NCBI RefSeq assembly: GCF_900070355.1
Contig: NZ_LN849456.1
Span: forward strand, 2,046,001 to 2,110,000
DNA: 64,000 nucleotides
Source of the DNA: Devriesea agamarum
GTDB lineage: Bacteria > Actinomycetota > Actinomycetes > Actinomycetales > Dermabacteraceae
Direction of reading: 5' to 3'
Part shown: positions 1 through 64,000 of the stretch, piece after piece
Position numbering within the stretch: position 1 is the stretch's first letter
How the letters are laid out: each line of letters begins with the position of its first letter
The notes under the pieces: generated by a model
Told to the model about the DNA's origin: nothing
Seen by the model: only the letters and a program-made list of their open reading frames with translations
The model's database searches: none
Made by a program: the position numbers and the translations under genes

Positions 1-3000
1 CGAGGTGATGACATCGCGGTAGGGGCCCAGCCCGCCGGATCCATCATGGACGAGCACCAACACGTGGTCCTCGACGCCTACCGCAGGCAACAATTCTGTG
101 ACCGAGCCCGGTTGCTCCTGGTCGCGGTCGCTTTCGTGCGGTGCGCCGGTGCCAAGCGCTTGGGCACACCCGGCAATGGTGGGGTCGGCGACAATCCGTC
201 GCAGCGCATCGTCCCAGGCCACGGCCTCAGCACCGGCAATGTCGCGGCGCATTCTGCCGATGCAGCGGGCCAGCAGCAGTGAATCTCCGCCCAGATCGAA
301 GAAATCTGCATCGGGTGTCAGAGGGGTGACACCTAGGTCCAGCACATCGCGCCAAATGGCGGCAACCTGATGCTCGGTCGGGTCTAGTTCGACCGGCGCG
401 CAGGCTGTTACTGCGGTGTGGGAGGGATGGTTGGCAAGCTGTGCAATCTCGGCCCGGTTGACTTTGCCGTTTCGGGTCAGCGGAATCTCATCGACCACCG
501 CGACCATCTGCGGAACCATGTAGCGGGGGAGTTCCTGTGCAAGCTGATCGATGAGGTTCTGTGCATCAAGTGGTGCCCGGTCATCCCCGGTGGTTGCCCA
601 CATCGCATGCTGATGACCGATCCGCATTGGGTGATTCGGTGCTGCTGGGAAGCATCCGGCCAGGTGGAACGGAGAGTTGTGGAGTACGTGGTGCCATTCG
701 TCCAAGCTGAGGAACGGACTGCCGGTCTCGACGCGCAGATCGGCGAAATCTGTCAGTCCCTCCTTGAACTCCATTGAGGTCATGAGTGCCGCATTGACCG
801 CGGTGGAGTCGATAAATGCGAGTGCGCCGCCCGGGGCCAGGAGTGCGGCCATGCGGCGCAGAGTCTCTGGAATATCCCGGGCGTTGTGCAGCACGTTGGC
901 CGACAAGATGACATCCACTGAACCGGGAACGATGCCGGCGGGGTCGTTGATATTGAGTAGGCCGGTTCGCAGCTGGGGCCAGCGCGCCGTGATCTCGTCG
1001 AAGAAGAATGGCGACACATCGGTGAACAGGTAGTCCACTCCCGCCAGATCCTCGCCTAGCTCTGCGGTGAGAGCCTCCAAGACCGGTGCGGTGGTGCCGC
1101 CCACCCCGGCACCGATCTCTAGGATTCGCAGTGTGCGCCCGGCTTGGTGCGCCCAGCGGACCCGCTCGGTGATTCCGGCCGCAATCACCGTGTTAATCCA
1201 GCGACTAAAGAGGTTATGTCCATATGCTGCGCGAGCCACATCGGTGTTTCCTTCGGGAAACAGCAGGGCCAGTGGATCCACAGTCCCCGTGAGTAAACCT
1301 GGTAAATCGTCCAGGCATTGACGCACATAATCGAGCTGCTGCACCCCGTACCCGATCCGCTGATCGAGTTCGTAGATCCGGTGCCAGCGACCATCCTCAC
1401 CGTCGAGATCGGGATCTTTAAGAATTCGGATCAGACCGTCATCAATCGTGACCCAACCGCGCTCAACCAGCAGCGATACCCAGCGTTCGACCAGGTCCCG
1501 ATGCGGTCGGGCCTCCAAAATCTCGATCAGTTCCGTCACGGTGCGGCCCTCACCGCGGGCAACGTGCGCTGTCATCCGGCGCACGGCAGAGTCCTCGACG
1601 GTCTCTGCGAGTTCAATGAGAGCATCCGCATCGACATCGCGGATCATGTCCCGGTCGGCTCGCTGCATCGCTTCGATGACCGCGTCGGTGCGCGCCGCGC
1701 TGTGGCGGGCATACTCCTCGGAGGATTCGGGTAGCACCGCGACGACCAAACTGGTGGCGCCGCTGTGAGCTACTGCCGCCACTGCCCGGGAAACTCCTTC
1801 ACAGCCCGACAGCACCGATTCGATTTCACCGAGTTCAATCCGGTGACCACGGATTTTGACCTGTCCGTCCACTCGACCCAGGAACTCGATCTGGCCATCT
1901 GGCAGCAGCCGACCCGTATCGCCGGTCCGGTAACAGCGCTCGCCGTGTCCCGGATGGGTAAAGAACGCCGCGGATGTGCGTTCTGGATCGCCAAGGTAAC
2001 CCTGGGCAACCCCGTCGCCACCGATCACCAGCTGGCCGATCTGCCCCACCCCGGCGGGTTCATCTTCGGCATTCATCACCCAGATGCCTTGATCATCCAG
2101 CGCCGTGCCGTACGGGATTGACCGGGCGGTATCCGGTAAGGGCCGGGTGACTTCATGGAATACCGACCAGATCGCTGCTTCGGTCGCCCCTCCCAGAGAG
2201 AAAAATCGTGCCGACGGGGCGTATCGCCAGAGCTCAGCGGGCTGGGTGACCGGCACCCAGTCGCCCGAGACTAAAGCTGCTCGCAACGGAAGCATCGAGC
2301 CGGTGGCCTCACCCGCCAGATGGTCCAGCAGCAGTTGTAGCTGGGCGGGAACCGAGTTCCACACCGTCACCCGGTGGTCACTGACCGCTGCAGCCCAGGT
2401 TTGTGGGTCAGCTGTGGTGCCACTGGATGGGATCACCACGCGACCGCCAGCCCCCAACATCCCGAATGCGTTGAACACTGATAGGTCGAAACTGTGCCGC
2501 GACACCGCGAGTACGGTATCTGCGGGCCCGAGGTGTAACCGGTCGGTCACATCTGCCAGCGTGGTGCGGGCCTGCCGGTGGGTGATGACGACGCCTTTGG
2601 GTGTCCCCGTGGAACCGGAGGTGAAAATGACGTATGCCTCGGAGTCGGGATCCACCTCGATGTCGGCGAGGCCGAGAGTGGTCAATGAACTGGGCACGTT
2701 AGACAGTGCTCTGGTCGCCTCAGGCAGTCCCTCCGGGGTGCCGTTCGGCCCAGTGGCCGCGCCGCTTGGTGTCACAGCCGCCTTGTCCAAGGCATGAGCC
2801 ACTTCGGTGAGCACAGCGGAATCGGCGTCAATCAGCAGGGCCGACCCTTCAGCGCGCAAGGTCTGCATGACCGCCTTGCGACGAGCGGACGGCCAATCAG
2901 GCTCGACCGGCACATAACACCCGCCAGTCATGAGAATGCCCAGTTCAACCGCAATCTGCGCGGCTCCCGGTGGGAGTGATACCGCGACCCGGGTCGTGAC

Positions 3001-4755
3001 TTCCCGGCCCATCTGAGGCTTCAGCCAGCGCGCCACCGCCGCCGCTGCAGCAACCAGCGCGTCACGCGTTACCTCGCGATGACCGTCCACGATGGCAGGG
3101 GCGCACGGATCTTCGGCCCACCGTTGAAGGATCGGTTTGTGCAGGGTTGCGGGGGTTCTATCGAGTCGGCCCGAGCGGGGAATCGGAAGCGGCGCCTTCC
3201 GCGGTAGTGGGTCCCCGTGCGGGATACCGGAGCTGACCAGAGAATCGACGAGAGCCGTAAAGTCTGCGAACGCGTCATCTAAAACGGCACCGGAAAAACC
3301 CCCGTCTCGGCAGTCCCAGTCAAGGCTTATGCCGCCCCCACCAGGAACAGGAGAAAACTGGACATCCAGCAGCACCTGCGGGGTCTGGCTGAGCCCGAAT
3401 CCTGGCCGTGGCCGCAGCACGGTCCCAGCGGTGGTGTCGCTGGCACCGATTGTGGAGGTGACCACCACCGGTGCAGAGAATCGGTCCTCACCGCGGGCTT
3501 GGGCAACCAGACGGGCCAGCTCAACCCCCGACAGTGCGCGGTGTTCGAGGGCATCGAAGATCGAATTCTGGGCGGTGGTCGCTGCCTCGGTTAATCCTGT
3601 GTTGGCCTGACCATCGACCTCAACCAGCACGGTGCTGGTGAAGTCCCCGACGATCCGGGCAACATCGGGCACGACCGGACGCCGATCAGCGACCGTCATC
3701 GCGACCAGTCCTCGGGCGGGCCCACCGTGCCGATGAAGGACCCGGCCAAGCGCAGCTACCAGCAGTGATGTAGTGGTCACGCCCTGTTCTCTGGCGATGG
3801 ATTCCAACCGACGCCAGTGATCGGCGGAGAGCAGGTGGCTGCGGCGGGTGAATCGAACCGGACCGTGTGGTGCGGGCGCAGGATCGGCAGGGTGGCCGGC
3901 CTCTGGGGCGAGGGTGATCGGATCGGGCAGTTCATCCGCTCGATCTGTGGAGAATCGCTCGGTCCAAAATCGTTCTGCCCGCTCCCGCTCGACCCGGCTA
4001 GCCAAAGACGCCTCATATGCCCGCACGGTTGCCAGATAGTCCCGGAATGTGAGCGACGGTGGTTGCGGCACGTGACCGGTGAGCGCCGACTCCAGGTCGG
4101 CGAGGATCACGCTCAACCCGACATAGTCGGTCAGAAGCAGATCCACTGACAGATGCAGCACAATGTCATCGATACCGATCGTGGCGACGATGTCGATCAG
4201 TGGTTCCAGATCGGCGGGGTTGGTTCCCGACCCGGTGGCAACAGGGTGAATCCGCGTCTGCAGACGTTCTCGAACCCTCTCCCGTTCAGTTGCGGGGTGG
4301 ATAACCAGCGGAACGTCGAGCTCAGGAATCACCTGCTGCCAGCCCTCCGCGTGCACAATGGCCCGCAGCATGGGATGACACTTCACCACGTGCTGCCATG
4401 CGGTGGTCAGCGCATCGGCAGGATCATTCCCGAGCAATGCCGGGTCGATATCGAACTCGGCATACCCATGACAGCCCACTCCGCCGTCGGAGAACGCACT
4501 GGTGCGTCCGACCAGGTAGGCGCCCTGAACATCGGTGAGAGGGAACGGCTCGTAGGTGTTGTCTCGATCCCGTATGACCGGGTTACGGCTGCGCTCACGC
4601 ACCATGTGCATGATCTCGGTCCGAGACTGCTTGATCTTCTCTTTTAGGTCCGCGGTGAGAGCCCCGTGGGGTGCCCGGAAGCGCAGCGTATCGTTCTCCA
4701 GCCACAGTTCAACACCGATGGTGTCGAGATGGTCGAGTAAAGCGGTCGGGGTCAC
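1..4755 (-). CDS. NRPS, Cy-A[MT-like]-PCP-TE (3' end cut by window edge)
   Basis: Terminal module of a thiazoline-forming siderophore synthetase, similar in layout to PchF of pyochelin synthesis. Translation runs from a GTG at 4755 that overlaps the upstream stop (GTGA) to base 1, about 1585 residues. A heterocyclization domain comes first, with core DLLLTDYVG near residue 200 (family DxxxxDxxS, last position Gly). An A domain follows with [12 protein letters not shown] near 710 and a pocket I read as DLFNLSLIWK, the cysteine code. Between A8 ([11 protein letters not shown], about 968) and A10 (NGKVNRAE, about 1430) sits a methyltransferase-like insert with EIGAGVGG near 1210; such inserts act as N-methyltransferase or epimerase. 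The PCP has GGDSLLLA near 1490. The last residues visible, LVLVHDGSGGLGPY, look like the start of a thioesterase. Part of the minus-strand iron-regulated operon. Sure of the architecture; product methylation is uncertain. Confidence 0.93.
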   Translation of the reverse strand, partial: MTPTALLDHLDTIGVELWLENDTLRFRAPHGALTADLKEKIKQSRTEIMHMVRERSRNPVIRDRDNTYEPFPLTDVQGAYLVGRTSAFSDGGVGCHGYAEFDIDPALLGNDPADALTTAWQHVVKCHPMLRAIVHAEGWQQVIPELDVPLVIHPATERERVRERLQTRIHPVATGSGTNPADLEPLIDIVATIGIDDIVLHLSVDLLLTDYVGLSVILADLESALTGHVPQPPSLTFRDYLATVRAYEASLASRVERERAERFWTERFSTDRADELPDPITLAPEAGHPADPAPAPHGPVRFTRRSHLLSADHWRRLESIAREQGVTTTSLLVAALGRVLHRHGGPARGLVAMTVADRRPVVPDVARIVGDFTSTVLVEVDGQANTGLTEAATTAQNSIFDALEHRALSGVELARLVAQARGEDRFSAPVVVTSTIGASDTTAGTVLRPRPGFGLSQTPQVLLDVQFSPVPGGGGISLDWDCRDGGFSGAVLDDAFADFTALVDSLVSSGIPHGDPLPRKAPLPIPRSGRLDRTPATLHKPILQRWAEDPCAPAIVDGHREVTRDALVAAAAAVARWLKPQMGREVTTRVAVSLPPGAAQIAVELGILMTGGCYVPVEPDWPSARRKAVMQTLRAEGSALLIDADSAVLTEVAHALDKAAVTPSGAATGPNGTPEGLPEATRALSNVPSSLTTLGLADIEVDPDSEAYVIFTSGSTGTPKGVVITHRQARTTLADVTDRLHLGPADTVLAVSRHSFDLSVFNAFGMLGAGGRVVIPSSGTTADPQTWAAAVSDHRVTVWNSVPAQLQLLLDHLAGEATGSMLPLRAALVSGDWVPVTQPAELWRYAPSARFFSLGGATEAAIWSVFHEVTRPLPDTARSIPYGTALDDQGIWVMNAEDEPAGVGQIGQLVIGGDGVAQGYLGDPERTSAAFFTHPGHGERCYRTGDTGRLLPDGQIEFLGRVDGQVKIRGHRIELGEIESVLSGCEGVSRAVAAVAHSGATSLVVAVLPESSEEYARHSAARTDAVIEAMQRADRDMIRDVDADALIELAETVEDSAVRRMTAHVARGEGRTVTELIEILEARPHRDLVERWVSLLVERGWVTIDDGLIRILKDPDLDGEDGRWHRIYELDQRIGYGVQQLDYVRQCLDDLPGLLTGTVDPLALLFPEGNTDVARAAYGHNLFSRWINTVIAAGITERVRWAHQAGRTLRILEIGAGVGGTTAPVLEALTAELGEDLAGVDYLFTDVSPFFFDEITARWPQLRTGLLNINDPAGIVPGSVDVILSANVLHNARDIPETLRRMAALLAPGGALAFIDSTAVNAALMTSMEFKEGLTDFADLRVETGSPFLSLDEWHHVLHNSPFHLAGCFPAAPNHPMRIGHQHAMWATTGDDRAPLDAQNLIDQLAQELPRYMVPQMVAVVDEIPLTRNGKVNRAEIAQLANHPSHTAVTACAPVELDPTEHQVAAIWRDVLDLGVTPLTPDADFFDLGGDSLLLARCIGRMRRDIAGAEAVAWDDALRRIVADPTIAGCAQALGTGAPHESDRDQEQPGSVTELLPAVGVEDHVLVLVHDGSGGLGPYRDVITS

Positions 4756-7700
4756 AGGGTTCCTTCCTCAACATCGGAGGCTGCGAGTGGTGCGGGTTGT
4801 GGGGTTGGGGAGGGGCTGATGATCGGACTGTTCGTGTGGCTAGTCCCATGACTGGATTCGCTACCGTGGCTGGATTCGGCGCCACGGTTGGGCCCGGTCC
4901 TGGGGCTTGTGTCTGAATTGCGGCTCGGGTCTGTAGTGCGGCTTGGGTCTGTAGTAGGGCCCGCGTTGGGAAGGGCGCTGACGACACCGACAAACTGGTC
5001 CAGGTTGGGGTTGACCAGTAACATCCGCAGGTCGATGCCGGGGTGAACCCGTTCGCGCAATAAACGCACACAGCGGGTAGCGCGCAGGGAATCGCCTCCA
5101 GCGGTAAAGAAGTTCAACGCCGCGGCATCAACGGCCGTGAGGGTAGACAGCCCCAGGACCTCCGCCCAGATGCTAGCGATCCGGTCGAATAGGGGATCGG
5201 GGTATCGTCCCTCCTGACCGACGGTGTCGGCGCGGTTACCGGGAACCTGGGAGCGGCCATCGGCCGCCTCCGCCAGACGGGCCGCCATGTGATCCAGATG
5301 ATGCTGAACATCGGCGGTATCAAGCAGCTCACTGATGTGATCCGCGCTGATATGCAGGCCGCGTTGATCGGCGGATACCTGCACGTCGAGCAGAGTTTGT
5401 GGGGTCTGCGAGGACGCGTACACCATTGGTCCGAAACCGAAATCGTTGAGGTTTTGATCCTCAGCAACCAGCCCTAAACCACAGGTGAACACCACCGGGA
5501 ACATGGCCGCCACCGGGTCACCGGTGTTCTGGAGGATGCGCCGCTGGACCCACAGGGTGCCGGTGGTGTTGTGATCAGCAGCTTCGGCCAGATCGGTCTG
5601 GATCGCGGTGGCAAGCCCCCACAAGTCCTCCTGGTGGCAGTGACGGCACCCGATCGGGATCAGGGAGGTGAAATCACCCAGAACCTTTTCAATACCGGGC
5701 TGTGACGGGTCGCGGTCGAATCGCGTCACATTGACGGTGAGATCAGATGCTCCGGACCACTGAGCTAATTCCGCGGCATAGGACGCCAGAACCACGGCGG
5801 CTGGGGTTAATCCATGCCGGGCGGCTGATGTTTTAATGCGTTGCCACGTCGACGCGTCGAGTTCGGCGCTTACGCGGGTGAAATGCGGATGCTCCACGCC
5901 AGCTAACGATTCGCGGGGCGCTAGAGTCGGGGCCGCTGGCAGGGTTTCGGCGACGCTATCCCAGTAGCGTCGGTCAGTCTCAACCCGGGTTTGGTCAGGA
6001 TCTCGATCTGGCAGATCGCCGGTGAGCCACGGGTGTGCGGCGATGTGGGAGGCGAACGACGGCGCATCGGGGTTAGGGGCTGACTGCGTGGGAGCAGGTT
6101 CTCGGGTTGTGGGTAGCGCACAGGATGGCTCGGGCGCTGAGGCATCGGCAGTGGTCCCGACATAGCCCCGACCGATGTCGCCCAGAACCAGCAGCATGGA
6201 GGCACCGTCGAGCACGGCATTGTCCATACCGATACCGATGGTGGCCGCCGTGTTACCCGCGGTGTCAGACGTGTTACCCGCGGTCTCAGACGTATTACCC
6301 GTGGTGGCCGTCGCATTACCCGTGGTGGTCCCGCCCGTGATAGCTGCGCCGTTACCGATGGCGGCTGTGTCGTCGTGCTCGCGGCGCCAGCGGATCATTA
6401 ATGCGGAGCGCTCGGAAAGGTCAACGACCTCGGTTTCGGTAGCTGCACGCGGATCCGGGTGTTCAACCACCACCGGAGGGACCGTATCGACAATGTGAGC
6501 GTCGCCCCGCAGCAGGGTGCGCAGCCCCGGATGTCGGGCAACCACTGTGGCCACCGCATCAGTGAATCGCTGTGCGTCGAAGTTCGGGCAATGAAACTCG
6601 AAGTAGCAGTGGGCTGATACTCCGCCCAGCAATTGCTGCGGTTCTCGCCCCGTCAGGTATGCCCGCTGCACCTCGGTTAGCGGATGTCGGACCAGGGCCT
6701 TGTCAGGGGAAAGCCCTTCTTTGGTGGGAGGTTCCGAACCGGCGCGAGGTTCTAAATCGGTATCGGTTCGCTGAGACAACAGTTCGGCCAGGTCTCCGAG
6801 CTGCGGATGGTTAAACAGCTCCACCAGGCGCAGAGCGAGCCCGGCGCCGCGCAGATCGGCCAGCACCCGAGTGGCGATTAGTGAGTCCCCGCCGAGGGCG
6901 AAGAAGTCGGCCTCATCGCTGAGGGCGCTGGTTTCGGGTTTGACGTTGAGGTGCCGCCGCCAGATTGTGCCCAGCAGCTCTCGGATGTGTTCGCGGGTAG
7001 GGGCTGCTGGGGTGGATGGGGCGAAGGGCTGAGTTGGGGTTACCGACGGGGCCGAGGGTGCTGCCTGGGTCGTCAAAGCCGCCGAGGTCACCGCTGTTGC
7101 CGGCTTCGCCGAGTCCGCCGCCAGGGTCGATGTCACGGCACGCTGGTTGGCGTGAGCGTGCAGGATCAGCAAACCGGGGTCTGAGGCATCCACCGACACG
7201 GGGCGCCATCCGGCCTCTTCTACCTGTTGCCACCAGTGCGGCAGCGGGCGCAACGGTCCGTCCTCGTCGAGAATTTCCGGGTCAAGCAGCGCCGCAGAGA
7301 GCAGCGAGGCCACACTCACGGTGGGAATCTCGGCTATCCAGCACCGGGTAGCTGTGATCCGGTTTAGTTCTGTCACCAGCCGGGGGTCGCGGTGCAGCGA
7401 AGCACAGGCGACGACCAGATCGGCGCGCTCACGCGGTGCGCTGTGTCGGGCGGGAATGCCCCTGTCGAGCGCAAGGTCGCGCAGCAGGGTGTCGGTTTCG
7501 ACGCAGGTCCACCTCAATGTGGCGGCCCGGTCGGGATCGACTGCGCGGAGGGCAGACAGGGCGGCCTCGCGCACCAGTCCGGTTCCGCAACCGAGCTCAA
7601 TCACGTCGGCATGGTGTGGTAATTCGCGCAGCGTGCGGACCAGATCGCGGCGTGCCGCCTCAAAACCAGCGGAGGACAGCAGCAGTGCCTGGGGAGATAA

Positions 7701-10700
7701 CTCGGGATGCTCTAGCAGTGCGGTGGCCCGAACGCGGCCGGTGAGGCAGTCGGCGAGCAGCTGGGCATATTCCTGCGGCACCTCAACTGGTTCAGCGCGG
7801 CGATGGTGCGCTCGCCAGGCGTTGGCAACCGGTTCCAGTCCCGGACGCACGTCGGCGTCGTTGACTAGGGCGCGCGCGTTCATCAGCAGCGATTCCTGCC
7901 ATGCCAATGAGCGAGGACGGGTGGCGGTGGAACTCGACACGGGCATCGGGGGAGACGCTGCGCGGAGGCCCGCAGAGGGTTTTGCGGTGCTATGCGGGGT
8001 GGTCTCTAGCGTGGACGGGGTTGCGGGCCGGCTCAGGTTGAGCGTTACATCTGAATCAAGGTCAAGCGTGTCCGCCACAGAGGTGAGGATCTGATCAGTG
8101 AGGTCCGTGCTCAGCACACCGTCGGGGTGGTCGAGACGGATTTCTATCCCGTCGCCCTGATGCGCAACCTGGCAATCGATGAGCACCCCTGGGGTTCCGG
8201 TCACCGACCACACTGGCCGCAGCATGCCGTCAGCGAGAGCACGTGCGGAGGCCACCCCGATGGTGCTGGTAAATACCACCGGATATGCGGCTCGGCCAGC
8301 ACGGATGATTTCTCGACTGGTCGGCGCTTTGCCGCTGGCTGCGTGACCGAGAGCGGTGTGGACGTGGTGAATGTCGATATCCGGGCCTGCGGTACACAGC
8401 GCAAGTTCCGTAAAGTTACCGAGGATTTCCGTGTTTGTTCCCTCGGGGCGGCGCGAGACCGGCACCGTGATTCCCATTCGGGCTTGTCCGGTGAGCTGTC
8501 CGAGGGCGTTGGCGAACGCGTGCAGCAGCAGCGCTGATTCGGTGACGCCGAGCCGTTGAGCCTGGGCAGCGAGCTTCGTGACGCTTTGAGCCGTCAGCAG
8601 TAGTGATCGGCTGGCCGGTCGGACCGGACGGTTCTCGCAGCGGCGGTGGGGAAGGGCGGGGGCTGGTGGCAGGTCGCCTGCATCGGGTGCAGCGTCGAGT
8701 GCAGCCCAGCCTTCTTTGTTTTCCGCCGCACGGGTGTAGGCCCGGAACGCATCCAAGGTGGGATCTACCGGCAGGCGTCGGGGTGTTTCGGCGATGTCAT
8801 CGAGCAGGCAGGTGAGCACGGTGGCCAGTGAGCGGGCATCCATGGGCAGGTAGCTGAAGCGCACTCCCACTCGGTCCGGGGAGCCGTCGGTCAGCAGTTC
8901 CATGACCGGCGATTGCTCGAGCTCTAGGTGCGGATCTCGCAGCGATTCGATCAGATTCTTGACTCGGCGAAGGGGAACGTGAACTGGGCCGGTGACGTCC
9001 TGCTCGGCATCGTCTACGCGGCGGCACCTCAGCACGTCGAGCCCGTTGACGAGCGCATGTGCCGCTGCGGATAACTGTGAGAGGTCAAGTGCGGACCCGT
9101 CCCGAGTCGCGAGCACGGTGGCGAATAACGGGGGTGTGCGGACAACTCCCACCATGCCGTCGGCGCCCAGGGCATATGCCCGTTGCAGGGCGGTGAGTGG
9201 GAACGGGCCGTGGTCTGGTTCCCATTCCGCTGTCTGGTCAGCAGTTGCCGATGGGCCAGCAGTTGCCGATGGGTTAGCCGCCGGCAATGGGTGAGCAGTC
9301 TGCGACGGATCGGCAGCCGGCGATGGGCCAGCAGTTGCCCACGGATTAGCAGGCTCAATGGGTCCAGCAGACCCAATGGGGTCGGCGGTCTCAGTGGGCT
9401 TAGCGCCGGATCGGGATGCGCGGCACAGTCGGTCCAGATCTCGCAGCTTGGGCTCTGCGAACAATTCCGCGACGGTTACGGCATATCCGAGTCGACGCAA
9501 TCGTGAGCACAGTTCCGTTGCCAGCAGTGAATCACCGCCGGCGGAGAAGAAATTCTGGTCTGGATCTGGGTGCTCGATTCCGAGCACTGCGGCCCATTCA
9601 GCGGCGACAGGTCCGTCGACGCGACCGCGTGTATCCGAGTGGCTAGCGTCCAGTAAATCCTCTGCCCACCGACGGTCAGTTTTGCCGTTGCTGGTGAGTT
9701 TTAGCTGGTCGGCATGGGCGAACACCGCGGGGACCATATATCCGGGCAGTCGGGAGCTGAGTGCGGCGGTGAGTTCAGTATCGGAGGGACTATCGCCGAC
9801 CAGGACTGCGCCGAGGGCGGACCGGTTGCGGATCGGAACCACCACGGCGTCGTGCACACCGGGCAGTTGCCGCAGCGCATGCTCGACCTCTCCGCATTCG
9901 ATGCGATGCCCGCGCACTTTGACCTGGGTATCGCTGCGTCCGAGGAAGACCAGGATCGCGCCGGGCAGCCACATCCCCAGGTCCCCGGTGCGGTACCAAC
10001 GTTCTCCGTCGGCCTCAAGAAATCGGTCAGAGGTGAGGTCCGGGTTACCGCGGTAACCTGCGGCAACTCCTGCCCCGCCGATCCATAGCTCACCGGCGAC
10101 GCGGTCAGGACAGTCGCGGCCTTTCGCATCGGCCACTTTGTAACGCTGACCGGACAGCGGCACCCCGTAGGGGATCGACGACCAGGCGGGGTCGAGATCG
10201 GCGGGCGAGGTGATCACGAATTCGTTGGACCAGATCGCTGCTTCAGTGGCTCCGCCCATTGCTACCAGCGTTGCCTCGGGGGCAGTTTTGGCGAGGCGGC
10301 CCGGTAGGCCCAGGTCGATCCAATCCCCCGAACACAGCACACGACGCAACCCCAATGGGTGCTCAGCGGCCACGCATAGCATTTCGGCCAGGTTTGGTAC
10401 CGAGTTCCAGATGGTGACCTGGTGAGCGCGAATCAGTTCAGCCCAGCGAAATGCGTCGCGGCGCGAATCTTCCGAAATCAGGACCACTGCGCCGCCGACG
10501 AAGAGCGGACCGAAAATGTCGTACACACTCAGGTCGAAGTCCAAGGCGGAGACGGCCAGGCTGCGGTCGGTCGGCCCGACGTGGTTGCGCGCGTTCACAT
10601 CGGCGATGGTGTTGGAGGCACTGCGGTGGCGGATCTCAACACCCTTGGGTTCACCGGTGGAACCGGACGTGTAGATGATGTATGCCAGCTGGCCATCGGG

Positions 10701-12467
10701 TACATCGACGGGTTGGGCGAGCTCTTTGCTGCCTGATTGAGCGAGCTCGGTGCTGCCTGGTGTGGTCAGCCCCTTACCGTCGGGCTGGGTGAGAAATTCG
10801 GCGTCGATGAGAAGGGTCATGTCCGAGGCGGTGCGGATGCGTTCTACGCGGTCCTCGGGTTGGTCAACCCCTAGCGGAAGGTAGCAGCAGCCCGCGTAGA
10901 GCACGGCGAGCACCGCTATCACCTGGTCGGGGCCTTTGGGTAGCCGCACACCCACGACGGAACCCGGGTTGGTTTTGTCGGCAATCCGGGCCGCTAGCTG
11001 TTTCACGGCGGTGAGCAGCTGGCGGTAGGTCATGGATCCGTGCGGGTGGTCGGGGTGATCGCCAGGGTCCCACAGCAGCGCGGGGGCATCCGGGGTGCGC
11101 TGTGCCGCGTCCAGGAAAGGCGCGTGCAAAAGTCCGGCGGCGACGGGAGGTGTCGAGTTGACTCGGTGGCGTTCAGCGAGGGTTTGCGGCGGCAGGGTGA
11201 TGAGATGGTCGAGGTCTAGCGCGGCATCGTGTGGATCTGCGGTAGCGAGGGTGTCTAGAGCGGAGCTGAACGTCGCAAACAGCTGTGTAGCGACATCGTG
11301 GTGGAGGGTCCCGCGCCTGATGTCGAATGAGATAGTGATGCCAGCCTGCGAAAACCGGATGATCTGGCAGTCGAGGATGACCTGGGGTGTGGAGGAACGA
11401 ACGCAGCGGAACTCGCCCAGGATGGAGACCACGTCCGGAGGAAATAGCGGGGTGGTGGGCGCATAGGTGAACACGTAGGGCGATAGGCCGCGATGGCCCT
11501 CGGTGGCTAGGGCGTGTCGGAGCTCATCGGAGGCGTCCACGCCGCGCACCAGGCGGTGCCGCAGTTCGTGGCCTGCTCCGGTGGCTAAAGTGGCTAGGTT
11601 CTCGGCGGGTATGGATCGGTACGCGAAGGTCCGGGTGCGGTCGGCGACGTGGTCTTCGCTGCCGCGGGTATCTACCCCGGTGACCGTGAGGATGAACTCC
11701 GGCACCGATGACCATCGGCGCACGCATTCCTCGAAGGTGGCGAGCACGAGGGCGGTGGGGGCGACTCGGAGTTTGCGCGCGTAATCGCTGATTTTCTGCC
11801 ACTGTTCGAGTGGCATGAGGCGTTCTAGTCGGTCAGTAGCCGGTGGTGTGCTCGGCTGGGCGCCTGGTAGTTCCGGGGCGGGCAGAAGAGCGTTGCGGCG
11901 TGGATCGGGCGCGTGGGTGTCTGGTCGCTTGCCCCGTTGGCGCAGACTGCTGCTGAGGTCGGCAAAGGTGTATCGGGGGGCCGTGGAATCGGGTTTCTTA
12001 AGGCCTTCGGCGAGGTCTGCGGCCATGCGGCCGAGGCCGGCGAGATCGGTGACGATGAGGGAGGCCAGTAGATGAATGGTGGTGGTTCCGTCGGGCAGGA
12101 GCGATGCCTGAACGGTCCAGGTTCGCCCGGCTGCGAGGTCGACAGGGAAGTGCATGAGGCGGTTGCGGATGTGTTCCACGGCGGCGTCGGGATCTGCGTG
12201 GGCTCGCAGGTCATGTACCTGCAGGGGGAGTGTCTGCGGTTCTTGATCCACAAGGTGGGTGGGGTCGGGTATGGTTGCCCGCAGTGACGGGTGGCGGTGT
12301 AAGCGTTGCAGAGCCACCTCTAGTGCTTCGGGTGCGATGTGGTTGCCGCCGAACTCGATATAGCCCAGACAGTGTTGACCGCCTAGGGGTTGATTGGGGT
12401 CGGCACCGACCGCGTACGCCGTTTGGATGGGGCTGGCTGCAAACACGCCACTCATATGTCTCCGCAC
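4752..12467 (-). CDS. NRPS, Cy-A-PCP-Cy-MT/E-like-PCP-Cy-PCP
   Basis: Multimodular synthetase expected to condense and cyclize cysteines into thiazolines, resembling HMWP2/PchE but longer. Domains by residue: Cy1 about 10-430, A about 455-935 (YTSGSTGEPKG near 596), PCP1 near 979 (GGDSLLA), Cy2 from about 1084, a methyltransferase-like domain near 1624 (ELGCGTG), PCP2 near 1859, Cy3 from about 1929, PCP3 near 2457, then a repetitive 80-residue tail. The A pocket reads DLYNLSMIWK, the cysteine code. Only one A domain serves three carrier domains, as in HMWP2. The Cy core DxxxxDxxS is intact only in Cy3 (DNAVLDGAS); Cy1 reads SLIVTDLAG and Cy2 SYLPMDARS. There is no N-terminal aryl carrier domain. 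The start is a GTG at 12467; an ATG at 12455 with GGAG four bases upstream is an equally good alternative. An iron box lies 16 bases upstream of the GTG. Confidence 0.95.
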   Translation of the reverse strand: MRRHMSGVFAASPIQTAYAVGADPNQPLGGQHCLGYIEFGGNHIAPEALEVALQRLHRHPSLRATIPDPTHLVDQEPQTLPLQVHDLRAHADPDAAVEHIRNRLMHFPVDLAAGRTWTVQASLLPDGTTTIHLLASLIVTDLAGLGRMAADLAEGLKKPDSTAPRYTFADLSSSLRQRGKRPDTHAPDPRRNALLPAPELPGAQPSTPPATDRLERLMPLEQWQKISDYARKLRVAPTALVLATFEECVRRWSSVPEFILTVTGVDTRGSEDHVADRTRTFAYRSIPAENLATLATGAGHELRHRLVRGVDASDELRHALATEGHRGLSPYVFTYAPTTPLFPPDVVSILGEFRCVRSSTPQVILDCQIIRFSQAGITISFDIRRGTLHHDVATQLFATFSSALDTLATADPHDAALDLDHLITLPPQTLAERHRVNSTPPVAAGLLHAPFLDAAQRTPDAPALLWDPGDHPDHPHGSMTYRQLLTAVKQLAARIADKTNPGSVVGVRLPKGPDQVIAVLAVLYAGCCYLPLGVDQPEDRVERIRTASDMTLLIDAEFLTQPDGKGLTTPGSTELAQSGSKELAQPVDVPDGQLAYIIYTSGSTGEPKGVEIRHRSASNTIADVNARNHVGPTDRSLAVSALDFDLSVYDIFGPLFVGGAVVLISEDSRRDAFRWAELIRAHQVTIWNSVPNLAEMLCVAAEHPLGLRRVLCSGDWIDLGLPGRLAKTAPEATLVAMGGATEAAIWSNEFVITSPADLDPAWSSIPYGVPLSGQRYKVADAKGRDCPDRVAGELWIGGAGVAAGYRGNPDLTSDRFLEADGERWYRTGDLGMWLPGAILVFLGRSDTQVKVRGHRIECGEVEHALRQLPGVHDAVVVPIRNRSALGAVLVGDSPSDTELTAALSSRLPGYMVPAVFAHADQLKLTSNGKTDRRWAEDLLDASHSDTRGRVDGPVAAEWAAVLGIEHPDPDQNFFSAGGDSLLATELCSRLRRLGYAVTVAELFAEPKLRDLDRLCRASRSGAKPTETADPIGSAGPIEPANPWATAGPSPAADPSQTAHPLPAANPSATAGPSATADQTAEWEPDHGPFPLTALQRAYALGADGMVGVVRTPPLFATVLATRDGSALDLSQLSAAAHALVNGLDVLRCRRVDDAEQDVTGPVHVPLRRVKNLIESLRDPHLELEQSPVMELLTDGSPDRVGVRFSYLPMDARSLATVLTCLLDDIAETPRRLPVDPTLDAFRAYTRAAENKEGWAALDAAPDAGDLPPAPALPHRRCENRPVRPASRSLLLTAQSVTKLAAQAQRLGVTESALLLHAFANALGQLTGQARMGITVPVSRRPEGTNTEILGNFTELALCTAGPDIDIHHVHTALGHAASGKAPTSREIIRAGRAAYPVVFTSTIGVASARALADGMLRPVWSVTGTPGVLIDCQVAHQGDGIEIRLDHPDGVLSTDLTDQILTSVADTLDLDSDVTLNLSRPATPSTLETTPHSTAKPSAGLRAASPPMPVSSSTATRPRSLAWQESLLMNARALVNDADVRPGLEPVANAWRAHHRRAEPVEVPQEYAQLLADCLTGRVRATALLEHPELSPQALLLSSAGFEAARRDLVRTLRELPHHADVIELGCGTGLVREAALSALRAVDPDRAATLRWTCVETDTLLRDLALDRGIPARHSAPRERADLVVACASLHRDPRLVTELNRITATRCWIAEIPTVSVASLLSAALLDPEILDEDGPLRPLPHWWQQVEEAGWRPVSVDASDPGLLILHAHANQRAVTSTLAADSAKPATAVTSAALTTQAAPSAPSVTPTQPFAPSTPAAPTREHIRELLGTIWRRHLNVKPETSALSDEADFFALGGDSLIATRVLADLRGAGLALRLVELFNHPQLGDLAELLSQRTDTDLEPRAGSEPPTKEGLSPDKALVRHPLTEVQRAYLTGREPQQLLGGVSAHCYFEFHCPNFDAQRFTDAVATVVARHPGLRTLLRGDAHIVDTVPPVVVEHPDPRAATETEVVDLSERSALMIRWRREHDDTAAIGNGAAITGGTTTGNATATTGNTSETAGNTSDTAGNTAATIGIGMDNAVLDGASMLLVLGDIGRGYVGTTADASAPEPSCALPTTREPAPTQSAPNPDAPSFASHIAAHPWLTGDLPDRDPDQTRVETDRRYWDSVAETLPAAPTLAPRESLAGVEHPHFTRVSAELDASTWQRIKTSAARHGLTPAAVVLASYAAELAQWSGASDLTVNVTRFDRDPSQPGIEKVLGDFTSLIPIGCRHCHQEDLWGLATAIQTDLAEAADHNTTGTLWVQRRILQNTGDPVAAMFPVVFTCGLGLVAEDQNLNDFGFGPMVYASSQTPQTLLDVQVSADQRGLHISADHISELLDTADVQHHLDHMAARLAEAADGRSQVPGNRADTVGQEGRYPDPLFDRIASIWAEVLGLSTLTAVDAAALNFFTAGGDSLRATRCVRLLRERVHPGIDLRMLLVNPNLDQFVGVVSALPNAGPTTDPSRTTDPSRNSDTSPRTGPNRGAESSHGSESSHGTSHTNSPIISPSPTPQPAPLAASDVEEGTL
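4851..4955. repeat. In-frame 18-bp repeats in NRPS C-terminal tail
   Basis: Two pairs of 18-bp units (4851-4886 and 4920-4955) encode a Ser/Thr/Pro/Gly-rich tail after PCP3. The unit length keeps the reading frame. Confidence 0.75.
6250..6333. repeat. Four 21-bp in-frame repeats inside Cy3
   Basis: Four consecutive 21-bp units with core TTACCCG encode a Gly-Asn-Thr-Ala-rich insert directly before the Cy3 catalytic motif DNAVLDGAS. The insert lies inside a folded heterocyclization domain, not in an interdomain linker. Confidence 0.85.
9236..9397. repeat. About nine degenerate 18-bp repeats in PCP1-Cy2 linker
   Basis: Units close to GGCCAGCAGTTGCCGATG repeat with an 18-bp period. They encode a Pro/Ala/Thr/Ser-rich linker between PCP1 and Cy2 of the left NRPS. 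Confidence 0.85.
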
Positions 12468-12482
12468 ATCACTTCTAGATGG

Positions 12483-12501
12483 TTAGCTAAGGCTAACCTA
12501 A
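12483..12501. promoter_or_regulatory. DtxR/IdeR-type iron box
   Basis: TTAGCTAAGGCTAACCTAA matches the 19-bp consensus TTAGGTTAGGCTAACCTAA at 17 positions by my count. It lies 16 bases upstream of the left NRPS start, where a bound iron repressor would block transcription. Confidence 0.9.
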
Positions 12502-12746
12502 CTAACGGTAGTCCCTGGGGTGACACCTCCCCCAAAAAAGTGGCAGTAGCCAGGCCTCATGTGCGACCGATTGGCGTTCTGCCACCCCCATTGGCAGGCG
12601 GTCACGATTGGTAACCGCGCCCACACCGTACCGTTACTGAGAATCGTTTGCAACAATGTGAATTGACTGGGAGTGGCCCGGTATTGCGGTGGGAACGGGT
12701 GGCGGCAAGGGTGGGAGTAGCGGCAGCGGTTGCAGGTGGGGTGGGG

Positions 12747-12764
12747 GCGGTCTGCGCAGACCGC
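12747..12764. promoter_or_regulatory. Perfect 18-bp palindrome
   Basis: GCGGTCTGCGCAGACCGC is its own reverse complement over 18 bases. It sits ten bases before the second iron box and could be an operator for a dimeric regulator. No regulator gene adjoins it in the window. Confidence 0.6.
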
Positions 12765-12773
12765 GTCTCATAT

Positions 12774-12792
12774 ATAGGGTAGCCTTGCTTAA
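12774..12792. promoter_or_regulatory. Probable second iron box
   Basis: ATAGGGTAGCCTTGCTTAA matches the reverse-complement DtxR/IdeR consensus at 14 of 19 positions. It lies 160 bases upstream of the N-monooxygenase start, a sensible place for iron control of the right operon. Confidence 0.6.
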
Positions 12793-12951
12793 ATAAGAAA
12801 CATACCTGTAGCGTAATCCCCGTGCTGGGTTGGTCCTGCTCGTGCAGGGTCCAGTTCCGGTGATCTCGGTCCGGTCCGCTCCGGACTCATAGACACCGGT
12901 CCCACCGACGCGGCATTGCACACGCTCCCTGAGTCCCCTGGAAGGATCTCC

Positions 12952-14418
12952 ATGCCCATCCCTGTCCCGACCCGGGAATACAACCTCGATACTCAGGACA
13001 GTGTTGACATTGACCTGTTGGGCGTCGGCTTCGGCCCGTCAAACATGGCCTTGGCAATTGCGCTGCAAGAACAGGGATGGGCAAGCGCCTCAACCGACGT
13101 CAATGCGACCGATCACCAGCAGACATTCGGTTCCGACCGCGCGCCCCGCGCCCTGTTCTTAGAAGCATCCACCGAAACCACGTGGCACCCGGGCCTGCTC
13201 TTCGAGGACGCCAGCCTCCAGGTGTGCTTTGCCAAAGACCTGGTGAGCTTCCGCAACCCCACCTCACCCTTTAGCTTCCTGAACTTCCTGGTCGACCAAG
13301 GCCGAGTGCACGACTTCTTCAACCGCGGATCCTTCGCCCCGCTGCGCGTGGAATTCATCGCCTACCTGCGCTGGGCCGCCGAACAGCTCGGCCAGTGGGT
13401 CCGCCGGGGTGAACGCGTCGTAGCGGTACGACCGCGGCGTCGAGACGGCGAGATTATCGGCTACGACGTGGACTCCGTGACCGGCGACGGGAACATCACC
13501 ACCCGCCGAGCCCGGCACGTGGTGATTGCAGCCGGACTACGCGCCCACCTTCCCGAGGACTTCCCCGACCACCCCGCCGCCTTCCACAGTGGCGAATATC
13601 TGCACCGCATCGGCGACCTGCGCGACGTGCGCACCGCCGTCGTGATCGGAGGAGGCCAGAGCGCCGCTGAAGCAGCCCTAGAAACCCACCGTCGTTTCCC
13701 GAATGCCACGGTTCACCTGGTGCACTCCAGGTTCGGGCTGATCCCCTCCGACGCCACCCCCTTTGCCAATCGCATCTTCGACAACCCGTCTGTCGACACC
13801 CTCTTCCATGCGCCGGAGCACGTACGCGACCGCCTGCACAGAGTGCACGCCAACACCAATAACTCGGTGGTTCATGAGCACACCCTCCAGGAACTCTACG
13901 ACGCCTGGTACATCGGGTCGTGGACGGGTCGTGAACAGCTCGTGCTGCACGACGTTTCCACAGTGCTGGGGGTGACGGTGACGGAATCCGCTGCATCCCA
14001 GGAAGCCGCCGCACACTCCACCGACAGCGCCCCCTTGCGCGTTGATGTTTTGCATGAAATGGATGGCACACAGATCAGCATTGACGCCGACCTCGTCGTG
14101 GCAGGCACCGGCTACGAACCCGTCGATCCCTCCGCCCTGCTGGGCGAAGCCGCCGCGGAGCTGGTGCGCGATCACGCCGGACGCCTACGTGCCGAGCGTG
14201 ACTACTCGCTGATCTGGAATACCCAGGCTTCGGCGAAGCTGTTTGCTACGGGGGTCACTCAGCACCAGCACGGACTGTCTGTCACGCTCCTGTCCAACAT
14301 TGCGCTGCGCGCCGGGGAAATTATTGAGGCGCTGCACCCAGTCATCGCGGAACCGGAGAGCCGGCCTGTGAATGCAGAACACCTCAGTGCTGTGGCTTTA
14401 ACCGGCCAGGGCCTATGA
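12952..14418 (+). CDS. L-ornithine/L-lysine N-monooxygenase (SidA/PvdA/IucD family)
   Basis: FAD- and NADPH-dependent enzyme that hydroxylates the side-chain amine of ornithine or lysine to give the hydroxamate precursor. The FAD motif GVGFGPSNMA lies near residue 24, the NADPH motif VIGGGQSAAEA near 231, and the late family signature VVAGTGYEP near 382. The 488-residue length is normal. I chose ATG 12952 because GGAAGG lies seven bases upstream; an in-frame ATG at 12916 lacks this. It is the first gene of the plus-strand operon and its stop overlaps the next start (ATGA). The last NRPS adenylation domain downstream carries an N5-hydroxyornithine code, so ornithine is the likely substrate. 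Confidence 0.93.
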   Translation: MPIPVPTREYNLDTQDSVDIDLLGVGFGPSNMALAIALQEQGWASASTDVNATDHQQTFGSDRAPRALFLEASTETTWHPGLLFEDASLQVCFAKDLVSFRNPTSPFSFLNFLVDQGRVHDFFNRGSFAPLRVEFIAYLRWAAEQLGQWVRRGERVVAVRPRRRDGEIIGYDVDSVTGDGNITTRRARHVVIAAGLRAHLPEDFPDHPAAFHSGEYLHRIGDLRDVRTAVVIGGGQSAAEAALETHRRFPNATVHLVHSRFGLIPSDATPFANRIFDNPSVDTLFHAPEHVRDRLHRVHANTNNSVVHEHTLQELYDAWYIGSWTGREQLVLHDVSTVLGVTVTESAASQEAAAHSTDSAPLRVDVLHEMDGTQISIDADLVVAGTGYEPVDPSALLGEAAAELVRDHAGRLRAERDYSLIWNTQASAKLFATGVTQHQHGLSVTLLSNIALRAGEIIEALHPVIAEPESRPVNAEHLSAVALTGQGL

Positions 14419-15536
14419 CGCCCGTACTCACCCCCACCGTTCAAGAGGACGGGGACACAACCAGCCACGACACTCGCCGGGGTCTTGAACCCAACGACCC
14501 CAGGGCCGTGCTCGGAGCGGTCACCAGCAGTGCTCGACGACGCGTGATCGGACTGCTTGCGCTGATTGCCACTTTGGTCATGGTGTGCCTGCTGTCGCTC
14601 GCATTGGGGGCCCGAGACATCGGCATCAGCACGGTGGTGCGCACCATCATGTCCATGCTGTCGGGCAACACACCTACCGGATACGACGCCGTGGTCATCG
14701 CCAACGAGCGTCTGCCCCGAACCATTGTGGGTCTGCTCGTCGGGCTGTGCCTCGGGGCAGCCGGCGCGATCATGCAAGCCATTACCCGCAATCCGCTGGC
14801 CGACGGAGGAATCCTCGGGGTCGAGCTGGGCGCGGCCTGCGCGGTGGTATTCGGCATCGTGTACCTGAACCTGACCAGCACGTTTGCCACCTTCTGGTTT
14901 GCTCTAGTCGGGGCGATGGCGACTGCTGGGTTCGTCTATGCGGTCTCCCGCTGCACGCGGTCGCTGTCCTCCGGGGTGTCGCTGGTGATTTCCGGTGCCG
15001 CCACCGCGGCGATGCTCGGGGCGCTCATTAACCTGCTGATTATCCGCGACGAATCAGCCTTTTCCCGCTACAAATTCTGGTCCATCGGTCAGGTGGCGGG
15101 ACGCGGCGACACCCTCGGGGAGCTGTGGCCTTTTGCCGTGGTCGGGCTGATCCTCGCCCTTTTCAGCGGGCCGACCTTAAACGCGCTGTCGCTCGGTGAA
15201 TCCGTGGCAGCGGGTCTCGGGGTGAAGGTGCACCGGGCTCAGCTGTGGACCGCGTTTGTTGCCGTGATGCTCTGCGCAGCGGCAGTGGCAGCAGCCGGAC
15301 CGATTGCGTTTATCGGGTTGGTCGGAGCCCATCTAGCCCGGCTCGTTGTTGGCGCTGACCAGCGGATTTTAGTGCCATTTGCGATGCTGTTTGGAGCCAC
15401 CGTCTTGGTGGCAGCCGATGTGCTCGGACGATTGGTCCCAGGTCAAGGCGAAATTGCGGTCGGGATTATGACCGCCGTCGTGGGGACTCCGTTCTTTATC
15501 GCGTTGGCCCGTACCCGGAGGCTGGTGGAGGCATGA
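14415..15536 (+). CDS. FecCD-type siderophore ABC permease 1
   Basis: Integral membrane permease (373 residues) of the FecCD/BtuC family, expected to form the channel for ferric-siderophore uptake with the permease, ATPase and lipoprotein encoded downstream. About 70 N-terminal cytosolic residues precede multiple hydrophobic helices. Family segments ERLPRTIVGLLVGLCLGAAGAI and ITRNPLADGGILGVELGA are visible. It overlaps both neighbours by four bases (ATGA), indicating translational coupling. Confidence 0.93.
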   Translation: MTPVLTPTVQEDGDTTSHDTRRGLEPNDPRAVLGAVTSSARRRVIGLLALIATLVMVCLLSLALGARDIGISTVVRTIMSMLSGNTPTGYDAVVIANERLPRTIVGLLVGLCLGAAGAIMQAITRNPLADGGILGVELGAACAVVFGIVYLNLTSTFATFWFALVGAMATAGFVYAVSRCTRSLSSGVSLVISGAATAAMLGALINLLIIRDESAFSRYKFWSIGQVAGRGDTLGELWPFAVVGLILALFSGPTLNALSLGESVAAGLGVKVHRAQLWTAFVAVMLCAAAVAAAGPIAFIGLVGAHLARLVVGADQRILVPFAMLFGATVLVAADVLGRLVPGQGEIAVGIMTAVVGTPFFIALARTRRLVEA

Positions 15537-16606
15537 CCAGCACCCTTGCGCCCGCCCCAGTTCCCGAGCAGGTCAGGACCTCCGCCCAGGTACTGGACAT
15601 GCTGCACGCTCAGCGCCGTCGCCGCCGCACCCGGGCACTTATCACCGCGAGTGTTCTCACCGCGATCCTGCTGATCGGCATGATCGCCGAAATTGTGGTC
15701 GGTGGCAGTGCGCGCATTGAGCTCTCTGAGATCCCGGCGGCGGTAATCGGACAAGGGGAGGGCCTTGCCGACTTCGTGATCTTTGAGACCAGACTTCCGC
15801 GTGCTCTGGCAGCGGTGCTGGTTGGGGCATTGTTTGGGCTATCCGGGGTGATGTATCAGCGGCTGATCGGCAATGTCTTGGCGACCCCCGACATTATTGG
15901 GGTGTCTGCCGGAGCCAGCACCGGCGCCGTGATCGTGATTGTCTCGGCGGCAGCAAGCGGGGTGGCGGTGCAGGCCGGGGCCCTCATGGGCGCGGCCTTG
16001 GCAGCCGCCTTGATTTTCGGACTCAGCTGGAGCAAAGGCTCATCCACCTACCGCCTGGTGCTAGTCGGCATTGGTGTTGGTGCATGTTTCTCTGCTATTA
16101 CCAGTTATTTACTGGCCTTCGCGGGAACCGAGGTGTCAAACCGGGCGATGCGCTGGCTCATCGGTTCTCTATCCGGGGTGCAGTGGGCCGACATTACCCC
16201 ACTGGTGATCACCCTGGTCATTGGAACTTTAGCTGCACTCATCATCGGCCCGTCGCTGGAAACAATACGGCTGGGTGACCCTTTGGCCGCAGCCCTTGGC
16301 ACTCGGGTTCAGTTACTGCGTATTGCGGCACTGGTGCTTGGGGCAAGCCTGGCTGCCATCGCCACCAGCGTCTCGGGTCCGGTCGGATTCATCGCGCTGG
16401 TATCCGGTCCGATTGCGACCCGGCTATTTCCGGAGGGAGGAGTGCTGCCAGCCGCATTAGTTGGCGCAACACTGCTGGTGCTCTCCGACGTCACCGCCCA
16501 GTCGGCTCCTGTGATCAGCCCAATCCCCACCGGGGTGCTTACCGGTCTCGTCGGGGCTCCAATCCTGATGTTCCTGCTCATGAAACGGAAGGCCAATAGC
16601 CGATGA
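15533..16606 (+). CDS. FecCD-type siderophore ABC permease 2
   Basis: Second FecCD-family permease (357 residues) and heterodimer partner of the preceding one. ETRLPRALAAVLVGALFGLSGV and IGNVLATPDIIGVSAGAS match the family's conserved early segment, and GPVGFIALVSGPIATRL is the conserved late segment. Start and stop each overlap a neighbour as ATGA. Confidence 0.93.
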   Translation: MTSTLAPAPVPEQVRTSAQVLDMLHAQRRRRRTRALITASVLTAILLIGMIAEIVVGGSARIELSEIPAAVIGQGEGLADFVIFETRLPRALAAVLVGALFGLSGVMYQRLIGNVLATPDIIGVSAGASTGAVIVIVSAAASGVAVQAGALMGAALAAALIFGLSWSKGSSTYRLVLVGIGVGACFSAITSYLLAFAGTEVSNRAMRWLIGSLSGVQWADITPLVITLVIGTLAALIIGPSLETIRLGDPLAAALGTRVQLLRIAALVLGASLAAIATSVSGPVGFIALVSGPIATRLFPEGGVLPAALVGATLLVLSDVTAQSAPVISPIPTGVLTGLVGAPILMFLLMKRKANSR

Positions 16607-17508
16607 CCACCGTACGCCGCCCATTGGACAGCACGGTCACCGACGCCACGGTCATCGACTCTGCGGTCGCTGGTTCCACGGCGACCGGTTCCACAGCGAC
16701 TGATTCCACGCTCACCGCGCCGAGCCTTTCCGCACACCACCTCGCCGTCGGGTACGGGAACACCCTCGTGATGACCGAGCTCGATCTTGAGATCCCCACT
16801 GGTCAGATCACGGCTCTGATTGGCCCCAACGGATGCGGTAAGTCGACACTGCTGGGAGCTATGGCCCGGCTGCTGCCCGCCCGGCACGGCGCCGTCTACC
16901 TGGATGGTGCTGCGATTCATCGCCTACCCACCCGGGAGGTCGCCAGAAAGCTCGGTCTGCTACCGCAGGCACCCATCGCCCCGGAGGGCATTACCGTAGC
17001 TGAACTCGTCCGTCGGGGCCGGCACCCCTACCGGCGATTCGGTGCCGGGACCAGCGAGGACGATCAGATCGTGGCGCAGGCCCTGGTGCGTACCCACATG
17101 GGCGAATTCGCAACCCGGCCCGTGGATTCACTGTCGGGCGGTCAGCGTCAACGGGCCTGGATCGCGATGGCGCTCGCCCAACGCACCCCGCTGCTGCTGC
17201 TGGACGAACCCACCAGCTATCTCGATATTGCACACCAAATCGAGGTGATGGACCTTCTGGTGGAACTCAACCAGGCAGGAACCACCATTGTGGTGGTGCT
17301 GCACGACCTCAATCAGGCTGCTCAATACGCCCATACCGTCGTCGTCCTCAAAGAGGGGACCATTGTCGGGCTGGGCCGTCCGCATGAGGTGATCACCAGC
17401 TCGTGTGTGCACGACGTCTTTGGGGTGCGGGCACGGGTCATCCCAGATCCGGATACCGGCTCCCCCCTGGTGTTGCCGCGCAGCCGCCACGATGCGACAC
17501 CGTCTTAG
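16603..17508 (+). CDS. Siderophore ABC transporter ATPase (FepC-like)
   Basis: Cytosolic ATPase powering ferric-siderophore uptake. Walker A GPNGCGKS is near residue 73, signature [10 protein letters not shown] near 177, and Walker B LLLLDEPTSYLD near 199, all intact. About 45 extra N-terminal residues, rich in Thr/Ser/Ala/Asp, come from 15-bp repeats and are absent from typical FepC proteins. Coupled to the upstream permease by ATGA. A 197-bp gap with no visible gene or iron box follows before the lipoprotein gene. Confidence 0.94.
   Translation: MTTVRRPLDSTVTDATVIDSAVAGSTATGSTATDSTLTAPSLSAHHLAVGYGNTLVMTELDLEIPTGQITALIGPNGCGKSTLLGAMARLLPARHGAVYLDGAAIHRLPTREVARKLGLLPQAPIAPEGITVAELVRRGRHPYRRFGAGTSEDDQIVAQALVRTHMGEFATRPVDSLSGGQRQRAWIAMALAQRTPLLLLDEPTSYLDIAHQIEVMDLLVELNQAGTTIVVVLHDLNQAAQYAHTVVVLKEGTIVGLGRPHEVITSSCVHDVFGVRARVIPDPDTGSPLVLPRSRHDATPS
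16630..16719. repeat. Six degenerate 15-bp in-frame repeats
   Basis: Units such as TCCACGGCGACCGGT repeat at 15-bp spacing and encode the low-complexity N-terminal extension of the uptake ATPase. Confidence 0.75.
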
Positions 17509-17705
17509 ACCTGACTATCTGTATGGCCGACCTTGTCTACACCTCGACCCGATATGCATCCCAATGTTGTCGTCCTGAGAGCCTGCCCGTCGCCTCGACG
17601 CCCCAGGTAGGCGGCATCCGCTGGATCCCAGCACCCCACCCCATTGCGGCCAGGACACCCTGATCCCGCACCCTCCCCACCACCCCACCAAGGAGTGAGA
17701 CCACC

Positions 17706-18725
17706 ATGATGAGAATGACCCGACGTCGAGTTGTCGCTGCCGCGGCAACTCTCGTGCTGAGCGCCGTCGGCCTCACGGCCTGCGGATCGAAGTCCGAGCC
17801 CACCCCGTCCGCTGCACCGTCCTCGGGCGCAGCCTCTGCCTACCCGATGACGCTAGAGAGCCCGTTTGGAAAAACGGAGCTGAAGGAAAAGCCCAAGCGG
17901 GTCGCCGTGGTGTCGGATATTGATCTCGACATTGCCCTAGCGCTGGGCATTAAACCGGTGATCAGCCCCCGATACGGGGATGCCAAGCTGGAACCGTGGG
18001 AAGCCCCCGTGGTCGAAAAGCTCGGCGGTGACCTCACCACCTACAACTCCACCGACGGTGTGGATTTTGAAGCTATCGCGGCTGCTAAGCCCGACGTCAT
18101 CCTCGCCACCAGCGGATGGTCCCTGGATAAGGACTACGCCCAACTGTCGAAGATCGCCCCGGTCGTTTCCTACCAGGGCAAAGACGGGCTGAGTGCGATG
18201 ACTTGGGATCAGCGAACCAAGGAAGCGGCCAAAGCCCTGGATGAGACGCCCAAAGCAGAGGCCGTGATCGCAGAGGTCACCAAGAAGTTTGACACCGCGA
18301 AAGCCGCGCACCCCGAGTTTGCGGGCAAGTCCTTCACCTACGCGGTGATCCATCCTCAGCAGATCACCTATGAGTCCTACAAGGGCGGCGACGTCAGTTT
18401 CTTCACCCGGCTCGGCTTCACCCAGCCGGAGATGGCCTCCAAGTTCGGGGCGAAGAACAACGGCGTCAGCCGGGAGAACCTGGACGTGCTTGATTCCGAC
18501 ATCCTGCTGATCGGCTACCCCTTCGGCGACGAGGGCCTGATGAGCCGCGAGAAGCTCGAAGCTGACCCCCTATTTAAGCAGCTCAAGGTGGTGTCTGGCG
18601 GTCACTACGCGGTGGTTCCCGACGAGATTGCCTCCCCATTGGCCTACCCGACCCCGCTCAGTGAGCCCTGGCTGGTGGACCAGTTGGTGCCGATTCTGTC
18701 CACCGCTGCCGCGGGAAAGAAGTGA
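17706..18725 (+). CDS. Ferric-siderophore-binding lipoprotein (FecB/FepB family)
   Basis: Extracytoplasmic receptor anchored to the membrane that delivers ferric siderophore to the FecCD permeases. A basic start (RRR), a hydrophobic helix and lipobox LTAC give lipidation at Cys26. The mature part has PKRVAVVSDIDLDIALALGIKPV and DFEAIAAAKPDVILATSG, typical of the periplasmic-binding family PF01497. AAGGAG ahead of the ATG sets the start. The 339-residue length is normal. It shares the operon with its transporter. Confidence 0.94.
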   Translation: MMRMTRRRVVAAAATLVLSAVGLTACGSKSEPTPSAAPSSGAASAYPMTLESPFGKTELKEKPKRVAVVSDIDLDIALALGIKPVISPRYGDAKLEPWEAPVVEKLGGDLTTYNSTDGVDFEAIAAAKPDVILATSGWSLDKDYAQLSKIAPVVSYQGKDGLSAMTWDQRTKEAAKALDETPKAEAVIAEVTKKFDTAKAAHPEFAGKSFTYAVIHPQQITYESYKGGDVSFFTRLGFTQPEMASKFGAKNNGVSRENLDVLDSDILLIGYPFGDEGLMSREKLEADPLFKQLKVVSGGHYAVVPDEIASPLAYPTPLSEPWLVDQLVPILSTAAAGKK

Positions 18726-18732
18726 TTACACG

Positions 18733-20502
18733 ATGACAGGTGGGTCCCTCGCGACGGTGGTGCCGCTGCCGATTGACGGTGTGGTGCCATACCCCGATGA
18801 GTACATCGAGCGCTACCGTGCCAACGGCCTGTGGATAGGCCAGACCCTGGATGCGTTCCTGCGCGAAGCAGTCGCGGGGGACCCACACCGTCTCGCCATT
18901 ATTGACGGCGAGCATCAGATCACCTACGGCGAGCTGGATCATCTGGTCGCCCGCGCCGCCACCCTGCTGCGAGGTCGTCTTCAGCTGAGTCGCGGAGACC
19001 GGGTAATCGTCCAACTGCCCAACATCTCCGAGTTTGTGATCATCACATTTGCCATGTTCCGGCTGGGCGTCATCCCCATCTTCGCGCTGCCCGCTCACCG
19101 CCGTACCGACCTGCTGCACTTCGCGCACACCGGCGATGCGGTGGGCATCGTGACCCGACGCCTGATCGCAGGATTCGACCATGCCCGCCTCGCCCGCGAG
19201 GTCATCGACATAGCCCCGACCATGCGCGATCTGGTTCTCGTCGATGACCTAAGAGAAGACCTACGGAACCTGCCCCCTGCCGGCACCGTGGCGGTCTCAC
19301 CCGCCGACGTGGCCTTCCTGCAACTTTCCGGGGGAACCACCGGAACCCCTAAACTCATTGCCCGCACCCACGACGACTACCTATTCTCCGTGCGGGAGAG
19401 CGCACGCATCTGCGAACTCGGGCCGGACAGCCGCATGCTGGTGGCCATCCCGATTTCCCACAACTTCACGATGTCCTCCCCCGGCATCCTGGGCATCATT
19501 CACGCCCGCGGCTGCATGGTGCTCACCGAGGACCCCAGCCCGGCCACCGCCCTGGAGCTGATCGCCCGCCACCGCGTCACCATCGTCCCGACCGTCCCGC
19601 CCCTAGCAATCGGCTGGATGAACTCGCCAGAGATTGAACACGCCGACCTGAGCAGTCTTCGAGTTCTCCAAGTTGGCGGAGCCAAGCTCAGCCGCAGCGT
19701 CGCCACCCGCATTGAGCCCACCTTCGGTTGCCGCCTCCAGCAGGTCTTCGGCATGGCGGAAGGCCTGGTCAACTACACCCGGATAGACGATGACCTCGAC
19801 ACCATCGTCTCCACCCAAGGTCTGCGGATCAGCCCCGCCGACGAAGTACGGGTCGTAGATGAGCGCGATCAGCCGGTTCCCCCGGGTACGCCGGGCGCGC
19901 TGCTGACCCGCGGGCCCTACACCATCCGCGGATACTTCCGGGCTCCCGAACACAATGCGCGCTCGTTCACCCCGGACGGGTTCTACCGCACCGGCGACCT
20001 GGTGATCGAACGCGAAGATGGGTACCTCACCGTCGTGGGCCGGGTTAAAGACCAGATCAACCGCGGTGGCGAAAAGATTGCCCCGGAAGAAGTAGAGAAC
20101 GCGCTGCTTGCCCACCCGGACATCCACGATGTCTCCGTCACCGGCATCCCCGACGAGGTTCTCGGTGAGCGCATTCACGCGCACATCGTGCTGCGTCGGA
20201 CGGGTCCCGGTCAGGGGCAGCAGAGCGGGCAGGGGGTAGACGATGGCGCCGATGGCGCGAGCGGGGGCTCGGCTGGCCCCGATGTGAAGGCTCGCAGCCT
20301 GCGGCCCGTGGATCTGCGGCGGTTCCTCGCCGCGCAGGGCCTAGCCACCTACAAAATCCCGGACGTATTTGCGCTGGTAGAAGCCCTGCCTGAAACCGGT
20401 GTCGGGAAAATCGACCGCCGTAGGCTCAGCCAGGCCCCAGGCGCACCGCCTCGTGACCTCGGCCAGATCAGCGCCGATGACATCAGACCCGACCAGGAGT
20501 GA
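18733..20502 (+). CDS. Aryl-AMP ligase (2,3-dihydroxybenzoate or salicylate; EntE/DhbE/MbtA family)
   Basis: Activates an aromatic acid as its adenylate and loads it onto an aryl carrier protein, supplying the starter cap of the siderophore. The nucleotide motif LSGGTTGTPK lies near residue 199, PISHNFTMSSPG near 242, VFGMAEGLVNYTR near 338, and the catalytic Lys in GVGKIDRR near 556. In DhbE the Ser of SSPG and the Val of GLVNYT favour 2,3-dihydroxybenzoate, while salicylate enzymes carry other residues there, so catechol is my first guess. I chose ATG 18733, seven bases after the lipoprotein stop; a longer in-frame start would overlap that gene. A Gly/Gln/Asp-rich insert sits at about 491-523. 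No genes making either acid are in the window. Confidence 0.9.
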   Translation: MTGGSLATVVPLPIDGVVPYPDEYIERYRANGLWIGQTLDAFLREAVAGDPHRLAIIDGEHQITYGELDHLVARAATLLRGRLQLSRGDRVIVQLPNISEFVIITFAMFRLGVIPIFALPAHRRTDLLHFAHTGDAVGIVTRRLIAGFDHARLAREVIDIAPTMRDLVLVDDLREDLRNLPPAGTVAVSPADVAFLQLSGGTTGTPKLIARTHDDYLFSVRESARICELGPDSRMLVAIPISHNFTMSSPGILGIIHARGCMVLTEDPSPATALELIARHRVTIVPTVPPLAIGWMNSPEIEHADLSSLRVLQVGGAKLSRSVATRIEPTFGCRLQQVFGMAEGLVNYTRIDDDLDTIVSTQGLRISPADEVRVVDERDQPVPPGTPGALLTRGPYTIRGYFRAPEHNARSFTPDGFYRTGDLVIEREDGYLTVVGRVKDQINRGGEKIAPEEVENALLAHPDIHDVSVTGIPDEVLGERIHAHIVLRRTGPGQGQQSGQGVDDGADGASGGSAGPDVKARSLRPVDLRRFLAAQGLATYKIPDVFALVEALPETGVGKIDRRRLSQAPGAPPRDLGQISADDIRPDQE

Positions 20503-20561
20503 TCGGTCTCGGCGCAACTAGCCCTCACCAGATCAGCCCCAACCCAACCAGAAAGGACCTC

Positions 20562-20813
20562 ATGCCGCCGTCTAACACCGCGCTCACCCGCGCCCGCGAC
20601 TTCGTAGCCCAGGTTGTTCCCGACGACATCTCCGAGGCAACCGCCGAGGAAGACCTGCGAGATTACGGCCTCGACTCGGTGCGCGCGATTGACCTGATCG
20701 CCCTCGTGAATGCCGCAGGAGGCGAGCTCGGATTCCCCGACCTCGCTGGCGGCCCGACCCTGACCATCATCGCCTCCGCCCTGGAGGCCTCCGATCCGGA
20801 AGGACCCCGATGA
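20562..20813 (+). CDS. Stand-alone aryl carrier protein
   Basis: Small acyl carrier protein of 83 residues that takes the aryl group from the AMP ligase and presents it to an [17 protein letters not shown] near residue 37 carries the phosphopantetheine Ser, and the preceding [12 protein letters not shown] resembles the ArCP end of EntB. There is no isochorismatase domain. I chose ATG 20562, with AAAGGA upstream, over an in-frame ATG at 20499. Its stop overlaps the MbtH-like start. Confidence 0.9.
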
Positions 20814-21031
20814 CCACGAACCCCTTTGACGACGAGGACGGCGTCTTTCTCGTACTGATCAACGACGAAGAACAGTATTCACTGTGGCCCGCGTTCGCTG
20901 AGGTCCCCTCCGGCTGGAGTGTGGTGCTCGGCGAGTCATCACGCGCAGATGCCATCGCCTATGTCGAGGCGAACTGGACGGATCTGCGTCCACGTTCACT
21001 GCGTGAGGCACTGGCTGGGAGTACCTCATGA
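20810..21031 (+). CDS. MbtH-like NRPS chaperone
   Basis: Protein of 73 residues that binds and activates adenylation domains. The family pattern is clear: [33 protein letters not shown], then the Trp near the C terminus (ANWTDLRP). It overlaps both neighbours by four bases. The two plus-strand NRPSs are the likely partners, possibly the left ones too. Confidence 0.95.
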
Positions 21032-21831
21032 GCGCCGCACCGATCCAGTACGTCGACTATCCGGTGCGGATCCGTGACGTTGAGGTGGTGCGCACCACCG
21101 TGCTGTCGGACACCATGATTCGGCTGACCTTGGGCGGGCCGGGTGCCGACGGCTTTGAAAGCGCCATCTTTGATGAGCATGTCAAGCTCATTTTCCCCGA
21201 CCCTGACACTGGTGAACTGCGCCTTCCTACCCCGGATGGCGATGAACTGGATTGGCCCAGGCCGGTTCCGACGTCGCGGGAATACACGGTGCGGGCCTAC
21301 CGTCCTCAAAGCCGTGAAATCGATATTGATTTCGTTGTGCACGAGGTCGGTTTGGCCTCGGATTGGGCGCGTGCGGCGGTCCCGGGCGATCGCGTGCACG
21401 TGGCGGGTCCTCCGGGAGGTTACCGGATCAGCGACGACTACGACTTTTATGTGCTTGCCGCTGACGAAACGGCTCTTCCTGCGGTGGCCCGGTGGTTGGA
21501 GGAGAGTCCTCGTGACCGTCGGGGAGCTGTGGTGATTGAGGTGGCTGGGCCGGGCTCTAAGCAGCCGCTCGAGGCGCCGGAGGGTGTGAGCGTCACCTGG
21601 GTCTACGGCGGACATGTCGCCTCCACGGTGTTGGAAGATGCGACCCGCGCGGTGGAGATTCCTGAGGGTGCGGAGGTTTTTGTGTGGCTGGCCGGGGAAG
21701 CGGGTGCCATTAAGCCGCTTCGCCGCTGGGTGCGTCAGGAGCTGGGTCTGACCAAGGAACACTCCTCGATTACCGGCTATTGGAAACGCGGCAGCGCCGA
21801 CACCCACGAACATCTCGACGACGACGAGTAA
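21028..21831 (+). CDS. Siderophore-interacting protein, FAD-dependent ferric reductase (ViuB-like)
   Basis: Cytosolic flavoprotein expected to reduce imported ferric siderophore to release iron. It is 267 residues long. The FAD-binding motif [11 protein letters not shown] lies near residue 83, followed by the beta-barrel segment [14 protein letters not shown], and the C-terminal segment [20 protein letters not shown] is typical of the SIP family. Coupled to the MbtH-like gene by ATGA. A 93-bp gap follows before the first giant NRPS. Confidence 0.92.
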
Positions 21832-21924
21832 GCGGTCGCGACGATTAATCCGAGCTGACTTTGCGTCCGCGTCTGTGACGAGACCACCTGTTCCTTCCCC
21901 CCTCACCACCAGGATGTTTTCTTC

Positions 21925-24900
21925 GTGACCAGTACTGTTCCTTCCCCATACGCCGATTCCCGTCCGAACCCGGACCGACGGCCAGAATCTGCCGTGCATT
22001 CATGTGATGCCGCGTTGGTCGGATCGGATGCAGTGTCGGAAGAGGTTTTGGCGTTGAGTCCGGCTCAGCGCAGCATCGTCGATGCCCAGCTGCTGGACCC
22101 GGATTCCGATGTGTTCGTGGTGGCTGACCGGATCGATATTCGTGGGACGGTCTCGACCACTCTGTTGGCACGGGCGATTGAACAGACGTCGGCGGGCACA
22201 GAAGCGTTCGGAACCCGTGTCCGGTGTGATGAGGTGACGGGTGAGCCGTTCCGTATGGCTGGGCCGGTGCAGGCGCGGGTGCGCATCTATGACGTGTCTG
22301 CGCAGGCTGATCCCCAGGCGGCTGCGCAGCAGTTGATTGAAGCGGAGCTTGCGCGGGGCGCGGGCGGTTTGTCGGCCCAGGAGCTGGTTGGGCACCTGGT
22401 GGTGCGGCTGAGTGCGGGGCACGTGGTGTGGTTGATGCGCTGCCACCATGTGATGGCCGATGGGTACGGGTTATCGCTAGTTGCCCAGAAAGTTGCCGAA
22501 CGTTACCGCGAATTGGCGGCGATGGACGCGGTGCAGGGCGCGGCAAGGTCCGTTCCGACCGGTGCAGAAACCGGATCGGCGCGCACTGTGGACGACGTAC
22601 CCATGGGCGACTGGCAGCCCGGATTCGGATCCCTTGAGACCTTAATCAACGCCGACATTGAGGCGGCCAGGACCGCCGACTCATCGGTCATCGAACCGGT
22701 GCTGGATCGGGCAGTGGCATCGCTTTGTGTCGACGGACAGGTGCCCACCGTCTCCGGCCGTAGCGTCCCGGCAGTGCGCCGTGCCATCGGAATCGATGTG
22801 GTGCTCGACCCCGACGCCACCAAAGCCATGACCCGGATTACTACACGCGAACGCAGCCTCACCTGGGCTGACATTCACACCGCGCTGTACGCTGCCTTCG
22901 CTGCCCGGGCCGCAGGAACCGACGCGGTGGTGCTCGGCATCCCCTTCAGCGCGCGTGGAACCCGGCTGGCGGCGCTTACCCCGTCGATGTCTGTGACGGT
23001 GCTGCCGCTCCCGGTGCGAATCGATCCGCAGCACACGATCAAAGAGCTCGCCCGAGATGTCGGCAAGGACCTATCGAGTCTGCGGCGCGTCCAGCATCTG
23101 CGCGGAGAACAACTCGCCGCCGACCTCAAAGTGCCCACTCTTCTGCGCGGACCGGGAGTAAACCTCAAGCCATACACCCCGACCTTGGACTTTGGCGTTG
23201 CCCAGGGGAGGATGCGCACCGAAACCGCAGGTCCGGTGGATGACCTGGATCTTTCCATTGCCGCTGGTCCGGACGGTCTGACTCTGCGCCTCGAGGCCAA
23301 TCCAGACGCCTACACCCACCATGAACTCACCGAAATTGCTGCACGTTACCGTGGATTTGTGCAGCAGGCGCTGGAACATCCTGATCTGCCGCTGGGACGA
23401 ATCCCGGCTCTGCCGGTGGGAGACACAGGCGCGGACGCCTCTGAGCCGCTGCCCGAGAGCGGTTTTGCGCTGGTCGATGTCTCTCATGCGCTCGCCGCCG
23501 CAGCCCGACGCTACCCCGATGACGTCGCCGTGCGCAGCGGACATGACAACCTGACCTTCGCCGACCTGCACGCCCGCGTGCGCCTCCTTGCGGAGCGTTT
23601 GGCACACGAAGGAGCGGGCCCGGAACGGGTGGTTGCAATTGCGCTACCCCGCGGCATCGACCTGGTGGTCGCCATCCTTGCGGTGCTGGAAACAGGCGCC
23701 GCATTGACCCCGGTGGACTTGGGATATCCGCCGGAACGGATCACCTACCTGCTGGATGATTGTGACCCGGTGCTGGTGCTAGCCAGCGGGGATACCTGGG
23801 TTGCGCAGCATCCACGGGCTTTTCTGATCGACGGTGAGCCTGGGCGGGGCGGACGTGACCTGGACGATGTGCACGGATCGGCTACCCGGTCTGAAGAGGC
23901 CGTCGGAGACCAGCACCAGCTGCCCGGCACCTACCACCCGGCCTCCCTCGCATACCTGATCTACACCTCCGGTTCCACGGGCGCCCCCAAGGGCGTGGGA
24001 GTCTCACGAGGATCCCTGGCCTTTTTCCTGGCCCACCATGCAGCCACCCTGTTCGGCCCGACAGCTGAGCGGGCCGGACGCAGGCTACGGGCAGCCCACA
24101 CCGCATCGTTCTCTTTCGACTCGTCGTGGGAACAGCTTTTATGGCTGCTGCTCGGGCATGAGCTGGTGATCTTTGACGAAGATGATCGGCGTGACGCCCG
24201 CGCCGTGGTCGAAGCCATCGACGAGCTGCGCCTCGACACCCTCGATGTGACCCCATCATTTGCCACCGGCCTAGTCGAAGCCGGCCTGTTAGAGACCGTT
24301 CACCGGCCAGAACTGTTCCTGATCGGCGGTGAAGCCGCTCCCGCAGATCTGTGGCAAAAACTTGCCAACTCGGATCTGCGCAGCCACAACTATTACGGCC
24401 CAACCGAAGCAACCGTCGATGCGCTGGAAGCCCCGGTGGCGGGGGAACGGCCCACGATTGGCCGGGCGCTCGCTGGCACCGATGCACTGGTGCTCGACCG
24501 GGCTCTGCACCCGGTCCCCGTCGGTGTAGCCGGAGAGCTATATCTGAGCGGCCCGCATCTAGCGCGCGGCTACCAGGGCCGACCTGACCTCACGGCCTCC
24601 CGGTTTATCGCCGACCCCCGCGGCGGTGGCGGGCGGCTCTACCGCACGGGTGACATTGTGCGGATTGAGGATGACGGGACGGTGTCCTACCTAGGTCGCA
24701 GCGATGACCAGGTGAAAATCCGCGGACATCGGGTTGAGCTAGGGGAGGTGCGCCAGGCCCTCATCTCACTCGACGGGGTGGCGCAGGCAGTAGCGGTGGT
24801 GCGCACCACCGGCGGCGCGACCCGGCTGCTCGGATTTGTAATCCCCGACGATGGGGCCCACCTGGATGCATCTGAGCTGCTGGATCGGGTACGCGGTACT

Positions 24901-27900
24901 GTGCCAGACCATCTGGTGCCTCATGCCCTGGGGATCCTCGATGAGTTTCCGCTGACCGCCCACGGGAAACTCGATACCGCTGCTCTTGCTGAGCCTGATC
25001 TGCCGATTGCTTCGGGCCAGGCTCCCCAGACCGACCGTGAACGAGCCGTGTGTGCGGCCATCGGGGACGTGTTGGGCAGCGAATTCGTGCCGGTTGATGT
25101 CGACATTGTGACGCTCGGTGCCGACAGCATTGCCGCGATTAGCATCGTCTCTGCTCTGCGCCGCAGAGGATGGGTCGCTCGTCCGCGGGATCTGTTTGCG
25201 GCCCGCACAGCCCGTGGTGTGGCGCAGCTGCTTCAGGAATTGAACGCCGCCTCACCGGCGTCCGATGGGCAATCCACCTCTAGGGTGTCGGCGACGGGGC
25301 CCGTTCCGGCTACTCCGGTGGTGCGAGAGCTCGAGAGATTATCCCCGAGCCTGAGTGCGGTGGCGGGCTACGCACACAGCGTGGTGCTCACCGTGTCTGA
25401 CCTCGACCAGGATCGGCTGCGCGAGGCTCTGTGTGAGCTCTCCCGACGGCACCCCATTTTGCAGATGACAGTGACCGAGGGGCCTGACGGGTGGGACCTC
25501 GTCATCCCAGAGGCGGCTGCCGGCGCGACCATTAAGCCGGTCCATGACGCCGTGATCGGCGAGTCGGCGGGCGGTACCGCCACTGCTGTGGCGGCGGGGG
25601 CTGCCGTGACAGCTGTGCCGGCGTGCCCGTTTACCGTCCGCACAGGGAATGACCTGGACATATTGCGGACCCAACTAGTGGAAGACCTCGATCCGGCCTC
25701 GGGCCAGATGCTCGCGGTGGGTCTGTGCCGGGACGATTCGGAGGGCACGCGCGGATGTGATCTGGGCGGCGTGCATCGGGGTGGTCCGAAGGGCGCTACT
25801 CAGGCGGGTGTCGATGCGCCCGGCTCGGGCCAGGCTGGTATGGATGGCGATGGCTGCCGGGTGGAGATCGTGCTGGTTGCGCACCACCTGGTGATTGATG
25901 GGGTGTCGTGGCGTCTTTTGATCCGTGAGCTTTCGGAGCTGGTGGACACGGGGCACAGGGGTGCCGCAGGGGGACATGAGTCCGTCGGAGCTGATCTCAA
26001 TCCGGTCGGATCCGACGTCAAATCTGCTGGATCGGATACCTCCTTCGCGGGAGTCGATGCCAATCTTGCCGGTCGTGCCGTGGATGCCGAGTGGCGTCGA
26101 CGAGCATTAGCGCTGGATATCCTCTCCCTGGAGCCGGACGAAGAACACCATTGGCGCCGCATAGCCCAGAGTCCCTGTGCACTGTTCCCGCAGCCACCTG
26201 CGGCCACGCCCTGTCATCGGGTGACGCGGATTGTGCACGGCGCGGACTCGAAGGTTGCCGAAGCAGTTCTGCGCACCCTCCCGGCCTATTTACACGCACG
26301 GCCAGATACCGTGCTGGCCGGTGCTTTAACCGCAACCTTGCGGGAATGGAGCGGCGTAACTAACGGTAACTTCCTGTTGGATTGGGAAACTCACGGTCGA
26401 GATCCTTTGGTGCCCGGTGACGAGATGGCACACGGCCTCGGGTGGTTCACGGCTGAGTTCCCGATCGCAATTGACCTCGGTCTGGGCGAAGAATCCTCTA
26501 ACGGCACCGCGACTGGCACACTCGCATCCGCCGACGCCACCAATCCACAGCAACTTGCCGAGGCTATCCGAGCTGCCCGCCACGCTCTGGCAAGTACCCC
26601 GCGCGATGGTCTGGGCGCTGACCGCGTTCGCGATGAGAGCGGAACCCCGATGCGAGCGCGCCCCAGTGTGCTGCTGAACTATCTAGGACGCTTTTCCGAA
26701 GAACCCCACGGAGACCACACGTCCGTGCGCCTAGCCGGTGAGCGCCCCTTTGAGGTGCATTTTCCCCCTGACCTTCAGATCGCCCATTCCCTGGAAGTGG
26801 CCGTGTTCGTGCGGCCGGAGGATGCCGGTCTGGACGTCGAATGGAGCTTTGCCCCGGAGCTCGCCGTCGAAGCGGACCGGATCATTGCCACCTGGGAACG
26901 GGCACTGAGTGCGCTCACCTCCCTCGCGGATCGCATCGCCGAAAACCCCGCGGGAACGCCACCCACCCTCATACCCGAGGAGGCAGCCGCAACGGGTCTC
27001 GACCTCACGACGGTGCGCCGCTGCGAACGCGAGTACGGTCCGCTCCTAGACATCGCGCCGCTTTCACCGATGCAAGAAGGTCTGCTCTTCCACGCGCTCA
27101 AAGACGGTGACCAGGACGTCTACCTCACGACCACCACCGTCCACCTGGAGATGGCCCCGGACCGTACGGGCCGTCGGGAACCGATTGACCCCGAGCTCAT
27201 CGCCCAAGCGGTCCGCGTCGCGGTCACGAACAATCCCCAGCTTGGCGCTGCATTTGTGGTCGGTGCAGCGGAGGGTCCCGTGCAGTTGATTCCCCGGGAC
27301 CCCACGGCGCAGGTGAGCGTGCACGGCCTCAACGCTGGCGCCGATATGGAGTGTGCCGATCAAAACACCGCGGATAGGCAGTGCAGCGATTCCGACATCG
27401 ACCGCCTCCCGGACACTGGCCGCGTCCCCGACCAGTTCATCGCGCAGCTAACCCAGTCGGAACTCGCTCGCCGGGTTGACGTGTCGAGGCCGCCGCTGCT
27501 GCGCGCACATATTGTGCGCACCGGCAGGCATACGGCAACCCTGGTGTTGGCCGCCCATCACCTGCTGATGGATGGGTGGTCCACGCCGCTGCTGATCGAC
27601 CAAATCCTCGCCGAAACCCGTACAGCGCCGGGGACGATGATCCGCACGGCCCCGGGTGCGAGTCAGGCGCTGGGTGTGAGTCAGGCGGCGGGTGCGAGTC
27701 ATGCGCCGGGCGGGAGCGAGGGATGGCTCTGCCTGCGGCGTGCACTCACGGCCCAGCAGCATCGCGATGACCAGGATGCTCGGCGTGTATGGGCCGAGTA
27801 TCTCGATGACGTGTCCGGTGGAACTGTGCTTGGCGGTGATCAGAACCCGAAGAACCATATGGCACCCGTCATCACCGAAACGATTGCTGTTCCGCTTGCC

Positions 27901-30900
27901 GCCGACGATGGTGCGGCGCTGGCCACGACTGCCCGCACCGCTGGGCTGACCATGTCAACCGTGCTGACCGGAGCGTGGGCGCATGTCGTGGGTCGCGCTC
28001 TCGGGCGTACCGACGTGGTGGTCGGCGTGACCACGTCCGGGCGCAGCGCAGCGGTGGAGGGCATCACCGAGGCGATTGGGCTGCTGTCTGCCACGGTTCC
28101 CGCGCGGTACCGAATGCGCCCCGACGAACCGTTTGAGGATCAGCTGCGCCGCTTCCAGAAACAGCGCGCTGAGCTGCACGAGGTGGAGTCGCTACCGCTC
28201 GCAGAGATTGAGTCCACCGCCGGGGTGGGATCGCTTTTCGACACCCTGGTCGTGGTCGAGAACTATCCAGCGGGAACTGATGACATCGCGGGTGGTGTGC
28301 GAATCGCCGGGATCGAAGCGGCGGGCGCAACGCATTACGCGGTCGGTATCACGCTGCTCCCTGATATGGCGGGCGTGCCGACCGGTCGTGACGAACGATC
28401 CGAGACCGTGCGCATTGACCTGGACTACGACCGGGCTCGGATATCGCCCACTACGGCTCGGGCATTGGCAGATGAACTGGCTGCGGTGCTCAGCGCGCTG
28501 GGCAGGAACCTGCGCCACACGCCGCTCACTGTGCCCGCCGGTTCTAACGGGGCTCCTCCTGTGGTTGAGGTTCTGGTTGGCCCGACCCCGGACCAGACTC
28601 CGGATGATGGCAACGGAACCTGCGCGGTGGTGCGCAGTCTTGTGCGGGCTGCTGAGGCCGACCCGGACGCTATTGCCGTGCGCTATCAAGATCGCGCGGT
28701 CGGCACCCGTGACTTAATCCGCTTGGCGGGTGGTATTCAGCGTGCGATCAGCGGCGTTCTCGCGTCCGCGATGGATTTTGTTGTCACTGATCCCGCCGCG
28801 ATTGATCCCGCTACCACTGGTCCCGCTACCACTGATTCTGCCGCGACGGATCTTGCCGCGATCGATCCCGCCACCGGCATGGGGGCGCGGACTGTCCCTC
28901 ATGGTGTGAGTGAGCGCAGGGCTGCGCTCCATGATGCCCATGAGGTTGTGGTGGCGTTAGCCCTTCCCCGCGGCATTGAGATTGTCGCTGCAATCACGGC
29001 ATGCCTCGCGTACGGGGCTGCCTTTGTGCCCATGGACCCCTCGCTGCCAGCTGACCGGGTCATGGATTTGATTGCCGACAGCGGCGCTAGCCTCGTGATG
29101 GCTCCCGCCGGCAGCGACGTGGCCCGTCGTGCTCATCAAGCCAACATTCCGGTGATCGACCCGACTGATCCGGAGGCGCTGACCCCCTGCCCGCTCACCC
29201 CACGCGCGGTCCCGGGGCAATCGGCGGCATATCTCATCTACACGTCGGGATCGACGGGGCGTCCCAAAGCTGTGGTGATTACACGCGATGCGCTGGACAC
29301 CCATTTTGAAGGACTGCGCACCGGACGCCACGCCGAACTGGTGGAGCGGATCACCGCGCAGCGCGGGCGCAGACGGATTATTGCGGTGCACAGCGCATCG
29401 TTCTCATTCGACACCTCGTTTATCCAGCTGCATTGGATGTTTGCCGGGCATGAACTGCTGGTGTTGGACGAAGATGAACGCCGCGATCCTGCCCTGTTTG
29501 CGGCTCGAGCGCGCGGGGCCGACGTGATCGATGTGGCCCCGGTGCTCGCCGAGCAGCTTCTGGCGGTGGGGCTGTTCGACGGGGACGACCCTCTGCCTGA
29601 GGTGTTTCTCGGCGGGGAGGCGGTGACTCCGAGGTTGTGGAGTGCTTTGCGTGACCGGGCTGATCGGACCCGGGCATTGAATCTGTACGGTCCGACCGAG
29701 ACCACCGTCGATGCGCTTGGCCAGCTCGTCCACGATGCTCCGACTCCGCTGATTGGAACCCCGGTCGCGGGGATTAACGCCACGGTTCTCGACCCGTGGC
29801 TGCGTCCGGTGCCGCGCGGTGCGGTGGGCGAGCTGTATATCAGCGGAGGCCAGCTTGCACGCGGTTATGCGGGTCGGCCCGGTTTGACCGCTGCGAGCTT
29901 CGTGGCGGCTGCTGACGGAGTGCGGCGCTATCGCACCGGTGACCTGGTGCGAGTCGCTGAGGACGGCCATGTTGAATATCTGGGCCGGGTGGATGACCAG
30001 CTGAAGATTTCTGGCTATCGAATTGAACCGGGCGAGGTGGAGACGGCTCTACGTGTTCTGCCCGAGGTTGAACAGGCGGCGGCGTTTGCTGACGTTCCGG
30101 GCTCAGTAGCGGGACGGCTCCTCGCTGCGGTAACTCGCAGTAATAAAGCGAATGGAAACCTTGACCCCGACGCGGTGAAGGAGGCTCTGGCATCCTCGCT
30201 TCCGCACTATATGGTGCCCTCGCAGGTGCTGGTGCTCGACCAATTGCCGCTGACCACCAGTGGCAAAGTGAATAAATCTGCGCTGCGAGACTTGGCTGCA
30301 CAGCGCGGTCGAGGCGATACCCGGGTGCTGGTGCCGCCGTCGACGCCGGAGGAAAAAGCTCTGGTCGCAGCGGTTTCTGAAACGCTCGGTGCGCAGGTAT
30401 CGGTCAGTGACGATTTCTTCCAGCTGGGTGGGCATTCTCTGACGGCGCTGCGCGTGATCGGAGCCCTGCGCGGTGCCGGCTGGAGCCTTGGGGTGGCGGA
30501 TATTTTCGGGCAGCGCACCTTACGACGCATCGCCACGATGATGTCTGAATCAGGGGCGCCGTCAAAGCTGATGAAGGACACCGACCGGGGGGTGACCTCG
30601 GGGTTTGTACCGATTTCTCGGGCTCAACGCCGATTACTGTTCCTCGCTGAAGTTGAGGGAGCAAACTCCACCTATACGGTGCCGGTCTCACTCGAACTGT
30701 CCGGGCCGGTCGCCCCTCAGCGTCTTGCATCGGCCTGGGAGAAGGTGGTCAGGCATCACCCCGTATTGCGCACCGTGTATCGCCGACTCGACGGTGATTT
30801 CGGCGCGCAAGTTCTCTCCGATCCGCCACCCTCATTCGCGGTCGAGGAGATTAGGATGCCGGCGGTCAATGACCCCGGGATGCCTGGGATTGGCGACCGT

Positions 30901-33900
30901 GGCGTCGTCGGATCAGTCGATTCTGGGGAACGGGCACGGTGCGGCCTTGACCTCCTCGAACAGCGCATCGCCCAGGAGGAGGCACGCACCTTCGACCTCT
31001 TCGATGCGCCGCCCGTCCGGCTGACCCTGCTGACCTGTGGTGCTCGGCAGGTGCTCGTGCTTGCTGCCCATCACATCGCGGTCGACGAAACGTCCATCCA
31101 GGTCATATTGGAGGATCTTTCTGCGGTATTAAACGGTAAGGAACCGAAACCTGCTGTGTCGTTCGCGGAGGCTATATCACCGACTGTTTCTTCCCAGGAA
31201 GCGGGCGGTGATCCGGAGGCATTGGACCGGTGGAGGCAACGCCTGGCAGGTATCCCGGTAGAACTGGAGCTACCCACGGATCATCCGCGCCCGGATCGAC
31301 CCGGATACCGGGCGCAGACCGTGAACCTCACCGTGCCCGATGACCTGTCCCGACGCGTGAACCAGCTTGCGGCAGATCGGGGCGTCACCCCGCTCATGGT
31401 GTTGCAAACGGCGGTAGCCACGCTGCTCCAGGCGCTGGGTGCCGGTGAGGATGTGGTGCTCGGATCCCCGGTTTCCACCCGCACGGATGAGCGAGCTGCG
31501 CGTACGGTCGGTTACCTCGTGAACACGCTTCCGATCCGGTTGAACCTCAGCGACCCGACAGTGTGTTTCGCCGAGCTCGTGCAGCGCACACGGGATGCGG
31601 TGCTGGATGCGCTCGCCGACGCGCAGGTACCCTTCGACGCGATTGTTGATGCTCTCACCCCGCCCCGTGCCCTCTCTCGCCATCCGCTGTTCCAGACCAT
31701 GGTGGCGATTGAAGCGCCGGTGGATGCGCACCTGAGTTTCGGTGACATCACCGCGAAAGAGCGGGAAGGTGTGGTCGATGCGGCTCGGTTCGACCTGGCC
31801 GTTCGATACCGGCCTGCTTTCGACCGGGATGCTTCTGACCGGGGTGGTGTCGCTGAGGGTGCTCAGGCTTCAGACACCTCGGCAAGACTTGCGCTCGTCG
31901 CCTCGGCAGACCTGTTCGATTCATCGACGGCAGTTGAGCTGGCTGATCGCCTCATGCAATGGCTTGACCAGGCCACCATGACCCCGCACGTGCCGCTTAG
32001 CGCGTTCGATGCCCGATTGCCTCGGGAGCGAGAGCGTCAGGCTGTGGATTCGGGTGTGCACGCCGAGGCCCTGTCGCTGCTGAGCGCGTTTGCACATCGC
32101 GTTGAGACGACGCCGGAAGCTCTCGCGCTGGTTGCAGGCGGTGACCGGATCCAGTATGCGCAGCTCGCCCGTCGAGTCGTGACGCTGCGCAATGCTCTGC
32201 TTCAGGCGGGTGTCACCTCGCAGGATCGGGTCGCTGTGGCGACCGGTCGCGGGCCAGAGCTGATTGTCGCCCTGCTCGGCGTGCTCGCTGCTGGAGCGGC
32301 TTATGTGCCGCTGGACGTTGATTATCCCGACGAGCGGATCATCACCATGTTGGATGATGCCGATCCCGCCATGGTGATCGTCGATGAGACTACCCGGGGC
32401 GCTGGTCGAGGTCGCCGCGAACTAGTGGTGGCCCGCAGCGGCGACATTGGTATCGAGCGTAGCGACGACATGGGTATCGAGCGCAGCGGCGACATGGGTA
32501 TCGAGCGTAGCGGCGACATGGGTATCGAGCGTAGCGGCGAGTACGGCAGCGAGTATGGCGACGATAGTGGTGCCGGCCATGTTGGCAATTCTGGCGGTCA
32601 GTTCGCCGCCGTATATGACACTCTGGCGACAACACCAGCCAATCCACGGCAACTCGCAGAAATCCTGCGTCACTCGACCACGCCGCACGATTCCGCCGCA
32701 TACGTGATCTACACATCGGGTTCGACCGGGCGCCCCAAAGGCGTGGTCATTCCGCGCAATGCGCTGGAGGCCTTTATCGCCCACGAGGTGGCCGCGCTCA
32801 ACCTGAAGGCTAGCGACCGGATGCTGTCAGTCACCACGGTGTCCTTCGACATCGCCGCGTTGGAAATCTATGTGCCGCTCGTCAGTGGGGCCACCGTGGT
32901 CTTGGCTGGCCGCGAGGAGGTACGAGATCCTGACCGGCTGGCGGGCCTGATCCGTGCCGAACGGGCGACGATTCTCCAGGCCACGCCGTCGCTGTGGCGG
33001 CCACTTCTGGAAGCTCAACCCGATGCCCTCGCGGGGGTAATGGCCCTGTCCGGTGGGGAAGCGCTTCCCGCCGACCTAGCCGCATCCCTGTGCTCAGCCT
33101 GCCGGTCCGTGCGCAATGTGTACGGGCCGACCGAAGCGACAGTGTGGGCCACGGCGCAGAACGTTATCGCCGCTGAGAACCGGCCCGATCAGCTGGGCAA
33201 GGATTCGGCGTCGATCTTGCCGATCGGAGTCCCCTTTAACGGAATCCGGGCCGAGGTCCTAGATGCCCTGCTGCGTCCGGTGCCCGACGGTGTGCCAGGG
33301 GAGCTGTATCTGTCCGGTACCCAGCTCGCCCACGGTTATCTCGGGCGGCCCGACCTGACCTGCTCACGATTCGTCGCGGACCCGTATGGAAAGCCGGGTG
33401 AACGGATGTACCGCACCGGTGACCTGGTCACCCGTGACGGCAACGGCACTCTGCGCTTCCTGCGCCGCGTCGACGACCAGGTGAAAGTCGATGGTCACCG
33501 CATTGAATTGGGTGAGGTGGACGCCGCTTTGCGTGCGATCCGAGGAGTGCGACGCGCCGCCAGTGTGGTGCGAGCCGACCACACGGGCCGTGCCCGGTTG
33601 CTCGGCTATGTGGTTCCGGAACCGGGAGTGCAGCTGGATGTTCTCGGCATCCGGCAGGCGCTCGCCGACAAACTACCCGCCGCCTACATTCCCCGCAGTG
33701 TGAGTGTTCTCGACGAGATTCCTTTGACACTGAACGGGAAGATTGCGCGCAACGCCTTGCCAGACCCGGCGACCTGCGAGGACCGGCAGCTGCGCAGTCC
33801 GCGCACCGACGCTGAACGGGCCGTGGTGGATGCGGTCGCCGAGACCCTTGGCCGCCCCGATATTTCCGTGGACGATGCGTTCTTTGAACTCGGCGGAGAC

Positions 33901-34113
33901 AGCATTTCCTCGATCCGTCTGGTTGCGCTCGTGAGGCAACGCGGATTTGTGATCACCCCCGGGTTGGTGTTCTCCCAAGGAAACCTCGCGGACCTCGCCG
34001 CCGCCGCCCAACCCCTGAACCAAGAACCTGTCCGCCGCACCCGTCGCACCAGGGCGCGTCTGAACGCGCGCGACCTCGGCGCCATCGAACGACTTTTGGA
34101 GGACCCCCGATGA
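21925..34113 (+). CDS. NRPS, C-A-PCP-E-C-A-PCP-C-A-PCP (three modules)
   Basis: First giant synthetase of the right assembly line, 4062 residues. Module 1: C1 (HHVMADG near 173), A1 ([11 protein letters not shown] near 677), PCP1 (LGADSIA near 1065) and an epimerase ([10 protein letters not shown] near 1318, [17 protein letters not shown]). Module 2: C2 ([11 protein letters not shown] near 1713, HHLLMDG near 1877), A2 (near 2440), PCP2 (GGHSL near 2835). Module 3: C3 (HHIAVDE near 3048), A3 (near 3596), PCP3 (GGDSI near 3990). Pocket codes read by eye: A1 DSEDLGYVDK and A2 DTIDFGLVDK, both perhaps basic residues; A3 DILQLGVVWK, glycine. C1 probably accepts the aryl group from the free carrier protein. 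Several repeat-derived inserts interrupt E, C2, A2 and A3. The start is GTG 21925, with AGGA ten bases upstream. Coupled to the next NRPS by ATGA. Confidence 0.95.
27652..27720. repeat. Three to four 18-bp in-frame repeats in C2
   Basis: Units near CCGGGTGCGAGTCAGGCG encode a Gly/Ala/Ser/Gln-rich insert shortly after the HHLLMDG motif of the second condensation domain. Confidence 0.8.
28789..28878. repeat. Six 15-bp in-frame repeats in A2
   Basis: Units like GATCCCGCTACCACT encode an Asp/Pro/Ala/Thr-rich insert in the N-terminal lobe of the second adenylation domain. Confidence 0.85.
32437..32532. repeat. Four near-identical 24-bp in-frame repeats in A3
   Basis: Four tandem 24-bp units encode repeats of the octapeptide SGDMGIER or close variants, inside the adenylation domain upstream of its nucleotide loop. 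Units three and four are identical, so the expansion looks recent and copy number may vary between strains. Confidence 0.92.
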
Positions 34114-37100
34114 GCACCCACGCCGCCGCACCATCCGCACAGGCCAATTCGGTGACCGAAGCGAGGACAGCGGGGGTCACGCCGTCCGTGATCGACGTGT
34201 GGCCGCTGACCCCGCTGCAAAACGGGTTACTGTTCCACTCTCTGTGGGAGCAGGAGTCTGGCCACACCAGCTCCTACCTGCTGCAATGCGCTGTGGAAAT
34301 CGAGGGAGAGGGTCTGGAACCTGCCATTGAGCAGGCCCTTTCGGACACCCTGGATGCTCATGAGAATCTGCGTGCGGGCTTTTACCCGGAGGGTGAAGAA
34401 GGGCCCGTCCAATTCATTGTCGATAGCGCGCAGGTGCCGCTGACGGTGCTGGATCTGAGCGCCGCGAATGCGGCTCCGCGTGGGCAGGCGCCATCGCACT
34501 CTGAAGTCGCTCGAATCGCAGCCGATCAGTGGGAACGCGGATTCGATCTGGCGCGGCCGCCGTTGCTGCGGGCGTGCTGGCTGAGACTTGCCCCCGCGCG
34601 TTCAGTTCTGCTGCTCACCGCTCACCACCTTGTGCTCGATGGATGGTCGATTCCTCTGCTGCTGCAGGACATTTTGGATCGCGCGAGCGGGAATATTCCG
34701 CCCGAGGCTTCCGCCACCTACCTCGACTACCTCGACGTCGTAATGCCCGAGGATGACGCTGAACGCACAAGCCGTCACACCGACGCCGTGTGTGACACGC
34801 TTGCCGGTCTACCTGGTCCGACGCTACTTGCCCCGCAACAGATCGCGGCGGGAGTGGCCTTGGACTGCCCGGTGGAGCATCGTCGCATCAGTCTCCCCAT
34901 AGGAAGAAAGTTACGCCAATGTGCACGGGAACTTGGCGTCACTCCAGCGGCGATTCTCAGTGCCAGCTGGGGAATAGCACTGGGCCGACTTACCAACGAA
35001 TCCGACGTCGTCCTTGGTCTCACCGTGTCGGGGCGCAGCATCGACCTGTCCGGCGCAGACCGGATTATCGGGCTGCTCGGCAACACGCTTCCGCTGCGGA
35101 TCTCGGCAGCTCCGGGCGACTCCCGGGCTGACGTCCTGCGCCAGGCCCACCGACGCTACGGCGTCCTAGCCGACGCCCAGTCCGCAGATCTCGGACAGGT
35201 GCAGACCCGCCTAGGGCACGGAACCCTATTCGATGCACTGCTGGTGGTCGAGAACTACCCAGGCGATATATCTCAGTGGCAATCCACCGACGGCGCTGTG
35301 CGAGTTACCGGAACCTGGGCGCACGACGCCACCCACTACCCAGTTTCACTGCTGGCAACCCTCGGCGAAGACCTAGTTCTGGAACTGTCCGTGCGCACGG
35401 ACGTCCCCGGAGGCATCGACGGCGTCAGCACTGTTTTGCAGGCTGTTCTCAACGCTGTGCTGGATGCCCCCACATCCACGGTCGCCGCCATCACCTTCCC
35501 CGCAGCCGATGCCTCCGAGGTATTAGACGGTGGACCCGCGCCCGAAGATAACCTGGATGATCTGCTCGATCAGGTGCTCAACCGACACGCTGATGACGTT
35601 GCGGTTGTGCAGGGCGACAATGCGATCACAACAGCTCAGCTCCACGCCCAGGCTCAATGCCTGATGGACGATATATCCGCTGCTCCAGGCCGCGGGGTGG
35701 TGGGGATTTTATCCCCCCGCGAAATCACGCTGGTGGCCGGGGTGCTGGCCGCGCTGCGCACAAAGCGCCCGTTTCTCGCCTTGGATCCCACAACTCCACT
35801 CGACCGGCTGCGCGCCATGCTCAAAGATGCAGGGGCTGACACCCTCATTGTGTCCGCCGGGCAAGAATGGGTGGCACGCCAGCTCGGATTTGTCCCCGGG
35901 ACCTCGCGGGTATGGCGGATGACAGGGCAACAGTCGAGCGTCCCGACAGACGAGCGTCGTTTGGCTGTCCAGCGCCATTCAGTGAATCAAGCGAACACCC
36001 ACACAGACCGAGGTGCTGCCGCTGTAGGTCATCAGATTGGTGGGGGCCAATTCAGCGTTGAGGGCCAAGAAGACGCCGCCTACCTGGTGTTCACCTCTGG
36101 CACCACCGGCAGACCTAAGGGGTGCGTGAATACCCGCCGCGGGCTCACCGTGCGTCTGGCGTGGATGCGGGACCGCTTTGGCATCGGGGCGGATGACGTC
36201 ATCCTGCACAAAACCCCGCTGAGTTTTGACGTGTCCGTCTGGGAACTGGTGCTGCCGCTGGTCACCGGGGCGCGGCTGGTGCTGGCACCGGACGGGGCCC
36301 ACAGCGACCCCGACAGGTTGGATGCGCTGATTGCCCGCGAGGGTGTCACCACGGTGCATTTCGTACCGTCGATGCTCGGCGCCTATCTGGACCTGGTGCC
36401 TGCTCCATCCTGGAACAGCGTGCGCAGAATCATCTGCTCCGGGGAACAGTTGCCCGCGGCGCTCGCCGCGCAGGCCAGTTCCGTCGCCGCCAGCCCCGTG
36501 CACAATCTCTACGGACCCGCGGAAGCCGCGATTGACGTGACCGCCTGCGAGGATATTGCGCGCGTAGACCAGGGGGATCAGTATCGCCAAGGAGACCAAG
36601 GGAATATAGGGGCTCAGGCCGGTCAGAATGAGGTCGAGCGGTTTGAGAAGGTCGATCAGAGGGCGGGCTCTGCTGTATCGGTGAGCCGGGCTGTAGCCCC
36701 GATCGGGTCCGCCGTTCCCGGCACGATCCTGCGCGTGCTCGACAGCGCATTGCGCCCCGTCGGAGTGGGGGGCGTGGGTGAGCTGTACCTCGGCGGATGC
36801 CAGCTCGCCCAGGGATACACAGCGCAACCCGGGCTCACTGCGCTGAGGTTTATCGCCGATCCGCAGGGCAGCGGAATGCGGCTGTACCGGACTGGGGACA
36901 TCGTTGAACTGGCCCCGGATGGTCTGATCTATCGCGGACGCAGCGATGACCAGGTGAAAATCCGGGGTATGCGAGTGGAACCGGCAGAGACCCGGGCCGC
37001 ACTCGACGCTCTGCCCGAGGTTGCGCAGGCGGCAGTTCTGGTCGATCCCCAGGCTGGTCCGGCACTGGTAGCTCTGGTGTGCCTGAGTGGGCCAGAGCGG

Positions 37101-40100
37101 TCACAATCCCCGGTCTCACACGAGGTCACGCAGCTGCTCGACCGGGTACATAATGCCTTATCGAGCACGCTTTCGGAGGCGCAAAGGCCCGCCGCGATAG
37201 TGCCGGTTACATCCCTTCCGGTCACCGCGAACGGAAAACTGGATCAGCGCGAAGCCCTCCGTTTGGTGCATGAGGCCCGCTTGTCCGCGCGGGCGCAATC
37301 TACGCCCCACGCGGAGGCGGGGGTAGCCACCGATCCGCGGGCGCTTCGCCTGATGGAGATCGCCCGCGCGGTGCTGGGCCGTGATGTCGGCGGGGACCAA
37401 GACCTGTTTGCCGCGGGTCTCGACAGTATTTCCGCGATCCAGTTCGCGGCGCTGGCCAGGCGGTCGGGTCTGAGCCTCTCGCTGTCCGCCATCTTTGAAC
37501 ACCGCACCCCGAAGGCGCTAGCCACCGTATCCGGCGAGATCGGTTCGGAGGATCCCTCCGACGTGGACACTGTGGCCGGACAGTCCGCGACGCTGTCGCT
37601 GGTGTCGCTGTCTGAGACCGATACACGAGTGCTCGATCAGGTTGTTCCCCATCGGGAAACCGTGAGTCCGCTCGGACCTCTTCAGGAAGGTCTTTTCCTG
37701 CACACGCAGCTCGGCGGTGACGCGCTGGATGTGTACGTGGTTCAGCACCGTTTAACGCTGCGCACCGAGGTCAACGTGGATGCGCTGCGCCGTGCGGGAG
37801 ACGCGCTGCTGCGTCGGCATCCCAGCTTGCGCGCCGGTTTTGTTGGGGAGGGGATGCAGGCACCGGTCGCGTTCACCATTCCCGCGGTGCCCATGCCGGT
37901 GGCAGAGTACGACCTGACCGATATGGCATTCAACGATCAGGAAGCATGGCTTGAACAGCTGACAGAGCAGCAGGTTACAGATGGTTTTAACCTTGCGAAG
38001 CCGCCGTTGATCCGGATCGTCGCGGTGCGCCGCGGCCCAGAGCACTGGCTGATCAGTATTGTTCACCACCACATCCTCACCGATGGCTGGGCGCAGACCA
38101 TTTTGCTGGACGATCTTTTCCAGCTCTACGACCTGGCGTTGCACTCCTCGGGCACAGTCACTGACGCAGACCTGCCACCCACGGCTGACTACACCGAATA
38201 TCTGCGGTGGGTGGCGGCGCAAGATCGGGAATCTTCCCTTGAGATTTGGCGGCGTGAACTGTCGGGGCTGGATACGCCGACCCTGGTACGACCCGAATCT
38301 GTGGTGAAACCACCCGTGCTGTCTGACACTGTCTCGCAGCGATTGGATCGCGACCTGACCGGCAAGCTGACCGAGCTGGCACGGCGTAGCTCGGTCACCC
38401 TGTCCACGGTGTTGTCCTATGCCTGGGCGCATGTGCTGCGAGGTCTCACCGGCCAGGACGATGTCGTATTCGGAACCACCGTGTCGGGCCGACCCGCTGA
38501 GATTGACGGCGTGGATCGGATGGTCGGTCTGCTCATGAACACCGTGCCGGTTCGGGTCCAGATCCATCCCGGCCACGATATTTCCCAGCAGTTACGCGAG
38601 CACCTAGCGTCTCAGGGACGCGTTATGCCCGCGCACCATATTGGCCTCGGATACGTCCAGCAGGCGGTGGGACACCCGGTTTTGTTCGACACCCTGTACG
38701 TGTTCCGCAACCTTCCGGTGGATGAACAGGAACAGTCTGCCGTGTTCGCCCGTCACCGGATTACCGAAGCTGACGCCTACGATGGCACGCACTATTCCCT
38801 GGCGATGACGGTGAACCCTGGTGCGGAACTCGAAGTTGCATTGGCGTATCGCCCCGATGTGGTGGAGACCCCGACGGCGGCTATTTACCTCACGCGCTAC
38901 CTGGAGACGTTGCGCGCCTTGGTCGGACCAGATCGTCCGGTCGGCGCCATACAGAACGCGGTCGATAATGAAAAGTCGCTGGTAGATCGGGTTAACGAGG
39001 AAGCTACGCGGGTTGCGCCAGAGGATCGGCACGACGATGGAGGCACACGAACCGTCGCCGACCTTTTGATGGATGCGGCGACTCGCACCCCTGATCGAAC
39101 AGCACTGGTGGGCCGGGATCTGAGTGGATCGGAGCAGGCGAGATGGACTTTTGCCCAGCTCGCGCAACGGGTTGACGAACTTGCCGCCCTCATCCTTCGG
39201 CGCGTATCGGGGCCGGAAGCGGTGGTGGCTCTCGCCCTGCCTCGCACTGTGGAACACGTGGCGGCGATCTTTGCGGTGCTCCGGGCAGGCTGCGCCTACC
39301 TTCCGATCGATCTGTCCCTGCCTACGGAACGCCAGAGAGATATGGCGCGCCGAGCTGGAGCCGAATTGGTGCTAGTGCCCCCGGGAAGTTTCGGTATCGA
39401 AGGCTTTGGGTCGCTCGATGTCACCGCTGTGCCAGAGGTGCCCTCGGTTAATTTCGCACCCCCCGCGGTGCGCCCCGACCAGCTGGCGTACACCATTTTC
39501 ACCTCCGGCAGCACCGGTCAACCCAAAGGAGTTGCCGTTCCTCACCGCGGGTTGGTCACCATGTACGACAACCACCTCGACGCCATTTTCCACCCCGCAA
39601 TCCACCGCGCTGGACGTTCCCCATTGCGCATTGCGCACACGGTGTCGTTCTCCTTCGACATGTCCTGGGAAGAACTGTTCTGGCTGCTCGATGGGCATGA
39701 GGTGCACGTCGTAGATGAGGACAGTCGTCTGGACGTGCCCGCGCTGGTCGAGCACTACGCCCACACCGGGATCGACGTGGTCAACGTGACCCCGTCCTAT
39801 GCGCAGGAACTCATCCGTGCAGGCCTGTTGGATAAACGTCCGCCCGTGCTAGTGCTGCTAGGTGGGGAAGCAATCCCGGCCAAACTGTGGACCCTCCTGC
39901 GCGAACACCCCGATCTGATGGCCTATGACCTGTACGGGCCCACCGAGTTCACCATTAATGCGCTCGGGGTTGACCTCTCATCCAGTGACACCCCGTGCCT
40001 GGGGCGCCCGATCCTGGATGCCAAGGCATACGTGCTGGATTCGTCGCTGCGGGAGGTGCCACCGGGAGGAACCGGGGAACTGTACCTCGGTGGCGCTGGA

Positions 40101-41954
40101 ATAGCCCGAGGGTATGTCGGTCAAAGCGGCCTGACGGCCTCCCGATTCGTGGCGAACCCATTCGATGGACCTGGTCAGCGGCTATATCGCACCGGAGACG
40201 TCGTGCACCGTACGGCAGATGGCGGCATCGAATACCGTGGGCGCGGCGATGACCAAGTCAAGATCCGGGGATATCGGATTGAACTGTCGGAGATTGAATC
40301 GGTGGCACACATGCATCCCCGGGTGGCGCAGGCAGCGGCTTCGATTCGACGCAGTCCGACCGGCGCCGAGGCGCTATGCCTGCATCTGGTGCCGGTGGCG
40401 GATGAGCTGATCGCGGATGAACCTGGCGGCGATGAGTACGTCACGGATGCGCTGTTACCTATGGCGGGTGAGCCGGTATCGGTATCGGATGAGGAAAAGC
40501 CGGGCGATGGAATATCGGACGAGGCCCTGCTAGAGGATGTGCGGACCTGGTTGACCAAGACTCTGCCGGGATACGCCGTGCCGCGCCTGCTCTCGGTGGT
40601 CGCCGCGATTCCTCTGACGGCCAACGGAAAAATCGACCGCAAGGCCCTACCCGAACCGCCCTCGATGGCCTCCGGCGATGCGCCGATAGGCGAGGGAGAA
40701 ATCACTGTGGCCAGGATATTTTCCGAGATTCTGGGTGTTGAGAACGTGGGTCGGGACGACAGTTTCTTCGAGCTGGGCGGACACTCTCTGCTGGCGATGC
40801 GGGTGGCAGCGCGCCTCGCCGAGGAGCTGGGGGCGCCGGTTCCCGTCGGCACGGTGATGGTGCATCCGACAGTCGCCGGGCTCGCCGCAGCATTGGCGGC
40901 GCCCGCGCGTGCCGGAGCTCTGGCTCACGCTGTGCATCCCGGTGGGCACGCCGCCCCCATTGACGCGGCCCCATCCGGCACGGGCACATCTGACACGAAC
41001 ACATCTGGCACGGGCACATCTGGCGCGGCCCAAACTGATCTGACCCGATCCGCCGCGACATCCGCCGCTCCATCCGCCGCTCCATCCGCTGCACCCGCAT
41101 CCGCCGGTTCCGATGAAAGTTCAGCCCACAGTGCGGGGCTTGCCCCCGTGCTCACACTGCGCGAACCCGGAGCACAGCCCCCGCTCTTTTGCGTGCACTC
41201 GGCGGGGGGCTTTGCCTGGCAGTTCTCTCCGCTGGTCACGATCATGCCCGGCCAGGTGGGAGTGATCGGCCTGCAAGCTCCGTTGCTGTCAGGCAGCGCC
41301 AGCACGGCGCAATCTGTCGACGACTTGGCGAGTGAGTACCTCACGCGGATCCGCGCCGTGCAGCCGCATGGACCCTACCGTATGCTGGGGTATTCCTTCG
41401 GCGGGAACGTCGCCCATGCGATGGCGGCGCAGCTGACCGCGTCGGGGGAGAGGGTTGAGCTCTTGGCTCTGCTGGACCCCGCTCCGCTGTATGGGCCGGG
41501 CGGGCAGGCTAGTTCCCGTGGCGAAGGGACGGACGGTGAACGGTCGGACAGCGAAGGCCTGGATAACGGGTGCCTAGATAGCGATGGTCGAGACGACGAC
41601 ACTGACGATCGCGAGCTGTCGACCGAGAATCAGGACACTGACCTGCGCGAAGCAATTCGCTATGCCCGGAGCATCCCAGCTCTTGCCGACCAGGAGACGG
41701 CTCAGCTGGTCGTCAAAAGCCATGCCTGGGCATCAGATCTCATGGCCCGTTCGATTTCCCCAACCACCTCGGTGCCGACCCTGCTGGTGCTCGCGGCCCG
41801 CGAAAATCCCGACCCGGAAGCCTGGGGCGCTTTGCTGGGCGATGACCTCCAGGTGATGTCGCTAGACACCGATCATTTCGATCTGGTCGCCCCGTCGTCC
41901 TGGGAGAGGATCGGAGGGGTGCTCACGCCCCGGCTCCGCGGAGAGGTCTCATGA
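34110..41954 (+). CDS. NRPS, C-A-PCP-C-A-PCP-TE (two modules and release)
   Basis: Final synthetase of the right line, 2614 residues. Domains: C4 ([11 protein letters not shown] near 32, HHLVLDG near 172), A4 ([11 protein letters not shown] near 662), PCP4 (GLDSISA near 1103), C5 ([11 protein letters not shown] near 1187, HHILTDG near 1320), A5 ([11 protein letters not shown] near 1799), PCP5 (GGHSLLA near 2222), and TE with GYSFGG near 2427, Asp in LDPAPLYG and His in DTDHFDLV. The A4 pocket reads DVWHISLIDK (serine). A5 reads DMENLGLINK, the code reported for N5-hydroxyornithine in coelichelin synthetase, which fits the monooxygenase in the same operon. The TE carries a long Asp/Ser/Glu-rich insert between the active-site Asp and His. 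Coupled by ATGA at both ends. Confidence 0.95.
40977..41100. repeat. 15-bp and 12-bp in-frame repeats in PCP5-TE linker
   Basis: Units GGCACGGGCACATCT (15 bp) are followed by GCCGCTCCATCC (12 bp). They encode a Gly/Thr/Ser then Ala/Pro/Ser-rich linker before the thioesterase. Confidence 0.85.
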
Positions 41955-43831
41955 CCGCGCAGGCCAGCGCGGAGCCTGCACCGACGGTTCCCCGTCCGCG
42001 TTTGCGCTGGCCACCCCAAAAACAGCAGGCGGCGCGGGTACGGAGATTGCTGTACGAAGTCGCACTCGGCGTCCGGGGTGATTTGGCAGTGGCGGTCCTC
42101 GGTTCGCTCCTGCGTCAGAGTGGGTTCCTCGCCGCGCCCTTCCTGCTCAGTCGGGCCATTGACGACGGGGTAAAACCCGGTAACCCAGCTGCCACCGCCT
42201 GGTGGTGCGGTGCGATTGCGCTAGCTGCGGTGGCCCAATACCTCGGACTGTGCGTGTGGGAATACTTCGGTAACCGGGCGGATGCGCGGGCAGGAGTGGC
42301 GCTGCGCACGCGGCTGCGCACCAGTGTGCTGAGTTCCGGCGCATCCTCGCAGGCGGTGGGCACCGGGGATCTGGTGGTGCGTGCCGGACGCGACGTGGAT
42401 GCGGTTCGGGTGTGGGTGCATGGCCTGCCGACGTGGGCTGTGATTGTCATGACCGTGCTTGTGTTGGTGCCGGGATTTGCCGCGCTCGACCCATGGTTAC
42501 TGATGGTTGCCGCGGGAACTGTGCCGTGTCTAGTGGCTCTGTCACTGCTATACCCTCGCCGTTTTGAACGGGCCAGCGGCCATGCGGCGGCGGCCCACGG
42601 GATGCGAGCAAACGTGGTGGACCAGATTGTGCGTGCCGGTTTGCCCTTGCGCGGTATCGGAGCGCAGGACGTCATCCTGGATCGGCATCGGGAGGCCTCC
42701 GAGGATCTGGCGCAGCGCACGGTGCGCGCTTCCGGGGTGTTGGCCCGGTGGACAGCACTCGGTGAAGGAGTACCGGCTATCGCCACGGCGGTTGGCGTGC
42801 TGGTGGGAGCTCTCGCAGCCTTAGAGGGTCGACTGAGTATTGGCAATTTGGTGACCTTCACCGGGTGGATGGCGACGGTGGGTATCGCGGTGCAGGTCGG
42901 GCTGATGCGATGGACCCAGGGGGTGGATGCGAAAGTCGGTGCGACCCGATTGCTCGCGGTGATTGGCCCTCGGTCGGAGAGGCTGGAACGGTCTGCGCCA
43001 GATCACCGCTCGGATCCTGAAGACGTGGCAAGTACCGGGGTCGGGAGTCCAGCCAAGGCCCGGGGTGGGGTTCGGGCCAGGATTCGGGATGATGCCAATT
43101 CCGGGACCAGAGCCCGGGTTGAAGCCAGGCTCACCTCCCAGAGCGAGATGGGCGGGGAGCCCATCAAGTTACAGGTCTGCGATTTGGTTACGATCCCCGG
43201 GGCTGACCCGATAAATCTCGACCTCACAGCGGGCTGTTTAGTGGTGGTGACGGGGCCGGTAGCGAGCGGGAAATCGGTTCTCTTGCGGGTGCTGGCCGGT
43301 GACCAACAGCCACATGCCGGGCACGTATTGGTCGATGGCGTGCCGATCCACCGCGCCCGATCCGCTAGCGGACCTGAGGCCACTGGTATCCAGGTCGTCG
43401 AACAGCGTCCGCTTGCGCTCACCGGCACAGTGCGCGACAACCTTGCGCTCGGCTGCGCCACCGGCGATTGTCAGGCGGACGACGCCCGCTACCGGGAGGC
43501 GTTACATACGGTCGGATTGGACACTGAACTATCGAGCCGTGCCGCCCGTGATGTGCTGGATCTAGACCTCGGCGAGGGCGGCGGAGAACTGTCTGGAGGT
43601 CAGCGGCAGCGTCTAGCCGTCGCCCGGGCGTTGGTCGCTGACCCCCGACTCGTGCTGCTGGATGACGTGACCTCGGCGGTGGATCCACACACTGCATCGC
43701 GCCTGGTTACCGCGATGCGAAAGGTATCTCGAACATCCATTGTGGTGGCGTCGGGACACAATCCGTTTCTGCTGCGCGAGGCAGACCTCGTGATCGATCT
43801 CGGCGCATCAGCACCGGAGGTGACACCTTAG
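41951..43831 (+). CDS. ABC exporter half-transporter, degenerate-site subunit
   Basis: Membrane-ATPase fusion of 626 residues, probably one half of a heterodimeric siderophore exporter, although IrtAB-like import is possible. About six helices in the first 330 residues precede a nucleotide-binding domain with Walker A GPVASGKS near 435, an intact signature [10 protein letters not shown] near 547, and Walker [12 protein letters not shown] near 567. The usual catalytic Glu after the Walker B Asp is Asp. A low-complexity linker of about 50 residues joins the two domains. It overlaps the NRPS stop (ATGA), and the partner gene begins two bases after its own stop. Confidence 0.92.
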
Positions 43832-43833
43832 TT

Positions 43834-45822
43834 ATGACAAACTCTGATGCGACAGATCTCAAGACCGCGCAGGTCACCACACTGGCGGATAATCCGTCAC
43901 GGCGCGGGGTGGCCCGGGCTGCGTGGCGATTTGCCAAACCCCACGGTTTTTTGATTGCGGGGGCAGTAGCGCTCGCTGTGCTGGGGAGTTTCGCTGCGAC
44001 CTTGCCGTCGGTGGTGGTTGGACGCCTCACCGATGCTCTCCTAGACGGAGACCGGCAGCGGGTGGTGATGTTCGGGGTGATCGGGGTTGCCCTGGCACTC
44101 GGGCAGGTGGTGCTGTCGGCACTCAGCCGGGCGCAGCTTGCTGCGTCGGGTGAGTATCTGGTGCGCGATGTCCGAGACACGGTCGCGCACCGGCTCGCGA
44201 CGGTGTCGTTGCGCTTTATTGAGCGTCACCGCACAGGTGAGCTCTTGCAACGCTCCACAGCGGAGGTGTCGGCGCTGTCGGCATTTGTACGCGAGTCTTT
44301 GGCAGGGTTGGTTGTCACGGTTGCGACCGTGGTGCTGTTCGTGATCGTGCTGGCCACCCAGTCGTGGATCCTGGTGGTTGTTCTGCTGGGCGTGTTTCTT
44401 CCGCCTTCGCTCTATGTGATGCATCGGTTCCGTTCGCAAGCGGCTACCGCTTTTGGTGCGGAGGCACAGGCGGAAGCCCAGGTAGCTGCGGATTTAGCTG
44501 AGAGTTTTCGGGTGCGCTCTTTGCTCGCCTCAGCCCCCGAGATCACTCGTGAGCGCCACGCGAACCGGGCAGCGCAGCTGAACCAGGATGCGGTGTCGGC
44601 GCAGCTACGGACGGTGAGGCTCGCCCGGTGGGTGGGTGCCACCACCGTGATTGAGGGCCTGACGATGGTGGTTCTGATCGCTGTCGGGTCCTACCTGGTA
44701 GCGCAGGGCATGGTGACCGTGGGCGTGGTGGTCACATTTGTGCTGGCCAGCGTCACGCTTTTCGCGGGGTTCTCGGATCTGGTCACGCTGGTCGGCCACA
44801 TCGAAGAAGTCTTAACGGGTGCGGCTCGGGTGCACGAGCTCATTGAGGCGAGCACCAATGGGTCCGACCGGCGCCAGCAGGAAGGCGGGGGCCGGGCATC
44901 GTCGCGAGATCGAGGCCGAGGTCGAGGTCGAGGCCGGGGTGCGGTGCGAGGTGTAGGCCGGACTGTGGCCCGAAATCCGGGCCGGGAGGCTATGCGAGCT
45001 GCGGGCCAAGTGGCAACGCGAGATACGGACCGGGGCGCGGTGCGAGATGAGGGCCAAGGTGCCGTGCCGGATGTGGACCGGGTTACCGCGTCGCGCACAC
45101 CCGATGTTGACGAGGCGGGTACGCCCGCCGTTGAACTCGACCGCGTGTGGTTCGGGTACGACACCGAACCGGTGCTGCGCGGACTGTCGCTCAGCATCGC
45201 TGCCGGTGCGAGATGCGGGCTATCGGGCCCGTCCGGCGCCGGAAAATCGACCATCGCTACGCTGATCGCCGGGCTTTATGAGCCGCAGGCGGGTCGGGTG
45301 CGCTGCTGCGGCATCGACCTGTCAACGCTCACCCCGCACGAGCGGGCCCAGTTGGTGTCGTTTGTTCCTCAGGAAGTGATTCTCGGGCCGGGCACCTTGG
45401 CCGATGAGCTGAGACTGGCTGCACCGCAGGCCGATGACGACACATTGCGCGAGGCTTGCGCTGTGCTCGGACTTAAATCCTGGCTCACGAGTCTCCCCGA
45501 TGGCCTGCTCACCCCGGTGGGTGCCGGATCAGTGCTGAGTGCGGGGGAACGGCAGCTGGTGGGTCTTATCCGGGTGGTGCTTCGCGGCAGCCCCGTCATT
45601 GTGCTCGATGAGGCCACCTCAGACATTGACCCGGCGGTGGCTGAACTGGTGGAAACCGCGCTCGATCAACTGGCGGCTTCGCGCACAGTGATCGTGGTGG
45701 CTCATCGAGAGAGCACTCTCGACCGGCTCAGCACGGTGTATCGAATCGAAAACGGCACAGTTGCGGCATACGCTAACCGAATGGATGATCGGACCGGCAA
45801 CCGTGACGGGCTCATGTCATGA
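43834..45822 (+). CDS. ABC exporter half-transporter, catalytic-site subunit
   Basis: Partner of the preceding half-transporter, 662 residues: six helices, then a nucleotide-binding domain. Walker A GPSGAGKS is near 465 and Walker B VIVLDEATSDID near 589 keeps the catalytic Glu. The signature is changed to LSAGERQLVG near 567. With the partner's LSGGQ this builds one competent and one degenerate ATP site, the pattern of asymmetric exporters such as TM287/288. Residues about 350-425 are an Arg/Gly/Ala repeat linker (44911-45075) not seen in usual exporters. The stop overlaps an ATG (ATGA) of a different, short frame. Confidence 0.92.
   Translation: MTNSDATDLKTAQVTTLADNPSRRGVARAAWRFAKPHGFLIAGAVALAVLGSFAATLPSVVVGRLTDALLDGDRQRVVMFGVIGVALALGQVVLSALSRAQLAASGEYLVRDVRDTVAHRLATVSLRFIERHRTGELLQRSTAEVSALSAFVRESLAGLVVTVATVVLFVIVLATQSWILVVVLLGVFLPPSLYVMHRFRSQAATAFGAEAQAEAQVAADLAESFRVRSLLASAPEITRERHANRAAQLNQDAVSAQLRTVRLARWVGATTVIEGLTMVVLIAVGSYLVAQGMVTVGVVVTFVLASVTLFAGFSDLVTLVGHIEEVLTGAARVHELIEASTNGSDRRQQEGGGRASSRDRGRGRGRGRGAVRGVGRTVARNPGREAMRAAGQVATRDTDRGAVRDEGQGAVPDVDRVTASRTPDVDEAGTPAVELDRVWFGYDTEPVLRGLSLSIAAGARCGLSGPSGAGKSTIATLIAGLYEPQAGRVRCCGIDLSTLTPHERAQLVSFVPQEVILGPGTLADELRLAAPQADDDTLREACAVLGLKSWLTSLPDGLLTPVGAGSVLSAGERQLVGLIRVVLRGSPVIVLDEATSDIDPAVAELVETALDQLAASRTVIVVAHRESTLDRLSTVYRIENGTVAAYANRMDDRTGNRDGLMS
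44911..45075. repeat. Arg/Gly-rich in-frame repeats in ABC exporter linker
   Basis: A 6-bp GAGGTC/GAGGCC run at 44911-44937 is followed by a more degenerate repeat with TGCGAG and GGGCC cores. It encodes the basic linker between membrane and ATPase domains. Confidence 0.7.
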
Positions 45823-46084
45823 GGATGCCGTTCTCCGAAGACCTTGCGTCCGCGCAGGTGAGGATCTTGCGTCAGACGGTCCAGCTCCCCGATCCGAGAA
45901 CTATTCCTGGTCTGGGAACCGATGCCGCCGTCCACGCGGGTGGGGGAGCATTGAGGGTGTCCGGATGGCTGAAGCCTGCCGGACCGGCGGAGGAGTCGAC
46001 GCGATTGCAGCAGGGGCGGTAGGTCGTTCGGTCGAGACGGGGGCGGTAAGTAGCTCGGTCGCGGCGCGGGCGAGTTGGGGGGCG

Positions 46085-46759
46085 ATGCCGGGCAGTTTTG
46101 TCACGGTCACTATTGCGATAGCCGACGGATTATTGTCGGCGAGCCCGCCCGCCTGGCTACGTCTTCTGCCCGACGACCTACGTCGAATGCGGGCATACCG
46201 CCGCGAGGAGGATGTGCGGCGCTTCGTCACCGGTCGGGCTCTGGTCGCCTGCATGGCACGCCAAATACTCGGCGATTCGGCTCATGACCTGCGGTTTAGT
46301 CGTTTGGTTGACGAGGTAGGAGAGCGGAAACCTCGGTTCGCCTGGACATCGGATCCCGCGGGTCCACCGGATCTACCCGAGGTATCGATATCGCACAGCG
46401 GGCACTTAGTGGTGGTCGCTTTTGCGATGGGGTTCGAGGTGGGGGTGGACGTTGAAATGCACAAGTCTTTTTCCCTGCCTTTTACTGGCGCAGAGGACCC
46501 GGTGATGCGCATTGTGCTGACCCCGCAGGAACGAGCACGGCTGCATTCTCGAGGGGATGCCGCAGAGGCGTTTACGGCCAAAGAAGCAGTGTTGAAAGCG
46601 GTTGGCTGGGGTCTCGCGATTGACCCGCTGCTGGTCGAAATTATCGACAATCGCGTTACGCGTTTCGACGCACCACAGGCACGGGCGGTCTCTATTGCCC
46701 CGTTAATTGTTCCCGGCGAGGCTTCGGCGCATGTGGCGATTGCGCCGTTGGAGGCGTAG
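46085..46759 (+). CDS. Sfp-type 4'-phosphopantetheinyl transferase
   Basis: Adds the phosphopantetheine arm to carrier domains of the NRPSs and the aryl carrier protein. Motifs are in order: VSISHSG near residue 100, GVDVE near 119 (Mg binding), FTAKEAVLKAVGWGL near 162. I chose ATG 46085, preceded by a G-run. It gives 224 residues and aligns from its start with Sfp, whereas the open frame extends back to 45761 through sequence that does not look like this family. The 262 bases between the exporter stop and this start hold a coupled 67-codon ORF (45819-46022) in another frame and a degenerate repeat of about 28 bp (46013-46070). Last gene of the plus-strand siderophore operon. Confidence 0.9.
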   Translation: MPGSFVTVTIAIADGLLSASPPAWLRLLPDDLRRMRAYRREEDVRRFVTGRALVACMARQILGDSAHDLRFSRLVDEVGERKPRFAWTSDPAGPPDLPEVSISHSGHLVVVAFAMGFEVGVDVEMHKSFSLPFTGAEDPVMRIVLTPQERARLHSRGDAAEAFTAKEAVLKAVGWGLAIDPLLVEIIDNRVTRFDAPQARAVSIAPLIVPGEASAHVAIAPLEA

Positions 46760-46950
46760 GGCTGGCTTCTGCGAAGATAGCTTGCACAATCCGTGGGGTG
46801 GTGTGGTCTCCCTTCGTAGTCTCCATGTGCAATATTTTGTGACGAGTCCAAGCGGTTCCATCTGATTGGACGTATCTTCAAATGTGTGCCGAGGTTGGCT
46901 TTCAATGATCGATGCCAAGGTGTGGATGTTCGTACGCTAGGAGCCAGTGG

Positions 46951-47020
46951 TCTGCTTACTGTGCCTCGTACTAAAGATCATGAAAATAATTCCTAAAAAT
47001 ACGTTCGGCTGGTAAGCAGA
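46951..47020. repeat. 9-bp inverted repeat, wide loop
   Basis: TCTGCTTAC (46951-46959) and GTAAGCAGA (47012-47020) are perfect complements separated by 52 bases, between the convergent phosphopantetheinyl transferase and XRE genes. It could be a weak structure or chance. Confidence 0.3.
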
Positions 47021-47022
47021 TT

Positions 47023-47340
47023 TCAGTCTTTAATCCGGATCTCTAATACTCCGCCGACAGCTTGGGCAATGCGTACAAGCATTACCCCTCCGGGTACCTG
47101 CGCACCATTTTCGATAGCTGAGATGACGTTTTGGCGAGTGCCTGCACGTCGGGCGAGCTCAGTTTGCGTGAGACCTGCATTTATGCGGGCCTTATAGACC
47201 ATTTCAACAATATGTAGTCGCGCTTCCGCGATGGTGGTGGCTTCCGCGTATCTGGCGTGTTCTTCGTCGCTCATCGTGGCCAATTTTTCAGCCCTGGCCT
47301 GTTCCCAGGAAACGGTTTCTAATTTTGTCATCGAGGTCAT
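47023..47340 (-). CDS. XRE-family helix-turn-helix regulator (antitoxin-like)
   Basis: Small DNA-binding protein of 106 residues. The C-terminal half is a Cro/CI-type HTH: KARINAGLTQTELARRAGTRQNVISAIENG, then IAQAVGGVLEIRI. The N-terminal part, rich in Glu/Ala, resembles antitoxins of HigA/RelB-like pairs. I chose ATG 47340, with AGGA nine bases upstream; the open frame extends to 47382. No toxin ORF is recognisable next to it, so it may act alone. It lies in a stretch of lower GC than its neighbours. Ahead of the gene, CTATAC occurs twice two bases apart, which could be a promoter or autoregulatory site. Confidence 0.8.
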   Translation of the reverse strand: MTSMTKLETVSWEQARAEKLATMSDEEHARYAEATTIAEARLHIVEMVYKARINAGLTQTELARRAGTRQNVISAIENGAQVPGGVMLVRIAQAVGGVLEIRIKD

Positions 47341-47856
47341 TCGGAGTAGTCCTGCCTGAGTATAGTGGTATAGTCGTCCCACCTCGTGAGAGCTTGGTTA
47401 TCATGGCGATGACAGAAGCTTATTCCCGTGAAAGCGTGTGTGAACCGGGTTTAGGGAATTTGTTGACTAGATGTTTGGCGGGTCACGATTCCACTCGACG
47501 CCTTAGACACATAAATGATCATGGTGGTGTGCGTAGAGTCGGCGATGCGAGGCGGCCCCGTCGTGCTTCCCATGGTCGGTTATGTATCCAGGAGGGCTTT
47601 TGTGCTGTTGCATGCCACCTGGTTATCCTCCTGTAGGTCTTTTGCGCTTGCCGGTGTCGGCGTAGGTAGCTGAAGGTGCCTCTGGGCCATTAATGGTGGG
47701 GCGGGAAGCCATGCCCGTCCTAGTGGCCAGAACCCTCGACGATCAAGGCCGCTCACAAAGTAGCGGCGTAGACCGGTGTGCGGGACATATGGGGAAAACG
47801 GGAAGGGTAGGGGCTGCCAGTATTTAGTTATTGGAAACAAGATGTCGTGGGCGGGC

Positions 47857-47904
47857 GGCGACTGGAAGCCCTGGCGACTGAAAACCCGGGTGACTGAAAC
47901 CCTT
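47857..47904. repeat. Three 16-bp tandem repeats
   Basis: Three adjacent units, GGCGACTGGAAGCCCT, GGCGACTGAAAACCCG and GGTGACTGAAACCCTT. The period is not a multiple of three, consistent with non-coding DNA. Confidence 0.75.
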
Positions 47905-48115
47905 GGGAAACGGCACTACCACGGAACCGTTTGAGCTTCCCACTTCTCCACTTCATCACCCTCGGTTCAATCGAAATTCGGGAGTCGCACTCCTAGAGAA
48001 ACACCTTAGAAACGCCCGGAGCTCCATCCTCCTTGCCGCTAACCCCGAGCCAACCACTATGTCCAGACAAAGTTCACGCCTCGGTAACTGCGATTATGTC
48101 AAGCCTTGGCAGGTG

Positions 48116-48152
48116 CCGAACACGTGTTTAGGATGCAGATCCGAACACGTGT
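48116..48152. promoter_or_regulatory. Twin CCGAACACGTGT sites upstream of PTS operon
   Basis: The 12-mer CCGAACACGTGT occurs at 48116-48127 and 48141-48152, each containing the palindrome ACACGTGT, 25 bases apart. They lie just before a possible -10 (TATAAA near 48190), which suits an operator for a sugar-responsive repressor or activator. Confidence 0.55.
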
Positions 48153-48276
48153 GCAGGGCGAATGTGCAGGGCGCTTTGGCTATCATGTTATAAAGCGCAC
48201 ATCCACTAATTTTAGGTGCGCGGTCCCACGGGAATGGCCTCACACTAGGTGCGGACCCGATTGCCGTGGGTTCACG

Positions 48277-48318
48277 GGATGGGTTGGACATACGCCTCTG
48301 GCAGGGTCGCACCCATCC
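48277..48318. promoter_or_regulatory. Leader hairpin before PTS gene
   Basis: GGATGGGT (48277-48284) pairs with ACCCATCC (48311-48318) in the probable 5' leader. No U-run follows, so it is not a simple terminator. An antiterminator target or RNA structure is possible. Confidence 0.3.
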
Positions 48319-48346
48319 TCTTTGTCGCTGAAGAGGAGGGACGCTG

Positions 48347-50971
48347 GTGAGTGACCCAATGAATGCCACCCAGATCAGGATCAAGGCACCCCTGACGGGC
48401 ATCATGATGCCCATTGAGCAGGTGCCGGACCCCGTATTTGCCCAGAAAATGGTGGGCGATGGTTTCTCAATTGACCCGTTGAGCGGCGAGCTCGTAGCTC
48501 CCGTCAGCGGTGAAGTTGTCGACCTGCAACCGTCAGGCCACGCCATCACCATCCGCTCGGACGAAGGCCTGGAAGTGCTCATGCACATCGGCCTGGATAC
48601 CGTGAAGCTGAAGGGTGAAGGTTTCACGCCCAAGGTTGCCAAGGGTGATCGGGTGAGTGTGGGTGATGCACTCATTGACGTCGACCTAGACAAGGTCGCA
48701 ACCCGAGCCAAGAGCCTGCTCACCCAGGTCGTGATTACCAACTCCGACCGCATTTCCGAGCTGCGCCCGCGCACCGGTATGGTCACCGCCGGCAAAGACG
48801 TTGCCGCCGAGGTCACCCTGGCCGTGGACGCTGCCCAAGCCGCGCAGAGCGCCGGTGAACAGGAAGTTCTCTCCGAGGACGTCCAGCTGCCGAACCCGAC
48901 CGGCATGCATGCGCGCCCCGCCGCCACGCTGGCGAACCTCGCCAAAACCTTCAACGCCGACATCCACCTGCACCGCGGATCTGACGATGCTGACGCGAAG
49001 AGCATTGTGTCCGTGATGGCACTCGGGGTGCGCCGCGGCGAAACCATCACTGTCTCCACGCGCGGATCCGACGCGCAGACCGCATTGACCGAGGTCGTCA
49101 AGGCCATTAAAGAAGGGCTCGGCGAGGACTGCCCGCCCCTGGACGGTGCAAGCACATCCGATGCACCTGCTGCCGCCCCCGTCGCGGCCACTGCTGCCGC
49201 TGCAGCCGACACCTCAGCTGCCCCCGCTCCCAAAGCGGCTGAGGAACCGGCAAAGCCGCTGTCTGGCGATCCGAACCTCCTGATCGGTGTCTCCGCCTCC
49301 CCGGGCCTCGGTGTTGGCACCGTGGTGCAGCTGCGCCGCGAAGAGATCGAAGTTGTCGAACACGCCGATAACCCCGAGGCTGAGAAGAGCAAACTCACCG
49401 CCGCTATCGATCATGCGATGGGTGAGCTGAAACAGTTGCAGGACCGTCTGGAGCGGGAAGCCTCAGCCGACAAGGCTGCCATTTTCGCAGCTCACCAGGA
49501 AATCCTGGGCGACCCGGCGCTCGAAGAGCTTGCCCTGAACGGCATTGAACAGGGCAAGAGCGCGCCGTTCGCGTGGCGGGCCGCGTTCACCAGCTTTGCT
49601 GAACAGCTGGCTGCACTCGACAATGAAATCCTGGCGGGCCGGGCAACCGACGTGCGCGACGTAGGCCAGCGGGTGCTCGGTGAACTCACCGGTCAGCGCT
49701 CCCAAGCCCCGACCCTCGCAGCGGGCAGCATCCTGATCGCTGAAGACCTCACCCCGTCCGACACCGCACAGCTGGACCGCACCAAGGTTGTCGGATTCGC
49801 CACCACCGGCGGCGGTGCCTCCTCACATGTGGCGATCATCGCCCGGTCACTCGACATCCCTGCCGTGGCGGGGATCGAAGCCCGCGCTCTGACCATCGCC
49901 GACGGCGCCAAGGTGGTGCTGGATGGCACCAAGGGCACTCTGCGGATGAACCTGTCCGACGCTGAAATCGAAGAGATTCGCGTCCGTCAGCAGCGGATCG
50001 AGGAGAAAAAGGCTGCCGATGAGGCACGCAAAGACGATCCCGCCATCACCACCGACGGACACCGCGTCCAGGTGGTCGCCAATATCGGTGGCGTTGAGGA
50101 CGCCCGCCAGGCCATGACCATGGGTGCTGAGGGTGTCGGTCTGTTGCGCAGTGAGTTCGTGTTCATGGACCGCACCACCGCCCCGACCGAAGCTGAGCAG
50201 GCCAAGATCTACTCCGACTGCTCGCGCGCCCTGACCCTCGGCCAGCCGCTGGTGATCCGCACCCTCGATGTCGGCGGCGACAAACCGATTAGCTACCTGC
50301 CGATGCCCGCCGAAGAAAACCCGTTCCTCGGCGTACGTGGGGTGCGCCTCGGCCTGGAACAGCCCGAGGTGTTGCGCACCCAGATCCGCGCGATCCTCGC
50401 CGCGGCCAACTCCGGCGCCGACCTGCACGTGATGTTCCCGATGATCTCGACCATCGAGGAATGGCGCGCCGCCAAAGCGATTTTCGACGAAGAGCGCGAC
50501 AAGAGCGGAGTGACCACCAAGGTGTCGGTTGGCATCATGATGGAAGTTCCGTCGGTCGGCGTGATGGCACACCAGTTCGCCAAGGAAGAAGGCTGTGACT
50601 TCTTCAGCGTTGGCACCAATGACCTCACGAGCTACACGCTCGCGATGGACCGGGGGCACCCCAAACTCGCCCCTCAGCTTGACCCGTGCAACCCAGCCGT
50701 TTTGACCCTGATCGGTCACGCGGCCGAGGCTCTGCACGCACACGGTAAATGGCTCGGAGTCTGCGGCGGTATCGCCTCGGATCCCCAGGCTGTCCCGATC
50801 CTCCTCGGGCTCGGCGTGGACGAGCTGAGCTGCTCCGTCCCCGCTATCCCGTCCATCAAATCGATGGTGCGGGCCTACTCAATGACCCAGTGCAAGGATC
50901 TGGCCCGCAAGGCCGCTTCCTGCGCAACCCCAGCAGAAGTGCGCGCTCTCGTCCCTATTGACGTTGCGTGA
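48347..50971 (+). CDS. PTS multiphosphoryl transfer protein, EIIA(Glc)-HPr-EI fusion
   Basis: Cytosolic phosphotransferase of 874 residues carrying phosphate from phosphoenolpyruvate to the membrane EII in one chain. EIIA of glucose type fills about 1-150, with active His in LMHIGLDTV near 79. HPr is about 170-255, with NPTGMHARPAAT (phosphohistidine near 186) and a Ser46-like site in KSIVSVMAL. Enzyme I runs from about 305 to the end, with GGGASSHVAII near 494 and the C-terminal GTNDLTSYTLAMDR. An Ala/Pro linker separates HPr and EI. The GTG start has GAGGAGGG eight bases upstream. Its stop is followed at once by the EIIBC gene, so both act in uptake of one sugar. Confidence 0.95.
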   Translation: MSDPMNATQIRIKAPLTGIMMPIEQVPDPVFAQKMVGDGFSIDPLSGELVAPVSGEVVDLQPSGHAITIRSDEGLEVLMHIGLDTVKLKGEGFTPKVAKGDRVSVGDALIDVDLDKVATRAKSLLTQVVITNSDRISELRPRTGMVTAGKDVAAEVTLAVDAAQAAQSAGEQEVLSEDVQLPNPTGMHARPAATLANLAKTFNADIHLHRGSDDADAKSIVSVMALGVRRGETITVSTRGSDAQTALTEVVKAIKEGLGEDCPPLDGASTSDAPAAAPVAATAAAAADTSAAPAPKAAEEPAKPLSGDPNLLIGVSASPGLGVGTVVQLRREEIEVVEHADNPEAEKSKLTAAIDHAMGELKQLQDRLEREASADKAAIFAAHQEILGDPALEELALNGIEQGKSAPFAWRAAFTSFAEQLAALDNEILAGRATDVRDVGQRVLGELTGQRSQAPTLAAGSILIAEDLTPSDTAQLDRTKVVGFATTGGGASSHVAIIARSLDIPAVAGIEARALTIADGAKVVLDGTKGTLRMNLSDAEIEEIRVRQQRIEEKKAADEARKDDPAITTDGHRVQVVANIGGVEDARQAMTMGAEGVGLLRSEFVFMDRTTAPTEAEQAKIYSDCSRALTLGQPLVIRTLDVGGDKPISYLPMPAEENPFLGVRGVRLGLEQPEVLRTQIRAILAAANSGADLHVMFPMISTIEEWRAAKAIFDEERDKSGVTTKVSVGIMMEVPSVGVMAHQFAKEEGCDFFSVGTNDLTSYTLAMDRGHPKLAPQLDPCNPAVLTLIGHAAEALHAHGKWLGVCGGIASDPQAVPILLGLGVDELSCSVPAIPSIKSMVRAYSMTQCKDLARKAASCATPAEVRALVPIDVA

Positions 50972-50994
50972 CACCCGGCCAAAATAGGATAAAG

Positions 50995-52785
50995 ATGAGT
51001 AACACCGCATCAGACATCGTCAAGGCAGTCGGTGGTCCTGAGAATATTCAGGGATTGACCCATTGCGCTACCCGCCTGCGTTTCCAACTCAGGGACTCCT
51101 CCGTGGTGGACGCGAAGCAGGTCGAGGCAATCCAGGGCGTCATGGGCACTGTGCCCCAGGGCGGAAACCGCTTCCAGGTCATCATTGGTGGCGCCGTTCA
51201 GAACGTATTTGACGAGATTCAGCGACTTCCCGAAATGTCAGCTCCCAAACAGCTGACCGACGCCGAAGTGAAGGCGGCCGCCCGTGCTGGCGGTCCGCGC
51301 GGACGCTTCGCCTTTATGGACTCGTTCTTCGAGTTCCTGTCGGACTCGTTCCGCCCCATCATCGGCGCCCTGCTCGGTGCGTCGCTGTTCATCACGTTCA
51401 TGTCCCTGATGAGTACCTTGGGCGTGATCGGGAACTGGGCCGACCCTCGTACCGACCTGCCGCCGTCGTGGCAGTTCATGAACCTTCTGTGGCAGTCGGT
51501 CTTTATCTTCCTGCCGCTGATGGTTGCCTACAACGCGTCTAAGAAGCTGAAAGCTGACCCATGGGTTGGCTTCGCGATCATGGCACTGGTAATGCTGCCG
51601 GGCTTCTCGAAACTCGGTGAATCCCCCGCAGCGCACACCACGGAGTTCCTCGGCTCCAAGGTGACGTTGATCGACATCTTCGGCGTGCCGCTGACCATCT
51701 TCAACTACAGCTCGCAGGTGTTCCCGCCGCTGCTCATGGCGGCGCTGCTCGGTCTGCTGTACAAGCTGCTAAAGAAGATCATCCCCGCCAACCTGCAGCT
51801 GATTTTCGTGCCATTCTTCGCCATGCTGATCATGCTGCCGCTGACGGCCTTCCTGATCGGCCCCATCGGCGTGTACGCAGGTGCCGCCGTCGCCGACGCA
51901 CTGCAGTGGGTGAACTCGCTGTCGCCATTCGTGTTTGCGATTATCGTGCCGCTGGCTTACCCCTTCATGGTGCCGCTCGGTCTGCACTGGCCGATCAACG
52001 CCATCATGCTGCTGAACATCCAGACCCTCGGATACGACTTCATTCAGGGCCCCATGGGTGCATGGAACTTCGCCTGCTTCGGTGCCACCGCCGGTGTGCT
52101 GGTCCTGTCCTGGCGCGACCGCGACATGCAGATGCGTCAGACCGCAACCGGTGCCCTCGCCGCGGGTCTGCTCGGTGGTATCTCCGAACCGTCGCTCTAC
52201 GGTATTCACCTGCGCTTTAAGCGGATCTACCCGCTCATGCTGGTGGGCTGCCTCCTCGGCGGTATCGTCATCGGCATTGGCGGCGGTGTGAAGACCAGCG
52301 CCTTCGTATTTACCTCGCTGCTGACCATCCCCGCATTCGACAATATCCCGCTGTACGCGATCGGTATCGCCGTTGCGTTCTTCACCGCCATGCTGCTGGT
52401 GATCTTCGTGGACTACCGCACCCCGGAACAGCGCGCTGAGATCAAGGCCGCCAAGGCTGGTGCTTCGGCTGACACTGAGGAGGAGTCCGCTGCGGCTGCT
52501 CCCGCCGCCATCGCCGTGGACGAGGCCGAGGCGAAGCAGGCCACCGAGTGGCTCGCGGCTCTCGGTGGCGCGCAGAACCTGGTGAAGGTCGATGCGGTTG
52601 CCGAGACTCGTTTGCGGGTGGAACTGAAGGACGGCTCAAAGCTGGATCAGGACGCTCTGCGCGCAGCTGGTCTGCCCGGTGCCGTGAAGATCTCGCCGAC
52701 CGTCTGGCATCTGGTAGCGGGCCTGAAAGCCCCGCAGCTGGCCGCCGCGATGAACGAGCAGGTAGGCACTGCCGTTCTGGCCTGA
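50995..52785 (+). CDS. PTS EIIBC, glucose/beta-glucoside superfamily, with second EIIB-like tail
   Basis: Membrane permease that imports and phosphorylates a sugar. N-terminal EIIB: VGGPENIQGLTHCATRLRFQL, phosphocysteine near residue 23. EIIC follows with about ten helices and the conserved GISEPSLYG near 395, closer to the beta-glucoside/trehalose branch than to glucose. The last 90 residues repeat the EIIB fold (ATEWLAALGGAQNLVKVDAVAETRLRVEL) but have Ala where the Cys should be. I chose ATG 50995, with AGGA upstream; a GTG at 50968 overlapping the previous stop adds nine residues. The substrate is not certain. Confidence 0.93.
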   Translation: MSNTASDIVKAVGGPENIQGLTHCATRLRFQLRDSSVVDAKQVEAIQGVMGTVPQGGNRFQVIIGGAVQNVFDEIQRLPEMSAPKQLTDAEVKAAARAGGPRGRFAFMDSFFEFLSDSFRPIIGALLGASLFITFMSLMSTLGVIGNWADPRTDLPPSWQFMNLLWQSVFIFLPLMVAYNASKKLKADPWVGFAIMALVMLPGFSKLGESPAAHTTEFLGSKVTLIDIFGVPLTIFNYSSQVFPPLLMAALLGLLYKLLKKIIPANLQLIFVPFFAMLIMLPLTAFLIGPIGVYAGAAVADALQWVNSLSPFVFAIIVPLAYPFMVPLGLHWPINAIMLLNIQTLGYDFIQGPMGAWNFACFGATAGVLVLSWRDRDMQMRQTATGALAAGLLGGISEPSLYGIHLRFKRIYPLMLVGCLLGGIVIGIGGGVKTSAFVFTSLLTIPAFDNIPLYAIGIAVAFFTAMLLVIFVDYRTPEQRAEIKAAKAGASADTEEESAAAAPAAIAVDEAEAKQATEWLAALGGAQNLVKVDAVAETRLRVELKDGSKLDQDALRAAGLPGAVKISPTVWHLVAGLKAPQLAAAMNEQVGTAVLA

Positions 52786-52902
52786 GACGATCTGCATGAC
52801 TGAGACTGGACTCGGAGCCGGTGAGGCCGAGAAGCCGCTGATGCGTTCACGCATCAGCGAGCTTCCGGCTCACAGACTCTGACCTCTCACGGATTACCCT
52901 CG

Positions 52903-52953
52903 AAACCTGCCGTGGGGGACACGTACAAAGTGTGTCCCCCACGGCAGGTTTTT
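52903..52953 (+). terminator. Strong rho-independent terminator
   Basis: A perfect 20-bp stem (52903-52922 with 52932-52951), a 9-base loop and a TTTTT run. It ends the PTS operon. The gene beyond it converges, and the A-rich left flank could give weak termination the other way too. Confidence 0.93.
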
Positions 52954-53010
52954 ATATACGGGATGGGCGCGGGGATGCCGCGATCAGATAGCCGTCATCA
53001 TCCATCCAGC

Positions 53011-53129
53011 TACGTGCGGTGCCACCTAATTACCTGTGGCACAGCCCAACTATCTGCGGTGCTGTCACCTACCTATGGTGTTGTCATCTATCTGAGGTAT
53101 CGCATCGTCTATCCGTGGTGTCGCTTCTC
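53011..53129. repeat. Six degenerate 20-bp tandem repeats
   Basis: Units such as TATCTGCGGTGCTGTCACCT and TATCCGTGGTGTCGCTTCTC follow one another at about 20-bp spacing, running from the convergent intergenic gap into the last codons of the MFS gene. Apart from this and the terminator, the 323-bp gap holds nothing recognisable. Confidence 0.7.
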
Positions 53130-54719
53130 GACCGCGGCGAGTATCCCCGCGGGCACCGCACACAGTGCCGTTGCGCCGAGCAGCCACCAGCTGGATGCCG
53201 CAAAAACATGCGGGGTCAGCCCGTGGTTGCGAACGGAAAGGGTCTGTAGGACGACCATGATGATGGTTGCCGCCAACGTGCCACCGAGCCGCTGCACGAG
53301 GTTGAGCTGAGGAGATGCCTCACCGATGGATTCGCGCGGAATAGATTCAAAGGCACGCGTCATGGCGGGGACGATTGTCAGCCCGGCACCTGCGCCCCGG
53401 ATAATCAAGATGATCATAAGCAGGGTGTAAGACGTCGTCGCCGACAGGTGCACCAGTGGAATCGTTGCCGCAATGGTGAGCGCGATGCCAACGATCATGG
53501 TCATTCCACCCCCGATTTTCGCCATCATCCGGGGACAGAGAATGGCGGAAAGCAGCACGCCGACACCACTGATGGACAGCAGCAGGCCGGTAACGATGGT
53601 GTTGTTACCGCGTCCAGCTTCGAGGTACAGCGGGATGATGACCATCGGTGCATACAGGATGAACCCCAAAAAGAACACGTTGATCGCTGACCAGGTATAA
53701 ACCGGGATTCGCAGCAGGCGAAGGTCCATCAGCGGGTGCTTGGCATGCAATTCCCGGTAGACGAACACAGCTGCGAACACGAGTGTGATCGCACTGGTTG
53801 CGCCGACCTCCCCGATTGAGAGCGGATGGTGCGCGAGCGAGTTAATGACGATGACGCAACCCAGCACCGTGCCTATGCCGGTGACCAGCCCAAAAACATC
53901 CAAACTTCGGGCGGGGCGATGCGAGGTGTCGCGTCGGGGAAGATGCCGCAGCGCGGCGACCACCACGATGGCGCAGTAGGGAACGTTAACCCAGTACACG
54001 GCACGCCAGCCCCCGGCGAATGCAATCAGCAACCCACCGATGGTCGGGCCAACTAAAGGAGCGATACAGGAGACCGTCCCGTTCAGTGACTGCACTTTGC
54101 CCAGGAATTGTTTCGGGATGTCCTGGGTGATCAAGATGATGGCGACCGGGGTCAGGATCCCGGCGGCTGATCCCGAGACGGCGCGAAAAGCAACCAGCCA
54201 CCACAGCGATGGGCTCAGTGAACACGCCAGTGAGCTCAGCCCGAACACTACGAGCGCGGCGGTAAAAAGCTGTCCGGCACCGTAGCGATGGACCAGCCAG
54301 GATGTCAGCGTCATGGTGGCGCAGAAGGCCATCAGATACGAGTTCAGCACCCACTGCATGGACCCGATGGAACCGAATGATTCGGCGGTGGCGTGCAGTG
54401 ACACGTTCACGATGGTGGTGTCGAGCATGGCGATGAACGATCCGGCCATGGCGATGACGAGGGTGGCGGTTGTGGTCCCCGAGGAGGTCATGGTACTGGG
54501 CTCCTCACCTGTGGGGCTGGCGCCAGTGGTGGGGATGGGGCCAGACCTAGCGCCGTCGATGTCCGTAGGACCGGCAGCGGGTGCAGGCCCGACGGCGGAT
54601 GCAGTGCCGACGGCGGATGCAGGACCAACGGCGGATGCAGTGCCGACGGCGCATGCCGCGGGATTGGGGCCGGCGACGGCGGTGTTGGCAGTGGTGGTGT
54701 CGGAAGACGTGGTGGTCAC
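53109..54719 (-). CDS. MFS drug/product exporter (DHA2, 14-helix type)
   Basis: Proton-driven efflux permease, probably exporting the product of this polyketide-like operon. The conserved AMLDTTIVNVSLH and QWVLNSYLMAFCATM near the first helices and the length of about 460-536 residues fit the EmrB/QacA branch. The open frame starts at GTG 54719, but its first 76 residues are a Gly/Ala/Pro/Thr-rich repeat. ATG 54491, preceded by GGTGAGGAGC, begins right before the first helix and may be the true start. It is last in the minus-strand operon, 13 bases after the acyltransferase gene. Confidence 0.88.
   Translation of the reverse strand: MTTTSSDTTTANTAVAGPNPAACAVGTASAVGPASAVGTASAVGPAPAAGPTDIDGARSGPIPTTGASPTGEEPSTMTSSGTTTATLVIAMAGSFIAMLDTTIVNVSLHATAESFGSIGSMQWVLNSYLMAFCATMTLTSWLVHRYGAGQLFTAALVVFGLSSLACSLSPSLWWLVAFRAVSGSAAGILTPVAIILITQDIPKQFLGKVQSLNGTVSCIAPLVGPTIGGLLIAFAGGWRAVYWVNVPYCAIVVVAALRHLPRRDTSHRPARSLDVFGLVTGIGTVLGCVIVINSLAHHPLSIGEVGATSAITLVFAAVFVYRELHAKHPLMDLRLLRIPVYTWSAINVFFLGFILYAPMVIIPLYLEAGRGNNTIVTGLLLSISGVGVLLSAILCPRMMAKIGGGMTMIVGIALTIAATIPLVHLSATTSYTLLMIILIIRGAGAGLTIVPAMTRAFESIPRESIGEASPQLNLVQRLGGTLAATIIMVVLQTLSVRNHGLTPHVFAASSWWLLGATALCAVPAGILAAVEKRHHG
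54571..54660. repeat. Five 18-bp repeats at MFS N-terminus
   Basis: Units near CCGACGGCGGATGCAGTG repeat at 18 bp. If translated they encode alternating Val-Gly-Pro/Thr-Ala-Ser-Ala units ahead of the exporter. Confidence 0.85.
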
Positions 54720-54732
54720 GTGGCTCTCGCAA

Positions 54733-56112
54733 TCAGTGAGCGGGATTCAGGGCAGTCGTTGAGCTCGCTGCGGCCATTGAGCTCGGCGCGGCCGTGGAAG
54801 GTGCCGCAGCCATGGAAGTTGCTGCAGCCATGGAGGTAGCTGCAGCCGTGGAGGTTGTCGCGGGCTGGTCGGCCACCGCGGGGCCAGCGGTGTCAGTGGT
54901 GTCAGCCGCTGCGATGTGGTTCGCAATGGCGGACAGGATCGCGCGAGCGATCTCGGCGTCATCGTCGTGCCGGCAGGCGAGGGTGAGGTCAGTGCCCCTA
55001 CCCGGGATGGTGTAGGAACTGATGAACATTGCGGCGTACGGCACCAGCATCGGCAGGGTGTGCATTCCGGTGGCGGTGAACGATGCACAGGTGTAATCAG
55101 CCAGCCTGGCCGTTCCGTGGTCGGAAATAATCGCTAGGCAGGGGAAACGCCCATCGCGCCCGACATCTTGCGCCTGCCGGATGGTACGTGCCACGGGGTT
55201 TGTGCGTCGGAAATCAGAGGTGACCGATGCCAGCTCAGCGCCCCGGGAAAGCGCCTGCAGCAGCATTCCATAAGCGCAGCGCCACCGGGTATCGCGGTCG
55301 ATATCCAGGTAGAGCGGGACGCTCAGGTTTGCGGTGGACGCAGACCGGCGGTCGTGGCGACGCAGATCCACCGGGATGAAAACCCGTGCTTGCGGCCCGA
55401 CTAGGAAACCTGCGAGCACCTCCATCATGCGAGCCGTCATCGCCGACGCAGTATGAGGGGTGGTGAGGCGGTACCAGGTGAGCTGATCGCGCGGGGACCG
55501 GCCATTGGAACGCAGCGGTGACGGACACATCAGCGACCCACTGACCGGGGCGGGCACGGCCTTACGCTGGCGGGCAGCATCCGCGTAATCCTGCTCGGTG
55601 AGCGTGTTGTGTCGGGATCCTTCGAGGTCTTCGCCGCGCAGGACCCGAAAAAGCTCGGCGGTCCAGTGTTCGAGCCCGCGCCCGTCGGTGATCAGATGGC
55701 TTGCCCGAACCACCAGGCTGACCCCGTGGGGCTGGTGAATGATGTGAAGGGCGCACAGTGGCCCGCGCACCGGGTCAAAGGGCTGGTGCATGAACGGGGC
55801 GCAGGTCCAGTCGGCATCATCCCTAGGTCCAGCGCCCATCCAGTGCTCGGTGACGACCGGCACAAGGTCGGACTCCACCCAGAATGCGCCCCGGCGCACC
55901 ACGTTCAGACCCGGGTTAGCCTGCGCGGTGATCGCGACGGCCGGTTGTAACCGCTTCGCGGACAGCTCACCGACACCGTCTATGACCAGGTTAATCACCG
56001 GATGCGATCCCTGAGTGGCAGCGTTGAGGTACCCGCGCTCGGTGGAGGAAATCTTGCGCCGGTAATACGGGATATCGCGGTCACGCGGGGTATCGGTGTG
56101 GGTCACGGACAC
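54733..56112 (-). CDS. Stand-alone condensation-domain-like acyltransferase
   Basis: Protein of 459 residues with the chloramphenicol-acetyltransferase fold of NRPS condensation and PapA-type enzymes. Its active-site motif is SHLITDGRG near residue 137 (HxxxDG). Later segments RVFIPVDLRRHDRR and NLSVPLYLDID fit the C-terminal half of this fold. Such enzymes move an acyl chain from a carrier protein to an amine or alcohol, so it may release the chain built by the neighbouring ketosynthase. The last 60 residues are Ala/Ser/Thr/Met-rich repeats. It starts inside the end of the phosphopantetheinyl transferase gene (10-base overlap). Family is fairly sure; the acceptor is unknown. Confidence 0.82.
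   Translation of the reverse strand: MSVTHTDTPRDRDIPYYRRKISSTERGYLNAATQGSHPVINLVIDGVGELSAKRLQPAVAITAQANPGLNVVRRGAFWVESDLVPVVTEHWMGAGPRDDADWTCAPFMHQPFDPVRGPLCALHIIHQPHGVSLVVRASHLITDGRGLEHWTAELFRVLRGEDLEGSRHNTLTEQDYADAARQRKAVPAPVSGSLMCPSPLRSNGRSPRDQLTWYRLTTPHTASAMTARMMEVLAGFLVGPQARVFIPVDLRRHDRRSASTANLSVPLYLDIDRDTRWRCAYGMLLQALSRGAELASVTSDFRRTNPVARTIRQAQDVGRDGRFPCLAIISDHGTARLADYTCASFTATGMHTLPMLVPYAAMFISSYTIPGRGTDLTLACRHDDDAEIARAILSAIANHIAAADTTDTAGPAVADQPATTSTAAATSMAAATSMAAAPSTAAPSSMAAASSTTALNPAH
54755..54862. repeat. Six 18-bp in-frame repeats at acyltransferase C-terminus
   Basis: Units near GCCATGGAAGTTGCTGCA repeat at 18 bp and encode a tail of the type Ala-Ala-Thr-Ser-Met-Ala. Confidence 0.88.
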
Positions 56113-56723
56113 GTGAGCAGTCCTTCCGATGGGATCGGTGTGGGTTCAAGACGCAGGCCGAGGCGGCGGTTAAGAGTGCCGGACCACCAACGCACCGGCT
56201 CAGGCTGGGCGGCGGCGAGGGCGAGAACGCCTACGTCGCACGGGCGGCTCTGTACCCAGCCCACGCCCTGTACCTTCCGCCATCCGGACGTCCATCCAGG
56301 GAGCTGAACGTCGCGAAAGTCCTCGACACTGAGACCAGACATTTTGATGAGCGCTTCGGATTCGGCGAACTGGGCGATGGTGGCGGGTTGGTGGGCCGGG
56401 AGGCGCAGAATCTCGGCGAGATAACCGAGGGCAGCCGGACGATGACGGTGATCCTGTAGGTCGATACCGATGTGGTGATCAGACAGCGCCACCCCACCCC
56501 ACCGGCCACAGTGCGACACCGATCCATGCATTCCTGCACCCGGCCACCACCAGCGTTGATCGGGGTCACGGGTGAGGATCTCACCAGCGGGCACACCCCG
56601 GGCGGTCGCGACGGTTTGGAGCAGGTAGCGTCCACCTCCGCTGGTGTGATGGCCAAACTGGTCGCGATGCTGACCGGACTGGCGAACCGTCACACAGTCG
56701 ATGACACCGCTTAAGCTGAGCAT
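56103..56723 (-). CDS. 4'-phosphopantetheinyl transferase (divergent)
   Basis: Second carrier-protein-activating enzyme of the window, 206 residues, very different from the Sfp-type one at 46.1 kb. Motifs: SVSHCG near residue 70, GIDLQD near 87 (Asp for Mg), FAESEALIKMSG near 122 (usual WxxKEA, here with Glu/Ser). It overlaps the ketosynthase stop by 13 bases and the acyltransferase start by 10. The ACP at 63.2 kb is its likely substrate. Confidence 0.82.
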   Translation of the reverse strand: MLSLSGVIDCVTVRQSGQHRDQFGHHTSGGGRYLLQTVATARGVPAGEILTRDPDQRWWWPGAGMHGSVSHCGRWGGVALSDHHIGIDLQDHRHRPAALGYLAEILRLPAHQPATIAQFAESEALIKMSGLSVEDFRDVQLPGWTSGWRKVQGVGWVQSRPCDVGVLALAAAQPEPVRWWSGTLNRRLGLRLEPTPIPSEGLLTCP

Positions 56724-59086
56724 GGCCCGTCAATCACCATGGCGGCGTAGGCTCCGCCCAAGGCATATGAGGACAGCAGAATCGGGCTAGCCTGGTCGGT
56801 GCCCAGCAGCGCCGCAGCGAGACCTAAACCAGCTGAAGACCCCTGGGTATCTCCCCAAACCGTCTTCGGGCTGAATACCCGTCTCCCACGAAGACCCGCG
56901 TCCTGGAATGCTTGGGCTTCAGCTGCTTCTACCTGGCCACTCCCGTGAGCCGCTGAAATCACGGTGCCAATCTGGTCGGCTTTGAGCTCGGCGCGGGTCA
57001 GCGCAGTGGTGAGCGCCTGCCCCCATCTGTGACCGTCGTCGCCGGTGCGACCCAGGCCCGTCAGCTGGCCGGTTGCGCCGAATCCGCGGATGGTGCCGAG
57101 AATGCGGGCCTGCCGTTCCGTGGCTGCGGCTCGTGACTCCACCAAAACAGCCACGGCCCCGTCAGAAATCGGTGCCCTTACCCCGGTGCCCGTGCCGTGC
57201 CGGGAGTTGTGCTGGGCGGCGACCTCTAGCGCTAGCGGCGGGAACTCGTCGGCGATGACCACCATGATCCGTTCGGCTCCGCCACGTCGAATCACCCGGC
57301 TCGCCAGATCGAGCGCCATCACAGAGCTAGTCCCTCCGGAGGCGATGGTGGCGGTGTAGCCCCGGTAGCGGTTCAGCACTGCCAGGTGCCCGGCGGCCGC
57401 GTTCACCACAGTATTGGGGAAGACCAGCGGGTTTGCTCCCTGGATACCCGAGGTGATGATGCCGTGATCAAATTCGAGCAGCGCAGACACCGGGCCGTAT
57501 CCGGTAGCAAACACGATCCCGGTGGTTTCCGCATGGACTCGGGTGAGCTTGCCGAACTCTGAGTACAGATCGTTAACGCTCGCTGCCGCCACGATAGACA
57601 ACGGGTCCAGACGGCGCGCCTTGGCCGGGTTAACACCACGGACCGCCCGTTTCAGATCGGCTCGACCCCCGACCAGGGCAGGGTCGAAGCCATCTCCATC
57701 ACGATCCATGTACCCGGCCATCAACGAGGCCAGTTTCCGGCAACCGATGATTGAACCCGCGAGTGCCCCCACCCCGGTAATAACCGCGTCATGCCTGGTG
57801 GGGTCCGGAGTTTCGATGCGCTGGTCCGGTGAACACACCACGATGGACGCGTTGTTACCGCCAAAGGCGAACGAGTTCGACATCGCCGTTGCCACTCGGG
57901 CAGGCCGTCCGCTGTCCGGGACGATATCGAGACCCGACGGGGCGGGCAGGTCGCGAGTATTAATGGTCGGTGGAAGCATCTGCTGGGTAATGGCCAGCAC
58001 GGTGCACACGGTTTCGATGGCGCCCGCGGCACCCAGCGTATGGCCGAGGCTGGACTTCACGGAGCTGGCCGGAGGGCGGGGCTGATCGCCAAATAGCAGG
58101 CTAATGGCCTTGGGTTCGACGGCATCATTGGTGGGGGTGCCGGTTCCGTGCAGGTTGATGTAATCGACCTGGTCGGGTGTGTGTCCCGCGCAGTTTAAGG
58201 CCGCACTCATGGAACGGTAGGCACCCTGTCCGCTGGGGTCGGGTGCGGTCTGGTGGTAGCCGTCGCAGCTGGTGCCATACCCGGCGATCACCGCGAGCGA
58301 GTGGGCGTTGCGCTCGCGGGTGAAGGCGTGGCGTTCGAGGATCAGGAAACCTGCCCCTTCACCCAGTGTGAGACCGGTCGAGGCCGACATGGGGCTGCAC
58401 GGGTTGGGGTCTAAAGCGCCAAGGCAGGAAAAGCCGTAGGAGCTCAGCGATGCTAGCGGGTCAACACCTCCGCAGATCACCACGTCGACGTCCCCGGCCC
58501 ACAGCATCTCGGCGGCAAATCCAATGGCGATGGCACCGGCTGCGCAGGCGTTCGAGGTCACCGCTCGTGGACCCTTGGCGCCGACGTGGGTAGCAATATG
58601 GTCGGCGACGCAGTGCAACTGGGAGGTCAGCGCCGCCTCATCGTCGATGTCACCGTCGCGGATGGCGCGAGCGTGGGCGCGTTGCAGGGTGGGCATCGCG
58701 CCGAGACTGGATCCGACGATGACGGCGATCCGGCTGGGATCACAATGGCTCAGGCGGAGGTCGGCGCTGTGCAGTGCCTGGTCCACCGCGGTAGATGACA
58801 GGGCGTAGCAGCGGTCGATCTCGGGATCCTGCGCGGTGGAAATCATTCCGGCCCAGGTGGTGAGCAGATCCGAGGTGTCGAACAACGTGTTCGTGACAAT
58901 GCCCGACTGTCCCGCGCAGATATTGCGCCAGCTGGTGTCGGTGTCGTCTCCGTTGGCGGTGACCAGTGAGATACCGGTGACCGCGACGGTGTTGTCAGCA
59001 GTGTTCTCAACGGTGTTGCCGCCGCGAAGAGTGCTGTTGGTAGGCAGAGCGTTGCCGCATGGGAGAGCGTCGGCGTGGTGAGGCAT
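56711..59086 (-). CDS. Fused ketosynthase / chain-length-factor-like protein
   Basis: One 791-residue chain with two thiolase-fold units. The first (about 30-430) is an active beta-ketoacyl-ACP synthase: nucleophile in TSNACAAG near 177, His in NLHGTGTPTND near 310, Lys/His in KSSLGHTLGAAG near 345. The second (about 435-790) has the same fold but reads ASGGTSS where the Cys should be and KTVWGDTQG in place of the KxxxGH signature, so it is catalytically dead and chain-length-factor-like. Type II PKS normally encode these two subunits on separate genes. With an ACP, FabG and FabZ in the operon it should extend and reduce a chain rather than make an aromatic. Starts three bases after the GcvT-like stop. 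Confidence 0.9.
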   Translation of the reverse strand: MPHHADALPCGNALPTNSTLRGGNTVENTADNTVAVTGISLVTANGDDTDTSWRNICAGQSGIVTNTLFDTSDLLTTWAGMISTAQDPEIDRCYALSSTAVDQALHSADLRLSHCDPSRIAVIVGSSLGAMPTLQRAHARAIRDGDIDDEAALTSQLHCVADHIATHVGAKGPRAVTSNACAAGAIAIGFAAEMLWAGDVDVVICGGVDPLASLSSYGFSCLGALDPNPCSPMSASTGLTLGEGAGFLILERHAFTRERNAHSLAVIAGYGTSCDGYHQTAPDPSGQGAYRSMSAALNCAGHTPDQVDYINLHGTGTPTNDAVEPKAISLLFGDQPRPPASSVKSSLGHTLGAAGAIETVCTVLAITQQMLPPTINTRDLPAPSGLDIVPDSGRPARVATAMSNSFAFGGNNASIVVCSPDQRIETPDPTRHDAVITGVGALAGSIIGCRKLASLMAGYMDRDGDGFDPALVGGRADLKRAVRGVNPAKARRLDPLSIVAAASVNDLYSEFGKLTRVHAETTGIVFATGYGPVSALLEFDHGIITSGIQGANPLVFPNTVVNAAAGHLAVLNRYRGYTATIASGGTSSVMALDLASRVIRRGGAERIMVVIADEFPPLALEVAAQHNSRHGTGTGVRAPISDGAVAVLVESRAAATERQARILGTIRGFGATGQLTGLGRTGDDGHRWGQALTTALTRAELKADQIGTVISAAHGSGQVEAAEAQAFQDAGLRGRRVFSPKTVWGDTQGSSAGLGLAAALLGTDQASPILLSSYALGGAYAAMVIDGPCSA

Positions 59087-59089
59087 GGT

Positions 59090-60181
59090 TCAGCCCATCG
59101 GTTCGGTGGCGGATCGTGACAGCACACGGGGCAGTGACACGGTTATCAGGCCCTGGTCACCGTCGGGTCCAGTCGCGGTGAGATCTAGACCCGGCACCCA
59201 GAACGGGGCTTCGACCACGGCAAAGAACAGTTCTTCGTCGGGGTTCGCGGACGGGCTCTGGTAGACGATCTCTCCGATGCCTTCCTCCCCGGCGCACACC
59301 GGCGTGCCCTCAGGCAGCGTGGTTCCGGTGGCGGCGACCAGCGGTACCAGCTTGGCCTGGTTTTGAGTGGGCGGGGTGAGATGCTGCGACCCGCGGAAAT
59401 CACCGAGCCGCTTCCAATCCACCATCCAGGAGAGGTCCAGCTGGTTGACGTTCAGTCCGTGCACGCCCATCCGGTAATAGGGAACCCCGGCTTCTGCTTC
59501 GACCCGGGCGAGCCCGTCGATGCCGACCACATCGCCGCCGTGCTGCCTGGCCCGTTCCGTGACGATGGCGGTGGCGCTGTGGGGCGCATTGCTCAGCAGA
59601 ACATAGCCGTATTCACCGGTGGTGGAGATTCGCACTAGATGCGCGCGCGCATCTGTGTCACCGGTACATCCTCCCGGTGCGGATAGGGCCGAGCCAGACG
59701 CGCTGGTCTCCGGCGAAGCACTCTCTGGCAGAGTGCTCTCCGGCAGAGAGATATCGGTAATGCCGTGCAGGGGGAGTCCTGCGATATCGAAATCCAGGAA
59801 TGTTTGAGCAACTTTCCACGCGGAGGGGCCCTGGAACGCGACCGCGCCCCATCCGGACGGGCTCACCTCCCAGATCACGCCGTCAGGCACCGGGATATCT
59901 GACAGGTAATCCTGGACCTCATCGGCGCTGACCGGTGTACGCGCCAACAACCAGGATTCATCGGTCAATTCCAGGTGGGCAAAGATGGCGAAAGGCTCGC
60001 CCTCGGACGTCAACGCCAGGCATTCATGCGTCGTGTCGGGATCCATGAATTCGCTGGATCGCGACAGTAACGCATCGCAAAAATCAAGCCGTTCGTCGCC
60101 GACAATGCGCACGAGCGGAGTCTCAATCGGGTGGACGGCCGTGGACTGGCGAATAACCTGGTAATCGGTCTGACTGGTCAT
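59090..60181 (-). CDS. GcvT/YgfZ-like folate-fold protein
   Basis: Protein of 363 residues resembling the aminomethyltransferase family: WGAVAFQGPSAWKVAQTFLDFDIAGLPLHGI, TGEYGYVLLSN, GIDGLARVEAEAGVPYYRMGV and a late ATGTTLPEGTPVCAGEEGIGEIVY. Glycine-cleavage T-protein and YgfZ bind tetrahydrofolate with this fold. A one-carbon transfer role or a structural/repair role is possible here. An insert from 15-bp repeats sits at about 140-160. Overlaps the upstream gene by one base. Family assignment is moderate; function in a polyketide operon is unknown. Confidence 0.72.
   Translation of the reverse strand: MTSQTDYQVIRQSTAVHPIETPLVRIVGDERLDFCDALLSRSSEFMDPDTTHECLALTSEGEPFAIFAHLELTDESWLLARTPVSADEVQDYLSDIPVPDGVIWEVSPSGWGAVAFQGPSAWKVAQTFLDFDIAGLPLHGITDISLPESTLPESASPETSASGSALSAPGGCTGDTDARAHLVRISTTGEYGYVLLSNAPHSATAIVTERARQHGGDVVGIDGLARVEAEAGVPYYRMGVHGLNVNQLDLSWMVDWKRLGDFRGSQHLTPPTQNQAKLVPLVAATGTTLPEGTPVCAGEEGIGEIVYQSPSANPDEELFFAVVEAPFWVPGLDLTATGPDGDQGLITVSLPRVLSRSATEPMG
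59702..59761. repeat. Four degenerate 15-bp in-frame repeats
   Basis: Units such as AGTGCTCTCCGGCAG encode Leu-Pro-Glu-Ser-type repeats inside the GcvT-like protein. Confidence 0.7.
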
Positions 60182-62589
60182 CAGTCATCCTTTCGGTGGG
60201 GGAGTGAGCTATCCGAGACCGGATATTGGGTGAACTGTGAGGGGCGAGTATGGACCGGTTGCGTAGCTTCCGGGTTTAGGGCCGCGGGAAGCTGGTCGGT
60301 ATGGGATTGCTCGAGGAGCCGGACCGTTTGGCAGGGCCCCGTCGGGGCGCCAGTTATACGAAGCCGCCAGGTCATGGGTGCGTCGGGCCCGATGGCCCGA
60401 CTGACGCAACCGATCAGGAGCCCCGACGAGGTCGAACGCACCAGGATTTCCGGGCTCAACGCGTCGTGATAACCCGGTGCGGGCCCGATCTGGAACCAGA
60501 ATCCGGCATCCAGTTCGACGGCGACGCCGCAGGTCCAGCGCTGCCAGCGTCTCGATGCGGTCAGCGACCATAGGCCGGACGGGCCGGGGAACACGATGCG
60601 TCCGCCAGTTCGATGACGCGGGGTGACCCAGAGGACGTTCTCGCTGGCGGTAACCGTTACTGGTACAGGTGCGGGCGCAGGTGTAGGAGCAGGTGTAGGT
60701 ACAGGTGCGGGTGCAGGCGCAAAAGTGGGCATAAAAATGGGTGGAGCTAGCACGGTGAGGTCGTGGCAGCCTGGCCCGTTATCGCCGACACGGTGTCGAA
60801 GCTGGGGGATGATGGCGTCGGGGTCATCCTCCGCGGGCCGCAGACCCCAACCGATCCCGTGTCGCCTGTCCTGGCGGGAAATTTCCTGGCTGGTCCAGAT
60901 GCCGTGGGACCAGACGGGGTTGCATGCGAAGGCTCGGCGTCGCGACGGCGCAGAGCGCACCACAGATCGGCCATTGACTATCCATCGCGTCACCGCGTGG
61001 GAGCCGGCATCCACGGTGAACTTTTCCTGTGCGAGCTCGGGTGCGGGTTCGGCTGCTACGGGTATTGCCGTGGGTTCACTATTGTTCGGGGCTGACGGCC
61101 GTTGCTCGGTTGCGTCGCACAGCATGATCGACGTGCTCAGGTGAACCGTGCCGGTTCGGTCAGTGCGCAGACGCCGATCCAGCAAATGCGAGTGCACCAG
61201 GGTATCGGCGGGGCCAGCGGTGGATGCCACGGGGCGAGCGTCGCTGTCGTACCAGGTGATCACGCAATTCGGGGGTAGAGCAGTGCCCGCGGCGGGCATT
61301 TCGCTTGCGTCGGGAACGGCTACATCGTCGCCGACAGGGCAAAGAGACGGGGATATGTGCTGGTCAGAGGTGGGCGTTGACGTGGGTAGAGGCTCGATGG
61401 CACCGACGGTCAACCAACCCTGGCGCACTCCGACCCACTGAAACATCCGCACCGGGGCATCCGGAAGACCGTGGATAGTGTGGGTGACGGTATTCGCCCC
61501 CAGCTCTATGCGGCACGACAGGTCGCACGGTTCCTGCCCCCGGTCTTCCGGTGCCCTCTGGTCTTCCTGTGCATCCCGGTGCTCCGGCGCGTCCCGATGT
61601 TCCTGATCCGCCCGATCGTGCTGAGTGATGACGAATCCGTTGGGTACGCGTGCGATGGTGAGCGGCCTAGGATTGCACTCGCGCCAGCCGCCGGCCCGAT
61701 GGGGGACATGAGCGGGCAGAGCCCACTGCATCAATGGACCGTCGATGTGCCGGTGTGTGAGAGTGACGGTGCCATCGGCGGCGGAGACTCTCAAAGCGAA
61801 GTCTCCTCGGTGATGGGTGTGCTCGCCAGGGGTGGCGATGGGTCGGGCAGGTGGGTTGGTGAGCACCACGGGCCGGGTATCACCGCTGGCCAGTTCGAGT
61901 TCTGCCGTGGTCACCGTGGCGGCATCGACATCCACCACAGCGCGCACCTGAACGGCGCCGAGACCGAGGTGGTAGCGCACGGAGCGCCGTCCGCGATCCC
62001 AAAAAGTGTCCGGCTGGAGCTGGTTGCTTAGCCGTGTAGTCAGGCCCCCGAACGCGGTGAGCGAACGCAGACCAGCACGCATGTCATCGTCGAGATCGTC
62101 GATTATGGCGCGCACAATCAGCGGGATGAAGTTCGCCAGCTGCACGTTGCCGTCGGCTCCCGGCTGAGGATGGTCGATGCACACGCACCCAACCCGTCGA
62201 TAGACCCGCAGGGCCGCCGTATTTGCCGGGTTGACGGTGAGGGTGAGAACGCTGAGTTTTTCGCGCAGCATGCAGTCAGAGGCCTCGCTGAACAATCGTC
62301 CTGTGACCACTGATTGGCGATAGCGCGGGGCTACGAAAAACATGTCGGCAATGCCTTCACCGGGGTGTGCGGTGCGTCGGCCATTGCTGCGAAATACTCC
62401 GATCGTGCCGATAACCCGGTCATCGTCACAGGCCAGGAGAAAGCAATATGGGCCCCGGTCGGTAATTTCCCGATGAAACTGCTGTGCTGTGACGCCGCTG
62501 CTCACCGGATTCGGGTTGTCGGCGTGGGAGGTAAAGAGATCGGCGACGGCGGGAGCATCGCTTTCCCGGTAATCCCTAATAATGACCAT
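60181..62589 (-). CDS. GNAT acetyltransferase fused to a large unknown domain
   Basis: 802 residues. Residues 1-155 form a GNAT N-acyltransferase: MVIIRDYRESDAPAVADLF, a beta-strand ending DMFFVAPRYRQSVVTGRLF (acetyl-CoA loop) and LTVNPANTAALRVYRRVGC. The remaining 640 residues match no family I recognise. They are rich in Thr/Val/Trp strands (ENVLWVTPRHRTGGRIVFPG, SLTASRRWQRWTCGVAVELDAGFWFQIG), suggesting a beta-sandwich. Repeat-derived inserts occur near 330-350 (Asp/Glu/Arg/His) and 635-655 (Pro/Ala/Val). It lies between the dehydratase and GcvT-like genes in the same operon, so it probably modifies the acceptor or the product. The fusion is uninterrupted in one frame. Confidence 0.75.
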   Translation of the reverse strand: MVIIRDYRESDAPAVADLFTSHADNPNPVSSGVTAQQFHREITDRGPYCFLLACDDDRVIGTIGVFRSNGRRTAHPGEGIADMFFVAPRYRQSVVTGRLFSEASDCMLREKLSVLTLTVNPANTAALRVYRRVGCVCIDHPQPGADGNVQLANFIPLIVRAIIDDLDDDMRAGLRSLTAFGGLTTRLSNQLQPDTFWDRGRRSVRYHLGLGAVQVRAVVDVDAATVTTAELELASGDTRPVVLTNPPARPIATPGEHTHHRGDFALRVSAADGTVTLTHRHIDGPLMQWALPAHVPHRAGGWRECNPRPLTIARVPNGFVITQHDRADQEHRDAPEHRDAQEDQRAPEDRGQEPCDLSCRIELGANTVTHTIHGLPDAPVRMFQWVGVRQGWLTVGAIEPLPTSTPTSDQHISPSLCPVGDDVAVPDASEMPAAGTALPPNCVITWYDSDARPVASTAGPADTLVHSHLLDRRLRTDRTGTVHLSTSIMLCDATEQRPSAPNNSEPTAIPVAAEPAPELAQEKFTVDAGSHAVTRWIVNGRSVVRSAPSRRRAFACNPVWSHGIWTSQEISRQDRRHGIGWGLRPAEDDPDAIIPQLRHRVGDNGPGCHDLTVLAPPIFMPTFAPAPAPVPTPAPTPAPAPVPVTVTASENVLWVTPRHRTGGRIVFPGPSGLWSLTASRRWQRWTCGVAVELDAGFWFQIGPAPGYHDALSPEILVRSTSSGLLIGCVSRAIGPDAPMTWRLRITGAPTGPCQTVRLLEQSHTDQLPAALNPEATQPVHTRPSQFTQYPVSDSSLPHRKDD
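60662..60720. repeat. 6/12-bp in-frame repeat
   Basis: GGTGCGGGCGCA-type units encode a Pro-Ala-Pro-Val/Thr run within the unknown domain of the GNAT fusion. Confidence 0.75.
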
Positions 62590-62610
62590 CGTGGTGTTCT
62601 TTCGCGGGTG

Positions 62611-63243
62611 TTAACCGAGTCGCTCGGTCACGATGAGTGTTCCTGCGGCAACCACCTTGCGATCCACGGTCGCCCGCACCTGGGCTTCGCGCAGACCGGA
62701 ATATCGTGCGCCGAGCCGGGCAGACAGGTTCAAAACATCGCCGGGCACAACCAGCCGTGAGAACTTCATCTTGTTGATGGATCCCAAATAGCCGACGTGT
62801 TGGCTCAGCTGTGAAGACGTGGCGCCGTCATCGGGTGACCCGGTGACCTGATGGGTTGTCTGCCGGGCGCTTTGCTCGGTGGCTTTCGCTGCGGCTTCTT
62901 TGTGTTCGGCGATATAGATCACCGCGATGAGCTGTGCGAGGGCTTCAACAATCATCACCCCGGGCATGATCGAATGATCGGGGTAGTGGCCGGCGAAATA
63001 CGGCTCGTTAATGGAGACGGCCTTAATTCCTTCGCCGCTCAGCCCGGGGTGGACATTGTGAGCGCGGTCGATCATGAGCATGGGCCAACGATGCGGCAGC
63101 ATTTGCTTAATGTCGTCGCTGGAATAGGAATATAGCTGCTGCGATGTGTCCCCTGTTTGTGGGCATGTTTTCTGGGCGTACCTATCTTGGTTGGCAGGTC
63201 CCTGGGTCGAACTTTCTCGTAGGGGTAGCGATACGGAGGTCAT
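62611..63243 (-). CDS. FabZ-type 3-hydroxyacyl-ACP dehydratase
   Basis: Removes water from 3-hydroxyacyl-ACP to give a double bond. The hotdog motif is AGHYPDHSIMPGVMIVEALAQL, with the catalytic His and Glu, and MLPHRWPMLMIDRA is the family's N-terminal strand. The 210 residues exceed the usual 150 because of a 45-residue N-terminal extension and a Thr/Ser/Gln-rich insert after the active helix. The start overlaps the ACP stop (ATGA). With FabG it would introduce the alkenes of an unsaturated chain; no enoyl reductase is visible. Confidence 0.92.
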   Translation of the reverse strand: MTSVSLPLRESSTQGPANQDRYAQKTCPQTGDTSQQLYSYSSDDIKQMLPHRWPMLMIDRAHNVHPGLSGEGIKAVSINEPYFAGHYPDHSIMPGVMIVEALAQLIAVIYIAEHKEAAAKATEQSARQTTHQVTGSPDDGATSSQLSQHVGYLGSINKMKFSRLVVPGDVLNLSARLGARYSGLREAQVRATVDRKVVAAGTLIVTERLG

Positions 63244-63542
63244 GATGCGGGAGTGTTGCGTTCGATGTGGTCGACCATTGCGTTAATGGAACCGAAGGCT
63301 TGGGAATCGTCATCGCTTACCGACACCCCGAATTCGTTATTGACCATCACCACGACTTCGAGGGTGTCCAGCGAATCCATTTCCAAACCTCGTCCAAATA
63401 GAGGTTGATTATCGGAAATGATGTCAGGGCTAGTTTCTAGGCCCAGGCTGTTAATGATGTTGTTTTTGAGTTTCCAGTTCGTCGCCATTCGCTGCTCGGC
63501 TTTGTCGCGAATAGAGGCGGCATTGAGATGTGATGTAGACAT
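63240..63542 (-). CDS. Acyl carrier protein
   Basis: Carries the growing chain on a phosphopantetheine arm. GLEMDSLDTLEVVVMVNNEFGVSVSDDD holds the modified Ser (DSLD) near residue 56, followed by the typical acidic helix. 100 residues from ATG 63542, with AAAAGGA upstream; a shorter start at 63488 is possible. Coupled to the dehydratase gene by ATGA. Confidence 0.93.
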   Translation of the reverse strand: MSTSHLNAASIRDKAEQRMATNWKLKNNIINSLGLETSPDIISDNQPLFGRGLEMDSLDTLEVVVMVNNEFGVSVSDDDSQAFGSINAMVDHIERNTPAS

Positions 63543-63691
63543 ATGGGGTCCTTTTCGGTGGTGAAACGGTGATGGGTTCGAGGGGCGATGGGCCGGTTGC
63601 GGCCTCGTCGGCTCAGCTCTTTCGCCTCAGCTCTGTCGGGATCGCGCTGGGTGCTCTGGTTGGTTCGGATGGGCAGCGACAGAGCGTCAAG

Positions 63692-64000
63692 TCAGCCGGT
63701 GATCATGCCGCCATCCACGGTGAGCACCTTGCCGGTGACATAGGAGGCGGCTGGGCTGGCTAAGAAGGTGACGCACTGGGCAACCTCGCTGGCGGTTCCA
63801 AGTCGTCCCAGTGGGATGGCGCTGGCTGCCTGTTCGCGGGAAGAGGCTGACAATTTGGCGACCATATCGGTGTCGATGAAACCCGGAGCCACGCAGTTGA
63901 CGCGGATGCCTCGGCTGGCGGTTTCGAGCGCGAGGGTTTTGGTCAGGGCGATGCATCCGCCTTTGCTGGCGGCGTAGTTGATCTGTCCGCTGCGACCGGC
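63692..64000 (-). CDS. FabG-type 3-ketoacyl-ACP reductase (5' end beyond window)
   Basis: C-terminal 102 residues of a short-chain dehydrogenase. The catalytic Tyr/Lys lie in INYAASKGG, followed by ALETASRGIRVNCVAPGFIDTDM and the closing SYVTGKVLTVDGGM. These match FabG closely. It would reduce each new 3-keto group using NADPH. It is the first gene of this operon inside the window; 149 bases separate it from the ACP gene. Confidence 0.92.
   Translation of the reverse strand, partial: AGRSGQINYAASKGGCIALTKTLALETASRGIRVNCVAPGFIDTDMVAKLSASSREQAASAIPLGRLGTASEVAQCVTFLASPAASYVTGKVLTVDGGMITG

Follow-up and report, generated by a model that had tools for sequence, protein, structure and literature searches.

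The fusion gene and its surroundings

The window analysed here, a 64,000-nucleotide stretch of Devriesea agamarum DNA, carries on its minus strand a gene for a 791-aa protein in which a ketosynthase (KS) half is followed by an inactive partner half resembling a chain-length factor (CLF). The gene starts with ATG and consists of one uninterrupted frame, with no internal stop between 56711 and 59086:

56711..59086, minus: KS-CLF-like fusion, 791 aa
57821..59002, minus: FabF-type KS half, residues 29-422 (Pfam, alignment, structure search)
58544-58546, minus: C181 of the KS half (alignment)
58148-58150, minus: H313 of the KS half (alignment)
58040-58042, minus: H349 of the KS half (alignment)
56714..57820, minus: inactive partner (CLF-like) half, residues 423-791 (Pfam, alignment, model, structure search)
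57332-57334, minus: G585 of the partner half, at the Cys position (alignment)
56951-56953, minus: A712 of the partner half, at the first His position (alignment)
56849-56851, minus: D746 of the partner half, at the second His position (alignment)

Across the whole chain, the Pfam domains ketoacyl-synt and Ketoacyl-synt_C are each found twice, and the partner half by itself scores for both (29.6 and 29.7 bits against a cut-off of 20.8); the KS half stays below the cut-offs of the NCBIfam fabF and AmcF models. The initial annotation had assigned a complete Cys-His-His active site to the first half, and to the second a Gly at the nucleophile position and an Asp for the second His; alignment bears out both assignments (C181, H313 and H349; G585 and D746). 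The first His of the second half, which that annotation did not mention, is displaced too: Ala712 occupies its position, a His lies two residues beyond, and Lys741 is retained. Given the single frame, these residues and the predicted fold, the proposal of a live KS and a dead partner in one polypeptide stands. A 1:1 ratio of KS to partner is a consequence of the single chain, and this ratio may be functionally important.

The fusion belongs to a minus-strand operon that includes the following neighbours:

63692..64000, minus: FabG-type ketoreductase (KR), cut by the window end (whole gene at L046:9692-10453)
63240..63542, minus: acyl carrier protein (ACP; PF00550, 37.1 bits against a cut-off of 20.8)
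62611..63243, minus: FabZ-like dehydratase (NF000582, 131.2 bits against a cut-off of 113)
60181..62589, minus: 802-aa protein with a GNAT acetyltransferase domain at about residues 38-134 (Pfam)
59090..60181, minus: degenerate GcvT-like protein, 363 aa (Pfam GCV_T, 26.5 bits against 25.6; alignment with canonical GcvT)
56103..56723, minus: probable Sfp-type phosphopantetheinyl transferase (PPTase; weak 4PPT_N match, E 0.011, under the Pfam cut-off)
54733..56112, minus: HxxxDG-type acyltransferase/condensation-like protein (motif by eye only)
53109..54719, minus: MFS (EmrB/DHA2-like) exporter (Pfam, NCBIfam)

Transcription would run from KR through ACP, FabZ, the 802-aa GNAT protein, the GcvT-like gene, the fusion, the probable PPTase and the HxxxDG-like gene to the MFS gene. 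Neighbours overlap or lie at most 21 nt apart, except for a gap of 149 nt between KR and ACP; the GcvT-like gene stops 3 nt ahead of the fusion start. By eye, the ACP has a GLEMDSL motif around the expected Ser, and the probable PPTase has an IGID...ESEALIK stretch, which we take to be the PPTase motif; this protein is not one of the genome's two ACPS-family matches. The best Pfam match of the KR is adh_short_C2, titled enoyl-ACP reductase, and it scores 218 bits to a fabG-annotated KR from Priestia. Neither the long C-terminal part of the 802-aa protein nor the HxxxDG-like protein has a Pfam match.

Past the window end, the cluster continues with SbnB-like, SbnA-like, Lant_dehydr_N, aminotransferase, AMP-binding and malonyltransferase genes. 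The SbnA and SbnB models are matched above their curated cut-offs (366.6 bits against 349.95 and 332.1 against 326.9), which makes 2,3-diaminopropionate a likely building block of the cluster product. In the same region, L046:12823-15264 encodes an 813-aa protein whose sole match is the lantibiotic dehydratase N-terminal domain. Elsewhere in the window, two plus-strand ORFs of 4062 and 2614 aa, presumed NRPS/PKS, occupy 21925-41954; together with a PPTase of the ACPS family matched at roughly 46439-46669, they may form a second biosynthetic cluster beside this one.

Predicted structure, distribution and ancestry

A full-chain AlphaFold2 model, built from a 20-sequence alignment, has a mean pLDDT of 84.1 and a pTM of 0.90, with pLDDT below 50 for residues 1-28. 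In Foldseek, its best PDB match is 6riw, the PfaC KS-CLF didomain, which spans both halves (885 alignment columns, E 9.9e-51, TMq 0.79, TMt 0.68, rmsd 5.7 A); the remaining 49 Foldseek matches listed cover about 400 columns each, that is, one half. The comparison with known KS-CLF structures that the initial annotation had suggested thus leads to PfaC, and because the model best matches this didomain over both halves, the single-chain format is not in itself a new kind of KS-CLF. Matches in VIA cover the KS half, with Z up to 53.6 and a Z of 53.2 for 6kxd_A (ishigamide KS/CLF), and 6riw is absent among the 50 VIA matches shown. Modelled alone, the partner half reaches a pLDDT of 85.7 and a pTM of 0.89, and it resembles E. 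coli FabF 1kas (TMq 0.81, Foldseek) and 4ls8_A (Z 42.6, rmsd 2.8 over 355 residues, VIA). By model and PDB search, this half, devoid of the catalytic Cys, is thus predicted to have the thiolase fold of a ketosynthase, as had been supposed. Among solved chains, 9s5h_B comes nearest to the KS half in sequence, and 9s5h_C to the partner half.

We surveyed the joined form by scanning contigs for a partner-half motif, [AVG][NS]P[ALS][VQ]F[PT]NTV, that was derived from four joined proteins and is therefore biased to joined forms. On frame-by-frame reading of the 33 loci selected, the KS-partner junction lies in one frame in 30; in 26 the KS continues into the partner half in one frame, three of these (L078, L080, L081) having gaps, masked bases or a later frame break, and in four (L061, L065, L066, L082) a break at another point interrupts the KS or the partner, as happens in draft assemblies. 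KS and partner are separate genes in the other three (L062, L077, L083). Not all loci are independent: L053 and L055 come from one species, L065 and L066 from one genome. The fusion had been called rare compared with separate genes, a claim that is not supported as worded, with single-chain pfaC and hglC already described and 30 of these 33 loci joined.

Broad genome samples hold few joined proteins; since two candidates per genome were scored, the following full-length counts are lower bounds. Under a strict cut-off, at least 2 of 396 Actinomycetota genomes have a full-length match, the source genome included; 229 of the 396 are matched at E<=1e-90, the rest of the matches listed covering the KS half only. 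At least 2 of 398 genomes have one in the Bacillota sample (centre genome included), at least 4 of 345 in the phylum of G398 and at least 5 of 368 in the order of G980. On reading, one of the four, the centre, and four of the five are joined; in G1228, G1267, G1402 and G1692, the match reads through a stop between two adjacent genes, the second cut by the contig end in G1267. A search with the CLF half matched 68 of 396 genomes in the order of the source organism, and among seven of those loci re-read, one is joined (L017, from G268), three hold separate CLF-like genes (L018, L019, L038) and three KS-like genes (L020, L031, L037). Plasmid records with a joined protein come from Streptomyces, Priestia, Lachnospira (Eubacterium) eligens and Pseudalkalibacillus, the last (L113) probably being one record with G1878 (L137). 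On the L. eligens plasmid (L112, 12251-17560), the fused KS-CLF is accompanied by ACP, KR, FabZ and malonyltransferase.

Trees of 68 and 46 rows place the joined KS halves together with the split KS of L062 and L077, in groups of 27 rows (support 95/94) and 16 rows (92/90), respectively. In the 46-row tree, canonical KS, Gln-type CLF, FabF and separate KS and KS-like genes of actinomycete clusters come together (15 rows, 91/92), and the joined partner halves, with the split partners of L062 and L077, stand apart from all of these on a 99/99 branch. The larger tree leaves out seven near-duplicate fusions; the smaller one thins actinomycete and cyanobacterial fusions to seven and leaves out the long-branch L113 partner half, L056_KS, L056_CLF and L011_FabF. 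L006, L008, L092 and L095 are in neither. Both trees are unrooted with long branches, and the partner half of the window fusion is very divergent, on a branch of 2.2-2.6, its exact place unsure. That the partner is a chain-length factor by descent, as the initial annotation implied, does not find support in the separation from Gln-type CLFs, although with such long branches this falls short of proof. The simplest reading is that such pairs of KS and partner form a lineage of their own, in which the two were joined either early on or repeatedly, and do not stem from the fusion of a KS with a canonical CLF.

A recurring cassette with a GcvT-like gene

Five clusters, from three phyla, link the fusion to a GcvT-like gene, located as follows:

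Window, 59090-60181: D. agamarum
L048:12901-13983: Priestia megaterium QM B1551 plasmid pBM500
L109:11963-13060: Tumebacillus flagellatus
L111:11458-12594: Bacillota genome G980
L076:7696-8787: Thermodesulfobacteriota MAG

All five contain malonyltransferase, KR, ACP, FabZ, GcvT-like and fusion genes together, and in each the gene immediately upstream of the fusion is the GcvT-like one. The order KR, ACP, FabZ, GcvT-like, fusion is kept in four of the five; in L076, FabZ precedes ACP and the malonyltransferase is on the opposite strand. Five other genes separate malonyltransferase and KR in the window cluster. L076 also has SbnA- and SbnB-like genes, and a further KS-domain gene lies at L076:13318-14757. 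Tumebacillus encodes, between FabZ and the GcvT-like gene, a 1081-aa protein that matches GNAT weakly (L109:13080-16325), in the same place as the 802-aa protein of the window; both proteins match near the start and have a long remainder without a convincing Pfam match. The searches turned up no GcvT-like gene in the remaining 34 of 36 loci scanned together, nor in L110, L112 and L113, nor in seven further loci.

Genomes G000, G399 and G980 each carry, elsewhere, a separate gcvT above the TIGR00528 cut-off (235.85 bits). The linked copies of G398, G399 and G980 fall below this cut-off, and the window protein has no TIGR00528 match at E<=0.001. The canonical DDL(I/L)VY stretch reads AIFAHL in the window protein and TELIVY, DAVTLH, DLVTLY and ADVYVY in the other four linked copies. 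The GcvT-like genes linked to the fusion are therefore distinct from the housekeeping gcvT. We tentatively suggest that Actinomycetota, Bacillota and Thermodesulfobacteriota share a so far undescribed class of type II PKS-like cassette, represented by the five. In it, the degenerate GcvT-fold protein might act on the ACP-bound chain, for example in ring closure or one-carbon/amine tailoring, the joined KS-partner being built to work with it. This recurring cassette, which we regard as more interesting and novel than the joining itself, is a pointer to an uncharacterised product family. The Priestia member lies on pBM500 of P. megaterium QM B1551, a strain with a long history of laboratory use.

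Proposed function and relation to known systems

From what the analysis shows (the fusion, its active-site residues, predicted fold and arrangement, and its neighbourhood and recurrence), we consider that the protein is probably the condensing enzyme of a highly reducing type II PKS, a free-standing one with KS and CLF-like partner in a single chain; discrete ACP, KR and DH genes lie beside the KS-CLF, as such systems have. Cys181 of the KS half would accept an acyl group from the ACP, and His313 and His349 would drive condensation with malonyl-ACP. The dead half would pack on the KS half like the CLF in Act or PfaC and help to form the acyl tunnel, and it is predicted to limit chain length. 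KR and FabZ would reduce and dehydrate every beta-keto unit. A conjugated polyenoyl chain is likely because no dedicated enoyl reductase was recognised among the 15 cluster proteins scanned (Pfam, 8 + 7; the scan stops short of the more upstream genes in L047), though fatty-acid enzymes could act in trans, the best Pfam match of the KR is itself titled enoyl-ACP reductase, and the polyene character is to that extent conditional. The chain would probably be linked to 2,3-diaminopropionate (SbnA/SbnB) or a derivative, and the product may be exported by the MFS pump. On the best reading, the cluster is thus a highly reducing type II PKS making the acyl group of a probably diaminopropionate-containing product.

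A possible, if rather doubtful, alternative is that the dead half shapes the substrate or promotes cyclisation, like AmcG ('CYF') of cispentacin synthesis, with one or few condensations. Excerpts of PMC10698177 provide the precedent of a KS with a motif-less partner that performs one C2 elongation and ring closure; moreover, the partner half groups apart from canonical CLFs, a GcvT-like gene adjoins the fusion, and known cyclases were not recognised. The Amc models do pick up ACP, FabZ and KS of the window, at 30.2, 62.6 and 263.0 bits, but all under the cut-offs of 80, 140 and 325, so that the KS was rejected as a member of AmcF (NF058662). Although the fusions of Priestia and L076 exceed the AmcF cut-off, they also exceed that of fabF, which makes the AmcF model non-discriminating, and the adjoining KR and FabZ fit iterative reduction.

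It is quite unlikely that the fusion dimerises through its KS halves in the manner of FabF, with the dead halves outside as a scaffold. The KS half is FabF-like, sharing up to 37% of the aligned residues with FabF structures, but a full-chain pTM of 0.90 argues for the predicted intramolecular arrangement, like that of the PfaC KS-CLF. Highly improbable, despite PfaC being the nearest whole-chain structure, is a piece of a PfaC-type PUFA synthase: the chain stops at the end of the second half and lacks the DH domains that PfaC has, and ACP, KR, FabZ and malonyltransferase are separate genes, a layout on which we reject this candidate.

Finally, we give virtually no weight to an assembly or sequencing error having joined two genes, a concern raised at the outset for which no support was found: the frame is open, codon-position GC is unbroken across the junction (0.56/0.56/0.74 for codons 401-450), the source genome is a single contig of 99.99% completeness, and homologues in other phyla are joined at the equivalent place. 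Of the 16 bins (at most 50 codons each) across the gene, 13 have their highest GC at the third position; the exceptions are codons 451-500, 701-750 and 751-792.

The free-standing condensing enzyme favoured here can be set against several known systems. Searches of the open-access literature and excerpts of papers yielded no account of either the GcvT-linked cassette or a KS-CLF fusion that stands free in a type II system. Excerpts of a 2025 type II PKS review (PMC12664062) describe type II systems as monodomain or didomain polypeptides, with 'didomain' linked to aromatase/cyclases and both uses of 'fused' concerning ring systems; the main text of a 2023 catalogue of type II clusters (PMC10132072) contains neither 'fused' nor 'fusion'; and excerpts of PMC13311259 treat KS-CLF as a heterodimer while naming other enzymes as natural fusions.

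The joined KS and dead partner have counterparts in fused KS-CLFs of Streptomyces, Nocardia and Frankia (L053, L064, L072 and others), and 23 aligned relatives are 30-35% identical to the window fusion. Most of those actinomycete clusters differ in having an extra KS and KS-like gene just upstream; two annotated ones carry KSIII, and the GcvT-like gene was not found there. L049, L053, L072 and similar clusters combine a separate KS and KS-like gene with a fused KS-CLF. Canonical aromatic type II PKSs have Gln at the Cys position of the CLF (L114 and L115, by eye), in contrast to Gly585 in the window fusion.

Ishigamide and other highly reducing type II PKSs combine a KS and an inactive partner with separate ACP, KR and DH. 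KS and CLF are two chains in the ishigamide structures (6kxd-6kxf) and one chain in the window fusion. The cispentacin pair AmcF-AmcG likewise has a KS with a motif-less partner working on an ACP, according to excerpts of PMC10698177, but AmcF and AmcG are separate genes, and the window cluster has diaminopropionate genes and a GcvT-like gene. The same excerpts report that AmcG is insoluble when expressed alone; since a poorly soluble partner can hamper the engineering of type II PKSs, a natural single-chain KS-CLF would be handy there.

PfaC (6riw), to whose KS-CLF didomain an excerpt of PMC12895367 refers, shares with the window fusion an active KS followed by an inactive CLF in one chain. 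Excerpts of PMC3098273 give pfaC as [KS-CLF-DH2] and hglC as [KS-CLF-AT], both with a single-chain KS-CLF; in PfaC, DH domains follow the CLF within a megasynthase, whereas the window fusion ends at residue 791 and is free-standing, with separate ACP, KR and FabZ. The single-chain KS-CLF is thus already known from PUFA synthases, and the joining is less novel than the cluster that surrounds it.
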